Shown here piece by piece: positions 1 through 64,000 of a DNA stretch of 64,000 nucleotides. A program made the position numbers and the translations under genes. Source of the DNA: Pseudobutyrivibrio sp. (GTDB lineage: Bacteria; Bacillota; Clostridia; Lachnospirales; Lachnospiraceae). The stretch lies in assembly GCF_015057185.1 (NCBI RefSeq), contig NZ_SVEV01000013.1:1-64000 (forward strand), given 5' to 3'. Positions within the stretch are counted from its first letter, which is position 1, and each line of letters starts with the position of its first letter. The notes beneath the pieces are model-generated. The model searched no databases, was not told where the DNA came from, and saw only the letters and a list, made by a program, of their open reading frames with translations.

Positions 1-222
1 TACCTTTTTCAAAATTGTCCAGACATGAGAAAGACACATGCTAATAAAAGATGCGAGTCTTTGCATATTAGGAAAACAAAATATTCTTGCGCTGTGTGAG
101 CCAGGGGTGGCTGGGGGGAAGTGGCCCTAGACGGCGAAGCAAGAAAATATGAGGTGGCAAGCACTGGGGTCCACAAGATAATTGGAAGATCGGTAGTGGG
201 AAGGGCAAGGAAAGGTGGGCGT
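1..222. repeat. Third half-copy of the dispersed palindromic element (cut by window edge)
   Basis: The reverse complement of this stretch aligns with the left arm of the large palindrome at 46641-47392. The best block, about 1-100 here against about 46785-46877, is nearly identical apart from a few substitutions and single-base indels. The outer end, next to the terminator at 223-255, keeps the CCCACC-rich sequence found in both other arms. The inner part would continue left of base 1. An 87-codon open frame crosses it, but it has no ribosome binding site and is best explained as chance. No gene is seen in 1-272. Confidence 0.8.
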
Positions 223-255
223 AAAAAAAGGAACCATCGGTTATGCGATGGTCCC
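223..255 (-). terminator. Intrinsic terminator of the DUF1292 gene
   Basis: Read on the minus strand, a 10-base stem (230-239 with 246-255, one mismatch) with a short loop is followed by a run of seven T at 223-229. It lies 18 bases after the stop codon of the DUF1292 gene and abuts the repeat element. Confidence 0.8.
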
Positions 256-272
256 GTAAGGTTTAAGTACAT

Positions 273-533
273 TTAGTTCATGTCCATGTATGCCTCAGCA
301 ATTCTTTGGTAGTCGATTTGGTTGGTGATTTTTTCGACTTTGAAGTCGTCTTCGCCAACTTTAACGCGGTAGATGAAGCAACCTTCGTCGCTGACTGTGT
401 CCCCATCTACGAGTGCCGCTGCAACATATCCTTTGTTTTCGAATTCGAACTGGTCGATAACAGCTAATTCGACCTCCTGTCCGTCTTTGGTATTTACAAC
501 GAATGTAATGTACTCTTTGAATTCATTATCCAT
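273..533 (-). CDS. DUF1292 domain-containing protein
   Basis: The product is 86 residues, soluble and acidic. It matches the pattern of the DUF1292 family of short Firmicutes proteins: an N-terminal strand of the type ITFVVNTKDGQEVE, then EFENKGYVAAAL and a late EGCFIYRV segment before a helical C terminus. The family's function is unknown. In many Clostridia such genes lie near yrzL/ruvX-type housekeeping genes, but neighbours to the left are not visible. The ATG is preceded by AAGGAGGG at good spacing. It is probably monocistronic, with its own terminator at 223-255. Confidence 0.85.
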   Translation of the reverse strand: MDNEFKEYITFVVNTKDGQEVELAVIDQFEFENKGYVAAALVDGDTVSDEGCFIYRVKVGEDDFKVEKITNQIDYQRIAEAYMDMN

Positions 534-587
534 AGCGGGTGCCCTCCTTTAGGATTCAAATCCCCCCTGCTGTAGGCACTATTGTAC

Positions 588-613
588 ATTATAATTGTGT
601 TTAGTTTAAGCAA
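588..613 (-). promoter_or_regulatory. Possible promoter of the DUF1292 gene
   Basis: Minus strand TATAAT at 588-593. The best upstream hexamer, TTGCTT at 608-613, is only 14 bases away, so the -35 is weak or absent. Transcription would start about 45-50 bases before the ATG. Confidence 0.4.
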
Positions 614-700
614 AAAATATGAACTATATTAGAATAGCCTGTGTGCATGTGGTACATTTCACATTTTGTCCAAGATTTGGTCACAAACGGCGGAATATTG

Positions 701-2092
701 CTATTCTTTGGCTTCTGGTGGAACGGTGATAAACCTACTTGTTTTTTCCATGAGGATGTTGGCCTCGGCGGAAAGTTCCTCGAATACACTTCTCATTTCG
801 TCGATATTGCTTGTTTCATTTATTCCCATAGCAAAGCTTTGTAAATTGATTGCTGAGAATTGGATGTCTGAAATAATGTCATTGAAGGCTGATTTGATGG
901 AGTTTACTGAAATAGAGATATCGTTTAAATCTCCTTTGAGCTCTTCCATATCATCTACGGCTAGGTTTCCATGTTCCATTTCTCCAAGAATGTATTTCTC
1001 GTGGGCAATTACGTTGGAGAGTGTGTTAATCATGGCAGCCAGTTTGACTTGCATTTCTCCAATTTCATCATCTCCTGCATCAAAATCAACTTTTGTTTCA
1101 AATTTGCCTTGAACGATGTCGTCTAGGACTGGATTTATTTTTTCTATTGGGCTAAGAATTTTACGTATTGCGGCAGTCATGTCTGCTGTGGCTAATACTA
1201 TGCAGATAAGTGCTACAAATAAGCTAATTCTGATTCCACGATCAATGGTTTCAGCTATGATTTTTCTTGGGAAGGCCATGCCTACTATCCAGTCGCAATC
1301 ATCTATTTTTTCTGTCATGTAGAGCATGCTATGATTCCTGTAATCCTTGGCTTCGATAAAATCTCCACCTGGAGTGATTAATAGCTTTTCTAGCTCAGGC
1401 AGTGCTTCTTTTGCGTTAACTACATTATCCGGAGTTGGATTGTATTCTCCATTTGGATGAGATATGATATTCCCCTTTGAATCAATAAGGAACCCGTAAG
1501 CACCGTTCTCGTATCTGAGGGAGTTTACATATTCATTTATGTATGAAATTTCTGCATCAACGGCAACAACGCCAACCATTTCATAATCCATGAATACTGG
1601 AGTTGCTACTGTGGCCATCATAATGTCAGGGGTTGTTGCGCTAATATATGGGTCAATTATAGTTGTTTCCCCTGCTTCCTTGGCATCTTTGTACCATACT
1701 CTTTCGCGTGGATCTACACCTGCTGCAAAGGTTACACCTCGAGCCATGTACATTTTTCCTTCTTCGGTGGCCATATAGACATATTTCAATTCTGGATGAG
1801 TATCCGCAATCCGATTAATGATTCGTTTGATATGATAATCATCCAATATGCCCATTGCTTCAATGGAATCTGCCATGCCTACAGTGATTCCCTCCATGCC
1901 AGTAATCCATGAATTTATGTCACTTGCTGTAATGTGAGTTGCAAGTCGTAAATGCTCCTGCTGTGATTCTGCTGTTCGTCTAGTTAGATAAATCATATCC
2001 ACAACGCTGAGCAATATAACAGTGATAATAATGGCTTTTACTACTCGGCCTGCAACCTTCCTTCGGATTGAATTCTTACCAGAACGCTTCAT
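701..2092 (-). CDS. dCache-HAMP sensor related to chemoreceptors, lacking the signalling tip
   Basis: The 463-residue protein has a membrane segment at about 17-36, an extracellular double-Cache domain to about 285, a second membrane segment near 290-305, a HAMP domain, and about 90 further helical residues. The Cache part keeps the spacing of amino-acid-binding dCache domains: R131, W133, Y134, Y149 and D179 follow the R-x-W-Y, Y, D pattern, so an amino-acid-like ligand is possible (inference). A normal methyl-accepting chemotaxis protein continues for about 250 more residues with a highly conserved hairpin tip that binds CheA/CheW. That segment is absent; the protein ends soon after a second HAMP-like helix. 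GGAGGAG precedes the ATG. No chemotaxis or flagellar gene is nearby. Confidence 0.75.
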   Translation of the reverse strand: MKRSGKNSIRRKVAGRVVKAIIITVILLSVVDMIYLTRRTAESQQEHLRLATHITASDINSWITGMEGITVGMADSIEAMGILDDYHIKRIINRIADTHPELKYVYMATEEGKMYMARGVTFAAGVDPRERVWYKDAKEAGETTIIDPYISATTPDIMMATVATPVFMDYEMVGVVAVDAEISYINEYVNSLRYENGAYGFLIDSKGNIISHPNGEYNPTPDNVVNAKEALPELEKLLITPGGDFIEAKDYRNHSMLYMTEKIDDCDWIVGMAFPRKIIAETIDRGIRISLFVALICIVLATADMTAAIRKILSPIEKINPVLDDIVQGKFETKVDFDAGDDEIGEMQVKLAAMINTLSNVIAHEKYILGEMEHGNLAVDDMEELKGDLNDISISVNSIKSAFNDIISDIQFSAINLQSFAMGINETSNIDEMRSVFEELSAEANILMEKTSRFITVPPEAKE

Positions 2093-2221
2093 TTAGACTC
2101 CTCCATATATGAAAAACACAAGAACCGTCATTTACTAGTTCCTGAACAACTTCTGGATGATAGGTACACTCCCCTTATTATCTATACTGCGATTTTATTA
2201 TATAAATACGAAGAATCCGTG

Positions 2222-2275
2222 AAAAAAATAGAGACTTATTGTGGAAAACCTGAGTATAAATCCACAATAAGTCTC
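2222..2275 (-). terminator. Intrinsic terminator of rsmJ
   Basis: A perfect 14-base stem (2231-2244 and 2261-2274 approximately) with a 16-17 base loop is followed on the minus strand by a T-rich run at 2222-2229. It lies directly after the rsmJ stop codon. Confidence 0.85.
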
Positions 2276-2280
2276 TTGAA

Positions 2281-2970
2281 CTAATTACGAGTGAAAACAA
2301 AGCAATCATAACGGATGGCTTTGCCTTCTAGTGAATAAGATGGCTTGCGGCCAGCAAGATATGGTCCCTTTACAGGGCGTTTTATTATAATACGCTTAGG
2401 ATTAGCTTTTACTGCTGCATCAAGGAGCTCCTCTTCGGTGGAGCAAGGGCTCTCCAGCTTCTGTAATAGCTGGAACTTTTTCTTAATCTTGGCCGTTTTG
2501 GTGCGACCTGGAAACATTGGGTCCAGCAAAATGCAATCCGGAAGATAATCAAGATTTTGCATGCCTTTAATGCTGTCGCATTTATGCAGCGTCATTCTCT
2601 CCACGATGGCTGACAGCTCTGGAATTTCCTGGGCGCGAGCCAAACCGTCCTCTAGAAGCAAGGCGATAATCTCGTCGAACTCGTACATCTCCACCTGAAA
2701 TCCCGCTGCAGCAAGAATAATAGAATCCTCACCAAAGCCTGCAGTGGCATCTATAATTTTTTGCGGCATAGGCTGACCCTTGATACGGGCTGCCTTTATC
2801 TGCATCTCTCGCTCTAGGTTGCTCTTTTTAAGTCTTGGGAGCATTTCTGTAAAATCCACCATAATGGATAGCTCACCGTCTGTTAGGACAAGGCCCTTAT
2901 CTGTGTATTCTAGGTAGACACCTGCGTTTTTTAGTTTTTCGTTGTATGTTGATAAGTTAGTCTTTGTCAT
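2281..2970 (-). CDS. rsmJ: RsmJ-like 16S rRNA guanine-N2 methyltransferase
   Basis: The 229-residue protein is a class I SAM-dependent methyltransferase of the RsmJ (YhiQ) family. In E. coli this enzyme makes m2G1516 in 16S rRNA. The SAM-binding motif DATAGFGEDS lies near residue 77, followed by an acidic strand end (EFDE), a DGLARA helix typical of RsmJ, and a catalytic DPMFPGR motif near residue 150. Length agrees with the family (about 230-250). The ribosome binding site is weak (GAAAAG). It is followed by a strong terminator, and upstream it is separated from the next gene by 124 bases. Confidence 0.8.
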   Translation of the reverse strand: MTKTNLSTYNEKLKNAGVYLEYTDKGLVLTDGELSIMVDFTEMLPRLKKSNLEREMQIKAARIKGQPMPQKIIDATAGFGEDSIILAAAGFQVEMYEFDEIIALLLEDGLARAQEIPELSAIVERMTLHKCDSIKGMQNLDYLPDCILLDPMFPGRTKTAKIKKKFQLLQKLESPCSTEEELLDAAVKANPKRIIIKRPVKGPYLAGRKPSYSLEGKAIRYDCFVFTRN

Positions 2971-3040
2971 GATTATGTCTTTTCAATAATATTATATTCA
3001 CCTTGTCATTTTCGAACAGTTTTCCCATTTGGACAATAAA

Positions 3041-3081
3041 AAATTTTACGGCTTAGAATAAGAATATACCATCTAAGCCGT
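3041..3081 (-). terminator. Terminator of the 200-residue membrane protein gene
   Basis: A perfect 10-base stem (3048-3057 with 3072-3081) is followed on the minus strand by a T-rich tract. It lies 13 bases after the stop codon at 3095. Confidence 0.75.
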
Positions 3082-3094
3082 ATTTTAAATTATT

Positions 3095-3697
3095 TTAAAA
3101 ACTTCCTGTCCTTGTCTCAATTGGATTGCAATTATCATCATAGAATGTATATTTCACTGTTCCATGAACATTGCTATCATATGGATCGAAGCCACCTCTA
3201 CCAAAATAGCCATATATAACTACTCTATTGCCACGCAATACTGGGCCAAAGTAAGAGTAATAATCAACGTTAACATGTGTAAAGGATCTTACTTCTGCAA
3301 CATATTTTTTTCCATCTATTTGCACTACGTGGTCAGGGTTATATGCAAATAAAGAAATAAAGGCGGATACGAGAATAGTAAGTAGAAGCAATGCTATACC
3401 TATTGTTCCTATAACAAAATGTTTGATATGACTCATTTTTCCATATGTTTTAAACCACCACCACCAAAATATCGCTATCCAACCTAGTATTGTCCAACCA
3501 ATTAAAATAAAAAGTGGTACTTCTCTAAATGTTAATCCAACTATATTTAGTATTAAATAAACAAGTGGAAATGCAGCTGTAAATATACAATGATTTCTAA
3601 AAAACGCTGATAACTTACTAACTTCCTCTATTTTTACAATTCGGTCCATCTCTAATCCTGCTTCTATTCGATAAAATATTTCAAGCTGAATGTGCAT
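3095..3697 (-). CDS. Hypothetical membrane protein
   Basis: The 200-residue product is not recognised. It has three likely membrane segments at about 39-60, 65-85 (with a WWWW cluster at its end) and 95-118, followed by an extracytoplasmic C-terminal domain of about 80 residues rich in Tyr, Phe and Gly. A shorter start at Met17 (MDRIVKIEE) is possible, because no clear ribosome binding site supports the first ATG. Codon use is AT-rich like its neighbours to 7230, unlike the flanking housekeeping genes. Downstream is a terminator at 3041-3081. Confidence 0.5.
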   Translation of the reverse strand: MHIQLEIFYRIEAGLEMDRIVKIEEVSKLSAFFRNHCIFTAAFPLVYLILNIVGLTFREVPLFILIGWTILGWIAIFWWWWFKTYGKMSHIKHFVIGTIGIALLLLTILVSAFISLFAYNPDHVVQIDGKKYVAEVRSFTHVNVDYYSYFGPVLRGNRVVIYGYFGRGGFDPYDSNVHGTVKYTFYDDNCNPIETRTGSF

Positions 3698-3754
3698 TTC
3701 TTCATCAATTATGCATAGGGAACTTCCATTGTATTGAAAATCCCCTATTTCTTT

Positions 3755-3801
3755 TATAATTATTATAATAATTATGTAGATTGTTGTTTCCGTTCGGAAT
3801 A
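3755..3801. repeat. Dispersed direct repeat, copy 1
   Basis: About 46 bases, beginning with an AT-rich stretch and containing ATGTAGATT, then TTGTTTCCGTT and GGAA. Copy 2 is at 8301-8346 in the same orientation and matches at about 40 of 46 positions. The two copies bracket the block of accessory genes 3949-8110. Confidence 0.55.
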
Positions 3802-3948
3802 TTTTGCTAGAAAAAGTAATGTAAAAGTTATTGATAATACTATCAATAATATAAATATAAGAATTTTGCTTGTTTTAAACATCGTCAAATGCTTTCTTCC
3901 TCGCGCAGTTTTAGTTCTTTATTCCCTGCAATATAATCCATTTCTCAT

Positions 3949-4305
3949 CTACACTACAAATAGTAGTTCTACAATCTTCATCTCGATGTAACTACCCACA
4001 AAACAATCAAAATATATAGATGCTATGCAAGATATTCCACAAGTTATAATCGCTATTGGAACAAAATATATTGGATGTTTAACATCCCTAATTGCCCAGA
4101 GTATATATATGTCTACAAGTAACAATAGTACGCAACTAATTATTGTAAAATACATTATGAATACAAAGTATTCAAGCCCCGAAGGATTTCCACCATTAAC
4201 TCTATAATCAATTGTTAAGATTAATTCTATAAGCACAAATCCCAGCAAATAAATAATTGTATATGATATATGTGCAATTTTTAATTCTCTAACTATGTCA
4301 TCCAT
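3949..4305 (-). CDS. Hypothetical three-helix membrane protein
   Basis: The 118-residue protein is almost entirely membrane-embedded, with likely helices at about 15-33, 48-70 and 80-100. GAAGGAA stands upstream of the ATG. No family was recognised. It belongs to the AT-rich accessory block between the two direct repeats and probably follows its own promoter, since the next gene upstream ends with a terminator at 4383-4415. Confidence 0.5.
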   Translation of the reverse strand: MDDIVRELKIAHISYTIIYLLGFVLIELILTIDYRVNGGNPSGLEYFVFIMYFTIISCVLLLLVDIYILWAIRDVKHPIYFVPIAIITCGISCIASIYFDCFVGSYIEMKIVELLFVV

Positions 4306-4382
4306 GTTTTCTATATTCCTTCATTTACTAACTCATTGGTTTTATTGTAGCATAATATATATCATTTTTTTATACTTACACA

Positions 4383-4415
4383 TACCCCAAAATAAGGAGC
4401 CCATATTGGCTCCTT
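4383..4415 (-). terminator. Terminator of the lysin-like gene
   Basis: A perfect 8-base stem (4394-4401 with 4408-4415) and a six-base loop, followed on the minus strand by TATTTTG. It lies 18 bases after the stop codon. Confidence 0.75.
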
Positions 4416-4432
4416 AACTTTATCGTATTTTA

Positions 4433-6769
4433 TTAAACACTTTCATTGCTAATTAATTCTTCTAAACATCCAATAAAAGTCTGTGTAATAACATCTCTAT
4501 ATTTGCGACTATATTTCCCAAAAGCCTCTTCAAACATATTATATTCTGTATATTGACCATCTACAAAAGGAATCAAAACATCTTCTAATGCATCGGCAGT
4601 AAATTCCCTAAGAAGGTTCTCTTTAAATAATGAATATCTCTTCTCGTATAATCGGTTAACATAATAATAATCACTGATAATTTCATATAATTTCATATTG
4701 TTGAAATCGTAAACCTTATACATATTGAATGCATCTTCATCCTGTCTTAAATCCTCTAATGAGAACCCATATTTACCTCTTACGTTATCATCTGGAAACA
4801 TATAATCGCAAAATTTACCTTCACTAAAAATATTTTCGTCCTTTGCATATATTGCTGCCGCTAATTGATGTAAATCCCCAGCCCAACCTGTGTACGCATC
4901 TATAACTTTTTCATCAATCGCCGCACTATTATAAATATATGCATTTAATGTTGCAGCAAAATGCTCTATTGGTAATGTTACGTGGTCTCTTGCTGTGTAT
5001 ATATAGAATTCTTCTATTGGAATCAATTCATCAGAACCATTCCACAATTGCTTGTACGTAATCTTTGATTCAAATAATTCATCACGCTTTCCAGCCAAAG
5101 AATTCCATGCTGTTCCTAATTTATAACCCGTTCCATATGCATTAGTTCTAAGATACTGCAAAAGAAATAGATTTGTTTCAGATATAGACGGCTCATAACC
5201 ATTTTTTTCTTTTAAATATCTTACTGCATAGTCATATAATTCCTTAAGCAATTCTATTGAATCGACATAATTCTCCTCTGGAACAATATATTTAGACTCT
5301 ATAGCTGTGCTTAGTGGAGATGCAATACACTTATCAATATTTAAATTACCACATTTTGTTTCATAAAATTGATCATATCTCCAATTAGATGGCATCTTCT
5401 GTCCGATATTTCCTGTAAAACCTGATGACATATCAGAAACGAAGCTTGCTTCTGCTAAATTTAACTCTTCCAACTTATTACAAAGCATTCTTGGTCCATA
5501 TACACCTACCTTATATTTATTTCCTAAAGTTTCATTAACCCCCTTAAAATATGGAATAAGGTATGTGTCTAAATCAGCAACCAAAACATCATAATCAGCT
5601 GCAAAATAAATCACTGTTGAATTCTGGAATCCAAGTCTTGCTGCAGCTTCTTTTGCTGACTTTGCATCATTTTTTCCTTGCGCTTTTGTGAAGTATGTAT
5701 TATTTCGTCCAGTTGTTTGATATATAGGAAATACTCTCATATCGGCAGCTGCAAGATTATTAATTTCATCACTTGTCAATTTCTTATTAAGCGTACCTCC
5801 CGATACATTTGTTAAGTATCGACCAACATCAGTATATCCTGCTGCTTTCAAGCTTTTTGCCATCTCCAGTGTTAGCTGTGTACTTGTATCACAAGCTGTA
5901 GCTGCTCTTGCAGTGTTGCCTCTACTTGAAAGTAATGAAGCCCATGTATTTTTTCCTGCAATACCATCAGCACCCAAGCATAAGAATTTTTGAAATTCAA
6001 ATACTGCATTATATGTATTGTTATCAAAAGTGCCATCCAAATCCCCTGGATAAAAACCATTAATTGTTAATCCCCATTTTAATAATCTCTTAGATGCGGT
6101 ATATCCTGTCTTTTTCACTGATAATGTAGGTGCTTTATTCATGGTACCATTTCCAAATACTCCATCAGCAGTCAACCCCCATTCTATCTGACAGCATTTA
6201 ATATAATTCTTATGTGACTTTCTTTCCCATTCTCCATTTGGCGCTGTCAGTCCAATTTTTTCGCCATAATATAAGTTCATATTCTTCTGAATCATATGTT
6301 TATAGTATGCATCACAATCTTTTTCACCTTTATATACATATCCATCGGTATTCATAATACCTTGAAGAATATAAGGTTTGACATCACCATCCTGAGCGAT
6401 TCCCGCGTCTGCCTGAAACTTTCTTACCGCTGACGCTGTTGAATCCCCATAAATTCCATCCATTTCCCCTGCATTATATCCTTTACACCATAATGATGCC
6501 TGTATAATGTGAACTATATTACTCACCTTGTTAGATCTTGTTATTCTAGAAGGCAAAGCTTTTAATGTTCCATTGCCAAAGTCACCATCGACTGTGACAG
6601 AACCGCCGTACTGCGAATTAATTTCAATTTGTAATGCCTGAATCAAACGTTTAAATGTTCCATTTCCCGTAATTCCATCCAGCTCATCATCACTGAATTT
6701 ACTAAATCCTGCCTTTCCTCCATATGTATTGTTTAACCATTTTTGTGTCTCTAAAACTTTTACATCCAT
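4433..6769 (-). CDS. Peptidoglycan-binding protein with DUF1906 glycoside-hydrolase-like domain
   Basis: The 778-residue product starts at MDVKVLETQ, chosen because GGAGAG precedes that ATG; an upstream ATG at 6808 lacks a site. The first 290 residues hold three to four peptidoglycan-binding type 1 modules, recognisable from repeated D-G-x-x-G-x-x-T segments (for example DGIYGDSTASAVRKFQ). Residues about 300-490 form a DUF1906 (Rv2525c-like) glycoside-hydrolase-like barrel, with DVGRYL, YFAADYD and GVYG motifs. The last 280 residues, with a GWAGDL motif, are not recognised. There is no signal peptide or membrane helix, so release needs lysis or a dedicated route. It lies 17 bases after a 41-codon gene and is probably co-transcribed with it. 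A phage-type endolysin or a secreted cell-wall hydrolase are both possible. Confidence 0.75.
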   Translation of the reverse strand: MDVKVLETQKWLNNTYGGKAGFSKFSDDELDGITGNGTFKRLIQALQIEINSQYGGSVTVDGDFGNGTLKALPSRITRSNKVSNIVHIIQASLWCKGYNAGEMDGIYGDSTASAVRKFQADAGIAQDGDVKPYILQGIMNTDGYVYKGEKDCDAYYKHMIQKNMNLYYGEKIGLTAPNGEWERKSHKNYIKCCQIEWGLTADGVFGNGTMNKAPTLSVKKTGYTASKRLLKWGLTINGFYPGDLDGTFDNNTYNAVFEFQKFLCLGADGIAGKNTWASLLSSRGNTARAATACDTSTQLTLEMAKSLKAAGYTDVGRYLTNVSGGTLNKKLTSDEINNLAAADMRVFPIYQTTGRNNTYFTKAQGKNDAKSAKEAAARLGFQNSTVIYFAADYDVLVADLDTYLIPYFKGVNETLGNKYKVGVYGPRMLCNKLEELNLAEASFVSDMSSGFTGNIGQKMPSNWRYDQFYETKCGNLNIDKCIASPLSTAIESKYIVPEENYVDSIELLKELYDYAVRYLKEKNGYEPSISETNLFLLQYLRTNAYGTGYKLGTAWNSLAGKRDELFESKITYKQLWNGSDELIPIEEFYIYTARDHVTLPIEHFAATLNAYIYNSAAIDEKVIDAYTGWAGDLHQLAAAIYAKDENIFSEGKFCDYMFPDDNVRGKYGFSLEDLRQDEDAFNMYKVYDFNNMKLYEIISDYYYVNRLYEKRYSLFKENLLREFTADALEDVLIPFVDGQYTEYNMFEEAFGKYSRKYRDVITQTFIGCLEELISNESV

Positions 6770-6785
6770 TTTTTTCTCTCCTTTT

Positions 6786-6911
6786 TTATTTTGAAATATT
6801 GTTATCAATTGTCCCTATTACATCTTCCAATGAATCAATCATAGTCATTAGAATTTCTAGAGCACTCTTGAGGTCATTCAATAGCCTCACTAATTCCATT
6901 AATTTCCCCAT
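6786..6911 (-). CDS. 41-residue amphipathic helical peptide
   Basis: The start is the ATG at 6911, which has AAAGGAGA seven bases upstream; a longer 67-codon frame has no ribosome binding site and would run into the terminator stem at 6945-7002. The peptide (MGKLMELVRLLNDLK and on) has hydrophobic residues at heptad spacing, so it should form an amphipathic helix or short coiled coil. It is not hydrophobic enough to be a holin with a full membrane span. It sits directly upstream of the lysin-like gene. Function unknown. Confidence 0.55.
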   Translation of the reverse strand: MGKLMELVRLLNDLKSALEILMTMIDSLEDVIGTIDNNISK

Positions 6912-6944
6912 ACAGATTTCTCCTTTCCTAAATACTTTTGCTGT

Positions 6945-7002
6945 AATAAAAAACGCCTGACAAAATGCTAAAGATTTAATCTCTAACATCTCGTCAGGCG
7001 TT
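6945..7002 (-). terminator. Terminator of the zinc ribbon gene
   Basis: A perfect 10-base stem (6952-6961 with 6993-7002) with a 31-base loop, followed on the minus strand by a T-rich tract at 6945-6951. It lies 15 bases after the stop codon at 7018. Confidence 0.65.
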
Positions 7003-7017
7003 GGTCACTACAAATCC

Positions 7018-7230
7018 TTACGATTGTGTGCCTATTTGCTCAGTACGAATTGTTTTGTTTGATATAGTAACTGAAACCACTGCTTTACATCTATTACATT
7101 TAATTTTAATAATTCCTATGGTAGACTCATCTACATCAAATAATCGTTTATTATTACAGCATGGACATGCAATGTGTTTTTCCATTCTCATCGCCTCCCA
7201 CTTGTTGTCTCTTTCACATTGCGTAACCAT
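7018..7230 (-). CDS. Small zinc ribbon protein (Com-like)
   Basis: The frame encodes 70 residues with two CxxC knuckles, CPCC and CNRC, about 20 residues apart, joined by an acidic loop and the strand IIKIKC. This layout recalls the Com family of phage translational regulators, but the similarity is only to the metal-binding pattern. Two starts compete: the ATG at 7230, with GAGGG eight bases upstream and a promoter placing the transcript start near 7252, and the ATG at 7185, with GGAGG eight bases upstream, giving 55 residues. A strong promoter is at 7259-7287. Confidence 0.6.
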   Translation of the reverse strand: MVTQCERDNKWEAMRMEKHIACPCCNNKRLFDVDESTIGIIKIKCNRCKAVVSVTISNKTIRTEQIGTQS

Positions 7231-7258
7231 TTTCTGTTCCCTCAGTAGCGATGACTAT

Positions 7259-7287
7259 ACTATATCAACCGCACATATGTTTGTCAA
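7259..7287 (-). promoter_or_regulatory. Strong sigma-70-type promoter for the zinc ribbon gene
   Basis: Minus strand TTGACA (7282-7287), a 17-base spacer, and TATAGT (7259-7264). This is close to consensus and directs transcription into the gene starting at 7230 or 7185. Confidence 0.75.
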
Positions 7288-7321
7288 GCGTTTTTCGAAA
7301 ATTTGTTCGTACATTTCTTAT

Positions 7322-8110
7322 TTATTCTTCCCCACCTACATTCTCATCAACAAATAGTTTAATGCAATTATGAATCATTTCCTCGTCATAATCTTGAAGT
7401 ATACCTGAAGCCATCCAGTAAGCATAGTCGCCACTCATGAACTCATCAATGCCATCCAATGATTCGCCATATCTAAACTCAATGTGGTACTCGCCTGCTG
7501 GAGTGTCACTAGTAAATGCAAAGTATGTGAATTCACCAGCATCTGCATCCTCTGTTTTAAATACATGGAAATAGCCAGGTAGTACGTCCTCTCCATGTAA
7601 TGCATCAATATCTTCAACATAGGTGTACTCATGGCTAAACACCTCGTTACCATCTGCGTCTTCTCCAGAGATTGTATTGCCATCTACAGTGAATGTTTTA
7701 ATACCATTCTCAAAGTAGCAATCAAATGTAAATGAACCATCAGCGTATTTTTCTACTGCTTCCTGTCCGGTCAATGTTCCAATATAAGATTCTGTAAGCA
7801 TTGAGTAATAGGTTTCAACTGTTTCTGGGTCTGTTTCATACTCGTTAATGCACTCAACCCACCAGTCCTTATATTCGTCTTTCATAAACTCAGGGAACAA
7901 TTCAACATATGTTCCTTGCAATGCTGTAAGATCATATCCAGATTCAGCTTCCTCTTCAGGTGCAGTTTCTGGCTGGGCTTCTTCAGCCTCAGTTGCTTCT
8001 TCCACGACATCATTGTCCGATGTTTCCTGATTATTTGTTTCTGTAGAACCGCATCCATAGAGTGATGCTGCCATAACTAATGTAAGTAATAAAGCGGTTT
8101 TTCTTTTCAT
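7322..8110 (-). CDS. ZinT-like lipoprotein
   Basis: The 262-residue precursor has a lipoprotein signal with lipobox LYGC (Cys20), then an acidic linker to about residue 57. The rest resembles the ZinT/YodA metal-binding domain: it opens with LTALQGTYVELFPEFM, where ZinT has WDGVWQSVYPYL, and ends with GEYHIEFRYG and a long tail helix, as in the ZinT C terminus. ZinT proteins bind zinc and hand it to a ZnuA/AdcA-type importer. Of the usual metal-ligand histidines in the AHFHIF motif only one is kept, so metal binding is uncertain. The upstream dyad and promoter (8136-8178) fit a metal-responsive repressor, which supports the assignment by context. Confidence 0.65.
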   Translation of the reverse strand: MKRKTALLLTLVMAASLYGCGSTETNNQETSDNDVVEEATEAEEAQPETAPEEEAESGYDLTALQGTYVELFPEFMKDEYKDWWVECINEYETDPETVETYYSMLTESYIGTLTGQEAVEKYADGSFTFDCYFENGIKTFTVDGNTISGEDADGNEVFSHEYTYVEDIDALHGEDVLPGYFHVFKTEDADAGEFTYFAFTSDTPAGEYHIEFRYGESLDGIDEFMSGDYAYWMASGILQDYDEEMIHNCIKLFVDENVGGEE

Positions 8111-8135
8111 AATTTTCTCCTTTCGAGTTATATAC

Positions 8136-8178
8136 CACTAACCATAGTTAGTGTAGACATTCTAAATTAGATAGTCAA
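8136..8178 (-). promoter_or_regulatory. Promoter with overlapping operator dyad upstream of the ZinT-like gene
   Basis: Minus strand TTGACT (8173-8178), 17-base spacer, TACACT (8150-8155). A perfect 7+7 dyad, CACTAAC-N4-GTTAGTG at 8136-8153, overlaps the -10 box and the expected start point. That is a typical place for a repressor. The half-site TAAC resembles the AdcR zinc-regulator consensus, but the spacing is two bases longer. Confidence 0.65.
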
Positions 8179-8300
8179 ACCGCTTATTGTTAATTTTTTA
8201 TCATTTATCTTTTGAATCCAAATTACGCGCCAAAGCAATTATTCCCTTCACCGTAAAATAATCCTCTATTTCAAAGGATTTTTCTGTGGTATTTCAAATA

Positions 8301-8346
8301 TATAATTATTATCATAAATATGTAGATTATTGTTTCCGTTGGGAAA
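8301..8346. repeat. Dispersed direct repeat, copy 2
   Basis: Same orientation as the copy at 3755-3801; see there. It lies in the 287-base gap between the divergent genes starting at 8110 and 8398, which otherwise shows only the promoter of the lipoprotein gene. Confidence 0.55.
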
Positions 8347-8397
8347 TACGAATCTTAAATCAGCTCATATGGAGCTTATGTATTGCGGGAGGGTAAT

Positions 8398-9045
8398 ATG
8401 GTAAGAAATAGTTTTGCGCTGAAGCTGCGTCCTCATCAGATGTACAGCTTTGGACAGGTTTTACATGAGAATTGGTATGCCATTACAGGGAAATTTGATG
8501 CTTTGAATGTATCGAATTTTAGTATGTGGAATGCTGAGGATTTGATTTTTGGATATTTTGAGACTATCGAGCCAATCAGTAAATGGGCTGACGAAGACAA
8601 GGATTTCTTTGTCAAATTGAATCAGAAATTCGATGGCTGCTATGATTGGATTTCTGAGCCTTGGGAGCCAATGCGACTGATGTATCAGGATTTTGGAATC
8701 GTTCGTGAGGACAAGGAGCTTATTAGGCACCGTGTTTTCATGACAAAACTGGTACCAGGTAGCGAGGAAGAGTACAAGCGTCGTCACGATGCTTTGGTTG
8801 ATGCGAGAAAAGGGATTAATCCTGGTCCTGATAGCAATTTCTCTATTTGGAATGCAGGTGGATATATTTTCGGGTACGACGAAATTGATACCACAATGGA
8901 GCGAGAACGCACCGACGCTGACCGCCAGGCAGATATTGCTTGGGAAACCAAGATGCTAGAAATCATGTCATGGATTACAGATGATGTTGACTGGATCACA
9001 CATGAGCATCACCCACATGTAAGAAGAATTTGTTATCATGGGTAA
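8398..9045 (+). CDS. Tandem L-rhamnose mutarotase-like protein
   Basis: The ATG at 8398 is chosen because GGGAGGG lies five bases upstream; a TTG at 8383 is unsupported. The 215-residue protein consists of two RhaM-family (ferredoxin-like) domains, about 1-105 and 106-215. Each starts with a basic strand and carries an NFS(M/I)W segment followed by (I/L)FGY, as in RhaM NYSIY...LLFAY. RhaM interconverts the anomers of L-rhamnose (EC 5.1.3.32) and acts as a homodimer; a fused pair would be a built-in dimer. The second domain keeps Tyr and His at the YxxxH position (EYKRRH); the first keeps only the His. No rhamnose catabolic gene is visible nearby, so the true substrate is open. Confidence 0.7.
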   Translation: MVRNSFALKLRPHQMYSFGQVLHENWYAITGKFDALNVSNFSMWNAEDLIFGYFETIEPISKWADEDKDFFVKLNQKFDGCYDWISEPWEPMRLMYQDFGIVREDKELIRHRVFMTKLVPGSEEEYKRRHDALVDARKGINPGPDSNFSIWNAGGYIFGYDEIDTTMERERTDADRQADIAWETKMLEIMSWITDDVDWITHEHHPHVRRICYHG

Positions 9046-9055
9046 AAATATTATA

Positions 9056-9106
9056 GGTACATTTTTTTCAAAACACAAAAAATGCCACTTTTGGAAAAAA
9101 TGTACC
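9056..9106. terminator. Bidirectional hairpin between convergent genes
   Basis: Two 18-base arms (9056-9073 and 9089-9106) pair with few mismatches around a 15-base loop, and each arm contains a run of six or more A/T. It lies just after the mutarotase-like gene and after the HEPN remnant, so it probably ends transcripts from both sides. Confidence 0.55.
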
Positions 9107-9111
9107 CCATA

Positions 9112-9201
9112 TTATCGGACTGTAAAAAACTCCTTTGCCAACTCAATCCTATATCTGCATAAATCTTCTACAGTGCCCACATCATTATTATGCTGCTCCA
9201 T
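9112..9201 (-). pseudogene. Remnant of a HEPN-domain partner gene
   Basis: An ATG at 9201 overlaps the last 14 bases of the nucleotidyltransferase gene, the usual arrangement in MNT-HEPN pairs. The frame encodes 29 residues and then stops at 9112. Residues 14-24 (LCRYRIELAKE) match the first helix of HEPN proteins, commonly written LVxYRLxKAKE. A full HEPN protein has about 110-140 residues. The sequence after the stop is the hairpin at 9056-9106, so the rest of the gene has been lost, not merely frameshifted. Confidence 0.55.
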
Positions 9202-9520
9202 AAAGAACCACTCCTTCTTCCTTTACATTCTTAAAGAATGGATATACACCCACCCATTTATTGAAGACCGCCTCACTCTGGGCAATAGGATTAATATCCA
9301 AATCATTGTCAAAATTATAGTCAAAAGTGATTCCTGACAATTCATGCTGATACTCAGCCACCTCAGCATCAGATAAATCTAGCAAAATCATAATATCAAT
9401 ATCTGACTCTGGTCTATTGTCTCCTCGAGCATAAGAACCATATAGAATAATTTTCTTAACATGAGAACCATATATAGACAAAATTTGTTCTACATATTCC
9501 TTTAAAAAACTGTTATCCAT
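9188..9520 (-). CDS. MNT-type nucleotidyltransferase (minimal NTase)
   Basis: The start at 9520 is preferred over the ATG at 9532, because only the former has a purine-rich GGGGTGGG upstream. The 110-residue protein carries the polymerase-beta nucleotidyltransferase signature GSYARGD followed by SDIDIMI, which supplies the two metal-binding aspartates. MNT proteins act as antitoxins of HEPN RNases, by adding nucleotides to the toxin or blocking it. The cognate HEPN gene directly downstream is only a 29-codon fragment, so this copy is an orphan. A possible promoter (TTGATT, 17 bases, TAGAAT) is seen upstream. Confidence 0.75.
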   Translation of the reverse strand: MDNSFLKEYVEQILSIYGSHVKKIILYGSYARGDNRPESDIDIMILLDLSDAEVAEYQHELSGITFDYNFDNDLDINPIAQSEAVFNKWVGVYPFFKNVKEEGVVLYGAA

Positions 9521-9581
9521 ATCCCACCCCATATTAATAATTTGACTTTTTTCTTTATTCTATTAGTACTAGTGACAAAAA

Positions 9582-10217
9582 TCAACTGATTGGTATGCTT
9601 ATAGTCCCCAAAAATGCTTTGACCTCATCTGGGTCTGTGGAATATATCGTATATACGTATGAAATATCATCATTTAGATACACCGCAAAAGTTTTATCTG
9701 CGAAATAGTACAATGTAATCTGCTGTCCATTCACTTCGCACTCTTCTTCTGTATAGGTATCATCCTCTCCGTTTCCATAGAGAGTATAAAATCTATATGA
9801 TTCATTGGTCAGTCGAATTTGCACATGTATTTCTGCCCACACTTTATCTACACTCACGAGTGCGGGTGTTAATTCTATGTATGAGCAGTCGGTATCCATT
9901 TCCATAAGGATTTCCTTATCAGCACATGCCTCTGGCAAAACAAGATTTTTCCCCAATATTGCCTCAGCATCGGACACATTATCTAAAATTGATACATAGC
10001 TATCTGAATCATATTCGTAGCTGATGTTGTTAAACTCGAACTTTCTTGGCTTGTCAAAGCCCTTAATCTTTTCCATGGTATTCTCAGAAACCGAGGTTAC
10101 AGGAATTTCAATCTCAACATAATCCTTTTGATTTCCACCTATTGTAAACCACAAAACCACTCCGATGACGCAACAAATCCCGAAAGCAACTGCTATCTCT
10201 ATAAGTATTTTTTTCAT
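9582..10217 (-). CDS. Hypothetical membrane-anchored protein
   Basis: The 211-residue protein has one N-terminal membrane segment at about 5-27 and an extracytoplasmic domain without cysteines. The C-terminal half, with paired strands and NGQQITLYY, resembles the fold type seen in DUF4367-like extracellular domains of Firmicutes anti-sigma-like proteins, but I would not assign it firmly. GGGAGA precedes the ATG. It stands alone between the nucleotidyltransferase gene and a long gap. Confidence 0.5.
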   Translation of the reverse strand: MKKILIEIAVAFGICCVIGVVLWFTIGGNQKDYVEIEIPVTSVSENTMEKIKGFDKPRKFEFNNISYEYDSDSYVSILDNVSDAEAILGKNLVLPEACADKEILMEMDTDCSYIELTPALVSVDKVWAEIHVQIRLTNESYRFYTLYGNGEDDTYTEEECEVNGQQITLYYFADKTFAVYLNDDISYVYTIYSTDPDEVKAFLGTISIPIS

Positions 10218-10731
10218 TATTCTCCCGCCCCATAATATAATTTATATACCGTCTATTATATTATACACAGTTTTATTACTATGTGTAGGTTTGCGGTATA
10301 CATGTCTCCGCCAGAAATCCATATGGTCCACTCACTGTCTTCTTTTTCTCATAAACATTCTCCATTAAAAAAATGAGCTGCTAATCAACTTCTTTGGAAA
10401 TTGAAAAGCAGCTCTTATGCGATTATTGATATTGTCATTATTAAGTTCCTTTCTAGAATCCAGCCTCTTCGGTACATCTCTTTTCACGTCAATCAACCTG
10501 ACCTGCTGTCAAATCAACCACCGGAGAATTGGAGTACTTCTTTTGAAGCTTCAATTCTTTTTGTTTTATATCTTTTATATCGACAAAAAAGTGCGAGGGA
10601 TTACACCTCGAGCAGATTTATATTTGTATGTTTAAAAAATTAAAATTTTTTTATAAAAGATGTAAGATATTAATATGTTTCCTGTCTATATAGGTGTAAG
10701 GCTTACAAATAATGATTCGAAGGGGGAAATC
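10218..10731. other. 514-base gap with decayed sequence and two hairpins
   Basis: No convincing gene is seen. Two minus-strand terminator-like hairpins occur: about 10372-10412 (8-base stem, T-run beyond) and about 10583-10613 (short stem, six T beyond). Between them the minus strand has a codon-like open stretch (10489-10600 region) ending in the residues VVDLTAGQVD, without a start or ribosome binding site. This may be the tail of a lost gene. The last 90 bases are the AT-rich leader of the sigma factor gene. Confidence 0.4.
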
Positions 10732-11295
10732 ATGAAGGACCAAGAAATAATTGAGTTGTATTTCAAACGTAATGAACGTGCTATTGAAGAGACAGATAAT
10801 AAATATGGCAGTTATTTGGCATCTATAGCAGGAAATATCTTAAGATGCAATGAAGATGTAGAAGAAACCTTAGATGATACCTATATGAAGGCTTGGAAAA
10901 GAATACCACCCACAAAACCTCAAATTCTAAGAATCTTCTTGGGCAAGATTACCCGTAATATTGCATTTAATAAATTTGAGAATATGACTGCTAAGAAAAG
11001 AGGGGGTGGAGAAATCGTAGCTGTCCTCGATGAACTAGAGGAATGCATCCCTGATTCTAACGATGTTGAACAAACAATCTTAGGAAGTGAGTTATCACTT
11101 ATAATTCGTGAATTTGTAAACGAGCTTCCTGAAAGAGATGCTTGTATTTTTTCTTGTCGGTATTTCTACACTGAAGATATTAAGACAATCGCGCATAAAT
11201 ATAATATGTCGGCTAACAATGTTTCAGTAATACTTAGCAGATTAAGAGAAAAATTGCAGCGAAGACTTATAAGGGAGGGGTATTTAGCATCATGA
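10732..11295 (+). CDS. ECF-type RNA polymerase sigma factor
   Basis: The start at 10732 (MKDQEIIEL) has AGGGGG upstream; the longer frame from 10675 does not. The 187-residue protein has sigma region 2 (YGSYLASIAGNILRCNEDVEETLDDTYMKAW, given here in part) and region 4 with a helix-turn-helix (IAHKYNMSANNVSVILSRLR). It directs RNA polymerase to a small regulon, usually for envelope stress. The stop codon overlaps the next ATG (ATGA), so it is translationally coupled to the downstream membrane protein, which is its probable anti-sigma factor. Confidence 0.85.
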   Translation: MKDQEIIELYFKRNERAIEETDNKYGSYLASIAGNILRCNEDVEETLDDTYMKAWKRIPPTKPQILRIFLGKITRNIAFNKFENMTAKKRGGGEIVAVLDELEECIPDSNDVEQTILGSELSLIIREFVNELPERDACIFSCRYFYTEDIKTIAHKYNMSANNVSVILSRLREKLQRRLIREGYLAS

Positions 11296-12401
11296 CAAGT
11301 AGAGATTTATATTTAAGTATGGTCGGAATAGATGATGTTATTTTAGCCAAAGCATCTAGACCTTCTAAAAATAATAAAGTTATAAAATTTCATAAAAGAC
11401 TATCCTTTGTAGCCGGCATTTGTTTGGCTCTAATCATATCTGCTACAGCAGTAGCTGCTATACGTCATTTCTGGGGACGAGGAATGAGCGGATATTTAAA
11501 ATCTACAGATGAACAGCAACAGACTTTAACAGAAACCGGTCAGGCTATCGTATATCCTGAGCTTACAGATTACTCATCATATCAGATTACCGACCAAGGC
11601 GTAACTATTGCACCAAATACAGTTGTTGTTGGAGATGATTTTGCTTATATCTCATTTACTGTTTCTGGCTTTGAGGTTGGAGAAAACGAAGAGCCTGCTG
11701 CAGAACTTGATTATTATTTAGGCGATAATCCAAGCACTGAGAGTTCTTGGGTAAATGGATCTTCTAGTTTTTATGATGGACTTATCATCGATGATAAAGG
11801 ATATATTGCCTATGCCGATGGAAGCGAAGTTAAAATCGGTGATGACGGAAATACAATTAGACATTATTATGACGAGGATGGAAATCTAGAATACATTATT
11901 CAGATACAAGCCATCGATGGGGTAAACACCATACTAGGTAACACTTTACATGTTAACTTTACTGACTTAGGCATTTATCCAGGCAACGCAGACTATCAAT
12001 CATACATAACTGGCAACTGGGATTTCACATTGAAACTACCTACTGTAAGCAATACTCAGAACATTAAAGTAAATAAAGAAGTACCAGGCACTAATTTCAC
12101 AGTAGAAAGTATTGATATTTCGCCTGTTTCAATAACTGTTAATTACAAAGTAAATGGTGAAGTGAACGCTTCAGAAGATTGCCTTGGTATGCCTGAATTC
12201 ACTGGCTTTGTTCTAGAAGACGGAACAAGACTTCCATATGTGGCAAATGGTGGTTCTTCTGGATTTACAGATGAAACCGAGAAATACGCTGTATGCTCTA
12301 GAGCTTTTGATAGAGTTATAGATATTTCTCAGGTAAAATCCATATTACTGTGGCCAGACGATTTTGGTGGCTGTGATATGGTTGAAGTTGAGATACAATA
12401 A
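11292..12401 (+). CDS. DUF4179-type membrane anti-sigma factor
   Basis: The 369-residue protein has a short cytoplasmic N terminus of about 35 residues, one membrane segment at about 38-57, and a large extracytoplasmic region. The DUF4179 core starts just after the membrane (RHFWGRGMSGYLKSTD) and is followed by immunoglobulin-like strands. Proteins of this type are encoded next to ECF sigma factors in Firmicutes and hold them at the membrane. The four-base overlap with the sigma gene supports this role. The transcript ends at the terminator 12418-12450. Confidence 0.8.
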   Translation: MTSRDLYLSMVGIDDVILAKASRPSKNNKVIKFHKRLSFVAGICLALIISATAVAAIRHFWGRGMSGYLKSTDEQQQTLTETGQAIVYPELTDYSSYQITDQGVTIAPNTVVVGDDFAYISFTVSGFEVGENEEPAAELDYYLGDNPSTESSWVNGSSSFYDGLIIDDKGYIAYADGSEVKIGDDGNTIRHYYDEDGNLEYIIQIQAIDGVNTILGNTLHVNFTDLGIYPGNADYQSYITGNWDFTLKLPTVSNTQNIKVNKEVPGTNFTVESIDISPVSITVNYKVNGEVNASEDCLGMPEFTGFVLEDGTRLPYVANGGSSGFTDETEKYAVCSRAFDRVIDISQVKSILLWPDDFGGCDMVEVEIQ

Positions 12402-12417
12402 AACTCTGTATTAAAAG

Positions 12418-12450
12418 AAAATGCGCAAGGATTAGCCTTGCGCATTTTTT
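12418..12450. terminator. Bidirectional terminator
   Basis: A perfect 10-base stem (12421-12430 with 12436-12445) around a five-base loop, with six T on the plus side and an A-rich flank that gives T on the minus side. It serves the sigma/anti-sigma operon and the convergent pncB gene. Confidence 0.85.
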
Positions 12451-12453
12451 ATT

Positions 12454-13956
12454 CTATCTATCCTCTTGTGTCAACAGATCCATCTTCATCTTGTAGTAGG
12501 CTGGTGTCATGTCTAGGTAGTGCTTGTGAGGATTCTCGAAACGCTGCTCCTCAAGCCATACGCTTGTGTCAAGCTGTTTTTGAACGCGGGCACGAATAGT
12601 CTGCATGTCCTCGTCAGGTGTTGCTGACTTGCCTGCTCTAATAAGTGGCTGCTGCAAAAGCTCTGCTGTACAGTTCTCGAAAATATGAGTGCTCTTCCAT
12701 GGCTGCTCTGGGTCGATGAATTTGTAGCCGCCCTCAACCTGCATGTCTACCTCTTCGCCCTTGATTGCAAGCATGTCGGCAACGGCTCTGCCCTTTTCAT
12801 CCTTGATTCTATATACATCCTTGAGACCTGGATTTGTAATCTTTTCCACTGTCTCTGAAATCTTGATTTTTGGAATGACCTCTCCAGTTTTAGAATCAGT
12901 CACAGCGCAAAGCTTGTAAACAGCTCCAAATACTGGCTCCGATTTGGCTGTGATAAGTCGCTCGCCTACACCGAAGGAATTTACCTGTCCGCCCTGCTGA
13001 AGAATAGATGTGATGGTGTACTCGTCAAGGGAGTTGCTGACGATAATTTTGGCATCAGTAAAGCCTGCCTCATCAAGCATCTTTCTTGCCTTCTTAGTAA
13101 GGTATGCCAAGTCTCCAGAATCGATTCTGATACCAAAGCTCTTTGACTCGATTCCTGCGTCCTTCATCTCCTGGAAAACCTTAATTGCGTTAGGCACGCC
13201 AGATTTCAAAACATTATAAGTATCAACTAGCAAAATGCAGTTGTTAGGATAGCTCTTTGCAAAGCTTCTAAAGGCTGCAAGCTCAGATGTACGATAGTCA
13301 TTATCATCGCTAGTGAAGTACATAACATAGCTGTGAGCCATTGTGCCGCCGATTGGAATATCAAAATACTGGCCTGCAGAAACTGTGGCTGTACCGCTGG
13401 CACCGCCAATGTATGCAGCTCTAGCGCCGTAGATTGCAGCATCATTATTGTGGGCACGTCTAGCACCAAAATCTGATACTGCACGTCCCTTGGCTGCTCT
13501 AACGATACGGCTAGCCTTTGTAGCAATAAGCGACTGATGATTAATCTGAGCCAAAATCTCTGTCTCCACAAGCTGCGCCTCAATGATAGGGGCTGTAACT
13601 GTAATGATTGGCTCGTTTGGATACATGATTGTTCCCTCTGGGAAAGCATCCACATCACCTGTAAATTTGAAATCTCTCAAGTATGTAAGGAAGTCCTCTG
13701 TAAAATGTCCCACACTTCTGAGGTACTCAATATCCTCATCAGTAAAATGCATATTTAAAAGATAATCCTTTACCTGCTGCAAGCCTGCAAAAATAGCAAA
13801 GCCGCCACCGTCTGGATTCATTCTGTAAAATACATCAAAGCTAACCTTTGTATTAGGATCGATTGATGGATCATTAAAATAAGCATTAGCCATGGTAAGC
13901 TCATACTCATCCATCATCATTGTTAAATTTCTCTCTTTATCTTGGGTCTGTCGCAT
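12454..13956 (-). CDS. pncB: Nicotinate phosphoribosyltransferase
   Basis: The start at 13956 (MRQTQDKERN) has GGAGGG five bases upstream; the frame extends 13 codons further without support. The 500-residue enzyme converts nicotinate and PRPP to nicotinate mononucleotide in NAD salvage. Visible family features are the N-terminal DEYELTMANAYF, the DFGARRAHN segment near the active site, the GGASGT loop, the long SFGIRIDSGD strand carrying catalytic and phosphate-binding residues, and the C-terminal domain. Length suits the large (type 1) bacterial form. It is monocistronic, with a shared terminator downstream. Confidence 0.92.
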   Translation of the reverse strand: MRQTQDKERNLTMMMDEYELTMANAYFNDPSIDPNTKVSFDVFYRMNPDGGGFAIFAGLQQVKDYLLNMHFTDEDIEYLRSVGHFTEDFLTYLRDFKFTGDVDAFPEGTIMYPNEPIITVTAPIIEAQLVETEILAQINHQSLIATKASRIVRAAKGRAVSDFGARRAHNNDAAIYGARAAYIGGASGTATVSAGQYFDIPIGGTMAHSYVMYFTSDDNDYRTSELAAFRSFAKSYPNNCILLVDTYNVLKSGVPNAIKVFQEMKDAGIESKSFGIRIDSGDLAYLTKKARKMLDEAGFTDAKIIVSNSLDEYTITSILQQGGQVNSFGVGERLITAKSEPVFGAVYKLCAVTDSKTGEVIPKIKISETVEKITNPGLKDVYRIKDEKGRAVADMLAIKGEEVDMQVEGGYKFIDPEQPWKSTHIFENCTAELLQQPLIRAGKSATPDEDMQTIRARVQKQLDTSVWLEEQRFENPHKHYLDMTPAYYKMKMDLLTQEDR

Positions 13957-13976
13957 AAATCCCTCCAAAATTAATG

Positions 13977-14011
13977 CAAAAAAAGTGGTATACAAAGGTA
14001 GTATACCACTT
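13977..14011 (-). terminator. Terminator of the MacB-like export operon
   Basis: A perfect 11-base stem (13983-13993 with 14001-14011), seven-base loop, then a T run on the minus strand at 13978-13984. It lies 20 bases after the permease stop codon and just before the pncB start. Confidence 0.85.
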
Positions 14012-14030
14012 TTTATTATTATAATCCCAT

Positions 14031-15284
14031 TTATTCGTATCTCAACGCATCTATAGGATTCATTTTTGCCGCGTGTTTGGCTGGGGAATATCCAAAGAAT
14101 ACTCCTATAGCCATAGAAAATCCTACAGACATATAGATGCTTGCGAAGGATACCGTTGGTGCATAGCCCATGAAATGAGAGGCCATATCACCTAGAACAA
14201 TTCCAATTACGATTCCAATAAAGCCGCCAAGTAGACAAAGGATGATTGCCTCTGAAATAAACTGGAGCATTATCATTGAATCCGGTGCGCCAAGGGCTTT
14301 TCTAGTACCGATTTCTCTGGTGCGCTCTGTAATGGAAACGGTCATAATGTTCATTACACCAATTCCGCCAACTATTAGGGCGATGGCTGCAATCATGGAA
14401 ATTGCCATAGTCATCTGGCCCATCATTTTGGAATTCTCCTGAATCATAGTTTGATTGCTGTAGGCATCCACCATGAATTTATCACCTAGCTGGGTTGTAA
14501 GCTTGTCTGTCAAATATGTTTTAATTTCATTACCTAGGGCGATGGCATCCACATTGTCTGCTGCAACTACTGTGAAATAATAAATTGCTTTGGAATGAGT
14601 AAATGACCATGCGGTATTCACCGGAATGTACATTGGAGTGCTTTGAACTTTTGAAGCTCCGCCGTAGCCTGACTGCTTGTTGTATTCATATATTCCAACA
14701 ACTGTTACTGTCAGGTACTCATCATTTACATTTACCTCATATTCTTTTCCAAGGATGTCCTCAGGATTGTAGTTTTCACCTGCAATCTGTTTTACATATT
14801 TATCTGATACCAGGGCCACCTTGCTGCCCTGATTATATGCTGCTTCTGTAAAATAATTTCCATGCAACAGCTTAAACTGGTTAGCTTTGAAATAACCTGC
14901 GCTAATACCAGTAATGTCCACTGTCGCCTTTTTATTATTAACAAGAACTGTTCCTTGGCCGACACTTTCCTCTACGGAAATTGCAGAAATTTTATCTTGA
15001 AAGTCATTAGCAAGGGAGTGAATGGTTTCGGGGTTTATTTTCATATTTTCTTCGTCCGCTTCGGACAGTTCTTGCGAATAATCAATTTGCTCTATTCCTA
15101 CGGAGATGTTTTGGACTCCGTAGCTTTCAAGCTGCTTTTGCACTCCTTTTGTCATGGAGTTTCCTACAGTCATAATCGCTATAACTGCTGCAACGCCAAT
15201 TATGATGCCAAGCATGGTAAGGAAGGCGCGCATTTTATTTGCTTTAATGCTAATTAAAGCCAGTTTGCAATTTTCTTTAATCAT
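14031..15284 (-). CDS. MacB/FtsX-type ABC transporter permease
   Basis: The 417-residue protein has a first membrane helix at about 20-42 (MLGIIIGVAAVIAI), a large extracellular MacB_PCD domain to about 285, and three further helices with the FtsX motif GIGVMNIMTVSITERTREIG region and a final helix near 385-405. Such permeases work by mechanotransmission, exporting peptides or antibiotics together with an adaptor. TAATG overlap with the ATPase gene upstream (one base) shows tight coupling. Confidence 0.88.
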   Translation of the reverse strand: MIKENCKLALISIKANKMRAFLTMLGIIIGVAAVIAIMTVGNSMTKGVQKQLESYGVQNISVGIEQIDYSQELSEADEENMKINPETIHSLANDFQDKISAISVEESVGQGTVLVNNKKATVDITGISAGYFKANQFKLLHGNYFTEAAYNQGSKVALVSDKYVKQIAGENYNPEDILGKEYEVNVNDEYLTVTVVGIYEYNKQSGYGGASKVQSTPMYIPVNTAWSFTHSKAIYYFTVVAADNVDAIALGNEIKTYLTDKLTTQLGDKFMVDAYSNQTMIQENSKMMGQMTMAISMIAAIALIVGGIGVMNIMTVSITERTREIGTRKALGAPDSMIMLQFISEAIILCLLGGFIGIVIGIVLGDMASHFMGYAPTVSFASIYMSVGFSMAIGVFFGYSPAKHAAKMNPIDALRYE

Positions 15285-15994
15285 TAGGCCACTCCTTTAC
15301 CACCTGTTTTTTCTGAAATAATATTGCCATCACTAATTGTGATAATACGTGGGGTTTCTGCTGCAAGCTCATTTGAATGGGTGATTAATACTATCGTTTT
15401 CCCCTGCTTCTCATGGAGCTCGTGGAACAAATCCATTACAAGGCGGCCGGTGCCAGAGTCAAGGGCACCAGTTGGCTCATCTGCCAGAATAATATCTGGG
15501 TCATTTGCCATGGCTCTTGCAATGGCAACTCTTTGCTTTTGGCCACCGGAAAGCTCGTCCGGTGTGTGGTGAAGTCGCTTGCCCATGCCCACCATTTCAA
15601 GTAATTCTATGGCTCTTCTTCGTCTTTCCTTTTCTCCTACACCAGCATAAAGCATTGGCATTTCCACATTTGAAATGGCATCAGTTCTAGCAATCAAATT
15701 GTAGGTCTGAAATACAAATCCAATGTGTTTGTTGCGAAGGGATGACAGGGCCTTGTTAGGGGCCTTTGAAATGTCTATGCCATCAAGCTTGTAGGTACCG
15801 GCAGTCTGTCGATCTAGAATTCCAAGTATGTTCATAAGGGTACTTTTACCAGAGCCGGATTGACCTACGATGGATACGAATTCGCCTTTACGAATATCAA
15901 GGTCTATACCGTGAAGTATCTCTAGCTCGTTTGGTGTGCCAATGTAATAGCTTTTTCTAATATTCCTTGCGGAAAGTAAAATATCATTACTCAA
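15284..15994 (-). CDS. MacB/LolD-type ABC transporter ATP-binding protein
   Basis: The 236-residue ATPase carries Walker A (GQSGSGKST), the Q-loop region, signature LSGGQKQR, Walker B (IILADEPT) with D-loop GALDS, and a switch histidine (LITHS). All catalytic residues are present. It energises the permease encoded immediately downstream. It overlaps the adaptor gene by eight bases. Confidence 0.92.
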   Translation of the reverse strand: MSNDILLSARNIRKSYYIGTPNELEILHGIDLDIRKGEFVSIVGQSGSGKSTLMNILGILDRQTAGTYKLDGIDISKAPNKALSSLRNKHIGFVFQTYNLIARTDAISNVEMPMLYAGVGEKERRRRAIELLEMVGMGKRLHHTPDELSGGQKQRVAIARAMANDPDIILADEPTGALDSGTGRLVMDLFHELHEKQGKTIVLITHSNELAAETPRIITISDGNIISEKTGGKGVA

Positions 15995-17840
15995 CGTAAA
16001 TACCTCCGTCGGCTCCCATTGAATCTAGGGTTGCCTCGTAGCCGTCATCTGCTGTGCTTTCGACGATTAAATCTCCATCCTTAAGGTCCCCACCTGTGAT
16101 TTCAGTGTAGAAATCGTCTGCGATACCAGTTGTTACTGTGACGTTTTCTGTTTTGCCATCAGCCTTTTGTACTACTACATATTTGTTGCCATCAACATCT
16201 GTTTGAATATCAGATGTAGGCACTGATAATGCATTATCCGCATTTGCGATAATGAAATTCATTTTTGCTGTCATTCCAAGTCTAAGGGCATCACTTATAT
16301 CATCAAGTGTTACGTCTACTCTGTATGTGGCACGTGTTTTAGATACTGATGCTGTTGTGGATGAAGAATCTGTTGTTTTAGTGCTGTTTTTTGTGGCTGT
16401 TGGAGACACAAATGAAACTGTTCCGTAAAGGACTTCATCACCGGTAGAATCTGTTTTGATTTCAACTCTCTGGCCAACAGCAATCTGTGCTATCTGGGCC
16501 TCGTCGATGTCTGCTGTCGCCTTGAGGCTTGTTACATTATCGATTACTACTGCGTCTAAGCCACTGTAGGTCTGACCCTTTACTATATTTACATTTGTAA
16601 CTGTTCCATCCTGTGTAGCGTACACAATGGCCTTTGAAAGCTCCTCCTTGGACTTTTCAATTTCCTGTTGTGTGGAAAGTGTATTTGATTGAGTTGTTAG
16701 CTGGTTATTTGTAACTGCCTGAGATTGATTGATAATCTCCTGGTTGGCACTGTTTTGTACGTTACCAACATTGGATGCTGCAGAGTTTACGTTGGCATTT
16801 GCCTTTGCTACTGCGTCGTTTGCTGTTTGAACTCCTGATTCTGCTGCCTTTCGCTCTGCTACTGCTGAATCATAGGCTGTCTGCTTTTCTGATGCTGTTG
16901 AAACTGCATCATCATATGCTTTCTGGGCGTTTGTCACTGCCTCTTGAAGACTTGTGATTTCACTTTTAATGCTTTCAATCTGTGTGTTTAAATCCGAAAC
17001 ATCAGCTGCAGCATCCTCTGCAAGCTCATTATTTTTCTCATTTGTAAGCTCTGTTACCTTGCTGTTAAGCTCGCTTATAAGGCTGTCATTGCTGTTTGCC
17101 TTTGCATCATCAAGGGCCTTCTTTGCTGTTTCCACGGCAGCATTTGCATTATCAAGAGCTGTTTTTGCACTGCTTTCAGCGTTCTTTTTATCATTTAATG
17201 TGTTGTTACTATTTTGCTTTTCTCTGTTGGCTGCTGTCTGAGCCTGCTGAGCCTCAGCAAGGGATGCGTTTGCCTCGTTCACTTTGATTGCACCGTTATC
17301 CCATGCTTCCTGAAGCTGACGATTAGCATTATCTGTAGAAATAGCATTCTGCTGATTCTGGATGCTAAGGGCCTGCTGCTGATAGCTTAGCTGGTCTTCC
17401 ATGGTGCTCATATCTAGTTTATAAAGCTGATCACCGGCCTTTACCTGATCACCAACCTTTACATATATTTCCTCTACAGGGTATGAATTTGTGGTTGTGG
17501 CAAACTGGCTGGATTCCTCTGCGGAAATGATTGTTCCTGTTGCTGACAAAGTCTTTTGGATAGTCTGACTTGTTGCTGGAACAGTGATTGTTTCCATTTC
17601 AGTTTCCTCTGTACCAAAGGCTCTAACTGTGCTAACTCCAATAATTGTGGAGATTGTCAGCACCGCAATTACCATAGCAGCAACTACCTTTTTATTAAGT
17701 CTTTTGAGGCTGAGCTTGTCTTTGTAGGACAATCCTTCCTCTTCGTTTAGCTCATCATCTATTTCATCATCTAAATATTGGTCCTCTTCTGCATGTCTAT
17801 TCCAAAATTTTATTCTCTCTAAAACTTTCTTCATTTTCAT
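15987..17840 (-). CDS. HlyD/MacA-type adaptor protein of the ABC exporter
   Basis: The 617-residue protein has a 50-residue acidic cytoplasmic N terminus, one membrane helix at about 52-72, a lipoyl half-motif (YPVEEIYVKVGDQVKAGDQL), a very long Ala/Gln/Asn-rich coiled-coil hairpin at about 150-400, the second lipoyl half (AIVYATQDGTVTNVNIVKG region), a beta barrel and a membrane-proximal domain. The hairpin is longer than in E. coli MacA, as expected for spanning a thick cell wall. GGAGG precedes the first ATG. It heads the three-gene operon, which reads away from the two-component system; the shared region 17891-17964 holds the likely control site. Confidence 0.88.
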   Translation of the reverse strand: MKMKKVLERIKFWNRHAEEDQYLDDEIDDELNEEEGLSYKDKLSLKRLNKKVVAAMVIAVLTISTIIGVSTVRAFGTEETEMETITVPATSQTIQKTLSATGTIISAEESSQFATTTNSYPVEEIYVKVGDQVKAGDQLYKLDMSTMEDQLSYQQQALSIQNQQNAISTDNANRQLQEAWDNGAIKVNEANASLAEAQQAQTAANREKQNSNNTLNDKKNAESSAKTALDNANAAVETAKKALDDAKANSNDSLISELNSKVTELTNEKNNELAEDAAADVSDLNTQIESIKSEITSLQEAVTNAQKAYDDAVSTASEKQTAYDSAVAERKAAESGVQTANDAVAKANANVNSAASNVGNVQNSANQEIINQSQAVTNNQLTTQSNTLSTQQEIEKSKEELSKAIVYATQDGTVTNVNIVKGQTYSGLDAVVIDNVTSLKATADIDEAQIAQIAVGQRVEIKTDSTGDEVLYGTVSFVSPTATKNSTKTTDSSSTTASVSKTRATYRVDVTLDDISDALRLGMTAKMNFIIANADNALSVPTSDIQTDVDGNKYVVVQKADGKTENVTVTTGIADDFYTEITGGDLKDGDLIVESTADDGYEATLDSMGADGGIYVE

Positions 17841-17890
17841 AAGTTTCCTCCGGTTAATGTCTTTGTTTCAACACTAAGAATCATACAAAT

Positions 17891-17964
17891 CAATTCTTAA
17901 GAAATTCCTAATGTAAATCTAAAGAAATCTAAAGATGGGATATTTCAAAGATTAAACACTATTT
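17891..17964. promoter_or_regulatory. Divergent control region with tandem 10-bp repeats
   Basis: Two perfect tandem copies of AAATCTAAAG (17915-17924 and 17925-17934) are preceded by two imperfect copies from about 17891. Ten-to-eleven base direct repeats are the usual binding pattern of OmpR/PhoB-type regulators. On the minus side a TATGAT box (about 17858-17863) lacks a -35, so the repeats are well placed for activation of the exporter operon. On the plus side TTTCAA, 17 bases, TATGCT precedes the regulator gene. Confidence 0.55.
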
Positions 17965-18014
17965 TTATGCTAGTATAGGCTTAAGGTTAGTCACTACTAT
18001 TAATGGAGAAGCTT

Positions 18015-18725
18015 ATGAGCAAACAGAGAATATTAACTGTTGATGATAACGAAGAAATTAGAAATATTATAAAGATTCTTTTGGAGAGCGAAGGCTACGA
18101 GGTCATTGAGGCTAGAGATGGGAATGAGGCACTTTCTCTTGTGGATGATTCCATTGACCTTGTGATTTTGGATATTATGATGCCAGGGAAATCAGGGCTT
18201 GATGTTTGCAAGGGAATCAGAGAAACCTATCAGATGCCAATTTTGTTTTTGACAGCTAAGGGTTCTGATTCTGACAAATCCTTTGGCTTGCTACTGGGAG
18301 CTGATGATTATTTGGCCAAGCCATTTTCCCATGCAGAGCTTACTGCCAGAGTAAAATCTCTTCTTAGGCGCTATTACGTATATAAGGGCAAGGAAACAAC
18401 TGTAGCTGATGACTATTTTACTTATGATGTTTTCAAGGTCGCCAAGGACAGGAACGAGGTGTTCACTGTTTCTTCCACTGGCGAGGCTGTGCCTATTGAT
18501 TTGTCGGAGCTGGAATATCAGATTCTAAAGCTTTTGATTGCAAGCCCAGGGCGAGTCTTCCCTGCTCAGCTAATTTACGAAAGCATTTGGAATGAGCCTT
18601 ATTTTTACAGCTCAAACGCCACCATTATGGTGCACATTAGAAATCTTAGAACGAAAATTGAGGAGGACCCTTCGGCACCTAGACACTTGCTAACTGTATG
18701 GGGGAAGGGCTACAAACTTGTATGA
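18015..18725 (+). CDS. OmpR/PhoB-family response regulator
   Basis: The start at 18015 (MSKQRILTV) has GGAG upstream; an ATG four codons earlier is less likely. The 236-residue protein has a receiver domain with acidic pair DD near residues 11-12, phosphoacceptor D53 (VILDIMMPG), Thr and Lys switch residues (FLTAKG, LAKPFS), and a C-terminal winged helix (SELEYQILKLL through HIRNLRTKIEEDP, GKGYKL). It probably controls the divergent exporter operon through the repeats at 17891-17934. Its stop overlaps the kinase start by four bases. Confidence 0.9.
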   Translation: MSKQRILTVDDNEEIRNIIKILLESEGYEVIEARDGNEALSLVDDSIDLVILDIMMPGKSGLDVCKGIRETYQMPILFLTAKGSDSDKSFGLLLGADDYLAKPFSHAELTARVKSLLRRYYVYKGKETTVADDYFTYDVFKVAKDRNEVFTVSSTGEAVPIDLSELEYQILKLLIASPGRVFPAQLIYESIWNEPYFYSSNATIMVHIRNLRTKIEEDPSAPRHLLTVWGKGYKLV

Positions 18726-20083
18726 AAATATTGAAGCAAACTTTTAAATCCTTATACTATGAGCTGATTTTTGCCCTGATTATTTCCTTTGGGGTAAGTA
18801 TTGGACTTTTCTTCTTTTTGAATCATCTAAATGAAAACCTCTACACCTCTAAGTGGGCAAACACCACCTATTTGTACCAGCAGCTAAATTCCACTGTGGA
18901 AAATTTCAATGAGTATATTGCCGATAATAATGTGGCTTCCACTGGCTATGAGGATTTTGAAAAATGGTCCAAGGCACATGACTTAGTTTATTTTTATATA
19001 AAAAAGGATAACAAAACCGTGTTTGACTCTAGCCTTGCTAGCTTCTTGGCGGAAATGGATGAAGAGAATATTCCATACACTGACGAAGAAATTAAGGAGT
19101 ATATTTCTGATGATGTGACATGGTTCAATTATAAAAAATACGATATTACACTTAGCGATGGCACGGCAAAGCTTTATATCTGGGGTGATTTTGCTTATTC
19201 TCTTTATAACCGTATATACGTTATTAGTATTGTGCTGTGTGGTCTTATTGCCTTTTTAATTTTCATTTTATTTGTTAGGAAAAAGATGCATTATATCAAA
19301 GAAATTTCAAAGGACATTAGCATCCTTGAGGGTGGAGATTTGAATTATCAAATTCCTGTAAAGGGTAACGATGAGCTTTCACAGGTTGCAGGAAGTCTAA
19401 ATTCTATGCGCATCGCATTGGCGCAGCAAATGGAAAATGAGAAGAAGGCTTTGCAGGCTAATAATAGCTTGGTCACTGCTCTATCCCATGATTTGCGCAC
19501 GCCTCTTACCACTCAGATGGGTTATCTAGAGATATTAAAGGAGCACCATTACAATTCCAAGGAAGAATTGGATGAGTATGTAGACACCGCTCTTAAAACC
19601 TGTCATCAGATTAAGGAAATGTCCGACCGTTTATTTGAATATTTTCTTGCATTTGATCCTAACCCTGAGCGCTCCTCTGAGGATTTGGAAGAATACGAGG
19701 GCATGGATTTATTTATGCAGCTGTTTAGTGAGTTTTCTTTGCCTCTCATTAACCAGGGGTTCAGGTTTACATACGGGCAGCAGATTGAGCCCTTTAAGGT
19801 TCGTGTGAATATGAATGATATTCTTCGCATATTTAATAACGTATTTACGAATATAGATAAGTATGCAGATGATTGTGAAGATGTTGTAATTGATTTTAAA
19901 AATGATGAGGAGAAAGTCATCCTTTCCATTACTAACAAAATCAGAAAGGTGCCTCGCAAAAATGAAAGTGCAAAAATCGGTTTGATTTCCATTTCAAGTC
20001 TTATGAAAAGACAAAGAGGCTCGAGCAAAACTCGAACCTCTGAAGATACATTTTGTATTGAATTAATATTCCCTAAATATTAG
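18722..20083 (+). CDS. Sensor histidine kinase
   Basis: The start at 18722 gives an ATGA overlap with the regulator gene; a frame extension to 18698 is unsupported. The 453-residue protein has membrane helices at about 16-38 and 165-187, a sensor region between them, a HAMP domain, the H-box (ALSHDLRTPLTTQ, His near 256) and an N-box (RIFNNVFTNIDKYAD). The ATP lid lacks the usual DxGxG; in its place are ITNKIRK and IGLISI, resembling kinases with a shortened G-region. The kinase probably senses a cell-envelope-acting compound exported by the MacB-like pump (inference from context). Confidence 0.85.
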   Translation: MKILKQTFKSLYYELIFALIISFGVSIGLFFFLNHLNENLYTSKWANTTYLYQQLNSTVENFNEYIADNNVASTGYEDFEKWSKAHDLVYFYIKKDNKTVFDSSLASFLAEMDEENIPYTDEEIKEYISDDVTWFNYKKYDITLSDGTAKLYIWGDFAYSLYNRIYVISIVLCGLIAFLIFILFVRKKMHYIKEISKDISILEGGDLNYQIPVKGNDELSQVAGSLNSMRIALAQQMENEKKALQANNSLVTALSHDLRTPLTTQMGYLEILKEHHYNSKEELDEYVDTALKTCHQIKEMSDRLFEYFLAFDPNPERSSEDLEEYEGMDLFMQLFSEFSLPLINQGFRFTYGQQIEPFKVRVNMNDILRIFNNVFTNIDKYADDCEDVVIDFKNDEEKVILSITNKIRKVPRKNESAKIGLISISSLMKRQRGSSKTRTSEDTFCIELIFPKY

Positions 20084-20085
20084 GA

Positions 20086-20307
20086 TTACTCGCCTGGGGC
20101 ACTGTTGATGACCTTGCCTGTATTCCAAAGCATAGCAGCCTTCTGGGCTGCTTCTTCTCTGCCTTCTTCGGCTTTGAAGCCTACTGTGCCTGTGTAGCTA
20201 CCGCAATCTAGGCATGCTACATAAAATCCGTGGTCTTCTTCCTCTATGAGGGCTGCCCCACCACAAATTGGACAGTCATGTATTTCAATATTTTCTAAAA
20301 AATCCAT
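20086..20307 (-). CDS. Lar family restriction alleviation-like zinc ribbon protein
   Basis: The 73-residue protein has CPICGG near the start and CLDCG about 20 residues later, followed by an EEGREEAAQKAAMLWN helix. This order (CPxCG, aromatic strand, CxxCG, Ala-rich helix ending in LWN) is the signature of the Lar family, named for a prophage protein that modulates type I restriction. Whether this copy affects restriction is unknown; many chromosomal homologues have no such context. GAGGT lies upstream of the ATG. Only two bases separate its stop from the kinase stop on the other strand, with no visible terminator. Confidence 0.65.
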   Translation of the reverse strand: MDFLENIEIHDCPICGGAALIEEEDHGFYVACLDCGSYTGTVGFKAEEGREEAAQKAAMLWNTGKVINSAPGE

Positions 20308-20325
20308 AATTACCTCGATAGTGAA

Positions 20326-21621
20326 CTAGCTAACTTTAAGTTTGAATTTCTGAAGCTCGTGCTCTGAGTCAACCTCAGCAATTGTAGCGCCAAGCTTTGT
20401 AAATTTGCCAACAATGTCCTCATATCCACGCTGGATATATTTGATGTCATCAATAACTGTGATGCCATCAGCTGCAAGTCCTGCAATGATAAGTGCTGCA
20501 CCGGCTCTAAGGTCTGAAGCACAAACTCTAGCGCCTGTATATTTCTCAACACCAGTAACAATAGCTACTGTGCTCTCTACTTTGATATTGGCACCCATGC
20601 GAGCAAGCTCATCAACATATTTGAATCTGTTCTCAAAGATTGACTCTGTAACTGTGCTAGTGCCGCTGGCAATTCCAAGAACTGCTGTAATCTCTGGCTG
20701 CATATCTGTAGGGAAGCCAGGATAAGGTAATGTAGTAACGTGTGTGCTTGTAAGCTTGCGTCCTTTTCCAATGACACGAACTGCATCGTCGTACTCTTCG
20801 ATGATACATCCTGCCTCGATAAGCTTGGCTGAAGTAGCCTCCAAGTGCTTAGGGATGACATTTTTAATCATGATATCACCGTGTGTAGCTGCAGCTGCAC
20901 ACATATATGTACCAGCCTCAATCTGGTCTGGAATAACTGCATAAGTAGTACCGTGAAGAGCTGGAACACCAACGATACGAATAACATCAGTACCAGCACC
21001 TCTGATATTTGCACCCATACTGTTAAGGAAGGATGCAACATCAACTACGTGTGGCTCCTTAGCCGCATTCTCGATAGTAGTTTTGCCCTCTGCTAAAACA
21101 GAAGCAAGCATAATGTTAATAGTAGCACCAACAGAAACCTTATCAAGGTAGATATGGCTACCTACAAGCTTGTCTGCTCTAGCTGACCAAAGGCCATAGC
21201 TAACATCAACATTGGCACCAAGTGCCTTGAGTCCTTTGACGTGTAAATCAATAGGACGTGCCCCAATAAGGCAACCGCCAGGAAGTGCAACTTCTGCATT
21301 CTTGTACTTACCAAGAAGTGCTCCCATTAAATAATAAGAAGCTCTGATTTTCTTGATGTACTCATAGTCTACAGAAAGACGATTGATACTAGAACCGTTA
21401 ATCTTTACAGTGTGGTCATCCACGCGATCGATTGTAGCTCCGATATCTTCAAGTGCACCAATTAAAACATTTATATCTTTAACGTTTGGTAGATTTTCAA
21501 TTGTAACAGTCTCATCTGTCATAATAGCGCCAGCCAAAATACCCAAGGCTGCGTTTTTAGCACCACTGATCTCAACCTCTCCTGAGAGGGCAGTGCCGCC
21601 TTTAATTACATACTGTTCCAT
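20326..21621 (-). CDS. murA: UDP-N-acetylglucosamine 1-carboxyvinyltransferase
   Basis: The 431-residue enzyme transfers enolpyruvate from PEP to UDP-GlcNAc, the first committed step of peptidoglycan synthesis in the cytoplasm. The N terminus (GGTALSGEVEISGAKNAAL) and the catalytic Cys117 in LPGGCLIGARPID are intact, so the protein should be fosfomycin-sensitive. Length matches the family (about 420-430). AGGAG precedes the ATG. It lies downstream of the ABC exporter genes on the same strand and may be co-transcribed with them. Confidence 0.95.
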   Translation of the reverse strand: MEQYVIKGGTALSGEVEISGAKNAALGILAGAIMTDETVTIENLPNVKDINVLIGALEDIGATIDRVDDHTVKINGSSINRLSVDYEYIKKIRASYYLMGALLGKYKNAEVALPGGCLIGARPIDLHVKGLKALGANVDVSYGLWSARADKLVGSHIYLDKVSVGATINIMLASVLAEGKTTIENAAKEPHVVDVASFLNSMGANIRGAGTDVIRIVGVPALHGTTYAVIPDQIEAGTYMCAAAATHGDIMIKNVIPKHLEATSAKLIEAGCIIEEYDDAVRVIGKGRKLTSTHVTTLPYPGFPTDMQPEITAVLGIASGTSTVTESIFENRFKYVDELARMGANIKVESTVAIVTGVEKYTGARVCASDLRAGAALIIAGLAADGITVIDDIKYIQRGYEDIVGKFTKLGATIAEVDSEHELQKFKLKVS

Positions 21622-21665
21622 TTTATCTCCTGATACTTTCTAAAATTCTCTCTATCCTGCCAAAG

Positions 21666-23405
21666 TTAATTTTCACTTTGGCCTCGATATAATTTAGCAT
21701 AAAAGCCATTTTTCTGCAACAATTCCCTATGGTTACCATGTTCCACAATCTGTCCATCTTTAACGAATAAAATCACGTCTGAGCCCTTTATTGTCGACAA
21801 TCTATGGGCAACAACAAAAGTTGTTCTTCCTGTCATCATTTTATTAAATGCAGATTGTATTTTCTGTTCTGTACGTGTATCTATTGAACTTGTTGCCTCA
21901 TCTAGTATTAGCATTGGTGGAATGTTGAGCATTACCCTAGTTATACACAATAGCTGCATCTGTCCTTGGGATAATGCACCGCCCTCTGTGGATAATATTG
22001 TGTCATATCCGTATGGCATTCTTTTTATGAAGCTGTGGGCGTGGGTTGCTTTTGCAGCCGCTATTATTTCTTCATCGGTAGCATTAGGACTAGCCATTTT
22101 CAGATTATCTCTAACAGAAGCATTTTTTATCCAGGTCTCCTGAAGAACCATTCCAAAATTACTTCGAAGATTGTCTAGTTCTACATCCCTGATGTCTACG
22201 CCGTCAATTAATATCTGTCCAGCATCCACATCATAAAATCTCATTAACAGATTAATGATTGTACTTTTTCCAGCACCGGTAGGTCCAACAATTGCAACTC
22301 GCTGTCCCGGCATTACTTTTAGATTAAGGTGCTCAATAAGTTTTTTGCTTTTATCGTATGAGAATGCCACATCCTTAAATTCGATGCAGCCCTTGGCATC
22401 ATCTGTGGTATTAGCGCCTTGGTTGGTTTCAACCTCTGCATCAATCATTTCAAACAAGCGGGCTGCGCAAGCCAACGCGTTTTGGAACTCTGTGATAACT
22501 CCAGAAATTTCATTAAATGGTTTTGCGTAGCTACTAGCATAAAATAGGAAGCTTGTAAGTCCGCCAACGGTGATTCCTCCACCTATTGCAAGTATCGCTC
22601 CAAAAACACCAACAGCTGCATAGATAAGATTGTTAATCAGTCGTGTGCTTGGGTTGACTGTTGATGAATAGAAGGTTGCCTTCATGGACGCATCCGCAAG
22701 GCTTGAATTCATCACTACAAAGGATTCTAAGGCGTCATCCTCGTAGTCCATATTTCGAACTATTTCTTTATTAATAATCATCTCTTCGATGTAGGCTGTT
22801 TCGCGACCTCTAAGCCCTGCCTGTTCTTTAAAGAACTTGTAGGTTCGACCTGAGATGAATTTGGCAAGAAGCAAGGATGCTGGAGTAGCAATTACTACGA
22901 TTAGGGCTATTTCCCATGAAATGACTAACATGAAATAAACTGTTCCTAATATAGTAAGCACGCCAGTGAATACTTGTGTAAATCCCATTAACAAGCCATC
23001 AGCAAAGGTATCAGCGTCAGAAACTATTCTGCTGACGAAATCTCCATGTGGATGAGAATCTATTTGAGATAGCTTCATGTGTTGAAGCTTTGCAAAGGCT
23101 CTATCTCTAAGTTCCTTTGTGATGCCGTATGTAATGCTATTATTAAGCCTGTTCATAATCCACTGAGAAAAGAAGGTGGCTATGATGGTGATACACATAA
23201 CCCTAAGGACATCTTCTAGCTGGGTGTAATCAATTGATCCCCTGCCCATGATGCAGTCTACTGCTTCACCTGTAAGTACTGGTATCCTCAAGGTAAGAAT
23301 AACTGTAATTAATGCACATATTATTGATAGAAATACTTTAAATCCGTATGGTTTTAGTTCTATTAAAACACGATTTAATATCCTAGATTGAGACTTATTA
23401 TTCAT
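21666..23405 (-). CDS. ABC exporter, consensus-site subunit
   Basis: The 579-residue protein fuses a six-helix type IV exporter membrane domain (about 1-320) to an ATPase domain. Walker A (GPTGAGKST), signature LSQGQ, Walker B with catalytic Glu (MLILDEATSSID) and switch His (VVAHRLSTI) are all normal. Its partner, encoded eight bases overlapping upstream, has degenerate catalytic residues, so the pair should form a heterodimer like TM287/288 or BmrCD. The substrate is unknown; related pumps export drugs, peptides or lipids. Confidence 0.9.
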   Translation of the reverse strand: MNNKSQSRILNRVLIELKPYGFKVFLSIICALITVILTLRIPVLTGEAVDCIMGRGSIDYTQLEDVLRVMCITIIATFFSQWIMNRLNNSITYGITKELRDRAFAKLQHMKLSQIDSHPHGDFVSRIVSDADTFADGLLMGFTQVFTGVLTILGTVYFMLVISWEIALIVVIATPASLLLAKFISGRTYKFFKEQAGLRGRETAYIEEMIINKEIVRNMDYEDDALESFVVMNSSLADASMKATFYSSTVNPSTRLINNLIYAAVGVFGAILAIGGGITVGGLTSFLFYASSYAKPFNEISGVITEFQNALACAARLFEMIDAEVETNQGANTTDDAKGCIEFKDVAFSYDKSKKLIEHLNLKVMPGQRVAIVGPTGAGKSTIINLLMRFYDVDAGQILIDGVDIRDVELDNLRSNFGMVLQETWIKNASVRDNLKMASPNATDEEIIAAAKATHAHSFIKRMPYGYDTILSTEGGALSQGQMQLLCITRVMLNIPPMLILDEATSSIDTRTEQKIQSAFNKMMTGRTTFVVAHRLSTIKGSDVILFVKDGQIVEHGNHRELLQKNGFYAKLYRGQSEN

Positions 23406-25134
23406 TTGCTGCCTCCTCTCTAGGGAACTGGCAGTAATATATCTCCTGATAAATATCGCAGTTTTCCATAAGCTGACTATGTGTGCCTAAGCCTACTGCC
23501 TGTCCGTCTTCTAGTACAAGTATTTGGTCAGCATCCTTTACAGAGGATGCTCTCTGAGAAACTATAATTCGAGTTGGATTCCAACTGAGCTTGCTAAGAG
23601 CTTTTTTCAATTTAGCCTCAGTGGTCATATCAAGGGCGCTTGAAGAATCATCAAGCATCAAAATCTTTGGCTGACCAACTAATGCTCTAGCGATAGTAAG
23701 TCGCTGCTTTTGACCGCCCGAGAAATTAGAACCGCGACCATTTACAACTGTGTCTAGCCCTTCCTTTTGCTCTATAAAATCAAGTCCTTGAGCATTATTA
23801 AGGGCTGATTTAATTTCCGCGTCATCACTTGTGGCTGTTTTCATTGTCATATTTTCTCGTATTGTGCCACTAAACAATGAGGCTCTCTGAGGTACAATTC
23901 CAAAAATCTCAGCCAGTTTGCTATCAGATATCTTTTTAACATCTGTGCCATCTATTTCAATGGATCCCTGACTAACGTCGTAGGTGTGATTCAAAAGCTT
24001 GAGCAGTGTGCTCTTTCCCGAGCCTGTTCCACCGATGATTCCAAGGGTGCTACCTGCTGGAATCTCAAGGGTTATATTTACTAAATCCATTTCCTTGGTG
24101 TGATTATAGCTGAAGGAAACATTTTTAATAGATATATTTCCTTGGCTTAGAGCTTCACTGGTTTCCACGGTTTCTATATGTGTTCTCTCATCTGATTTCA
24201 TTTCCATCAATTCCTGAACACGATCTGCTGATGGGAATGCTTTCATCAAAAGCACGATAAGGTTTGCAAGCTTTATTAGCTCTACTAAAATCTGGCTCAT
24301 GTAGTTAACTAGGGCCACTACATCACCTTGAAGGATGTAGCCTGCTTCTACTCTAGTGGCTGAAATATAAATAAGTGCAACTATGCCAAGATTTACTATT
24401 ACGTAGGTTACTGGATTAAGCAGAGCTGAGACCTTGCCTGTATTAATCTGCATGTAGGCAAGCTCATGGGTTTTTTGTTTAAATTCACGACTCTCATTGT
24501 CCACCTGGCAAAAGGCTCTAAGGACTCTAGCACCTGCAAGGTTCTCAGAAGTAGCGTGAAGTATCTTTTCAAGACGTGCTGCAATTGTTTTGTATCGTGG
24601 CAAAGTATATTTCATGATGACATATACAATGAAAGATAGGAGCACTATAACCCCGATAAAAATAAATGCTGATTTAACATCTACTATAAATGCCATAATC
24701 ATTGCGCCAAACACTATAAATGGAGATCGCAAAAATAGTCTTAGAACCATGTTTATTGCATTTTGAATTTGGTTTATATCGTTTGTAATTCTGGTGGTAA
24801 GGACTTCTTCACCTACCTGATCCTTAGTTGCCTGAGATAAGGACAAAATCTTTTTAAATAAATCGTGTCTAATCTCTGATGCTGTGTATACAGCAACATA
24901 AGCACTAAAGTACTGGGCTGTAATAGAAAATATTAATCCCACTACAGCAAGTAAAATTAAAACCCCACTCATCATAATGATGTAGTGGGTATCTGAGCTG
25001 GCGATTCCCTTGTTAATGATTGATGCCATAACAAGTGGAACCAAAAGCTCAAATATCGCCTCTAACATTTTGAAAAGTGGGGCTAAAATAGCTCGTATTT
25101 TATATTTTTTAATGTATTGAATTATAAATCGCAT
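23398..25134 (-). CDS. ABC exporter, degenerate-site subunit
   Basis: The 578-residue partner has the same exporter fold. Walker A (GGTGSGKST) and signature FSGGQKQRLTIARA are good, but the catalytic Glu after Walker B is replaced by Asp (LMLDDSSSALD) and the switch His by Gln (IVSQRASSV). This is the usual state of the non-catalytic half in heterodimeric exporters. Its start codon overlaps the foldase stop codon by one base, so the three genes (foldase, both ABC halves) form an operon. Confidence 0.9.
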   Translation of the reverse strand: MRFIIQYIKKYKIRAILAPLFKMLEAIFELLVPLVMASIINKGIASSDTHYIIMMSGVLILLAVVGLIFSITAQYFSAYVAVYTASEIRHDLFKKILSLSQATKDQVGEEVLTTRITNDINQIQNAINMVLRLFLRSPFIVFGAMIMAFIVDVKSAFIFIGVIVLLSFIVYVIMKYTLPRYKTIAARLEKILHATSENLAGARVLRAFCQVDNESREFKQKTHELAYMQINTGKVSALLNPVTYVIVNLGIVALIYISATRVEAGYILQGDVVALVNYMSQILVELIKLANLIVLLMKAFPSADRVQELMEMKSDERTHIETVETSEALSQGNISIKNVSFSYNHTKEMDLVNITLEIPAGSTLGIIGGTGSGKSTLLKLLNHTYDVSQGSIEIDGTDVKKISDSKLAEIFGIVPQRASLFSGTIRENMTMKTATSDDAEIKSALNNAQGLDFIEQKEGLDTVVNGRGSNFSGGQKQRLTIARALVGQPKILMLDDSSSALDMTTEAKLKKALSKLSWNPTRIIVSQRASSVKDADQILVLEDGQAVGLGTHSQLMENCDIYQEIYYCQFPREEAANE

Positions 25135-26318
25135 TATTCTGCTTCAGATTCCTCAGCTGAACCTTCTGTTGCATCCTCTGATGTCGCTTCAGTTGTTTCC
25201 TCTGTAGTCTCCTCAGTAGTTTCCTCAGTAGTTTCTTCTGTTGATTCTTCTGTAGTTTCTGTAGTCTCTTCTGTTGTTGTCTCTGTTGTAGTATCAGTTG
25301 TTTCTTCTACCTCAGGTGCTTTGAAAAGTGAATCGAAATTAACTGTAGCCCAAAGCTCCTCGTCAACTGTCCACTCAATCTCAGCCTCCCAAGCATCTAT
25401 TTGAGCGCTAAGAGCCTCGCTCTTAAGGCTTTCTCTTTTAGACTCTGATGCTGACTCATCATGATCAGCTGTAACTGTGAATACATAATAGCCTACGCCA
25501 TCAACCTCGATAACATCCGAAACCTCACCCTCAGCAAGTGCCTCTGCTGCTGTGATAACGTCCATCTGCATCTGGTCATCCTCTGTCTCGCCCTTAAGGT
25601 AAGAATATGTCTGAGCTGTAACGCCAAGAGACTCAGCATATGTAGCGAAATCATCGCTAGCAGCTAATTCCTCAGCCTGCTCCTTTAATGATGCAAGCTC
25701 ATCATCTGTATACGCCTCAACTGTACCGTCCTCAGCTGTTTTGCCTGTTGTGTCAAACAATACATATGAGATAGTACGCATCCAGCAATCATCCTCTGTG
25801 ATTTCTGCGTCCTTGTCCTCTTTGATTTTCTCAGAAACTAATGAGTAAATAGTTCTGTTCTCAAGGTATTGCTTAACGATGTCTTCTGTAGCACCAAGAG
25901 CTTCGATAGTGTCTGATGTGTTGTCTGACATGAACTGCTTTGCTGCCTCAGCAATAGCTGTGTTCTGCTCATCTGTAATGGCAATACCATAATCTGCAGC
26001 ATGAAGATTTGAAACGTACTGTGCCTCGATTTCTGAAAGAACTGTGCTCTTTACCTGATCCTGCATAGTTGTGCCTGTGCCATACATGTCTGTAGACCAC
26101 ATCTGCTCACCGTAATACTGCATCAAGCTCTGATCATAAATAGACTGCTCATAGCGAGCTGCAAATTTGGCATAGCCTAATGTGATAGTATCAGATGTGC
26201 CATCTGCTGTCTTTATAGTTATTAATGTGGCATTCTCATCTGTTTTACCGCATCCTGTCAACAATACAGATGCTGATAAAACTGCCACACCTGTAGATTT
26301 TAAAATTGCTCGTCTCAT
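25134..26318 (-). CDS. PrsA/SurA-like foldase lipoprotein
   Basis: The start at 26318 (MRRAILKSTG) follows AGGAGG; the open frame continues 40 codons upstream into the mfd end without a site. The 394-residue precursor has a lipoprotein signal (LLTGC), an N-terminal helical chaperone region resembling SurA_N, and a parvulin-like PpiC region at about 205-300 (ISYVLFDTTGK, then EVSDVIEVDGVGYYVFTV). Such proteins help secreted proteins fold outside the membrane. The last 55 residues are a Thr/Glu repeat tail. It is encoded directly upstream of the ABC exporter pair. Confidence 0.8.
   Translation of the reverse strand: MRRAILKSTGVAVLSASVLLTGCGKTDENATLITIKTADGTSDTITLGYAKFAARYEQSIYDQSLMQYYGEQMWSTDMYGTGTTMQDQVKSTVLSEIEAQYVSNLHAADYGIAITDEQNTAIAEAAKQFMSDNTSDTIEALGATEDIVKQYLENRTIYSLVSEKIKEDKDAEITEDDCWMRTISYVLFDTTGKTAEDGTVEAYTDDELASLKEQAEELAASDDFATYAESLGVTAQTYSYLKGETEDDQMQMDVITAAEALAEGEVSDVIEVDGVGYYVFTVTADHDESASESKRESLKSEALSAQIDAWEAEIEWTVDEELWATVNFDSLFKAPEVEETTDTTTETTTEETTETTEESTEETTEETTEETTEETTEATSEDATEGSAEESEAE
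25145..25300. repeat. Low-complexity Thr/Glu codon repeat
   Basis: Tandem imperfect repeats of ACT/ACA and GAA/GAG codons encode the acidic EETTEETTEE tail of the foldase lipoprotein. Slippage within this tract could vary tail length between strains. Confidence 0.75.
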
Positions 26319-26427
26319 TACATTTAATCCTCCTGAGTGGACCCACCCAATATTTTTTGGTTCTCTGAGGGCTACTAATAGAAGCTCACATATGAACCTA
26401 AGCCTTTTCATTATAGTTAATATGAGG

Positions 26428-29400
26428 TTAATTATCAACTTTTAGGGTCCTAAGGTCGGCTATAAAATCCTGCAAATAATCGAATATTTCGTTAGGTTTT
26501 ATGCGAGTATTTGCTTTGGTATTGAATATAAAAGCAGGGTTCTTTGGGTCTGCCGCAAAGGTAATATGTGGGTTGTTTCGCTCTAAGAGAGCTGGAATCT
26601 GTGCCACATCAATTTTTGCCTTTTCATACATGACGATTTTGATGATGTCCTGCTTTTGCTCAATTGCTGTGATATAAGCATCATGAGCCTTGACACGAAG
26701 CATAGCCACCCAAAGGAGATTTTGAACACATCTCTTTGGTTCTCCGAATCTATCAACCAACTCGTCTAGCATATCATCTCTAGCATCCTCAGAATCAATT
26801 GCAGCAATACGTTTGTAGATATCGATACGCTGTTCCTCGTTGGATACGTAGGTGTCTGGCAGGTATGCCTCGATATTGATATCAACTGTAGTATTGAAGC
26901 TTTCCTCTGTAATTTCACCCTTTTCAATTTTGACAGCTTCGTTAAGCATCTTGCAGTAAAGGTCGTAACCTACAGCTGTCATATTTCCATGCTGCTCTAC
27001 GCCAAGAAGGTTACCGGCGCCACGGATTTCCAAATCTCGCATGGCAATTTTAAATCCAGAACCCAGGTCGGTAAATTCCTTGATTGCAGCCAAACGTTTC
27101 TCTGCAACCTCCTTCAGCATTTTGTCTCTTCGATACATCAAAAATGCGTAAGCGGTACGGTTGCTTCGACCTACACGGCCCCTCAACTGGTAAAGCTGAG
27201 ACAAGCCCATGTTATCTGAATCATGAATGATTATCGTATTTACGTTAGAGATATCCAGTCCAATTTCGATGATTGTTGTTGCCACCAAAACATCGATTTC
27301 ATGGTTGATGAACTGCATCATAACATCCTCGACCTTGGCCTCTGTCATCTGACCGTGGATATAGCCAACTGTAGCCTCAGGAACAAGTCTCTCTATTTCT
27401 GCAGCCATATCCTGAATGCCTCTAACACGGTTAAATACATAGTAAACCTGCCCGTCTCTGGCCATTTCTCTAACTATGGCCTCGCGAACCATTTCCTCAT
27501 TGTATTCGAATACAAAAGTCTGGATTGGAGTTCTCTCCATAGGTGGCTCATCCAAAACGCTCATATCTCGGATGCCAACTAAGGACATATGAAGGGTTCG
27601 AGGTATTGGTGTAGCAGAAAGAGAAAGTACATCAACAGTCTTTTTCATTTGCTTAATACGCTCTTTATGGTTTACACCAAAGCGCTGCTCCTCATCGATA
27701 ATGAGAAGTCCTAAATCCTTAAACTCCACATCCTTCGATAGCAATCTGTGGGTTCCAATAACAATATCAACCATGCCATTTTTAAGGCCTTCGATGGTTT
27801 TCTTTTGCTCAGCTGCACTTCTAAAACGGCATAGAAGTCCAATATTTACAGGATAGCCGCCCATTCGCTGAACAAAGTTATTGTAGTGCTGTTGTGCAAG
27901 AATAGTTGTAGGAACAAGGTAAGCCACCTGTTTTCCTTCCTGAACTGCCTTGAAGGCTGCTCGCATGGCTACCTCTGTTTTGCCGAATCCAACGTCACCA
28001 CAAATCAATCTATCCATAATCTTTGTGGATTGCATGTCTGATTTAACTGCAGCAACTGCCTCTAACTGACCATCAGTTTCCTCGTATGGGAAGCTTTCCT
28101 CGAATTCTTTTTGCCATACAGTATCAGGGCCATATACGAATCCATCTGTGTTTTGACGTAAGGCATATAAATCCACCAGTTCTTTGGCAACAACACCAAC
28201 TGCAGATTGAACCTTTTGCTTTGTACGGTGCCATTCTTGGGTACCTGCACCTAAGGAATTTAGCTTTGGTTTCTTGCCGTCAGGGCCAGAGTACTTTTGA
28301 ATCTGGTCAAGCTGAGAGGTAAGCACGTACAAATTGCTACCCTTGGCATATTCAATCTTGATATAGTCACGAATGACCTTATCAAGCTCCATTTGCTCTG
28401 TTCCTTTGTATACACCAAGACCATAGTTTTCATGAACAACATAGTCCCCAACGTGAAGGTCTGAGAATGAAGAAATTGTTTCTCCCTCGTACTTTTTAAC
28501 ACGGTGTTTTTTCTTTCTAACGTGACCAAATATATCTCCGTCAGACAGCATTACAAAGGCCGAATCAGGATAATCAAATCCTCTTTTAATATTTCCAACA
28601 CATATCATTGTCTCACCTGGATTAATAGGGTGGTCCAAATCCGTGGTGAAATATGAGTTTAGCCCCTCGTCTAATAAATCCTGAGCAAGTCTCTGGCCTT
28701 TGGTGCTAGAGCTTGTTACCAAAAGGACCTTGTACTTTCTTTTTTTGTAGGATAAAAGTTCCTTTGTTAATAATTCAAAGCTACCGTTGTAGGCATTAAC
28801 TCCTTGTACGGCAATACTAAAATGATCTGCTGATTTAAGGTATTTGTTTTTAGAGTCCAAAATAGACATAAGCGTTGTTGGAAAGGCTTCTATTTTGCCA
28901 AGGATCTCTGTAAGGCCATAAAGCATTTCCATTTGGCCCTTTAGCATGTAACCAGCCTCTACACGACGTGTCATGGCATCAGCAAATTCTGTTTCGGTGA
29001 TTTCGCCCTTGTTTACTACCTTTTGAATCTCATCTACAAATACATAGGTGCCCTTTGGCATGAAATCAATAAATGAGCCTAGCTTGTCACAGAAATATGT
29101 AAGATGTGTCTCTAGCTCTTGGCTAAGGCCCCACTCTCTTGTTTCCTCTATGACTCTGTCAGCATATGTTTTCAGATGGTATGCTTCTTCTGTTTTCATC
29201 TCCTTGCGATATGCTTCATATCGCTGATCTCGCTCGGCTTCAATTTTGGCAAGACCAGCTTCTACTTCGTCTCTAGAGAGGATTAATTCCACTGCTGGAA
29301 AAATTAAAACAGAATTTATATTTTCGATAGACTTCTGATTTGATGGGTCATAAGAGCGAATGCTGTCAACTTCATCACCCCATAATTCAATACGAACAGG

Positions 29401-29955
29401 AAGATCTGCTGTAAGTGGAAATACGTCGATAATACCACCACGGACAGCAAATTCTCCTGGATGCTCACAGGTGCCCACAGCTTCATAGCCCATAGCCACA
29501 AGCTTGCGACGAAGGGCCTCTAGCTCCACAGTATCAGCATCTGAAATAGCAACCACACCATCCTCAAAATAAGAAAGGGCAGGTAGCTTGTTCATAAGAG
29601 CATCGATTGTGGTGATGACCGTACAGCTATTGTTGGATATAACAGCCTCTATTGCCTTCATACGCTCTCTAGTCAAAGCATTTCCTCTTATATCAGACTG
29701 ATAGAACAAGAAATCCTTCGCAGGGAAATATACTACATCATTATCGTAAAAACGATATTCTTCGTATAAATCTCTAGCCTTTAGCTCATCACTTGTGATG
29801 ATAAGCTTGTAGTCAATATCATGGCCGACACCAAAAATAAGGTGTGCCTTGTCAGCACACCCAGTTATATCGTAAATCTTTCCATATTTATGTAGAGCCT
29901 CTCTAAGAGACTCTACAGCTGTAAGTGATTTAAATGGTTCTAAAAATGTTTTCAT
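26428..29955 (-). CDS. mfd: Transcription-repair coupling factor Mfd
   Basis: The 1175-residue protein has the complete Mfd layout: UvrB-like N-terminal modules (about 1-350), a CarD-like RNA polymerase interaction domain (LHVGDYVVHENYGLGVYKG near 500), a superfamily 2 translocase with Walker A (GDVGFGKTE) and DEEQ box, a RecG-like second lobe with TTIIEIGLD and QLRGRVGRS, and a C-terminal TRCF domain. Mfd removes RNA polymerase stalled at lesions and recruits UvrA. In Bacillus it stands next to pth; here pilus and sulP genes separate them. Confidence 0.96.
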   Translation of the reverse strand: MKTFLEPFKSLTAVESLREALHKYGKIYDITGCADKAHLIFGVGHDIDYKLIITSDELKARDLYEEYRFYDNDVVYFPAKDFLFYQSDIRGNALTRERMKAIEAVISNNSCTVITTIDALMNKLPALSYFEDGVVAISDADTVELEALRRKLVAMGYEAVGTCEHPGEFAVRGGIIDVFPLTADLPVRIELWGDEVDSIRSYDPSNQKSIENINSVLIFPAVELILSRDEVEAGLAKIEAERDQRYEAYRKEMKTEEAYHLKTYADRVIEETREWGLSQELETHLTYFCDKLGSFIDFMPKGTYVFVDEIQKVVNKGEITETEFADAMTRRVEAGYMLKGQMEMLYGLTEILGKIEAFPTTLMSILDSKNKYLKSADHFSIAVQGVNAYNGSFELLTKELLSYKKRKYKVLLVTSSSTKGQRLAQDLLDEGLNSYFTTDLDHPINPGETMICVGNIKRGFDYPDSAFVMLSDGDIFGHVRKKKHRVKKYEGETISSFSDLHVGDYVVHENYGLGVYKGTEQMELDKVIRDYIKIEYAKGSNLYVLTSQLDQIQKYSGPDGKKPKLNSLGAGTQEWHRTKQKVQSAVGVVAKELVDLYALRQNTDGFVYGPDTVWQKEFEESFPYEETDGQLEAVAAVKSDMQSTKIMDRLICGDVGFGKTEVAMRAAFKAVQEGKQVAYLVPTTILAQQHYNNFVQRMGGYPVNIGLLCRFRSAAEQKKTIEGLKNGMVDIVIGTHRLLSKDVEFKDLGLLIIDEEQRFGVNHKERIKQMKKTVDVLSLSATPIPRTLHMSLVGIRDMSVLDEPPMERTPIQTFVFEYNEEMVREAIVREMARDGQVYYVFNRVRGIQDMAAEIERLVPEATVGYIHGQMTEAKVEDVMMQFINHEIDVLVATTIIEIGLDISNVNTIIIHDSDNMGLSQLYQLRGRVGRSNRTAYAFLMYRRDKMLKEVAEKRLAAIKEFTDLGSGFKIAMRDLEIRGAGNLLGVEQHGNMTAVGYDLYCKMLNEAVKIEKGEITEESFNTTVDINIEAYLPDTYVSNEEQRIDIYKRIAAIDSEDARDDMLDELVDRFGEPKRCVQNLLWVAMLRVKAHDAYITAIEQKQDIIKIVMYEKAKIDVAQIPALLERNNPHITFAADPKNPAFIFNTKANTRIKPNEIFDYLQDFIADLRTLKVDN

Positions 29956-29979
29956 AGTTTAATCACGATTTAATAACAA

Positions 29980-31626
29980 TTATTTTTCAAGTAATTTCTC
30001 GGCTCTATCAAGAGCAGCATCAATGTTTGGCTGGAAGTTATCTTCGCCTACTAGCTTAATGAAGTCAGCCTTTTCCATCATACGACGTGGCTGTTCATTA
30101 ACATGGGAGAACACTACCTTTACGCCCTTTTTCTCTGCACGTTCAACTAAATCTCTGAGAGCTCTAAGAGCTGTAACGTCGATTGCTGGTACAGATCTCA
30201 TTCTAATAACGAGAACCTTTGTGAAGTCCTTTACATTAATGCTCTCTGCAAGCATATCAGAAACACCAAAGAAAAGTGGTCCTGTAATTTCAAATACTCT
30301 GATTTCCTTTGTAACTGCACGAAGGTCATCTACGAACTCAGCATCGTCTGACTGATATGTCCAACCGCTAACGTGTGTCTCCTCGCTCATTCTCTTGATG
30401 AAAAGGATGCAGGCAACAATCATGCCCCACTCGATAGCAACAACAAGGTCAAATACTACTGTAAGCACGAATGTCAAAACAAGAACGATGATATCTGACT
30501 TAGGTGCGAACTTTACTAATCTAACAAATGGTCTCCACTGGCACATATTGTAAGCAACCTGGAAAAGGATAGCTGCGATACATGGCATTGGAATGTACTT
30601 AGCATATGGCATAAGAACAACTAAGATAATCAATAGTGTAATTGAGTGAACCATACCAGCGATTGGTGTACGTCCACCGTTTTTGATATTGGCAGCTGTA
30701 CGGGCGATAGCACCTGTTGCTGGGATACCACCAAATAAAACAGAACCAATATTACCGATACCCTGACCGATAAGCTCCTGATTACTTCTGTGCTTGCTGT
30801 TTACCATTCCATCAGCAACTACTGCTGAAAGAAGTGATTCGATAGCAGCAAGAATTGCAATTGTAAATGCATTGGGCATCTCATTTCGGATAAGTGATAA
30901 TGAGAAATGTGGCACAGATACTGTAGGTAATCCCGATTTTAAATCTGGATATAATTTACCGATAGTATTAACCTCAAGTCCTAAGCCCTGAACCATTGCG
31001 ATACCTACGAATACTGCAATGATTGATGCAGGAATCTTTGAGAAGAACTTTGGCCAAATAATAAGTACTGCAAGACATACGATACCAACAAGCATAGCCT
31101 GATAGTTAAGTGTGTCAATGTTTCCAAAGAATGCCTTTAATTTATCGATTGTCTCGATTGGCTTGGCTCCTCTGAAATCTACTCCAAAGAAGTCCTTGAA
31201 CTGACCGATTAAAATAGTTACTGCAATACCAGCTGTAAAGCCAGTAGTGATTGTGTAAGGAATAAACTTGATAAGTGCACCAGCCTTTACAATACCAAGT
31301 ATAATGAGGATGATACCTGCCATGATTGTGGCAATGATAAGACCATCCATGCCGTCTGTAGCGATGATACCTGCTACGATTGTGGCGAAGGCTGCAGTAG
31401 GTCCAGCAATCTGAACTGTACTACCACCAAAGAATGAAATCAGAAAGCCTGCTACTATTGCGGTGTAAAGACCTGGCTCTGGGCCAACGCCAGAGGCAAG
31501 GGCCAAGGCAATAGAAAGTGGCAATGCGATGATTGCCACAATGATTCCTGATACAACATCTTTTGCAAGCTGTTCCTTGCTATACTTCTTCATACAAGAA
31601 AACAGCATTGGTTTGAAACTTTCCAT
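29980..31626 (-). CDS. SulP family anion transporter with STAS domain
   Basis: The 548-residue protein has about 12-14 membrane helices (to about 420), including the SulP signature region near residues 65-90 (GGSTVQIAGPTAAF), and a cytoplasmic STAS domain at about 435-545 with VLVIRMRSVPAIDVTAL. SulP proteins carry sulfate, bicarbonate or dicarboxylates; the substrate cannot be read from the sequence. AGGAG precedes the ATG. It lies between mfd and pilT on the same strand, with short gaps (24 and 2 bases), so it is likely part of a long transcript. Confidence 0.9.
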   Translation of the reverse strand: MESFKPMLFSCMKKYSKEQLAKDVVSGIIVAIIALPLSIALALASGVGPEPGLYTAIVAGFLISFFGGSTVQIAGPTAAFATIVAGIIATDGMDGLIIATIMAGIILIILGIVKAGALIKFIPYTITTGFTAGIAVTILIGQFKDFFGVDFRGAKPIETIDKLKAFFGNIDTLNYQAMLVGIVCLAVLIIWPKFFSKIPASIIAVFVGIAMVQGLGLEVNTIGKLYPDLKSGLPTVSVPHFSLSLIRNEMPNAFTIAILAAIESLLSAVVADGMVNSKHRSNQELIGQGIGNIGSVLFGGIPATGAIARTAANIKNGGRTPIAGMVHSITLLIILVVLMPYAKYIPMPCIAAILFQVAYNMCQWRPFVRLVKFAPKSDIIVLVLTFVLTVVFDLVVAIEWGMIVACILFIKRMSEETHVSGWTYQSDDAEFVDDLRAVTKEIRVFEITGPLFFGVSDMLAESINVKDFTKVLVIRMRSVPAIDVTALRALRDLVERAEKKGVKVVFSHVNEQPRRMMEKADFIKLVGEDNFQPNIDAALDRAEKLLEK

Positions 31627-31628
31627 TT

Positions 31629-32735
31629 TTAAACTCCTAATCTTCTTCCTAGCATTTCTGCGTTCACGGCAAATTCCATGGCCGTGTCCTTAGTGATTTT
31701 ACCCTCTCTCACCAATTTAAACAAGCTTGAATCCATAGAAACCATCTCATCTGTATCGCTAGAATAGATTACACCCTCAATCTGAGGTACCTTATTTTCA
31801 CGAATCATATTTCTGATAGCTGGGGTAACTGTCATTACCTCGAATGCTGGAACTAAGCTTCCATCAATGGCTGGCACCAATTGCTGAGAAACTACGGCCT
31901 TGATAACCATAGAAAGCTGCAGAGCTATCTGGTGCTGCTGCTCTGATGGGAAAACGTCGATGATACGGTCGATTGTGTTGGCCGCACCAATTGTATGTAA
32001 AGTGGATAAAATCAAATGTCCGGTTTCTGCTGCTGTCATGGCAACAGAAATTGTCTCTGCATCACGCATTTCTCCAAGGAGAATAACGTCAGGACTCTGA
32101 CGAAGTGATGCACGAAGCGCTGTAACATAGTTTTCTGTATCTAGATGAATCTCTCGCTGGGAAACAATAGATTTACCATGTCTGTGAAGGTATTCTACTG
32201 GATCCTCAAGGGTGATAATGTGCTTGTTATAGGTTTTGTTAATTCTATCAACTACACAGGATAAGGTGGTGGATTTACCGCTTCCTGCAGGGCCTGTAAC
32301 GAGAACTAATCCCTTTGACTCGTTGGCAAGGTTGATAACTGACTCAGGAATCATAAGCTCCTTGTAGTCAGGAAGTGTAAATGTAATTACACGGATAACT
32401 GCTGCGTAAGTGCCTCTTTGTTTGAAGGCATTTACTCTGAATCGAGAAACATCCTTTATGGCAAATGAGAAATCGTCGTCGCCCTGCTCAACGTATTTTG
32501 TAATGTCACGATTGGCAATTTTATAAATCTGCTGAACCAAATCCTCAGCCATTGCAGGCATAACAGGACCATTGTCAGGCTCTGACTTTTCTGAATACTG
32601 AGATTCAAGCTCTGAGCGTGTCAAAACTAAATCATTTACTCTAAAGGATACTTCTCGGCCTGTGATGATAAACACATCTGAAGCCTTATATTTGCGTACT
32701 GCATCTGTCAAATAACTAATTATATCTGTTGCCAT
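31629..32735 (-). CDS. pilT: PilT-type pilus retraction ATPase
   Basis: The 368-residue protein is a GspE/PilT ATPase: an N-terminal PAS-like domain (VRKYKASDVFIITG), Walker A (GPAGSGKST, near residue 147), the Asp box, Walker B (LGEMRDAETI), a His box (GHLILSTLHT), and the PilT-specific AIRNMIRENK motif near residue 300. The motif points to PilT, the retraction motor, and not PilB. No extension ATPase lies in the window, so it must be encoded elsewhere. It is the last gene of the pilus operon. GGGGAG precedes the ATG. Confidence 0.88.
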   Translation of the reverse strand: MATDIISYLTDAVRKYKASDVFIITGREVSFRVNDLVLTRSELESQYSEKSEPDNGPVMPAMAEDLVQQIYKIANRDITKYVEQGDDDFSFAIKDVSRFRVNAFKQRGTYAAVIRVITFTLPDYKELMIPESVINLANESKGLVLVTGPAGSGKSTTLSCVVDRINKTYNKHIITLEDPVEYLHRHGKSIVSQREIHLDTENYVTALRASLRQSPDVILLGEMRDAETISVAMTAAETGHLILSTLHTIGAANTIDRIIDVFPSEQQHQIALQLSMVIKAVVSQQLVPAIDGSLVPAFEVMTVTPAIRNMIRENKVPQIEGVIYSSDTDEMVSMDSSLFKLVREGKITKDTAMEFAVNAEMLGRRLGV

Positions 32736-32750
32736 TTTTTCGTCTCCCCG

Positions 32751-33113
32751 TTAATCCATTATTGTTATAACTGGCTGAGAGCTGTCTGCCTCCCAGTCAC
32801 TAGTATTTTCTACCTGCCATTTTGAAATCTGGCCATCTGAAACCTGAACATTTAATACCTGATTATCATTTATATCTATCTGAAATTCCTGGTCTGCCCA
32901 GTCAGTTTTAGCAATTCTATCGTATGCCTCGTTGGATGCTGCGTAATACTCATCTGTGTGGTCCGCAAGCTTTTTGCTAAGACTATAGTTGTTATGGCTG
33001 GAAGAAATAGTAAGAGCTGCAATAACAGCAAAAGCAAGACCTATCAAAATAACAACCATAAGGCTTGTACCAATATTTATTATTGCCCTTGATTCTCTCT
33101 TTTTGTGCTCCAT
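32751..33113 (-). CDS. Small pilus-operon membrane protein
   Basis: The 120-residue protein has a basic N terminus, one membrane helix at about 13-35, and an extracytoplasmic region of 85 residues. It has no prepilin cleavage motif, but its size, topology and position between pilin-like genes and pilT make it a candidate pilus-assembly or minor pilin-like component. AGGAG lies five bases upstream of the ATG; the stop of the previous gene is three bases before this start region. Confidence 0.6.
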   Translation of the reverse strand: MEHKKRESRAIINIGTSLMVVILIGLAFAVIAALTISSSHNNYSLSKKLADHTDEYYAASNEAYDRIAKTDWADQEFQIDINDNQVLNVQVSDGQISKWQVENTSDWEADSSQPVITIMD

Positions 33114-33115
33114 CT

Positions 33116-33502
33116 CTACTCCTTAATAGCCTTTTTAACTACTAGAGAATATATCTCCTCATCATCCATGTTGGAAACAACCACATGCATGGACTGACAG
33201 TCTTGGTTGGTTTCTGGTTCAATTACAAGGGTAGTTACCTTATATTCACCTTCCTCACCATCTAAAAGCTGCCAATTTTTGTCATAGTAATCTGTGTAGC
33301 TAACAAAATCATCCCTTGTAAGGTATTCTTCTGCTGCATTTGTTGCTAAATTAACTGCCTGAGTAAGCTCCTTGGCCTCTCGACTTTTGGCGAAGCTGCC
33401 GGCAAAAGCCTGCACGCAAATTGCTGATACTATGATAAAAAACAATATTGAAAACATTAGCTCTGTAAGGAAAATACGAGAGCCATTATTTCTACTCTTC
33501 AT
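33116..33502 (-). CDS. Pilin-like protein
   Basis: The 128-residue protein begins with a short basic stretch and the hydrophobic helix FLTELMFSILFFIIV. A glutamate in the helix start (TELM) sits where prepilins carry Glu5, but the preceding Gly and the usual FTLIE order are missing, so cleavage by a prepilin peptidase is uncertain. The rest is a small globular domain with one cysteine. Its start overlaps the upstream gene by 11 bases. Confidence 0.6.
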   Translation of the reverse strand: MKSRNNGSRIFLTELMFSILFFIIVSAICVQAFAGSFAKSREAKELTQAVNLATNAAEEYLTRDDFVSYTDYYDKNWQLLDGEEGEYKVTTLVIEPETNQDCQSMHVVVSNMDDEEIYSLVVKKAIKE

Positions 33503-34016
33503 CTGTATCCTCCTCTACACTGGCATTAGTGCCATTATTTATTCCTGATTTAATTCCTATGCTAACATTTTCCTTTTGCCCATCTGCGTTTTCGATTTCA
33601 ATTTGCATAGTATTAGAATCTTTTTCTAAGGAAATATCTAAACTATTTATTTCAAGGATTTTGCTTCCAAAGTCTGCTGTAACCCCAGAATTTTCTTTGG
33701 CCTCTAGCTCCATTAAATATCCGTCATATTCATAGATGTAAAGGTAATAATCGGTGCCCTCTGACATTCTAATGCAATCGCAGCCATCGATTGTGGAAAT
33801 ATCAATTACTCCTGCGCTGTCATGCTGGCGAACCACCTCTCGAATGTAGGCAATTGCTGTTCTAGCATTGGCATTTGACTCGTTTGCATTTACAACGGAC
33901 CTGTAGGAATTAACAGCCATCAAAAGAACACTCACTGCTGAGAAAGTGAATATAAGAAACAAGATCATGAGGAACATGATATCTATATTATGTTTTCTAG
34001 AACGTCCTATACTCAA
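33492..34016 (-). CDS. DUF4860-like pilus-operon protein
   Basis: The start codon is TTG at 34016, supported by GGAGGAG five bases upstream. The 174-residue protein has one membrane helix at about 13-33 preceded by HNIDIMFLMILF, a pattern I associate with the DUF4860 family of Lachnospiraceae pilus clusters, and an extracytoplasmic domain with CDCIR. The acidic C terminus may be exposed. Position in the cluster suggests a minor pilin or assembly factor. Confidence 0.6.
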   Translation of the reverse strand: MSIGRSRKHNIDIMFLMILFLIFTFSAVSVLLMAVNSYRSVVNANESNANARTAIAYIREVVRQHDSAGVIDISTIDGCDCIRMSEGTDYYLYIYEYDGYLMELEAKENSGVTADFGSKILEINSLDISLEKDSNTMQIEIENADGQKENVSIGIKSGINNGTNASVEEDTDEE

Positions 34017-34032
34017 AGCTGCTCCTCCAACA

Positions 34033-34383
34033 TTACTGCAAGTTTATAATTGTCACATCCGGTTTCATATTGGAACCAAATATTACGTAGTCTACTCTAA
34101 ACATCTCATCATCATAGATGATTCCATAGTTTTCTTTTAAATAATCAAAGCTCTCAGGGTAGCGGCCCTCCGTAACATAGCACTGGATAATGGCCCTATC
34201 GATTGCCTCTGAAAGACTCTGGCGCTGCTCTGTTACAGAGCCTTCTGCGGCCTTGGAAACTGCAAACAGAAAGCCTATAAAAATCAGCACAAAAAGCAGT
34301 GCAGAAATAAGTGTTGTTCCTGCAACATTTTTCTTTTTAATTTCATGAATGCCATCAAGGCTACCAAATCTTGTTTTAGACAT
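34033..34383 (-). CDS. Pseudopilin-like membrane protein
   Basis: The 116-residue protein has a 20-residue cytoplasmic leader, a helix at about 21-43 starting GTTLISALLFVLIF, and a short extracytoplasmic domain. The Gly directly before the helix resembles a prepilin cleavage site, but Glu5 is replaced (GTTLIS). The following region (EAIDRAIIQCYVTEGRYPES) matches the alpha-1 C-terminal part of type II pseudopilins, where AVxxYxxxxGxYP is common. This supports a pilin role. Confidence 0.6.
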   Translation of the reverse strand: MSKTRFGSLDGIHEIKKKNVAGTTLISALLFVLIFIGFLFAVSKAAEGSVTEQRQSLSEAIDRAIIQCYVTEGRYPESFDYLKENYGIIYDDEMFRVDYVIFGSNMKPDVTIINLQ

Positions 34384-34384
34384 A

Positions 34385-35437
34385 TTAGATCATCCCTGAC
34401 ATTATATTCAAAAGTGGCAACATAACTGATAAAAGAATTATTCCAACGATTACTGAAAGAATAATTACAAGCGTAGGCTCAACAACAGCGATAAGGTCGT
34501 TAATTTCCTCATCTGCCTCCTCCTGGTAGGTTGTTGCAACCTTCTCAAGAACATTTTCCATATTACCTGTTTTGGCACCTAAAATTGCCATACGACCATA
34601 AAGGCCTCCGAAAATACCAGAAACTGAAAATGCCTTACCTACATCCATAGTCTCTGCAAAGGAATCCTTGCATTTTTCCACCTTTTGCTCAAACTCTGGC
34701 GCATCAACAATTCGTCCGCTGACCTCAAGGGACTGCATAACGTCCATACCGCTTGAAAGAGTCATTGCCATAGCTGAAGCAAAACGGCTTGTAGCTATTT
34801 TTGAATGAATAGATTTAAAGTGACGATTCTTGTATAAAAGATTATTGCGGTGATTTTTGCCCCATCTAGATTTGTTAAGGACAATTAAATAAATCACAAC
34901 CGCAAGTAGAATCACTAGGAAAATTGCCCCGTTGGATTTGATAAAGCTACCAAAAGCTAAAAATCCACCTGACAAACCGTCCATTGTACCACCAAGCTGG
35001 CGGAATACACGGTCAAATACTGGCATAATCTCAGTGACAAGAACAATGATGATAATAAGCATCATTGCAACCATCATAAGTGGATATGTAACAGCACTAC
35101 GGATGGCATTGCTGATTGCCATTTCTCTAGCGTAATGTGCTGCAAGATTTGTAAGAACTGAATCCATCTTACCTGTCTGCTCGCCCATGCGAGTCATTTC
35201 AACGAAGTAATCTGGGAAAACTCCAGCGTCCTCAATGGCCTTGGCCAAAGAGCCTGTTTCTGTAACTACCTGCTCCATCTCAGCAAGGAGTTCCTTTTCC
35301 TCTCCTCCCTGGGATTCGTCAAGCATCATTGTAATTCCTTGAATTGATGAAACACCGCTAGTGATCATCATTCCCATTTCATCTGAGAATGCATAAAGCT
35401 CCTCAGCTGTTAATTTTTTTCTATTTTTTATGCTCAT
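34385..35437 (-). CDS. PilC/GspF-type pilus platform protein
   Basis: The 350-residue inner-membrane protein has two T2SSF domains (about 10-125 and 215-335) and three membrane helices at about 115-137, 160-183 and 320-345. The conserved segments PDYFVEMTRMGEQTGKMDSVL and FGGLYGRMAILGAKTGNMENVL regions, with GExTG/GAKTG motifs, identify the family. It is the platform on which the pilus motor acts. GGTGGAG precedes the ATG. Confidence 0.88.
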   Translation of the reverse strand: MSIKNRKKLTAEELYAFSDEMGMMITSGVSSIQGITMMLDESQGGEEKELLAEMEQVVTETGSLAKAIEDAGVFPDYFVEMTRMGEQTGKMDSVLTNLAAHYAREMAISNAIRSAVTYPLMMVAMMLIIIIVLVTEIMPVFDRVFRQLGGTMDGLSGGFLAFGSFIKSNGAIFLVILLAVVIYLIVLNKSRWGKNHRNNLLYKNRHFKSIHSKIATSRFASAMAMTLSSGMDVMQSLEVSGRIVDAPEFEQKVEKCKDSFAETMDVGKAFSVSGIFGGLYGRMAILGAKTGNMENVLEKVATTYQEEADEEINDLIAVVEPTLVIILSVIVGIILLSVMLPLLNIMSGMI

Positions 35438-35446
35438 AGCTCCACC

Positions 35447-36403
35447 TTAGTATTTATACTTTAATTGATAATAAGTATCGTCTTGTAAATATTTCTTAAC
35501 TGTACTCGTGTTAGCGTAAGACCCAAGTGTTGGATCCATAAGGGTCCATTTTGAGCCATCAAACTCTATCACGTTATCAATCCAACCTGTATCATCTGTG
35601 TATACAGAAATCCATGCATGATACTCAGTGCCTGCGTAACCTATCTCTAGTCTAGTAGGTATGCCCTGAGACCTAAGCATCGCGCCCATCAATGATGCAT
35701 AATCAAAGCATATTCCAGTGCCGCTAGCAAGTGTGCTATCCACCGTTGGAACATAGCCTGACTGTACTGTCTCCGCCTTGTCATAATCATAGGTAATATT
35801 GTTGATTATGTAGTGGTAGACATTCTCCACCACCTCCAAATCAGTATTGGCACTGGCTGCCAACTCCTGTCCCTTTTTCACCGCGTTAGAATTGGCGTTG
35901 AAATTCACATAGGCATTTGGATACAAAAACATACTATATTCATCTTTGAGGGTTACGTTCACCGATTGTGTAAATGCTGCTGCGTACTGGTCATCATGTA
36001 GGTTTTCATATACACCGATTTTGTAGGTACCACTACCCTCTGACAGAGGATAGACGGCATAATTGCCATCCAAATCCATCAGATAGTTGTAGGTGTTACC
36101 TGCCGGCGTTTCTATTAGCATTCTCACCTTAGCTGCTGAGCCTGTGTATTTAACCATTACGTATCCATCGCTGGCATTGCTAGCGTCTATGGATGCGTCC
36201 ATGTTTTCATAAACCTCTGTGCCACTGGCCTCTGGAGTCAGGACTCTAATGGAATTATCCCTAGAACCCTTTGCCTCTTTGGCTGATGCAGATGATGCAG
36301 TCGTTCCACTAGAGGCAACGTCCGCAACACTCTCAGAGGAGCCACATGCAGCTAGGCTAATACCTAGAACAATCAGCGAAAGCAAATATCTAATCCTTCT
36401 CAA
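35447..36403 (-). CDS. Transglutaminase-like lipoprotein
   Basis: The start is TTG at 36403, with GGAGGAAG directly upstream. The 318-residue precursor has a lipoprotein signal with SLAAC, a Ser/Ala-rich linker, an immunoglobulin-like region at about 60-170, and a transglutaminase core: Cys in GICFDYASLM, His in YHAWISVY, and Asp in LMDPTLG. All three catalytic residues are kept. Bacterial members are often peptidases or cross-linking enzymes. Its place in the pilus operon suggests action on pilus or wall proteins (inference). Confidence 0.8.
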   Translation of the reverse strand: MRRIRYLLSLIVLGISLAACGSSESVADVASSGTTASSASAKEAKGSRDNSIRVLTPEASGTEVYENMDASIDASNASDGYVMVKYTGSAAKVRMLIETPAGNTYNYLMDLDGNYAVYPLSEGSGTYKIGVYENLHDDQYAAAFTQSVNVTLKDEYSMFLYPNAYVNFNANSNAVKKGQELAASANTDLEVVENVYHYIINNITYDYDKAETVQSGYVPTVDSTLASGTGICFDYASLMGAMLRSQGIPTRLEIGYAGTEYHAWISVYTDDTGWIDNVIEFDGSKWTLMDPTLGSYANTSTVKKYLQDDTYYQLKYKY

Positions 36404-36424
36404 TTGCTTCCTCCCGAAGTCCTC

Positions 36425-36844
36425 TTATTTGTTTAATAACCTAACTAATTCAACATCCCCATTAAATTTGTATTCTTTGTCCTCTGAAGCAATGTAAAGA
36501 GCACCCTGTAATGTGGCATTATCACGACCTGTCACCATAAGTATATAGCCCTCATTGCCTGGAAGAAGTTCTGTTACATCAATTTTTTCTAAATCCTGAT
36601 CTACCTTAAATTTCTTAGTAGCATCTTCTGTGTGCTTGAAATGGCGCTTTTGAATTTTAACTGCTGGGTAATTTACCTCATCAAGCACCTCTTCTATAAG
36701 GTCAAAAAGTCCTGGTAAATCCTCGAACTCTGCAGTCTCCCTGCCAAATCGATTAATTACCTGACCTTTGAAGCCTTCTGCGTCCTTATCAATGATAATT
36801 CCGACGCTATTACTTGTCCTTTTCATTCTACCCGAAACTGACAT
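36425..36844 (-). CDS. Conserved hypothetical protein of the pilus operon
   Basis: The 139-residue soluble protein is not recognised. It has no signal peptide or membrane helix, is rich in acidic and basic residues, and contains a repeated strand-helix pattern (GFKGQVINRFGRETAEFEDLPGLFDLI). AAGGAG precedes the ATG. It lies two bases after the SARP-type regulator gene and is clearly co-transcribed, so a cytoplasmic role connected with that regulator is possible. Confidence 0.55.
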   Translation of the reverse strand: MSVSGRMKRTSNSVGIIIDKDAEGFKGQVINRFGRETAEFEDLPGLFDLIEEVLDEVNYPAVKIQKRHFKHTEDATKKFKVDQDLEKIDVTELLPGNEGYILMVTGRDNATLQGALYIASEDKEYKFNGDVELVRLLNK

Positions 36845-36846
36845 AC

Positions 36847-38088
36847 TTATTCTCCTTGGATAATATTGTTCAACTCTGCTGTGTCTTCTGATGTGCCAGC
36901 GCTGGCAAGGTTAACTGGTGCTACATTGTATTTAATGTAACGCTTTCTAGATTCCTTGCTAAGGTTGTCGTTGATACGAGCCTGAACTAATACGCAATCT
37001 TCTTGTGTGATATCAAGAAGAAGAACTACGAACTGGTTGTTTGAGTATCTGGCGTACATATCTCCACCACGGGTAGAAACTCTGATTGCCTCGTTTAATT
37101 CATCTGCAAGTGTGTTTAAGCGGTCTGAATTTTCAAGAGCGAAGCCCTTGCCGTCTGTAATTGTGCAAAGCATAAGCCATGCAGCCTGACCTGAACGCAT
37201 GATAACACGCTTGATGTATCTGTAGCATTCAACAAAGTTAGGATATGAGCAATAGAATGCACCCTCAATATCCTCTTTGCTGGTATCGAGGTTCTTTTTA
37301 ACCTCGCTGATCATGTCTGTATTGTTTTTAACCTGAGCACCAAGCTCCTCAAGCTGCTTTGTCATCTCTGGTGGAATAGACACACCAAGCTCTTCAAACA
37401 TGAGGTTCTCTGTCTCCTCATATAATTTGAGAGCATCCTTTGATTTGCCAAGCTCGATAAGAGCCTGCATCTCGTATGTCTGCCATCCATCATATGGATA
37501 TAAAGTATTAGCCTTGTGAGCCACCTGATTGATTGTGCGGTAGTCCTTTTCTACAAGGCAAATCTCGCAAAGCTGCTTTACACATCTAGTGTAAAGTCTC
37601 TTGAGCTTAACCTGTACTGTGATAACCCAATCAGAGCCACTAAGACCTGGAAGGAAATCTCCTTTGTACATGTCGCAGGCTTCCTTTAATGCTGCAAGCT
37701 GCTCTGGAAGAGTATCTGCTGCAAGTGCCTTTTTTGCCACGTCTTCAAAGATAATAGCATCACATTCAACTTCAATATTTGAATTGATTTTGTATATACC
37801 ACGTTTTACATGAACGTAGTCCTCCTCAGGAAGACCAACCTTTGGAAGCGCTTTTCTCAATCTGAAAACAAGCGCACGTAAGCTGTTCGATGGGTCTGCA
37901 ATCTCTTCATTATGAAATAGGTTATACATAATCTGTTCTCTAGCTAACCCATTAGGATAATAAAGAAGCATTTGAAAAAGCTGATTAACCTTTGTTGTGT
38001 TGTTTCTCTCGATAGTAAATGGTTTGCCTTCGTAGGAAATCTCTACGTTTCCCAACATTTGGGCTTTGATTTTAATAATCTGTTCCAA
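36847..38088 (-). CDS. SARP/BTAD-type regulator with degenerate GGDEF-like domain
   Basis: The start is TTG at 38088, with GGGAGA upstream. The 413-residue protein begins with an OmpR-like winged helix (about 1-100, LVFRLRKALPKVG is the recognition part), followed by a BTAD helical-repeat domain (about 100-245), the arrangement of SARP regulators. The last 150 residues resemble a GGDEF domain: RVIMRSGQAAWLMLCTI, then RGGDMYARYSNNQFVVLL. At the active site GGDEF is replaced by YSNNQ, so diguanylate cyclase activity is not expected; ligand binding or dimerisation is possible. It heads the pilus operon behind a clear promoter. Confidence 0.75.
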   Translation of the reverse strand: MEQIIKIKAQMLGNVEISYEGKPFTIERNNTTKVNQLFQMLLYYPNGLAREQIMYNLFHNEEIADPSNSLRALVFRLRKALPKVGLPEEDYVHVKRGIYKINSNIEVECDAIIFEDVAKKALAADTLPEQLAALKEACDMYKGDFLPGLSGSDWVITVQVKLKRLYTRCVKQLCEICLVEKDYRTINQVAHKANTLYPYDGWQTYEMQALIELGKSKDALKLYEETENLMFEELGVSIPPEMTKQLEELGAQVKNNTDMISEVKKNLDTSKEDIEGAFYCSYPNFVECYRYIKRVIMRSGQAAWLMLCTITDGKGFALENSDRLNTLADELNEAIRVSTRGGDMYARYSNNQFVVLLLDITQEDCVLVQARINDNLSKESRKRYIKYNVAPVNLASAGTSEDTAELNNIIQGE

Positions 38089-38132
38089 CTTTGTATCTCC
38101 CTTATGTTTACAGTTATTTCATTATAGTTTAA

Positions 38133-38161
38133 AGTATAGATTTTTTAATCGTTATTGTAAA
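38133..38161 (-). promoter_or_regulatory. Promoter of the pilus operon
   Basis: Minus strand TTTACA (38156-38161), 17-base spacer, TATACT (38133-38138). It lies between the pth terminator and the TTG start of the SARP-type gene. Confidence 0.7.
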
Positions 38162-38173
38162 TAATAAAATCCA

Positions 38174-38213
38174 CAAAAAAATGACCTGTACTTCAGTCCG
38201 AAACACAGGTCAT
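38174..38213 (-). terminator. Terminator after pth
   Basis: A perfect nine-base stem (38181-38189 with 38205-38213), 15-base loop, and a run of six T on the minus strand at 38175-38180. It separates the glg-spoVG-pth unit from the pilus operon. Confidence 0.8.
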
Positions 38214-38217
38214 ATAA

Positions 38218-38793
38218 CTATTCGATTTTTTCTTTGACGTTGTATTTGTTCATAGCTGCATCCAAATCCCCATCAAGAAACAACTCCAAGGCTCCAATTA
38301 CCTTGTCGAAAGAACTGTCTACGCGCTTCCTATCCTCCTCGTCGTATCGACCAAGCACATGGGCAATCAAATCACCCTTTCCACACTCGCCTACACCAAC
38401 TCGGATTCGTGGAAACTCGTTAGTATCCAACAGGCCTATGATGTTTTTAAGGCCGTTATGGCCGCCAGCACTTCCCTTTTTTCTCACACGAATATTTCCT
38501 GTGGAAAGGGAAACATCATCAGAGATGACAATCAGCTCCTCAGTTGGCTCTACATCATAGTACTCAGTGAGTTCAAAAACACATTCTCCGCTGAGGTTCA
38601 TATAAGTCTGAGGTTTCACCAGCATGACCTTATGGCCATTTATTATGCCCTTTCCCACAATTCCCTTATGTTCCTTGTGATTGACTTCTATTCCAAATTT
38701 TTGAGAAATAGCGTCGATGGCTTCGAAGCCCACATTATGTCGTGTGCCTTCATACTTTCTTTCTGGATTACCTAGACCAACAATTAAAAACAT
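38218..38793 (-). CDS. pth: Peptidyl-tRNA hydrolase
   Basis: The 191-residue enzyme releases peptides from tRNAs dropped by stalled ribosomes. Visible family features are the N-terminal GLGNPERKYEGTRHNVGFEA with the catalytic His, KPQTYMNLSGE, the VSDDVSL segment with the second acidic residue, and GSAGGHNGLKNI. Length is normal. No good ribosome binding site precedes the ATG, so translation may be coupled to spoVG six bases upstream. Confidence 0.94.
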   Translation of the reverse strand: MFLIVGLGNPERKYEGTRHNVGFEAIDAISQKFGIEVNHKEHKGIVGKGIINGHKVMLVKPQTYMNLSGECVFELTEYYDVEPTEELIVISDDVSLSTGNIRVRKKGSAGGHNGLKNIIGLLDTNEFPRIRVGVGECGKGDLIAHVLGRYDEEDRKRVDSSFDKVIGALELFLDGDLDAAMNKYNVKEKIE

Positions 38794-38798
38794 ATAAA

Positions 38799-39059
38799 TT
38801 ACTCTGGGAACTCTTCCTTATATTTAGTAAGGATCATGTTCTGCATCTGCTCTCTAGTGGTTGAGCGAATAGGATGTGCAATATCCTTGTAGCCGCCCTC
38901 TGAACCACGTCTAGATGGCATTGCGATAAATAGTCCCTTATCTCCTTCGATAATTTTGATGTCGTGAATTACGAACTCCTCATCGATTGTGACTGATACT
39001 ACAGCCTTCATCTTGCCTTCCTTCTCGATTTTGCGAATTCTGATGTCAGTAATCTGCAT
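38799..39059 (-). CDS. spoVG: RNA-binding regulator SpoVG
   Basis: The 86-residue protein is full length and typical: [11 protein letters not shown] start, [22 protein letters not shown], and the conserved MPSRR segment followed by the DIAHPI motif. SpoVG proteins bind RNA and DNA and affect septation, sporulation or virulence genes. GGGGAGG precedes the ATG. It lies two bases after glgD and six before pth. Confidence 0.95.
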
Positions 39060-39061
39060 TG

Positions 39062-40195
39062 TTATACCTCCCCAACTGGCATATCATAACGATTTTTGTT
39101 ACCTATAACTATGCGGATTCCATTTTCCCCAATATATGTGGATCCGCTGAGCAATGTCTCATGGCTTTCAACAATGCAATTTTCTACGTGCACGTTGTCC
39201 CCTATGTATGCTCCATTTAAAATGACGCAATTCTTAACAACTGAATTGTTGCCAACAAAGGCCTTTTTAAATAGTACAGAATTCTCTACCGTAGAATTGA
39301 TGATACATCCTCCTGCAACAAGAGAATTTCTAACCTGTGAACCTGTGTTGAACTTTGCAGGTGGAAGGTCGTGTGTCTTTGAAAATACTCCTGGTTCTGT
39401 GTGGAAGAACATATCGCGTACATCCTTACGTAAGAAATCCATGTTTGCCTTGAAGTAGCTGTCTACGTCAGCGATGTTTGCCCAATATCCTTCCATCATG
39501 TAGCCGTAGATTTTCTTCATGCTCTTGTATCTTATGAGAATGTCTGTAACAAAGTTGTATCTGCCCTCACGATTGCACTCTTCAAGTAAATCGATAAGAG
39601 CTCGACGTCTGATGACGTACACACCAGCAGAAACAATGTCTGAGTTTGCAACCATTGGCTTCTCCTCGAACTCAACAATTCTGCCGCTTCTATCCATGTC
39701 CACTACACCGTAACGATTGATGTCATCGCCCTCAGGTAGCTTCGCGCAGACTACAGTAATATCTGCCTGCTTGTCGATGTGATAGTCTAAAACTTTATTG
39801 AAGTCCAATTTATAAACACAATCACCACTAGCTATAATAACATATGGCTCATGTCTTTTCTTTAGGAAATCAATATTTTGCCAAATGGCATCGGCAGTAC
39901 CTCTGTACCACCAGCTATTATTAGTAGTAACTGTTGGTGTGAAAAGGAAGAGACCTCCCTGCTTTCTACCAAAGTTCCACCATTTTGATGAATTAAGATG
40001 CTCATTTAATGAGCGAGCGTTGTACTGGGACAGCACTGCTACTGTCTGAATGTGTGAATTTGTCATATTTGAAAGGACAAAATCAATACATCTGTAGCTG
40101 CCTCCTACTGGCATAGCTGCGATTGCACGCTTGTCTGTAAGATTCTGCATTCTACTGCTGTTTCCACCTGCTAGAATTATACCTAATGCTTTCAT
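39062..40195 (-). CDS. glgD: GlgD, regulatory subunit of ADP-glucose pyrophosphorylase
   Basis: The 377-residue protein has the nucleotidyltransferase fold and a left-handed beta-helix C terminus with hexapeptide repeats. The pyrophosphorylase motif is altered compared with its partner: [11 protein letters not shown] in place of [11 protein letters not shown], and the lysine-containing KPAV is replaced by IAAM. GlgD proteins lack strong activity of their own and boost the GlgC partner in Firmicutes. The gene overlaps glgC by four bases. Confidence 0.93.
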
Positions 40196-41475
40196 ACTTG
40201 ATCACCTGCCTTGATAATGTAGCCGCCACTAGCTAACTGTCCGTCAGGATAATCTGCTTCGCCAGTCTCGCCCTTGATAGCTGTATTCTTTCCAATAGTA
40301 ACGTGTGCTGGAATCGTAGAATTCTCGCCGATTACTGCAAGTCCATATCCATAGATGCTTGCGTTCAGCTTGCTAACTGCTTCCTCGCCTTGACCAATTT
40401 TTGTGTCTTCACCAACTACTGTGTTCTCAGCGATAATCGATTTATCTATCACGCAATTCTTTCCAATGGTAACCCCTTCCATAATAATTGAATCGCGGAT
40501 TATTGTTCCTTCTTCAACAACTACACCAGCACCAAGTACTGAGTTGTATACTTCACCATAAATCTGTGCACCAGCTCCGATGATTGCTTTGTCAACTACT
40601 GCGGAGCTAGCAATGAACTGTGGCTCGATGATGTTCTGATTAGTATAAATCTTCCAGAATTCCTCGTAGAGGTTAAACTCTGGTATCAAATCGATAAGCT
40701 CCATATTAGCTTCCCAATATGAGCCAAGTGTTCCTACATCCTTCCAATAGCTGTTAAACTCGTAGGCATACATTGGAGAACCCTTTTCGTGAAGGTAAGG
40801 TAAAACATGCTTACCAAAATCACAATTGCTCTGATCCTTAAGAGCAAGGAGTGACTCCTTAAGTGCCTTCCAGCTGAAAATATAAATACCCATAGAAGCA
40901 AGGTTACTTCTTGGCTGAGGTGGTTTCTCCTCAAATTCGCTGATACGTTTTTCTTCATCAGCAATTACAACACCAAATCGCGATGCTTCTTCGATAGGCA
41001 CTGGTATTACCGCAATAGTAACATCTGCGCCCTTTGCCTTATGAAAATCTAACATGGCCTCATAATCCATCTTATAAATGTGGTCACCCGAAAGGATAAG
41101 CACATACTCTGGATTATAGTTCTCCATGTACTTAAGGTTTTGGAAAATTGCGTTAGCTGTTCCAGAATACCATTCACTAGTATCGCTCTTCTCATATGGT
41201 GGTAATACTGTAACGCCACCATTTGTCCTATCCAAATCCCATGGAATACCAATTCCAATGTGAGAATTGAGGACTAGAGGCTGATACTGAGTGAGAACAC
41301 CAACGGTATCAATTCCAGAATTGATACAATTTGATAGAGGAAAATCGATAATACGATACTTTCCCCCGAAAGAAACTGCTGGCTTTGCAACGTCAGACGT
41401 GAGTACGCCTAACCTGCTACCCTGCCCGCCAGCAAGAAGCATTGCAATCATTTCTTTTCTAATCATCCCTATCAT
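40192..41475 (-). CDS. glgC: Glucose-1-phosphate adenylyltransferase
   Basis: The 427-residue enzyme makes ADP-glucose from ATP and glucose 1-phosphate for glycogen synthesis. The motif [19 protein letters not shown] is intact, followed by [10 protein letters not shown], the GTANAIFQN loop, and [11 protein letters not shown] with the metal-binding Asp. The C-terminal part is a beta-helix. A start three codons downstream is also possible. The promoter at 41543-41571 drives glgC-glgD-spoVG-pth. Confidence 0.94.
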
Positions 41476-41542
41476 CTGCCTTTCTCATGCTGTCACAAGG
41501 GATGTGCAAATATTAACCCCAAGCACTCCCCTTTGTATATTT

Positions 41543-41571
41543 AGTATAACAAAGTGTAAAATTGCGTGCAA
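41543..41571 (-). promoter_or_regulatory. Promoter of glgC-glgD-spoVG-pth
   Basis: Minus strand TTGCAC (41566-41571), 17-base spacer, TATACT (41543-41548). The leader to the glgC start is about 60 bases. Confidence 0.75.
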
Positions 41572-41609
41572 TAATATTCATAATTTTTACCATTACCTTG
41601 TTAATTGTT

Positions 41610-41704
41610 TGACAATTGGTTGTCATTTTGACGAAATGTTGAGCTAAAATTACCAGATAAAACTCTTGAAACTCTTGTCAATTGGGGGTAAGGTTGTGTA
41701 TGTT
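41610..41704 (+). promoter_or_regulatory. Dyad and possible murC promoter
   Basis: A perfect dyad TGACAA-TTGG-TTGTCA stands at 41610-41625. Farther on, TTGTCA (41675-41680), 18 bases, TATGTT (41699-41704) is the best promoter candidate for murC. The dyad could serve glgC or murC; no regulator is assigned. Confidence 0.4.
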
Positions 41705-41736
41705 GAAAAAAATTATTTTTATTAAGAAGGAAAACT

Positions 41737-43116
41737 ATGTATAAAATCGATTTTAACAACAAAATACATGTTCATTTTATAGGAATTGGCGGTATTAGCA
41801 TGAGCGGTCTTGCTGAGATTTTGCTCGGTGCTGGCTTTACTATTTCAGGTTCGGACAGAGATTCCTCTGATTTGACAAAGCATCTTGAGGCTCTTGGTGC
41901 CAAAATTAATTATCCACAGGCAGCCTCTAATATTACAGAAGATATCAACTTAATCGTATATACAGCTGCTATTCGTGAGGATAACCCTGAGTTTGCTGCT
42001 GCAAAGGCAAGTGGCAAGCCAATGCTTACTAGAGCTGAGCTCCTTGGAGAAATCATGGAAAACTATGCTCGCTCTATTACAGTAGCTGGTACCCACGGCA
42101 AAACTACAACTACTTCTATGGTTAGCCAGATTTTACTTGAAACTGCTGACGAGCCTACTATTTCTGTTGGTGGTATTTTAGATGCCATCCACAGCAATGT
42201 GCATGTTGGAGATAGCGATGTTTTCATCACAGAGGCTTGTGAGTACACTAACAGTTATCACTCATTTTTCCCTAAGTACAACATTATTTTAAATGTTGAA
42301 GCTGATCACCTTGATTTCTTCAAGAACCTTGAAAACGTTAGGGCTTCATTTAAGAAGTTTGCTGAAAATACTGCCGAAGATGGCATTTTGATTATTAACA
42401 AGGATATTGATGATGTTAAATACTTTACTCAGGATGTGAAATGTCAGGTTATTACTTACGCATTGACAGGTGACGCTGACATTGTGGCAACTGATGTTAC
42501 TTATAATGAGAAGGGCTTCGCAAGCTTCGTACCTGTATTTAACGGAGAGACTTTGGAGCGTGTTTCTCTTAATGTTCCTGGTGATCACAATATTAGCAAT
42601 GCTCTTGCTGCTATTGCTTTATGCATCAAAATGGGCGTTAGCTATGATTGCATTAAAACAGGACTTGCTAAATTTGGCGGTGCCCACAGACGCTTCGAGC
42701 TTAAGGGTACTTACAAGGGTGCTACTATTATCGATGATTATGCACATCATCCAACAGAGATTCGCGCTAGCCTTGCTGCAGCAAAGAACTATCCACACAA
42801 CAGACTTATCGTTTGCTTCCAGTCACATACCTACACTAGAACTCTTAGCTTCCTAGATGAGTTTGCTGAGGCACTTTCAGCTGCTGATATTGTTGTTCTT
42901 GCTGATATTTATCCTGCTAGAGAGCCTGACATCTACGGAGTCAGTGCAAAAGACATTGCTGAGCGCATCGAAAAGTTAGGAACAGAGGTTCATTATTTAG
43001 GCTCATTTGACGCCTGCGAAAAATTTTTAGAAAAAAATCTTTTGAACAATGACCTGTTGATAACTATGGGAGCCGGAGACGTGTATTTAGTAGGCGAAAA
43101 CTTACTTAACAACTAG
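41737..43116 (+). CDS. murC: UDP-N-acetylmuramate-L-alanine ligase
   Basis: The 459-residue cytoplasmic enzyme adds L-alanine to UDP-MurNAc. The N-terminal Rossmann-like domain (HFIGIGGISMSGLAEIL), ATP loop GTHGKTTT near residue 118, the ITEACEYTNSY segment, DDYAHHPTEI and the C-terminal YPAREPDIYGVS region are all present. AGAAGGA precedes the ATG. It ends at a terminator whose stem shares sequence with a DnaA box. Confidence 0.95.
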   Translation: MYKIDFNNKIHVHFIGIGGISMSGLAEILLGAGFTISGSDRDSSDLTKHLEALGAKINYPQAASNITEDINLIVYTAAIREDNPEFAAAKASGKPMLTRAELLGEIMENYARSITVAGTHGKTTTTSMVSQILLETADEPTISVGGILDAIHSNVHVGDSDVFITEACEYTNSYHSFFPKYNIILNVEADHLDFFKNLENVRASFKKFAENTAEDGILIINKDIDDVKYFTQDVKCQVITYALTGDADIVATDVTYNEKGFASFVPVFNGETLERVSLNVPGDHNISNALAAIALCIKMGVSYDCIKTGLAKFGGAHRRFELKGTYKGATIIDDYAHHPTEIRASLAAAKNYPHNRLIVCFQSHTYTRTLSFLDEFAEALSAADIVVLADIYPAREPDIYGVSAKDIAERIEKLGTEVHYLGSFDACEKFLEKNLLNNDLLITMGAGDVYLVGENLLNN

Positions 43117-43134
43117 TTATCCACATTATCCACA
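43117..43134 (+). promoter_or_regulatory. Tandem DnaA boxes, pair 1
   Basis: Two directly adjacent perfect TTATCCACA boxes (43117-43125 and 43126-43134) follow the murC stop codon. The second box is also part of the terminator stem at 43128-43177. Confidence 0.7.
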
Positions 43135-43177
43135 TTTTTTGTTGATTTTTACTCACCAGAAAATGTGGATTTTTTTT
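43128..43177 (+). terminator. Terminator of murC
   Basis: A perfect 11-base stem (43128-43138 with 43160-43170), 21-base loop, then seven T. It overlaps DnaA box 2. Confidence 0.75.
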
Positions 43178-43203
43178 CGCCTTTTTTAGGGATATCATAT
43201 GGG

Positions 43204-43221
43204 TTATCCACATTATCCACA
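43204..43221 (+). promoter_or_regulatory. Tandem DnaA boxes, pair 2
   Basis: Two further adjacent perfect TTATCCACA boxes (43204-43212 and 43213-43221), same orientation as pair 1. They lie about 47 bases upstream of the -35 of the dnaD promoter. An eight-base stem-loop follows at about 43229-43251. Confidence 0.7.
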
Positions 43222-43267
43222 ATCGTCACAAACCCTTTATTTACAAGGGTTTCGGGGGTTCGAGCCC

Positions 43268-43296
43268 TTTTCATTTTATTTCCCTTTTGATATAAT
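43268..43296 (+). promoter_or_regulatory. Promoter of dnaD-dnaI-prs
   Basis: TTTTCA (43268-43273), 17-base spacer, TATAAT (43291-43296). The ribosome binding site AGGAGAGGA and the dnaD ATG follow about 30 bases downstream. Confidence 0.7.
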
Positions 43297-43328
43297 TTGC
43301 CTCAGGTTATGAGGAGAGGATAATAAAT

Positions 43329-44432
43329 ATGGCTGACATCATGTTGCACACAAGTAATAATAGCGGTTTTACTTGTGTTTCTAATACTTTTATCGATGAT
43401 TTCATGAAAGACGCCAATGGAGAATTTGTTAAGATTTACCTTTATCTGCTTCGTTGTCTTAATATCGATGGATTTGAGTTTTCCATCGGACAGTTGGCGG
43501 ACTGTTTAGACCACACAGAGAAAGATGTAATGCGAGCTTTCACTTATTGGGAGAAAGTGGGTTTGCTTCGTCTTGAGTATTCTTCAGATAATGAGCTTTC
43601 AGGAATCCATTTTACAACACCATCTGATTACTCTGCGTGTGCTAGTGCCCCAGTACTTACTCAGGCAACTAGTACACCAGTTGCTAATCACACTGTTGCA
43701 CCAACTGTTGCTTCTACAGAAACAGTTGAACAAAAACCAAGCTACAGCTCAGATGATCTAAAGGCTTTCAAAGAGGAGGAGGAAGTAAGAGACTTACTTT
43801 TCGCCACTCAAACCTACTTAGGTAGACCACTTTCTACATCTGATACAACTACTCTGCTATTTTGGTACGATAGTTTACACATGACTGTAGACCTTATTCA
43901 ATATCTTATTGAGACTTGCATTGATGGTGGACACAGCAGTTTCCATTACATGGATACCGTTGCCAGAAACTGGGCAGAGGACGGAATCACTACAGTTGAG
44001 GCAGCTAGAAAAACTAGCAGCACTCGAAACAACAATGTTTACACTATAATGAAGGCCATGGGCATTTCAGGACGTGATCTAATCGAGTCAGAGCTTAACT
44101 ACGTGGACAAATGGACTGAGACTTTCAGCTTCAGTCTTGATATTATATGCGAAGCTTGCCATCGCACTATTGCACAGACAAACAGACCACTTTTCAGATA
44201 TGCAGATTCAATACTTACAAAATGGTACAAGCAATCTGTTAAGTCTTTAGACGATATCAAAAAGCTTGATGATGAGTTTACAAGCAAAAACATTGAAAAG
44301 TTTGCTTCTGCACAGGCTAATCGTGCAAACAATGGTCGTGCTAATACTTCTAGCAAGCCAAACAAGTTTAAAAATTTCTCAGAGAGAGATTGCGATTTCG
44401 AAGCTCTAGAGAAGAAATTATTAGGATATTAA
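43329..44432 (+). CDS. DnaD-type primosomal replication protein
   Basis: The 367-residue protein has an N-terminal winged-helix domain (about 20-95, FMKDANGEFVKIYLYLLRCLN), a linker rich in Thr, Ala and Val, and two DnaD C-terminal modules at about 150-225 and 230-320, with the family ending of the type DTVARNWAEDGITTVEAA. DnaD proteins remodel DNA during helicase loading and primosome assembly. The gene is followed by the helicase loader gene after a 17-base gap, the usual Firmicutes arrangement. Confidence 0.85.
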   Translation: MADIMLHTSNNSGFTCVSNTFIDDFMKDANGEFVKIYLYLLRCLNIDGFEFSIGQLADCLDHTEKDVMRAFTYWEKVGLLRLEYSSDNELSGIHFTTPSDYSACASAPVLTQATSTPVANHTVAPTVASTETVEQKPSYSSDDLKAFKEEEEVRDLLFATQTYLGRPLSTSDTTTLLFWYDSLHMTVDLIQYLIETCIDGGHSSFHYMDTVARNWAEDGITTVEAARKTSSTRNNNVYTIMKAMGISGRDLIESELNYVDKWTETFSFSLDIICEACHRTIAQTNRPLFRYADSILTKWYKQSVKSLDDIKKLDDEFTSKNIEKFASAQANRANNGRANTSSKPNKFKNFSERDCDFEALEKKLLGY

Positions 44433-44449
44433 TAAGGGGGAATATACAT

Positions 44450-45439
44450 ATGGCACTTTCTAATGAACAGTATGATGCTCTTATGCGTCAGTATTATCAT
44501 AAACAGTCACGTAACAATCAAATTGTTTCATATAGAACTGATGAAGTTTATTCTGCCATCCCTGAATTACGTACAATCGACGAAGAGGTTTCTAGGGTTT
44601 CTATTTCATCTATTACCGCTATTTTTGACGGTAAGGATGTTGCCCAAGCTGCCGCTGAATCTAAAACAAAACTCAACGAATTAAAGGCTCGTCGTGAGGA
44701 CCTTCTGGTTTCTCACGGCTTTCCTGTTGATTATTTAGAGCCACCATACGATTGTCCAGACTGCAAGGACACTGGATATATCGGTAACAAGCGCTGTCAT
44801 TGCTTCAAGCAGGCTGCTATTAATATTGTTTACAAGCAGTCTAATATCAGCAACATTCTCTCAAAGGAAAATTTCAAATATTACGATATAGATGTATACG
44901 ACGATAATTACTTTGAGGGTAATTCTGACGTTAGCGCTCGTGCCACTGCACAAATAGCCCTAGAAAGAGCCCAAAACTTTGTGCAGAATTTTAAGCAAAA
45001 AGGTGGTAATCTCTTGTTGCTTGGGCAGACAGGCTGTGGAAAGACATTTCTTTCTAACTGCATTGCAAAAGCTCTTTTAGACGAAGGCGTTTCTGTCATT
45101 TATTTTACAGCCTTTGAGCTTTTCCATGTATTTGAAGAACAGACCTTTAAGAAGAATGCCGATGTGGCAGATCTTCATGATCAAATTTTTGATTGCGATT
45201 TATTAATTATTGATGATTTAGGTACTGAATTCCAAAATTCTTTTACTACCGCTAGATTATTTCAGTGTTTAAATGAAAGACTACTACGGAACAAATCGAC
45301 TATTATTTCTACGAATCTCTCACTAGAAGATATGAGAGACACCTACAGTGAACGTATTACTTCTAGAGTATTTTCAAACTATGAGGTTATAAAGCTTATA
45401 GGCGACGATATTCGCATAAAGAAAGTAATTAACAATTAA
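44450..45439 (+). CDS. dnaI: DnaI/DnaC-type replicative helicase loader
   Basis: The start at 44450 (MALSNEQYD) has AAGGGGG upstream; the frame extends into dnaD without support. The 329-residue AAA+ protein has an N-terminal helicase-binding region with a zinc-binding motif, CPDCKDTGYIGNKRCHC near residue 102, then Walker A GQTGCGKT near 190, Walker B LLIIDDLGTE, sensor STNLS and an arginine-rich box (YSERITSRV). It loads the DnaB-type helicase onto DNA. Confidence 0.88.
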   Translation: MALSNEQYDALMRQYYHKQSRNNQIVSYRTDEVYSAIPELRTIDEEVSRVSISSITAIFDGKDVAQAAAESKTKLNELKARREDLLVSHGFPVDYLEPPYDCPDCKDTGYIGNKRCHCFKQAAINIVYKQSNISNILSKENFKYYDIDVYDDNYFEGNSDVSARATAQIALERAQNFVQNFKQKGGNLLLLGQTGCGKTFLSNCIAKALLDEGVSVIYFTAFELFHVFEEQTFKKNADVADLHDQIFDCDLLIIDDLGTEFQNSFTTARLFQCLNERLLRNKSTIISTNLSLEDMRDTYSERITSRVFSNYEVIKLIGDDIRIKKVINN

Positions 45440-45460
45440 ATATTTTTCAAGGAGCAAAAA

Positions 45461-46636
45461 ATGCCAAACAATGAAATCGTGTTGGAAAACACACCCCCTA
45501 TGGCTGAGTTAGGATTAATTCCTCACAAGAGCTGTTCAAAGATTGCTGAGAAGGTTAATGACTATCTCCTTCACTGGAGACAGGAGCGCAAGAGCGATCA
45601 ATCAATTATCACTCTTGCTGGGTATCGTAGCGATTCATACATCGTTAGCGCAGATTGTCCTCGTTTTGGTTCAGGCGAGGCAAAGGGTATTATTAATCAG
45701 TCTGTAAGAGGCTTGGATTTATACATTCTTGTTGATGTTACAAACTACAGCCTTACTTACACTGTATGTGGCCATGAGAACCATATGAGTCCAGATGATA
45801 TTTACTGTGACTTAAAGCGTATTATCGCTGCAGCAATGGGCAAGGCAAAACGAATCACTGTTATCATTCCTTTCTTATACGAAGGACGTCAGCATCGTCG
45901 TAGCGGCCGTGAGTCACTTGACTGTGCTATGGCTCTTCAGGAGCTTGTTAACATGGGTGTTGACAACATCATTACATTTGATGCTCATGATCCACGTGTA
46001 CAGAATGCTATTCCACTTCACAGCTTCGAGACTGTATCTCCTACATATCAGTTCCTTAAGGGCATCCTCAAGAACTGCAAGGATCTCACACTCGATAACG
46101 ATCACCTTATGATTATCTCACCTGATGAAGGTGGTACAAAGAGAGCAGTATACATGGCTTCAGTTTTAGGAGTTAATGTTGGTATGTTCTACAAGCGTCG
46201 TGATTACAGCCGTATCGTAGACGGACGTAACCCAATCGTCGCTCACGAATTCCTTGGTAATGACGTTGCCGGCAAGGACGTTATCATCGTAGACGATATG
46301 ATTTCTTCCGGCGAGTCAATGATAGACGTAGCTACAGAGCTTAAAAAGCGTAACGCACGCCGCATTTTCGTAGTAGCTACATTCGGACTCTTCACAAGCG
46401 GAATGGAGAAGTTCGATCAGGCAGTAGCTGACGGCATCATCTACAAGGTCGTCACTACAAACCTTACATATCTCCCAGAGGAGATTCAGAACCGCGACTA
46501 CTTCATCAAATGCGACATGTCAAAATACATCGCATACATCATCGATACACTCAACCACGATTGCTCAATCTCAGAGCTTCTCAATCCTTACGGTCGTATC
46601 GAAAAACTTATCACACGTTACAAAAACGGAGAATAA
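45461..46636 (+). CDS. prs: Divergent ribose-phosphate pyrophosphokinase
   Basis: The 391-residue protein makes PRPP from ribose 5-phosphate and ATP. The N-terminal FGSGEAKGIINQSVRGLDLYI and the PRPP-binding loop VDDMISSGES identify the family. It is about 75 residues longer than classical Prs, with an extended N terminus; the ATP loop reads YEGRQHRRSGRESLDC in place of YARQDRKxxxREPI, and the PRPP loop has SSGE for DTAG. Lachnospiraceae commonly carry such a form. The last third uses mostly C-ending codons, as in highly expressed genes. A terminator inside the palindrome ends the transcript. Confidence 0.85.
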   Translation: MPNNEIVLENTPPMAELGLIPHKSCSKIAEKVNDYLLHWRQERKSDQSIITLAGYRSDSYIVSADCPRFGSGEAKGIINQSVRGLDLYILVDVTNYSLTYTVCGHENHMSPDDIYCDLKRIIAAAMGKAKRITVIIPFLYEGRQHRRSGRESLDCAMALQELVNMGVDNIITFDAHDPRVQNAIPLHSFETVSPTYQFLKGILKNCKDLTLDNDHLMIISPDEGGTKRAVYMASVLGVNVGMFYKRRDYSRIVDGRNPIVAHEFLGNDVAGKDVIIVDDMISSGESMIDVATELKKRNARRIFVVATFGLFTSGMEKFDQAVADGIIYKVVTTNLTYLPEEIQNRDYFIKCDMSKYIAYIIDTLNHDCSISELLNPYGRIEKLITRYKNGE

Positions 46637-46642
46637 AAATCA

Positions 46643-46676
46643 AGGCCCCCTGGAGTTTTCCAGAGGGCTTTTCTTA
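46643..46676 (+). terminator. Terminator of prs (outer end of palindrome)
   Basis: A GC-rich stem of about ten pairs with one mismatch and a four-base loop, followed by CTTTTCTTA. It begins seven bases after the prs stop codon. Confidence 0.8.
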
Positions 46677-47357
46677 TGCCCACCTCTCTTCTATCCAAGC
46701 CCCAGCCATCTGCCCCTTCTATTATTGGCGCCTTACGCCCACCCCCTCTTGGCCCCCAGCCTGTCCAGGGCCTTCTGACACACCTTGCAAGAATATCTTG
46801 TTTTCCAAATATGCAAAGACTCGCATCTTTATTAGCATGTGTCTTTCTCATGTCTGTACAGTTTTGAAAAAGGTATTTTATGGGCGGACACAAAATAAAA
46901 ATTAGTACAACTCAGGCTCAGGGGGAATTGGGCGATTTTTAAGTGAACCTAGAAAAATAAAAGCAGGATTATCAATATATTGGCATGCGTCGCTAGGACG
47001 GCGACGCAAGTGCGACACGCGACACGATGTCGTATAAAGCACGGTGCCAATATATGATAATCCTGCTTTTTAATTTTTCTTGGTGAACGATATATGAGCC
47101 CAATTCCCCCTTGAGACCTGAGTTGTACAAATTGAGAATTATCAATATGTCCGCCCAATAAAAATACATTTTTCAAAACAGTTCATCCATAGAAAGACAC
47201 ATGCGGATGCTCCCTTTTGCATATTGGAAAACTACGATATTCGCAAAACTGTGTGTCAGAAGGCCCTGGACAGGCTGGGGCCAAGAGGGGCTGGGCGTAA
47301 GGCTGTGGGTGCGATAAAGGGCAGATGGCTGGGCCAAGTTGCACTAAGGTGGGCATA

Positions 47358-47390
47358 AGAAAAGCCCCCGGCAGTTGAGTGCGGGGGCCT
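47358..47390 (-). terminator. Terminator of the 850-residue protein gene (outer end of palindrome)
   Basis: A seven-base GC stem (GCCCCCG with CGGGGGC), 11-base loop, followed on the minus strand by TTTTCTTA. It mirrors the prs terminator across the palindrome. Confidence 0.8.
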
Positions 47391-47394
47391 TGAT

Positions 47395-49947
47395 TTATTG
47401 TAGGTACGTTACGAATACGTTTCCGAAGGATTCGAAGTATTGGGTGGCGTCTGAGAGTCCCATCTTGGAGTTAGTGCTAGTCATAGGATCGAAGTAGATG
47501 ATGCTGCTAGCGTCATAGCCTACGATGAGGACTGCGGTGTCGTCTCCGGTGTATGCGTAGACTGGGGTGCCTATGCTGACGTAGTAGAGGACTTGGCTGA
47601 GGGTTGCTCCGCTAAGGTCTAGGATGTCGTAGTCCTTGAGGGTCTTGGAGAGGATTGAGATTGGTGTCTCGCCAGACTCAAGGAGTGTGTGCACCTGTAC
47701 GTTTTCGCCTTCGTGGACAAGCATTGCCGAGAGGGCGCGGGCTGAGCCGCTGGCCTCGGAGTCGTTGGAGCCTACGGCTATGGAAGCTATGGCGTTTTGG
47801 TATGATTTGCGGCCACGTTTCCATATGTATTTAGGTTCGTTGTCCAGTACGATTCCCATGTTTTCGTCGGCTACGGTAATTGCCGATAGTAGGTCGTCGG
47901 TGGCAAGCATTACCTTGCTGCCTACGTATACGAAGTATTGGGTAGAGCTTGTGGCTGAGGCAACAGAGATGTTTCTGGTGTCGTCGGCAAGTACTACGCC
48001 GGTAATTTCGTAGTCTACGTTGCCTAGCTTTTCGTCTTCATCAAGTGCTGTCATGTTAAGTACAACTACCTGCTGTTTGATGTCATCGATTGCTGTGGTG
48101 ATAGGAACGGCTTTGTTCTGCTCACCGGCACTGTTTTTGATGGTGTCCTCTTCTGCAGGGATGATGTTTCCTTCTGCATCGATTTGGATTCTGTCTAGGT
48201 AGATTGTGTAGGAATCCAGTGTTACGTCATTTATGAAATATCCGCTTTTCTCGTAGCTCATAAGCTCGTATGGCTTGCCTGTGGAGATATCGGAAATTGT
48301 AAGCTTGTACATAGGATGAACAGTGGAGCCGGCACTATCTGTCATGATGTCGCTTTCGTTGATGGTGCCGTAGATTAGGTCGTCATCCATAAATGCCAGT
48401 GGCTTCAACAATTCGTTTTCGCCGGCAGTGATGTCAAAGGATTCGCCAGTTTCCAAGTCCATAATGTGGATTACGCTGGAAACTACCTTGTCATCCATCC
48501 ATGCTAAGTATCTGCGGGAGCCTGATACTGCGTACTGTGCATCGTCTAGGCCTGTCATGAGCTCTTTTGTTGATATGTCAGTCAACGACATGTATAAAAG
48601 TGTGCCGTTAACCATGATGTAGAACTCGTTGTCGGCTGTTTCATATAAAAGCTCTGAGAAATTGGCATTCAAAATCTGGTATGAGCTTGTAGAGCTGATA
48701 AATACTTGCTCTGTTGAAACATCGCTGATAGCATCGTAGTGGTAAAGGTTAATTCCACATTCTCCCTCGTGGCTGCCGGAATTCATGTAGCCGTATACTA
48801 CGAAATCCATTGTTCCAGACTCATCTATATTTAATAGAAGGACTTGATGCTGGTCGTAGATTGAACGTGTGTCTGTTGGGTCTACCACAAAGCTGAATAC
48901 TTCCTTGAGCTTGCGGTCGTTTTGGTTGTATTCGTAAAGGCTTCCATTTTGAACAAAGGAAACAATGGTTCCTGTTTCGTTTGAAAGATACTGAACGTCA
49001 TTGTCGGTAATTCCGATTGTAAGAAGATTGTCCTTGATTTGTACTGAGTTCTCATCAAGAATCTGCTCCATTGTTCTGTCGTAGTCAAGTAGGTACATTC
49101 TGTCGGAGGTGTACCTGATTCTGTAGTCCTCAGCGCAGGTGTAATACTCGGTTTTCCCTGCATATTCTCGTGAAAGCTCATAGGATAAGGTCAAGCTAAT
49201 GTAGTTGGTGCTGATATCCGTAAGAGCTACTCTCTCCTCACCTACCTGGGCTCCATCAAAGGTGCCATAGGAAATCTGTGAAAGTGTGGAGTTGATGTCC
49301 ACGTGGCTAAGATCCTGGCTGGTGTTGTAAACATCAGGCTCGATGAATGTAGCCAAATCAGTGGCATCTGCAGACAGGGCTGTGTTGTGGAAATATTGGG
49401 CAAAATCAAGGATTTCTTCCTCGTGGCATCCATCTGGCTGCATGATTCTTGTGTAGTAGTAAACTTCCTGAGTACTATTTTTCAGGGTGATTACAAGGAG
49501 ATACTCTTCATTCTTTTCGATGAGGTTCTCCGCTTGGAAATTGGCGGTAATCACATTGCCATCCCGATTGAAATCCAGCTCATTTTTGGAAATGTTGCGC
49601 TGGGTATCAAGAGACTTTATTTCATATTCTAATGTGTCCACCCGGTAGCCCTTGGTGTCCACTGAAATATTGATGTTTCGCTCGCTGTCTAGTGGAATGA
49701 TGGCATCTCGCATGTAGGCTGGGTCCATTTCCGTAACGTAACCGTGTAATTCTGTGGATGCATCACTGAGGTAATTTATTTTGACCAGTGGAAGTGTTGG
49801 TTTAGATTGACTAGATATTTCAACATCCTCTGAGATATTTGTGACAATCTCAAAGAATATAACTGATACAATAAATACGATAACAAGAGTGATAATTCTT
49901 CGTATTATTTTGGTAGGTATGCCCTTCTTGTAAAACTGTAACTTCAT
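47395..49947 (-). CDS. Membrane-anchored protein with catalytically dead C39-like domain
   Basis: The 850-residue protein has one N-terminal membrane helix at about 18-36 and a large extracytoplasmic part. Residues about 320-640 have a beta-propeller-like pattern of repeated short strands. The final 150 residues resemble a C39-type cysteine peptidase: an ALSAMLVHEG helix, GETPISILSKTLKDY, LSQVLYYVSIGTPVYAYTG and VLIVGYDASSIIYFDPM. The catalytic Cys of the first helix and the His normally before VxVGYD are absent (DDTAVLIVGYD), so peptidase activity is unlikely. AAAGGA lies upstream of the ATG. The LtaS-like gene is divergent from it. Confidence 0.7.
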   Translation of the reverse strand: MKLQFYKKGIPTKIIRRIITLVIVFIVSVIFFEIVTNISEDVEISSQSKPTLPLVKINYLSDASTELHGYVTEMDPAYMRDAIIPLDSERNINISVDTKGYRVDTLEYEIKSLDTQRNISKNELDFNRDGNVITANFQAENLIEKNEEYLLVITLKNSTQEVYYYTRIMQPDGCHEEEILDFAQYFHNTALSADATDLATFIEPDVYNTSQDLSHVDINSTLSQISYGTFDGAQVGEERVALTDISTNYISLTLSYELSREYAGKTEYYTCAEDYRIRYTSDRMYLLDYDRTMEQILDENSVQIKDNLLTIGITDNDVQYLSNETGTIVSFVQNGSLYEYNQNDRKLKEVFSFVVDPTDTRSIYDQHQVLLLNIDESGTMDFVVYGYMNSGSHEGECGINLYHYDAISDVSTEQVFISSTSSYQILNANFSELLYETADNEFYIMVNGTLLYMSLTDISTKELMTGLDDAQYAVSGSRRYLAWMDDKVVSSVIHIMDLETGESFDITAGENELLKPLAFMDDDLIYGTINESDIMTDSAGSTVHPMYKLTISDISTGKPYELMSYEKSGYFINDVTLDSYTIYLDRIQIDAEGNIIPAEEDTIKNSAGEQNKAVPITTAIDDIKQQVVVLNMTALDEDEKLGNVDYEITGVVLADDTRNISVASATSSTQYFVYVGSKVMLATDDLLSAITVADENMGIVLDNEPKYIWKRGRKSYQNAIASIAVGSNDSEASGSARALSAMLVHEGENVQVHTLLESGETPISILSKTLKDYDILDLSGATLSQVLYYVSIGTPVYAYTGDDTAVLIVGYDASSIIYFDPMTSTNSKMGLSDATQYFESFGNVFVTYLQ

Positions 49948-49968
49948 TCTATACGGGTCTATCCTTTC

Positions 49969-49997
49969 TTGCCTAATAAAAAATAAAGTGTTATAAT
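49969..49997 (+). promoter_or_regulatory. Promoter of the LtaS-like gene
   Basis: TTGCCT (49969-49974), 17-base spacer, TATAAT (49992-49997), leaving a leader of about 80 bases before the ATG at 50085. Confidence 0.75.
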
Positions 49998-50084
49998 CCG
50001 TTGGATTATGATTATTTTATCACTCTTTTTGCTTACTGTCTTGCTAAAATGGTTCCAGCTAGACACTATTTAATCGGAGGATTC

Positions 50085-52340
50085 ATGAAGAAATTTTTAA
50101 ATATAATAAAGCCATTTTTTAGTTCTATTGGCTCTGTTATCAAAAAGCCCTTTACTATCCTGGCTAATTCAAAGATAGTAAATTGGTATTTGGATTCAAA
50201 GTTCCACAAGCTTTGGATTAAGCTTTGGACTGACTATGCTTTCTGGATGCATGTTCCGCTAGCCATGTGTATTGTGTTTGCCATGGAATGGCTATCGAGA
50301 CATTCATTTATAAAAGCAGCAGGATTTGTGGTTCATCACACAGGTCCTTTCCTATTTAATTCATATTGCGTATTTGTTGCACTGAGCATTTCATTCCTCA
50401 GCAAGCGCCGAGGATGGTGGCGATTATTCATAAGTATGTTCTTTATAATACTTGGTATTATCAACTGCGTCATACTTTTGAATCGTGTTTCGCCATTTGG
50501 ATATACAGACCTTTACATGATTAGCGATTTGCTGACCATGCAGGATTCAAACTACTTCTCAGCAGAAGAAGCTACCATTTCAGTAATTGCACTTATTATC
50601 TACATTATTGTATTGATAGTTTTCGCTATTAAATGTCCTAAGAAGCAGAATCCACAAAAGTTCTGGAAGCGATTGCTTCTTGTAGTTGCACTTTTCATTT
50701 CACTTAATCCACTTACAATATTCCTTCGCAATTCCGGAATCATGACTTCATATTTCGGTAACCTTGCTCAGGGATATTTGGATTACGGTTACTTGTATGG
50801 TTTCTCTACTTCCGTTTTAGACAGAGGTATGAATCGACCATTCGGATACTCAGAGTCAAAGATTAAGTCAATCGTTGAAGAAGATCAGGCTTATATCAAT
50901 TCTCTTGAGTCCACTAAATACGAGATTGCCGATGAAGAGGGCAATACTGACGGCAATTTAACTGTTACTGAAATCGATACTGGCGACAATCAGCCAAATA
51001 TCGTTGTTATGCTTTTAGAGTCCTTCTATGATGTATCAGAGTCGGACTTCATCGAGACAAGCGAGGATCCAATTCCTTTCATTCACTATCTCGAGGCAAA
51101 TTATTCAACAGGACACTGTATCGTACCTGTTGTTGGTGCTGGAACATGTAACTCAGAGTTTGAGGTTCTTACCGGACTTAGCTGTAATTTCTTTGGTCCT
51201 GGTGAATATCCTCAAAAGACTATACTTAAAGAGACTGACGTAGAAAGCTATGCCGATGTTCTCTCAGAGGACGGCTATAGCACCCACGTTGTTCACAACA
51301 ATGGTGGTAACTTCTACTCACGTGCCAATGCCTTTAGTATGATGGGCTTTGACTCATTTACATCTAAGGAGCTTTTGGACATTACAGACTACACTCCTCT
51401 TGGAAACTGGCCTACAGATGATATTCTTATCGAAGGAACCATGGACGCTATGGATTCCACAGAGGGTAGCGACTTTGTTTACACTATTACCGTTGAGGGT
51501 CACGGTGCTTACCCTACTTACCAGGTTGAGGAAGACCCTGTTATCGATGTTAACTGCGTAGGCAAAACTGAGGCAGAGAACTGGGCTTGGGAATACTACG
51601 TAAATCGAATTTACAATGTTGATGACTTTGTAAAGCAGTACATCGAGGCTTTGGACGCTAGAGGCGAGGATACACTTGTTATCATGTTTGGTGACCACCT
51701 TCCTACTATGGGTCTTACAGAGTCCGAGGTACTTACTGGCGACTTATACAAAACTAAGTACTTCACATGGAACAACTTTGGAATGGAGAAAATCGACATG
51801 GATTTGGCTTCTTACCAACTTGTTTCAGAGTTCTTAAACAGATTAGACATTCACAACGGTAACATTAATGCTTACCACCAGACAGCTATGGCAGCTGGTA
51901 AACAGTACGGCACTAGCGAGTACATGAATGACCTTAGGATGCTCCAGTACGACATCATGTACGGCGACCGTTACACTTACAAATACGGCACAGAATACGG
52001 TCCTTCAGACCTGATTATGGGTGTTAATGACGTTACAATCGACAGTGCTTACTACTTCAACGGAAGGCTCCACATTTACGGTGACCAATTCACCAAGTGG
52101 TCCAAGGTATTCGTCAATGGCGAACAGATTTCTACCAAGTACGAATCCGGGCAGGTTCTTTCGGTAAAGGCTGAGGACGTTAAAAACGGCGATATTATCA
52201 CCGTATGTCAGATGGGTAGTTCAAATACAGTATTTAGAGAATCCAATAAATACGTTGTAAATGACCCAAGCTACACTGAGGAAGATGTAACCGCTGAAGA
52301 AGAGTCCGATGAGGACGAAGAAAATAGTTCAGAAGAATAA
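50085..52340 (+). CDS. LtaS-family sulfatase (lipoteichoic acid synthase-like)
   Basis: The start at 50085 (MKKFLNIIKPF) follows GGAGG; the frame is open 28 codons upstream without support. The 751-residue protein has five membrane helices within about 40-240 and an extracellular alkaline-phosphatase-fold domain. NIVVMLLESFYD supplies a metal-binding Glu, GAGTCNSEFEVLTGL the nucleophile Thr (about residue 355), and MFGDHLPTMG the later metal ligands. Such enzymes polymerise glycerol phosphate or modify wall glycans. After the sulfatase domain comes a beta-rich region of about 90 residues and an acidic tail. Confidence 0.85.
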   Translation: MKKFLNIIKPFFSSIGSVIKKPFTILANSKIVNWYLDSKFHKLWIKLWTDYAFWMHVPLAMCIVFAMEWLSRHSFIKAAGFVVHHTGPFLFNSYCVFVALSISFLSKRRGWWRLFISMFFIILGIINCVILLNRVSPFGYTDLYMISDLLTMQDSNYFSAEEATISVIALIIYIIVLIVFAIKCPKKQNPQKFWKRLLLVVALFISLNPLTIFLRNSGIMTSYFGNLAQGYLDYGYLYGFSTSVLDRGMNRPFGYSESKIKSIVEEDQAYINSLESTKYEIADEEGNTDGNLTVTEIDTGDNQPNIVVMLLESFYDVSESDFIETSEDPIPFIHYLEANYSTGHCIVPVVGAGTCNSEFEVLTGLSCNFFGPGEYPQKTILKETDVESYADVLSEDGYSTHVVHNNGGNFYSRANAFSMMGFDSFTSKELLDITDYTPLGNWPTDDILIEGTMDAMDSTEGSDFVYTITVEGHGAYPTYQVEEDPVIDVNCVGKTEAENWAWEYYVNRIYNVDDFVKQYIEALDARGEDTLVIMFGDHLPTMGLTESEVLTGDLYKTKYFTWNNFGMEKIDMDLASYQLVSEFLNRLDIHNGNINAYHQTAMAAGKQYGTSEYMNDLRMLQYDIMYGDRYTYKYGTEYGPSDLIMGVNDVTIDSAYYFNGRLHIYGDQFTKWSKVFVNGEQISTKYESGQVLSVKAEDVKNGDIITVCQMGSSNTVFRESNKYVVNDPSYTEEDVTAEEESDEDEENSSEE

Positions 52341-52342
52341 AA

Positions 52343-52378
52343 ATAAACCGACTTGAGAAAAATTCAAGTCGGTTTTTC
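52343..52378. terminator. Bidirectional terminator
   Basis: A perfect 12-base stem (52345-52356 with 52364-52375) and seven-base loop, with T on both outward sides. It lies between the LtaS-like gene and the convergent YhhN-type gene. Confidence 0.85.
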
Positions 52379-52380
52379 TT

Positions 52381-53028
52381 TTATATGTTAATCATAAATA
52401 CAAATATTGCTGCGTAATAGGTGGCCAGATTTACGAAGTGGCCTATTCTCTTGTTTGTCTTGCTGCGATAATGATAGAAATAAAGGAATAATATTGTAAA
52501 ATCGCTAAGCAAAAATAGAATTCCTGCAATTGCAAGTCCTGGCATACCGTTCAAACCGCATTCAATAGCCTTTAAAGTCATTGTAGATACAAAGTAGGTA
52601 TAAATGAAGCATGGCAGGTAAAGACTGCCCATATGAAGCTTAAATTGCTTTTTAAGATATATAAGCATTAAGCATGGAATAATTGGCAGTATGTAGATTA
52701 ACACGTTGGTTTTGTTGGTTATTCTGCACATGTAATTTAAAAATCCCACATGACCTAGCATAAAAGCTATGATTCCAAGGGCCATGAACTGCTTGCGACT
52801 GTAGGTATTATAAAGACCCATAAGCAAATCTCCTACAAAGCATGCAATAAGCGCCCATAGCATCCAGGTCAGCTTTTCCGAGAACCAATTATTAACTAGG
52901 AAAATCCCCAAAAAGGAGGCACTACACACCACCTTTAATGGGACATAGTACCTCCTTGATAATTCGTTGTCGCATACGTAAAACAATGCAAATATTAATG
53001 CTGCATAAACAATAATTTCCAATACCAT
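52381..53028 (-). CDS. YhhN/TMEM86-family membrane protein
   Basis: The 215-residue protein has about eight membrane helices and the family's conserved acidic motifs: CFVGDLLMGLY in the third helix, FMLGHVGFLNYM, and LLSDFTILFLYF in a later helix. Eukaryotic TMEM86 and some bacterial YhhN proteins hydrolyse lysoplasmalogens; activity here is inferred from family only. Plasmalogens occur in anaerobic Firmicutes, which makes the role plausible. It is followed by a shared terminator. Confidence 0.75.
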   Translation of the reverse strand: MVLEIIVYAALIFALFYVCDNELSRRYYVPLKVVCSASFLGIFLVNNWFSEKLTWMLWALIACFVGDLLMGLYNTYSRKQFMALGIIAFMLGHVGFLNYMCRITNKTNVLIYILPIIPCLMLIYLKKQFKLHMGSLYLPCFIYTYFVSTMTLKAIECGLNGMPGLAIAGILFLLSDFTILFLYFYHYRSKTNKRIGHFVNLATYYAAIFVFMINI

Positions 53029-53045
53029 TTTCTCACCCGCTTCTC

Positions 53046-54803
53046 TTAGTCTTCTCGCTGGCTAGCTAGGATTTCCTCAAGTTTGCGCTGTCTTCCCATC
53101 ATGATTGCTCCTGCACCAAGCAAGAATATTGCGATGCAAAGGATATATCTATTATCAAATCCATCCGCTGTTTTTGGAGTTGAATCCATTGTATGCTCTC
53201 CTGATGAGATGGAACCGTCTGAGCTAACTCTATAGGTAACTGTAGTTGTAGTTCTAGATGTTCCGGCACTTGTGATTCGAAGTCCTGTTAAAGCATAACC
53301 ATCTGTATATTGGAATTGTACCGCATGATCACCCACTGGTAAACTAGCAATATAATCTTTTGATAATGTCAAAATGGTGGAACCTGAAGCTACTATGTAG
53401 TTTGAAGTAGCCACCTTCTGGCCATCCATAAGGATATAAGCTAATTTCTCTAATGGTCCGTCGCAAGTGATTTTTACAGGGCCCTCGTTCTGAGCCACTA
53501 CCTGACCTGCGCCTTCAATAATGTGATAAATGTTATTGGTCTGAGCTGCGTCGCTAACGTAGGTGGAACCTGTTGATGAAGAGCTGCTGCCTGAGGAGCT
53601 GCTTCCACCGCCTGAGGAGCCACCGCCGCCTCCTCCACCACCGCCACCGCTCTTGGTGTAGGTGAATGTGTGACTTTGGGTCTCAGCTGAGGTAACTGTG
53701 TAGCTATCTGAGCATGTGTAGCCATCACGGGCTGTTGGGGTAATGACATTACCCTCACTCTGGTCTGAGTATGTGAGTGTATAGGATGTCTCGCCAACCA
53801 CCTCAGTGATTGTTACGGTAATTCCCGTAGGTGTAGGGGTTGGTGAACTGTTTTTCACATATTTAAAATGAACAACCTGTCCATCCTCTGCCACAACAGT
53901 GTAGGTGCTAGGTGTACCTGACATTATAGTATAGTCCGTTACTGTGGAAGCCTCGATTGTCCAATTTTCAGGATAAGCCTTTGACTTTACCTCATCCTTT
54001 TCTGTTGTGTATTCTGAACTACTTTCACTGTCATACAAATCCCTGTAAACAGTTACGTCATATGTTGTTCCTGATTCATCGCAGTTTACTATTACCTCTC
54101 CTGCGTTGAGGCATTCGGTAGAGAAATATGTAACCACATAATCTGAGGCAGTTGCCCCGTAGGCATTAATAACCGTTCCTGCTGTAGGCCATTTTGAATG
54201 TGTTCCAACTGATGTAATTGTCGCTGGATTTCCTTCGAAATTAAGCTCCTTTACCTGTGTATCATCAAATGCATATGGTGCAATGGCTGTGGTTCCACTA
54301 CGAACAGTGTAGGAAGAACCTACGCTAAGTGGTACGTATACTAGGGTTGTTCCATTATATAAAGCCTGGTCGTAAACATAATATCCGCTGCCTACAGACT
54401 GTCCACTTATTGAAAATACAATGCTTGTACAGCCGCTAAATGTGGTAGCATCTGCGCCTGACATTGTTGTACAGCTTAGACTAGATAATGAAGAATCTCC
54501 GGCTAAAGACTTTGAAGCCAAATTAAGATTGCCTGATACCTTCAGTGTACTTAAATTGCTAAGGCCACCTGCTGCAGAACTTGCGATTGAAGTATCACTA
54601 GAAGAGGTGATGGTTTCAACCTCATCAACATAATCCTCTAAATCGCCAAGATTAATTGTACCGTCTGTAACAGTGTAGGTTCCATCGCTATATGTTCCAC
54701 CGGCTTCTGAAGTGATTGGGGCAAAGAAAGTCCACCCCGTTAGAATAATAGATGCGCTTATAAGAATACATCCTGTTTTCTTTAAAAATCCTTTTTTCAC
54801 CAT
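53046..54803 (-). CDS. Surface protein with TPKTA sorting-like C terminus
   Basis: The 585-residue precursor has a signal peptide (to about residue 34), a BspA-like leucine-rich region at about 40-215 (LSNLSTLKVSGNLNL, YAFDDTQVKELNFEG), two MucBP-like or repeat modules at about 240-385, a Gly/Ser linker of ten consecutive Gly followed by Ser/Gly blocks, and a beta domain. The C terminus reads TPKTADGFDN, a hydrophobic helix, then RQRK. This has the layout of a sortase signal, with TPKTA in place of LPXTG. It lies next to a class B sortase gene, 49 bases downstream of it. Confidence 0.7.
   Translation of the reverse strand: MVKKGFLKKTGCILISASIILTGWTFFAPITSEAGGTYSDGTYTVTDGTINLGDLEDYVDEVETITSSSDTSIASSAAGGLSNLSTLKVSGNLNLASKSLAGDSSLSSLSCTTMSGADATTFSGCTSIVFSISGQSVGSGYYVYDQALYNGTTLVYVPLSVGSSYTVRSGTTAIAPYAFDDTQVKELNFEGNPATITSVGTHSKWPTAGTVINAYGATASDYVVTYFSTECLNAGEVIVNCDESGTTYDVTVYRDLYDSESSSEYTTEKDEVKSKAYPENWTIEASTVTDYTIMSGTPSTYTVVAEDGQVVHFKYVKNSSPTPTPTGITVTITEVVGETSYTLTYSDQSEGNVITPTARDGYTCSDSYTVTSAETQSHTFTYTKSGGGGGGGGGGSSGGGSSSSGSSSSSTGSTYVSDAAQTNNIYHIIEGAGQVVAQNEGPVKITCDGPLEKLAYILMDGQKVATSNYIVASGSTILTLSKDYIASLPVGDHAVQFQYTDGYALTGLRITSAGTSRTTTTVTYRVSSDGSISSGEHTMDSTPKTADGFDNRYILCIAIFLLGAGAIMMGRQRKLEEILASQRED
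53575..53645. repeat. Gly/Ser codon repeat
   Basis: Low-complexity GGN and AGC/TCN codons encode a polyglycine and Ser/Gly linker in the surface protein, between the repeat modules and the C-terminal beta domain. Confidence 0.75.
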
Positions 54804-54852
54804 AGCATCCCCATCCCTAAATCCAAGTTTAGAAATACAAGTGTCAGTTATC

Positions 54853-56028
54853 TTACTTGACCCTCTTTGCTACAATGAACATTCTTCCGTCTTCCTTATA
54901 AGTATTGCATGTGCTGAGAGTCAATATTTTGTCAGTGCTAGTTATATCTATTGTCTCATCATATACAGATAAACCTTGAATAGTATCTAAAAACTCTTGG
55001 AGCTCTGGACCTGTAAGAGCGTCAATGAAATCGTAGTATTTGTAGGTATCGTCATCATCATAGCCTACCTCAGATAGACCTACTCCTACTATTTCATATT
55101 CCTGCTCCTCATACAGAGTTTTAAAAACAATAGTCTTGTGAGACTGGTAATAGTCATAATCTAAATAATATTTCAGGCCACCAAACATTGTTCCATTACG
55201 CATATTATGCCCATAGACTATAGTGTTTGTGGTTGGATTTACTATGTCACATCGATAGTCCACAAAAAGAGTACCTGCTGTACTCTGTTCACCATAGAAA
55301 TCTCTTCTTAGGTAATACTCTGGATCTGTTGGAGTCTGCATCACCGGATAGTTGATGTCTGTATCGACTATGGTCAAAACCCCTACAAAATCGCTGTTTT
55401 GTGTGTATAAATCCTGCATTTCTGCAAGGATTGGTCTATCTGATGCGGAATAATTTGTATCCCAAGGACTCTCTATCCAGTCCTCGGTTATTTCATTTGC
55501 AGAGGCATTGGATTCGACACTTTCACCCCCATTTGCATCCTCTACAGAATCTATATCGTCAATTTCACCATCAATATTAACGTTATTTTGTGAATTATTA
55601 GTGTCCGAAGCCGACTGTATGCTCTCCTGCAGCTTGGCCATTTTACGGGCATGCATAATATCCTTAATCTCCACACCCACGAAAATGCCAATGAGCACTA
55701 CTGCCATAGACACAAAAATAAGGCCAAGATACTTGCTACTCTTCGCCTTTTTTGCTGCTTCTTCTATTATTTCTCTATCGTCCAAAAGGTCTGCAGACCT
55801 ATTTGCTACTATGTCTGCCACATGGTCTGCGTACTGCTGTCCAATAGGGCTATTGAATGTAATGATGCCGTCACGAATGTCATTATAAAGGCGCAAAGCT
55901 ACCTCAGGATCCTGGATATCAAGCTCCTCATTGATGCACTCTATTTTCTTTACATCCTCCTGGGCCGCTCTATACTCGTAAAATGTATCGAACTCGTAGC
56001 CCCCAATAATGAACTTATTTTCCGCCAT
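54853..56028 (-). CDS. srtB: Class B sortase with cytoplasmic N-terminal extension
   Basis: The 391-residue protein has a 95-residue cytoplasmic, acidic, helical region, a membrane helix at about 98-120, an acidic Asn/Ser linker to about 185, and a sortase domain. Catalytic His is in VYGHNMRNG (about 273), Cys in LSTCN (about 374), and the Arg in GRMFIVAKRVK at the end. The domain has the class B insertion between the sixth and seventh strands (YYDFIDALTGPELQEFLDTI). It should anchor proteins with a C-terminal signal such as the TPKTA protein encoded next to it. GGGGAAG precedes the ATG. Confidence 0.88.
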   Translation of the reverse strand: MAENKFIIGGYEFDTFYEYRAAQEDVKKIECINEELDIQDPEVALRLYNDIRDGIITFNSPIGQQYADHVADIVANRSADLLDDREIIEEAAKKAKSSKYLGLIFVSMAVVLIGIFVGVEIKDIMHARKMAKLQESIQSASDTNNSQNNVNIDGEIDDIDSVEDANGGESVESNASANEITEDWIESPWDTNYSASDRPILAEMQDLYTQNSDFVGVLTIVDTDINYPVMQTPTDPEYYLRRDFYGEQSTAGTLFVDYRCDIVNPTTNTIVYGHNMRNGTMFGGLKYYLDYDYYQSHKTIVFKTLYEEQEYEIVGVGLSEVGYDDDDTYKYYDFIDALTGPELQEFLDTIQGLSVYDETIDITSTDKILTLSTCNTYKEDGRMFIVAKRVK

Positions 56029-56105
56029 ACATTACGCTTCCCCAAGCTTATTTGCTTATATTTTAGCAGTTATTGTAGCTAAATACACAGTTTAATAAAA
56101 AATTC

Positions 56106-56140
56106 ACAAAAAGCAGCCCAGGGCGCAAGGCCTTGGGCTA
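56106..56140 (-). terminator. Terminator of the giant repeat protein gene
   Basis: A GC-rich stem of about nine pairs with an internal bulge and a seven-base loop, followed on the minus strand by GCTTTTTG. It lies 15-20 bases after the stop codon at 56155. Confidence 0.7.
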
Positions 56141-56154
56141 CTTCTTTATTGCTT

Positions 56155-59100
56155 TTAATTTGTAATTGTTACTGATTCATAATCTGACTTGCAGATTTCA
56201 ACAAGCTCGCTGCTTCCATTTAGATAGTAGCCAACTACACGGTAGTAGTAGGTGCCACTTGCAAGTCCAGTATTTGTGTATGGGCTGTTAGCTGCTGGGT
56301 ATACTGCAACTAATGTGTCATCAGAAGTTGATGTTGTGTTTGTATCTCTGTAGATATAGTAGACTGTTACGTCTCCACTGTCTGTCCAAGATACGGATGC
56401 TGATGAATTGCCACTAGCTGTTACTGTAATACCAGATGTTGCTATCTCTGTTGAAGCATTGATGCTTACATATTTGGTACTAAATACACCACTATCAGTG
56501 TATGCTCTAGCTTTTATCTGATAGTTAGTACTAGCTTCAAGACCATCAAATGTGTACTTTGTTGCTGTACCTGCTACCTTTACAGTCTTTACTGTAGAGT
56601 ATGAGCCGCTAGAGTTCATCTTGAGCAATGTGAGCTCTGTTCCGTCTGAGTAAACATCACGTACCCATGATACAGATATTGAGCTCTCTGTAGATGCAGT
56701 TCTCTTGAGATTTACTATTGGCCAGAGGGCAATCGCGTAATTTACAGTCTTAGAGCTACTGAAGCTTCCACTACCTGTAAGTGCAATTGTTCCTGTACCG
56801 CTAATATAGTTACCGTAGTCTGCTGTATAATCAGAGCCCTCTGTAAGTGAGTAAACCTGCGATTCTCCAGCTATAGACTCAGTCTTCAGGAATACAGTGA
56901 TGCTAGGTGTAATCTTGCTGCCTGTGTATCTCTGAGTCTTAGAGTATACAACCGAGCACTCTGAAATAGGGCGCTGGATGATTGAATATTCTGCATTTGA
57001 AATACCTGTGTCACCTGATGTAGACTGCCATGAAACCTCTGCTACGATGTCACCAACGGAAACCAAATCAGTAGTAACCACATCATCACGTTTGTAGGTG
57101 ACTCCTGTTACAGAAATATTGTCATAATTTGTCTTGAATTCTGGCTCAATCTTGTAGCCTGTGTACTTGTAGGTTGAATCGTAATTTGTGATTTCAACTA
57201 AATCCTTGTCCAGCTTGATGTTGAAATTCTCAACCTTGTCAGGCGTTGTGTAGTAAGCAGACTTAGCTGACAGTGTAACTGTTCCTACTGACTTGTAATT
57301 GTCTGTAGATGTTACGGTTATTGTATAGTCCATATCCTTTGTAAGCGTAATGAATGCAGACTCAGATTCTGTCTTGTCCACTCTATAGAGAATTACATCA
57401 AACTCAGGTGTGATAGGTTCACCTGTCTGGAACTGGTCCTTGATGCCTGTGTATTCTACTGTCGTACCATCTGCTGACAGCTTGCAAATCTCTGTCAAAT
57501 TCATTGGAGCTACAATATTGAAGCATCTATAAAGAATGCCTGTGTAGCTACCAATACCCTCTACATATACATATGACTGTGATGGGTCTCTAGGTGTGAC
57601 AACTGCTGCAAGCTGCTCTGATGTTGGTTCCTCACCCAACCACTCAGCACTGTAGTAAACCTTGTAGTCCACATTCTGTGTAAGTGCTGTTGATGAATTA
57701 TCAGAAACAACAACTGCTGGCTTCTGATATGTACCATCATACGTAAATGTGTAATCAAGTGGCTTCAGCTCAGATTCGCGCTCATACTGTACCTTGAATC
57801 CATTCTTAGCAAGATCATTCTTACCAACTAAGAAGTAAACCATGATAACAGTACCTGAACCATAGTAATTTCCTGGCTTTCCTGTGGTTTCATCAACTGC
57901 ATCAAATGTAATCTTTGCATATGGTGCAGAATCCAAACCAAGGGTAGGATCATAGTAAGCATTATTATTACCATAGGTTACATTGTAATCTGATGGGTCA
58001 ATTAGCTTGCTAGTTAATTCATCTGACAAGCCTGCATCGGTAATATCAAGCGTAGGCTTAATTGCTGAACCGCCATATTCTTCATAGTACCAGCCTGCAT
58101 ATATTGATGTATTGTAAATTGCAGATGACTCAGTGGCTGTAAGCACTGTCATATCATCATCTGACATTACAAATGTGATATCAGTGTTGTTGCCACTTTC
58201 TCTAGTGTAATCATTTGTCCAGGTAATTCCACCTGTAAGCATACGGTAGTTAATCTTGTACTCATCTGTAAAGCTGCCGTAGTACTGACCCTGTCCCTTT
58301 ATAGTAACAGTCTTTTCGCCTGCACTGATAGAGTCTTCCTCACCAGTAATCGCATCAGCAACTGTCAATGTATAGTCGTCTGCTGTCAAGGTTGTGGTAG
58401 AGCCATCGCTTTCGTGGATTGTCATATTGGTAATTGTTGGAATATGACTTACTCCATCGTAATCAAACTCTGCGATATATGTACCAGATCGTGTGTAATC
58501 AAGATATGGTGTAACCTGCGGATTCTCCTGGGCATTATCATAAAGCTCTCCCAGGTCAATACCTACTGTAAATGGAACCATAATAGCTTCACTACTGTAG
58601 TTACCCATACCAGTGATGATTACATATGGAGAATCTGCAGCGATTCCGTAGTGGTTGTAGCCGTCCTGAACAGTGGTTGTATCCCACGCACCACCGCCAC
58701 CGCTGTCATTTCTTTCACAGGTAAATGTGTAGTCTGTTCCATAAGTCAGTGTCTTTGGATTTTCAGCGGAATATCCTTTTACTCCACCATCTGTAATAGT
58801 TATCACTGGGTCAGTATTTAGTTCTCTAACAGAACCAACAGTAATTGTGATCTTATCGGAGTTACCAGTCCATTCATCACCGGAGTAGTTCTCTGCCCAG
58901 TTTCCAGGGATAGAACGTGTGGTAATGCTAAAGGTTTTGGATACTGTACTCTTACAGCAATATACACCGCCAATGCTTATTGCATAGTCATTCTTTTCTG
59001 TTACTGTTGTGCCAGAAACACCTGTGATTGTGATTTGGTAATCTTTGTTATAGATTAAATCTACGCCATTTACCTGAAGCTTAAGGATTGTAGAAATATC

Positions 59101-62100
59101 CTGCGCCTCTCCAGTGTACTCTGCAGATGTCTTGGTGATATCTACAGAAGCTGTTCTAAGGTCAAGCTTTTCTATTGTAAATGTATCTGTCTGTGAGTTC
59201 TTATAATTACCATTTGCAACTGCTGTTATTGTCACATAAGGTGCATCTGCATCTGTCTTTTGACGTACATAATCACCGCTGACCCAATCGCTGCTTCCAG
59301 CGAGCGGCTCATTATTTCCCCAACCGGTAATTGTATAATCCACACCTTCTGTTAGGGTCTGGACGCCATTTGTAACCTTAAAGGTTGGGGTTACTGCAAC
59401 ACCATTTCCAGCATAAACAGCCGTATCAAAGGTAATGACACAATCATTCAAATCCTTCTGTGTAATCTGGAAGTAATTATCCGTCTTTGAGCTGCCTTCG
59501 AAGGCTCCCTTACCAGTAATGATTACGTATGTGCTTGTTGTTGTGGCACTTACATTTTGGTTGTTAGCATATGAAACTGTGTAATCTGTGCCCTCAGTTA
59601 GAGACGTACCATTGTAAACTACGCTTGTAACTGTAGGCTTGATAAATTCGCCTGTGTACTCAAAGGATGTGCCTGAAAGGGTCACTGTAGCAGTGCTGAT
59701 ATCAAGTCCCTGAATTACAAGGGTTATCTCACGTGGTCCACCCATTACGTAGTCAGAGTTGTTATTCTGAATCTTGATAATATGGGTGCCTACATTCTTA
59801 ATATCTGTGTAAGTAGCCTTTACGTATGTATTTGAACTGTCGTAAATATCTATACCTGAGCTATCTGGACACTTAACAATAACATCAAATGCTACATCGC
59901 TGCCTGTGTAGGTAGTGTAATAAATGCCCTCACTATAGGTAATATGTGTACCTGAGAATGTGATTACAGCTGTGTCCAAATCATACTTCACATAGTAGGT
60001 CAAAGTAATACTGTTCTTGTAATATGTAGAACCTGTAGTTGCAGTAATCTTTAATGTCTGTGGACCAGCCTTTGTATATGTGTCATCAGATGGAGTTACT
60101 GTATAGTCTGTTCCTTCTGTTCCAAGGACATACAGATAATCTAATACGTTGATTGCACTGCCTGTGTATGCAAACTCATCCTTTGTGAGATATACGTAGC
60201 TTGATCCATAAGTAGATGAAAGATCTACTACGAAGTTTGCATCAATCTCTCTCGAATTGTATCCCACATTATTATTTCCAGAGTGGTCGCCTGTAACTAT
60301 TATTTTGCCCACACCTGGCTCTGAGGTACTTGCAGCAACTGTGTAGTTAACCTCATCTGTGGCTGCTGTTTGATTAAGTGTTACGTATGTTTCATTAGGT
60401 AAATCATAATATTTTACAGTTGCAGCATAATTAGATCCACCTATTACATAGGAACCTGATGTTTCAACTGTAACTCTAGCATGCTTATTTCCGCTAGAAT
60501 CCTCTACTTCCACCGTATCACTCAAATCAACATAAATAGTGAAGTAAGCCTTTTTCGTTCCGGTGTATATTCCTTTTCCTGTAACTGTTACATAGTTAGG
60601 ATATGTAGTTGAGGCACCTCTATAGTTTCCTGGATAGATATTTGTACCATAACCTGTTATTTCGTAATCAGTGCCCTCTGTTAGGGTCTTTCCACCATAT
60701 GTAACTGTAAGATTTGTAGGCTTAATCTGGCTGCCGGTGTATGAATATTCACCATTAACAACTACATTGAGATTGTCTGCAGAAATTGCAACTATCTCAT
60801 AGGTAGATGTAGCTGTGTGAGGTGATTCTGTAGAACCGGCATAGTTTCCTATACCTGTAGCCACAATAGTAGCTGTTCCAATTCCACTACTTGGCGCTGT
60901 AACTGTAAGGTTATAGTCAGTTCCAGCTGTAAGGGTTGTGCCTGCATCATTAGTTACTGATACGTATTTTGTGATATCTACAGGGTCCGTATCGCTATAG
61001 CTTACCCAGTAATACAGGTTAGTATCGCCCTTTGCTTCATAGCAAGCAGAGTAGGTAACAACACCTGAGCTTGTATCAAATACTATTCCTCCAAGAACTC
61101 CGTTCTTGATTACATACTGATAGTAATGTGAGTCAGTATAGTTTCCATTTCCTGTTGTTATACCATGCAGGTATACCTTATTTGCCTCTACTGAGCCTAT
61201 ATCAGGACCAATTGTTGTCTTGGCATTTCCGTCTTTATCAAGGATTCTGAAATCAGTGTTGTATGTTAGTGTCTCTTCAAATGTACCAACAATATATTTT
61301 ACCGATAGAGTGCCAGTAATATCGTATGTAGAGCCTGTGTATGTACGAGCTCCTGCACCAATAGAATCACTTACAATAAGACCCTCTGTTCCTGAATCAG
61401 TCAGGTTATTAAAGCTTATAGGTAGCACTGTATATTTAAAGTCAAAGGTACCATAGTAGCCATCTGTACCAGTGAGGGTTACTGTGATTGTATTTGTTCC
61501 ATTGTATGAATTAGTGTAATCGGTACCGCCCTTTGAGCTGGCTCTGGTTACTGTATATTTTGTAGTAGATAATACAGAGCCGCCCAATGTTACAACAGGA
61601 GTTGGCAAGTTACTTCCTATGTAGCTTACCTGGAATGGGTCATCCTTGTTGGTAGATGTTACCTCAGTTGCACTGCCACTTGTTGAATAATAAGTAGTTG
61701 TTGTTATTACTGGATTTTGTAACTGTACTGAAACATTTGCAAGACTATGACCTACCGTGTATTTATACTCAATTGTACCAGTGTAATTTCCTGTACCTGT
61801 TACTGTTGCTGTGTAGCCTGCGCCGCCATTGTCTCCGGCTGTTGTGGCCGCAGAATCTCCAGTAACCGTATAGTCTGTATCCTCTACTAGTGTATATGGA
61901 TTTACTAGAAGATTAGTGCTGGTATCTATGATTGTAAATGTTGGTTTATGTAATGTTCCCTCGGCTATGTACTCTACCTCGGTATCATATGTCTTTGTTA
62001 CAGTATCTGCAGTAATATCCCTTGGTGCGATGCTAAAGTATACCTTTATAGAACCAGTAAAGTTTCCAATACCGGTGATTGTCACATAGGAATCATCGCT

Positions 62101-64000
62101 AACATTTGTATTAGCGCCATAGCTTGTGCTGTAGTTAGAAGAAGAAATCAGGTTCTCATCGCTTACTGCACCGTCATATACAGCTACTGTAGGTTTTCTC
62201 TTTTTACCTGTATATGTTGGGTTGTATTGTGAGCATTCCCAACGATTTTTTGTACTTGAATAAGAGATTGAGTATGAATTAACTGTAATAGTCATATCCT
62301 CAATGCTCTTTGATGTAATGCTAAAATATAGTACCGCGGTACCTGTCAAGTTGCCCTGACCTGTTACTGTTACGGTTGCAGTATTTGTTCCAACTGCTGT
62401 ATTGTTCGCATATGTAACCTTGAAATTGTCACATGTATCAGAACTTGTTCCCATGGCAACTCCGCCTAATTTTACAGTAACAGCTGGTGTAAGAGCCTTT
62501 CCTGTATATGGCATTACATAATCGCCTGTTGAGGTCTTGATACTATCTGGTAATGTTACGGTGCAATCATCTAAACTAGCTGCTGCAATTGTAAATGTTC
62601 CAGTAATAGTACCAGTATAATTTCCTCCATCCACTGCCGTAACGGTATATGCCGCTGCTGTGGATACATTTACATTATTAGAAAATGCGATTGTATAATC
62701 TGTGCCTAGCTCCAGTGTTTCTACCACAGAGCCGCCAGAAGTATAAGTAATAGTATAGTCATCTGGATCTGTTAAGGTAATCTCGCTACCTGTATAGGTC
62801 TTTGAGCTAGTAGTCAGATTGAACTTTGTCTTTGAAAGATTAGCCTGAGTAATCTTGTATGTGGCATAGGCGTACTTGCCTGCATAGTTACCTGTGCCGG
62901 CAATTACTACATATTTTGTTCCAACATTTGTTACATCTGTTCCTGTGATAACACCTGCTGCAGTCGAGGCAGATGTATCTATAGCGCTACCCCAACCAAG
63001 GACATAGTAGCCAGTATCAGATGAGCCTGAGCTGGTAAGTGTAAGGGCATTTCCGCCTAGCTGTACCGCCTGTACTGGTGGCTTTGTTGCAGTATTGTCA
63101 AATGTCTTGCTATAGGTTGTTGCCCAGCTTGTAGCTGCTGAAGCCTGCGAGTTTTTAACTGTAATGATTACATCATCAGAGAAGCTTGCTTCAATATCGA
63201 AGTAAATTGTCTTTGTTCCCTGGAAGTTACCCTTACCGGTAAGGATAATAGCAGCGGGACTTCCTACTTCAGTACTGATAGCTGTATTGTTGCTGTAGCT
63301 GACTGTGTAGTCTACATCCTTTGTTAGCTCTGTTCCAGAAGAGCCCTGATATTTAACAGATAGGTTGCTTACAGTTTCACCACTAGTTGCGTCGGTGTGA
63401 GTGTAGGTATCTGGCTGGATTGCAGAGCCATCTGATTTGTGAGTATAAGCAGGATGTGCATAGGAACCAGGCGTACTTCCACCGTTTTCATCGGTAAGTG
63501 TTGTGTATGCCTGAGAAATATTTACCTTTGCAATTGTGTATGTCAAATCAAGGGTACCTTCGTATCCGCTTACCCCAATTTTAAGAAATGCAGTACCAGC
63601 ATCCTCATTATTTGAATATGTAACTGCGCTGATAGTATCAGCTGTAATCCATGTTGCCTCGCTACCTGAGCTTAGCACATAGAATGTAAATGGCTTTGTG
63701 GTCCAATAGGTTGTAAGAGCGGTCTGATCTGTAATGTAATTTCCATCGCTTGTCATTGCATAAATGCTGCTACCTGTGTATGTAAAGTAGGTAGTTGCAT
63801 CGTCATTCCACTCAACATAAGCATAATCGTTGATGTTCATATTGCTGGTGGTGTATGTGTAGGTTCCGCTGTAGTCTGCGCTTGAAACTGTATAGTTTCC
63901 GCTACCACCTGCTGCAAGAGTTACAGTATATTGGATTCCACCTGTGGTGTAGGTTTTATTTGAAAGGCTAATTGTGTAGTCAGCACTTTCTCCCATAGTA
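56155..64000 (-). CDS. Giant MBG-like repeat surface protein, N terminus beyond the window
   Basis: At least 2,614 codons are visible and the frame is still open at base 64000. The first ATG in the window (63996) lies inside a repeat, so the true start is outside. About 24 modules of 80-110 residues follow one another. Each has the plan YTG-x-x-(I/K)-x-P-x-(V/F), EGTDYTVSYSNN, and a closing G(K/T/I)GN(Y/F)TG segment and (F/Y)xI strand, as in MBG-type bacterial repeat domains. The last 190 residues are two fibronectin type III domains. No LPXTG-like signal or membrane helix ends the protein. A cell-surface or secreted adhesin-like role is likely; Cys is nearly absent. Confidence 0.8.
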   Translation of the reverse strand, partial: TMGESADYTISLSNKTYTTGGIQYTVTLAAGGSGNYTVSSADYSGTYTYTTSNMNINDYAYVEWNDDATTYFTYTGSSIYAMTSDGNYITDQTALTTYWTTKPFTFYVLSSGSEATWITADTISAVTYSNNEDAGTAFLKIGVSGYEGTLDLTYTIAKVNISQAYTTLTDENGGSTPGSYAHPAYTHKSDGSAIQPDTYTHTDATSGETVSNLSVKYQGSSGTELTKDVDYTVSYSNNTAISTEVGSPAAIILTGKGNFQGTKTIYFDIEASFSDDVIITVKNSQASAATSWATTYSKTFDNTATKPPVQAVQLGGNALTLTSSGSSDTGYYVLGWGSAIDTSASTAAGVITGTDVTNVGTKYVVIAGTGNYAGKYAYATYKITQANLSKTKFNLTTSSKTYTGSEITLTDPDDYTITYTSGGSVVETLELGTDYTIAFSNNVNVSTAAAYTVTAVDGGNYTGTITGTFTIAAASLDDCTVTLPDSIKTSTGDYVMPYTGKALTPAVTVKLGGVAMGTSSDTCDNFKVTYANNTAVGTNTATVTVTGQGNLTGTAVLYFSITSKSIEDMTITVNSYSISYSSTKNRWECSQYNPTYTGKKRKPTVAVYDGAVSDENLISSSNYSTSYGANTNVSDDSYVTITGIGNFTGSIKVYFSIAPRDITADTVTKTYDTEVEYIAEGTLHKPTFTIIDTSTNLLVNPYTLVEDTDYTVTGDSAATTAGDNGGAGYTATVTGTGNYTGTIEYKYTVGHSLANVSVQLQNPVITTTTYYSTSGSATEVTSTNKDDPFQVSYIGSNLPTPVVTLGGSVLSTTKYTVTRASSKGGTDYTNSYNGTNTITVTLTGTDGYYGTFDFKYTVLPISFNNLTDSGTEGLIVSDSIGAGARTYTGSTYDITGTLSVKYIVGTFEETLTYNTDFRILDKDGNAKTTIGPDIGSVEANKVYLHGITTGNGNYTDSHYYQYVIKNGVLGGIVFDTSSGVVTYSACYEAKGDTNLYYWVSYSDTDPVDITKYVSVTNDAGTTLTAGTDYNLTVTAPSSGIGTATIVATGIGNYAGSTESPHTATSTYEIVAISADNLNVVVNGEYSYTGSQIKPTNLTVTYGGKTLTEGTDYEITGYGTNIYPGNYRGASTTYPNYVTVTGKGIYTGTKKAYFTIYVDLSDTVEVEDSSGNKHARVTVETSGSYVIGGSNYAATVKYYDLPNETYVTLNQTAATDEVNYTVAASTSEPGVGKIIVTGDHSGNNNVGYNSREIDANFVVDLSSTYGSSYVYLTKDEFAYTGSAINVLDYLYVLGTEGTDYTVTPSDDTYTKAGPQTLKITATTGSTYYKNSITLTYYVKYDLDTAVITFSGTHITYSEGIYYTTYTGSDVAFDVIVKCPDSSGIDIYDSSNTYVKATYTDIKNVGTHIIKIQNNNSDYVMGGPREITLVIQGLDISTATVTLSGTSFEYTGEFIKPTVTSVVYNGTSLTEGTDYTVSYANNQNVSATTTSTYVIITGKGAFEGSSKTDNYFQITQKDLNDCVITFDTAVYAGNGVAVTPTFKVTNGVQTLTEGVDYTITGWGNNEPLAGSSDWVSGDYVRQKTDADAPYVTITAVANGNYKNSQTDTFTIEKLDLRTASVDITKTSAEYTGEAQDISTILKLQVNGVDLIYNKDYQITITGVSGTTVTEKNDYAISIGGVYCCKSTVSKTFSITTRSIPGNWAENYSGDEWTGNSDKITITVGSVRELNTDPVITITDGGVKGYSAENPKTLTYGTDYTFTCERNDSGGGGAWDTTTVQDGYNHYGIAADSPYVIITGMGNYSSEAIMVPFTVGIDLGELYDNAQENPQVTPYLDYTRSGTYIAEFDYDGVSHIPTITNMTIHESDGSTTTLTADDYTLTVADAITGEEDSISAGEKTVTIKGQGQYYGSFTDEYKINYRMLTGGITWTNDYTRESGNNTDITFVMSDDDMTVLTATESSAIYNTSIYAGWYYEEYGGSAIKPTLDITDAGLSDELTSKLIDPSDYNVTYGNNNAYYDPTLGLDSAPYAKITFDAVDETTGKPGNYYGSGTVIMVYFLVGKNDLAKNGFKVQYERESELKPLDYTFTYDGTYQKPAVVVSDNSSTALTQNVDYKVYYSAEWLGEEPTSEQLAAVVTPRDPSQSYVYVEGIGSYTGILYRCFNIVAPMNLTEICKLSADGTTVEYTGIKDQFQTGEPITPEFDVILYRVDKTESESAFITLTKDMDYTITVTSTDNYKSVGTVTLSAKSAYYTTPDKVENFNIKLDKDLVEITNYDSTYKYTGYKIEPEFKTNYDNISVTGVTYKRDDVVTTDLVSVGDIVAEVSWQSTSGDTGISNAEYSIIQRPISECSVVYSKTQRYTGSKITPSITVFLKTESIAGESQVYSLTEGSDYTADYGNYISGTGTIALTGSGSFSSSKTVNYAIALWPIVNLKRTASTESSISVSWVRDVYSDGTELTLLKMNSSGSYSTVKTVKVAGTATKYTFDGLEASTNYQIKARAYTDSGVFSTKYVSINASTEIATSGITVTASGNSSASVSWTDSGDVTVYYIYRDTNTTSTSDDTLVAVYPAANSPYTNTGLASGTYYYRVVGYYLNGSSELVEICKSDYESVTITN

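What the first reader, a model, noticed from the sequence alone, without database searches (positions are those of the whole stretch)
46641..47392. Roughly 750-bp imperfect palindrome between convergent genes
The two arms match in inverted orientation almost from end to end, centred near 47015, and fill the whole space between prs and the convergent 850-residue protein gene. The arms differ by many substitutions and small indels, so this is an old structure kept in register, not a recent duplication. It has no convincing open frame. Long palindromes are normally unstable and deleted, so persistence suggests selection, an RNA role, or a mobile origin. Transcripts from either side would be self-complementary over hundreds of bases.
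Basis: partly seen in the sequence, partly recalled or inferred. Interest (0 to 1): 0.82.

Follow-up and report, generated by a model that had tools for sequence, protein, structure and literature searches.

The report
Self-copying DNA palindromes between bacterial genes
The 760-base palindrome is real and is one of at least 23 scattered copies of a non-coding DNA element in this rumen bacterium; each copy has a shared core that can flip in place and outer arms of its own, as if the hairpin copies one neighbour's end onto the other side.

Summary
Confirmed: window 46637-47396 is a 760-bp imperfect palindrome (fold z -29 and -31 on the two strands). Its centre matches the orphan Rfam "RNA" TwoAYGGAY. 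The model matches 23 places in this genome and 27 of 29 genomes of the genus, Pseudobutyrivibrio. Each copy has an asymmetric core of about 470 bp with conserved mismatches and massive Watson-Crick covariation (111 of 129 pairs), and outer arms that are near-copies of each other but not of other copies' arms, often with terminator or gene-end sequence. The prs site is empty in two relatives. In 9 comparable orthologous pairs (not independent) arms change together (44 columns, 4.9 expected) and the core is inverted in 5. Outside the Rfam model G-U and A-C cells are about equal (70 vs 62), unlike RNA stems. Best reading: dispersed, probably non-autonomous mobile DNA whose hairpin serves as its own template (template switching or inter-arm recombination), copying flanks across, homogenising arms, flipping the core. 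Mobilising enzyme and host benefit unknown. RNA role: not supported outside the Rfam model, open inside.

The parts
46637..47396 (.). whole palindrome, from the prs stop codon to the stop codon of the convergent 850-aa gene
46782..47252 (+). conserved asymmetric core shared with the other copies; orientation (Rfam strand) +
   Evidence: (homology to most other copies stops near these edges), alignment, covariation
46937..47094 (+). tip of the core: match to Rfam RF01731 TwoAYGGAY, 56.8 bits (gathering 43)
46669..46781 (.). left outer arm, C-rich, unique to this copy
   Evidence: 46655-46786 matches only itself and its partner arm (82%) in the genome, the two other hits having E 0.2
47253..47361 (.). 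right outer arm, inverted near-copy of the left one
46637..46676 (+). prs-side terminator-like hairpin with T-rich tail
   Evidence: sequence; the pattern scan lists the hairpin 46645-46668 on the - strand only; relatives have a single bidirectional terminator at this site
47354..47396 (-). 850-aa-gene-side terminator-like hairpin; begins with the prs-side sequence AAATCAAGG, different loop
   Evidence: sequence; exact inverted blocks of 14 and 21 nt; not listed by the simple scan, which allows loops of 3-8 only

Best explanation
One copy of a dispersed, non-coding, probably non-autonomous mobile DNA element. SHOWN: an asymmetric hairpin-shaped core of about 470 bp (tip = Rfam TwoAYGGAY) sits in intergenic sites that are empty in some relatives; outside the core each copy has its own near-perfect inverted arms, which in many copies include terminator or gene-end sequence; arms change together between orthologous sites; the core occurs in both orientations at orthologous sites; paired positions change as Watson-Crick pairs. 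INFERRED: once inserted, the hairpin is used as its own template (replication template switching, or recombination / hairpin processing between arms). This copies one flank, inverted, onto the other side, keeps the arms alike while they change, and flips the core. Selection, perhaps through a binding protein, keeps the core's particular mismatches. The enzyme that moves the core is unknown.
For: Copies: 23 matches in this genome, 27 of 29 genus genomes. Empty sites: the prs/850-aa gap is about 45-50 bp with one bidirectional terminator in 2 relatives; at a second site 26 genomes were read: 8 with a 678-847 bp gap holding the element, 7 with a 118-263 bp gap and the same right neighbour, 11 with another right neighbour or a contig end, this genome among them. 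Cores average 87% identity within this genome (19 copies) and 69% to G021's. Arms: 46-57 of 52-59 positions identical within a copy, 20 of 23 copies measurable; mean similarity 0.79 within a copy, 0.56 between copies, 0.47 shuffled, and not higher for the pair with 98.7% identical cores, this copy and L012 (0.38-0.62). Flank copying: exact inverted blocks of 13-21 nt beyond 290 nt from the centre in 16 of 21 copies against 7 of 420 mismatched flank pairs; in relatives 17 of 39 against 27 of 1482. The 850-aa side carries the ATCAAGG that the two relatives have only on the prs side. Concerted change: in the outer arms of 9 comparable orthologous pairs, 44 of 508 paired columns made the same change in both arms, 4.9 expected if arms changed independently. 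Core inversion: 5 of those 9 pairs (Rfam strands agree), e.g. L044/L084 99% identity flipped, 66-67% unflipped. DNA-level pairing: outside the Rfam model GU 70, AC 62; double to one-sided changes 1132:143. SbcD above cut-off in 3 of 29 genomes; in E. coli a 246-bp interrupted palindrome gives inverted duplications without SbcCD and RecA (abstract, PMC3315005).
Against: No mobilising gene was found (only Y1 transposases were looked for), and no consistent target-site duplication was seen by eye in the G021 copies (one, L202, shows an apparent 8-bp repeat). Free template copying should erase the core's mismatches, yet these are kept (core of 12 pairs: 103 kept-asymmetry and 167 swapped columns beside 120 concerted), so another force is needed. 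In the closest pairs the arms have hardly changed (0 concerted in L044/L084 and L030/L031). Arms of different copies are slightly more alike than shuffled ones (0.56 vs 0.47), so some shared arm ancestry or composition pattern is possible. A distant SbcD/Mre11-like protein is present in 27 of 29 genomes, so hairpin cleavage may be intact; SbcC was not searched. The C-richness of the 5' arms is unexplained. Nearly all genomes are drafts, though exact arm matches at the inverted loci are only 13-37 bp.
Confidence: 0.6

Rival explanations
1. A structured non-coding RNA (TwoAYGGAY sRNA, for instance a CsrA-binding sRNA as proposed in PMC4333381) whose long basal stem is kept by compensatory mutation.
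For: Rfam match above gathering score; 111 of 129 pairs with double changes; GGA in the first loop in 45 of 45 aligned cores; counted on the one-strand RNAalifold structure GU exceeds AC, 163 to 65; inside the Rfam model, on pairs predicted from both strands, the long stem has GU 11, AC 1; the CsrA proposal was seen in passages.
Against: The one-strand count favours GU by construction: for TPP riboswitches it gives 58 to 3, 12% of cells against 3% here. Strand-neutral counts outside the Rfam model show no GU excess (70 vs 62 on shared pairs, 114 vs 153 on the union; 246 vs 307 by symmetric alignment), and inside the model the union gives 25 vs 21. The opposite strand folds somewhat better (-140.8 vs -130.4). 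The second loop keeps GGA in 17 of 45 cores and in 0 of the 19 of this genome. The core flips relative to its neighbours. No promoter excess (1 found, 1.6 expected).
Confidence: 0.15
2. The palindromes are bidirectional transcription terminators (intrinsic hairpins plus C-rich, Rho-type arms) selected to insulate neighbouring genes; copies spread by recombination.
For: Terminator-like hairpins at the ends of the window's copy (one of them listed); C 0.52-0.56 and G 0.20-0.25 in the zone 10-39 nt outside the core, read inwards (43 arms); no divergent gene pair among 21 sites.
Against: 13 of these 21 sites are co-directional and 4 of 42 sites in relatives are divergent; the empty sites read have ordinary short terminators, so nothing is evidently missing; it does not explain the core or its flipping.
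Confidence: 0.12
3. A classical MITE: core plus arms is an inserted transposon copy and the unique arms are old, diverged terminal inverted repeats.
For: Presence/absence at orthologous sites; an inward-facing outer motif in both arms of 14 of 80 distinct copies, outward control 0 (one copy counted twice there); arms of different copies slightly above shuffled level.
Against: In the window's copy the outer arms are closer to perfect than the core arms, yet arms are unlike between copies whose cores are 95-99% identical; inverted blocks reach gene ends; no consistent target duplication seen.
Confidence: 0.1

Closest known systems
Rfam RF01731 TwoAYGGAY (candidate structured RNA, Weinberg et al. 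2010, PMC2864571; passages read)
   Same: The centre of the copies used here matches its covariance model.
   Different: The match covers 158 of 760 bp; here pairing continues for hundreds of bases without an RNA-strand signature outside the model, and the window's copy lacks exact AYGGAY loops.
Template-switch-homogenised inverted repeats / quasipalindrome correction (PMC8794818, PMC8604942; passages read)
   Same: Arm homogenisation, multi-base concerted changes and inversion of the segment between the arms.
   Different: Cases in the passages read are short (arms of about 5-16 bp, spacers of a few bases); here the segment between arms is a dispersed core of about 470 bp and flanking gene ends are involved.
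Inverted duplications around an interrupted palindrome without SbcCD and RecA in E. coli (PMC3315005; abstract and outline read)
   Same: A palindrome makes an inverted copy of its flank appear on its other side.
   Different: There large chromosomal duplications in mutants; here fixed copies of tens of bases in natural genomes, RecA status not tested.
REPIN / RAYT elements (PMC3116915; abstract and outline read)
   Same: Dispersed intergenic hairpin-forming non-autonomous DNA.
   Different: Y1 transposase found in 10 of 29 genomes and not in the one with 38 copies; element far longer; arms private to each copy.
ERIC/IRU-type enterobacterial repeats (RU elements in PMC2759123, search listing only; the name ERIC is recalled)
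   Same: Small mobile MITE-like sequences in intergenic regions.
   Different: 103-168 bp in the listing; no private arms mentioned in what I saw.
Y-chromosome palindromes with arm-to-arm gene conversion (title seen in the reference list of PMC8604942; otherwise recalled)
   Same: Arms kept alike by conversion.
   Different: Very large eukaryotic palindromes (recalled); no dispersed core.

Membership tests
Rfam TwoAYGGAY RNA (RF01731) | covariance-model score above gathering threshold | tested here: met
   56.8 vs 43 bits
Rfam TwoAYGGAY RNA (RF01731) | two terminal loops with AYGGAY (feature taken from the name; recalled) | tested here: not met
   window copy reads TAGGAC and ACGAT; GGA in loop 1 45 of 45, in loop 2 17 of 45 cores
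Rfam TwoAYGGAY RNA (RF01731) | acts as RNA: strand-specific G-U tolerance | tested here: inconclusive
   outside the model GU 70 vs AC 62 (not RNA-like); inside, long stem 11 vs 1 on shared pairs but 25 vs 21 on the union
Rfam TwoAYGGAY RNA (RF01731) | transcribed | not testable with these tools
   no RNA-seq available
MITE / non-autonomous transposon | presence/absence at orthologous sites | tested here: met
MITE / non-autonomous transposon | fixed terminal inverted repeats | tested here: inconclusive
   outer motif in both arms of 14 of 80 distinct copies (15 of 81 with one copy twice); 0 of 22 in this genome
MITE / non-autonomous transposon | target-site duplication | tested here: inconclusive
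   by eye in G021 copies: no consistent one, one apparent 8-bp repeat; inverted flanks confound the test
REPIN mobilised by RAYT | a Y1 (RAYT-type) transposase in the same genome | tested here: not met
   PF01797 in 10 of 29 genomes, absent from G021 with 38 copies; this genome has one weak match (44.5 bits); of the 18 Y1 loci only L264 holds a core
template-switch-homogenised inverted repeat | the same change in both arms (concerted change) | tested here: met
   44 columns vs 4.9 expected in 9 comparable pairs
template-switch-homogenised inverted repeat | inversion of the segment between the arms | tested here: met
   5 of 9 comparable, non-independent orthologous pairs
template-switch-homogenised inverted repeat | arises by polymerase switching rather than RecA recombination | not testable with these tools
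   needs mutants

The most novel reading that the evidence does not exclude
A whole Rfam 'RNA' family of the Lachnospiraceae is in truth the tip of a mobile DNA hairpin. In Pseudobutyrivibrio, where canonical SbcD is mostly missing, this hairpin serves as its own replication template: it rewrites the ends of its neighbour genes, gives every copy private arms, and flips its core as a routine part of its life cycle.
Probability: 0.35. Interest if true: 0.87.

Novelty: new variant of a known kind. Interest (0 to 1): 0.72.

Why it matters
The family gives a natural record of arm-to-arm copying and in-place inversion, makes an old question testable (how stems acquire perfect pairing without wobble intermediates), questions the RNA label of an orphan Rfam family, and warns that covariation alone does not prove an RNA.

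Tried and rejected
RNA hairpin or sRNA: not supported outside the Rfam model, open inside it. Coding role: no convincing frame. Strictly convergent-gene terminator: rejected as a rule. Nested insertion of the core into a pre-existing long palindrome: not supported, since the empty sites read show only short terminator-like stems or other short sequence. Neutral drift of arms after duplication: unlikely for cores 98.7% identical with unlike arms, unless cores are homogenised between copies. RAYT/Y1 mobilisation: not supported. Loss of SbcD as the cause: suggestive only (a distant relative remains). The first stem-extent script had a bug and reported 'none' for all 23 copies; redone. A site-1 search was run for the L038/L044/L084 site but its empty sites were not analysed. 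Paper searches for the element: 'TwoAYGGAY' (7 papers, 5 listed), with DNA-hairpin terms, 'Pseudobutyrivibrio' with 'palindrom' (8 papers, none about this by title), Lachnospiraceae with inverted-repeat terms (15 of 99 listed), imperfect palindrome / intergenic / convergent, long palindromes / SbcCD. I saw no account of it there; subscription papers and supplements were not searched.

Rows dropped: one search left out 3 of 23 copies (L002, L004, L014). One search left out 2 of 23 own and 5 of 47 relative loci at contig ends. One search skipped 4 of 23 loci as short. Of the 12 pairs (L015/L099, L001/L088, L021/L041) have cores too different to judge orientation. One search kept 81 (core) and 73 (outer arm) of 84 listed copies, L026 and L184 being the same copy. 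A1 uses 45 cores, 19 from this genome, hand-chosen from those fetched. For G021, 20 of 38 copies were fetched by place. One search scored at most 6 candidates per genome and one search used stricter filters, so copy counts there are lower bounds. The TPP control used 30 of the loci.

Full report
OBSERVATION. The space between the prs stop codon (46636) and the stop codon of the convergent 850-aa gene is one imperfect palindrome, 46637-47396. Its fold energy is about 29 to 31 standard deviations below dinucleotide shuffles on either strand. Complementarity is uneven: the outer arms hold exact blocks of 30, 21 and 14 nt, while the three longest blocks of the inner core are 74-83% complementary. 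Rfam recognises the centre, 46937-47094, as TwoAYGGAY, RF01731. The literature seen gives no established function: Weinberg et al. mark it as probably RNA, not cis-regulatory, not a riboswitch (PMC2864571, passages), and another paper proposes a CsrA-binding sRNA (PMC4333381, passages).

A DISPERSED FAMILY. The model matches 23 places in this 3.25-Mb genome, two of them cut by contig ends just outside the core (L002, L014). A search with the outer half of the core adds partial copies at five contig ends. Of 29 genomes of the genus 27 hold copies, 1 to 38 each; of 8 other-genus genomes of the family in that draw 2 do, and of 24 from other families of the order none. Across the family 65 of 397 genomes (58 of 334 genera) have a match at E <= 0.001, 63 over the cut-off. 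In the 19 of 23 such loci that were long enough to fold, pairing ran past the Rfam model to about 120 nt from the centre, in some to about 200, less far than here.

ANATOMY. Aligned copies share a core of about 470 bp with rather sharp edges. Core identity averages 87% within this genome (19 copies), 84% within G021 (7 copies), 69% between the two and 56% to other species. Outside the core each copy has arms that match each other (46-57 of 52-59 positions; 20 of 23 copies measurable). With a matched control, mean arm similarity is 0.79 within a copy (19 copies), 0.56 between copies and 0.47 for shuffled arms; best of four 0.63 against 0.58. So arms of different copies are only a little more alike than C-rich chance, and this holds for the pair with 98.7% identical cores, this copy and L012 (0.38-0.62). 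The window's arm matches only itself and its partner in the genome (other copies' arms were not searched). In the zone 10-39 nt outside the core edge the arm read inwards is 52-56% C and 20-25% G (43 arms); over all fetched Pseudobutyrivibrio copies the zone 250-290 nt from the centre is 40% C and 21% G, against 24% and 19% in the flanks (80 copies). An inward-facing motif TTRCHATTCACAG lies in both arms of 15 of the 81 entries (14 of 80 distinct copies, since L026 and L184 are one), 285-377 nt from the centre; none of these is from this genome; the outward-facing control gives 0.

INSERTION. At the prs site two relatives, G012 and G016, have about 45-50 bp with one bidirectional terminator; the other relatives have other neighbours there. 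At a second site, behind a thioredoxin-reductase-like gene (name recalled, not searched), 26 genomes were read: 8 have a 678-847 bp gap with core edges visible, 7 a 118-263 bp gap with the same right neighbour, and 11 another right neighbour or a contig end, among them this genome, whose copy ends at a contig end. Flanks of the 23 own copies are 8 convergent, 13 co-directional, 0 divergent, 2 at contig ends; of 47 relative loci 13, 25, 4 and 5 (crude ORF calling).

COPYING OF FLANKS. Beyond 290 nt from the centre 16 of 21 own copies have exact inverted blocks of at least 13 nt in register, against 7 of 420 mismatched left/right flanks; in relatives 17 of 39 against 27 of 1482. By reading, several blocks include stop codons, and L008 shares two 19-nt blocks at the ends of its two neighbour genes. 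At the window's site both sides carry ATCAAGG, which the two relatives have only on the prs side, so the likely direction is from prs to the 850-aa side.

CONCERTED CHANGE AND FLIPPING. Twelve orthologous pairs (sites, plus L175/L177) were compared. In 3 the cores are too different to compare and the arms unrelated. In the other 9, of 508 outer-arm columns alike within the first copy, 44 made the same change in both arms, where independent change predicts 4.9; 30 changes hit one arm only or differed. Most come from L046/L048 (16), L045/L090 (11) and L175/L177 (7); the closest pairs show none or two. In 5 of the 9 the core is inverted relative to its neighbours (L044/L084, L038/L084, L030/L031, L045/L090, L175/L177), in 4 it is not; the Rfam strands agree. 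The pairs are not independent: one trio gives three of them. Exact inverted matches at the inverted loci are 13-37 bp, shorter than usual assembly k-mers (recalled), so I do not think these are artefacts, but nearly all genomes are drafts.

DNA OR RNA. On 45 oriented cores (A1) 94.0% of paired cells are standard pairs, against 37-48% when the partner is slid by 1-3 columns; 1134 cells changed on both sides, against 174-247 when slid; 0 of 500 shuffles reached any measure. Related sequences inflate the shuffle comparison, so the slide control is the safer one. Double changes outnumber one-sided ones 1132 to 143 (TPP control 11 to 10). On the structure predicted from the Rfam strand, which favours GU by construction, cores show GU 163 and AC 65 of 5759 cells; the same procedure on 30 TPP riboswitches of the genus shows 58 and 3 of 480. 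Strand-neutral counts outside the Rfam model give GU 70, AC 62 on pairs predicted from both strands, 114 and 153 on their union; symmetric arm alignment gives 246 and 307 in the core, 138 and 139 in the outer arms. Inside the model the long stem gives 11 and 1 on shared pairs, 25 and 21 on the union, so an RNA role of the tip is neither shown nor excluded. Strict Watson-Crick covariation is what arm-to-arm copying of DNA produces; it does not by itself say what the element does.

MECHANISM. Template switching homogenises inverted repeats and inverts their spacer (PMC8604942, PMC8794818; passages). In E. coli an interrupted 246-bp palindrome gives inverted duplications around itself without SbcCD and RecA (PMC3315005, abstract). 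SbcD scores above its cut-off in 3 of 29 genomes of the genus (in 8 of 14 control genomes), G011 having it in two pieces just below; a distant phosphoesterase of the SbcD/Mre11 kind is in 27 of 29; SbcC was not searched. I therefore favour self-templating by the hairpin after insertion. What moves the core, what keeps its mismatches and whether the host gains are not known. Y1 transposases do not track the element (10 of 29 genomes, none in the genome with 38 copies).

VERDICT. The RNA reading is not supported outside the tip; the mobile-DNA reading is supported. I rate it a new variant of known kinds (dispersed palindromes, template-switch-homogenised repeats): each ingredient is known, while the combination of a conserved flipping core, private arms and rewritten flanks is not described in what I could search.

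Noticed in passing
window 1-90, - strand: Part of another copy of the same element, cut by the contig end, with its outer arm beyond; the assembly also breaks at copies at ends of C16, C32, C30 and C11.
   Followed up: partly
L001:111-1226 (-): A 371-aa phosphoesterase with weak SbcD/Mre11 similarity starts right beside an element copy; matches put the same pair 305-359 bp apart in 6 of 29 genomes (G000, G005, G018, G007, G025, G019), although cores and arms there have diverged beyond recognition between some of them.
   Followed up: partly
L025 (G036:C47:139778-140356), G036:C33:53805-54433: In another genus two TwoAYGGAY matches lie in inverted orientation about 240-300 bp apart; in L025 an 88-nt block is 98% complementary between them.
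   Followed up: no
window 47395-49947 (-): The 850-aa protein beside the palindrome has no Pfam or NCBIfam match at E <= 0.001 but is found in 27 of 29 genomes of the genus.
   Followed up: no
L123 (JAILIJ010000007.1): A contig binned as a Bacteroidaceae MAG encodes a piece 99% identical to the window's 850-aa protein: probably a misbinned contig of this species.
   Followed up: no
L004:1298-1416: The left core arm of this copy is interrupted by about 120 bp of other sequence that looks like short hairpins.
   Followed up: no
L087 (G022): Orthologous copy that has lost its left outer arm and core edge next to the terminator, while the right arm remains.
   Followed up: no
L264 (G005:C280): The only Y1-transposase locus of 18 that also holds an element core.
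   Followed up: no
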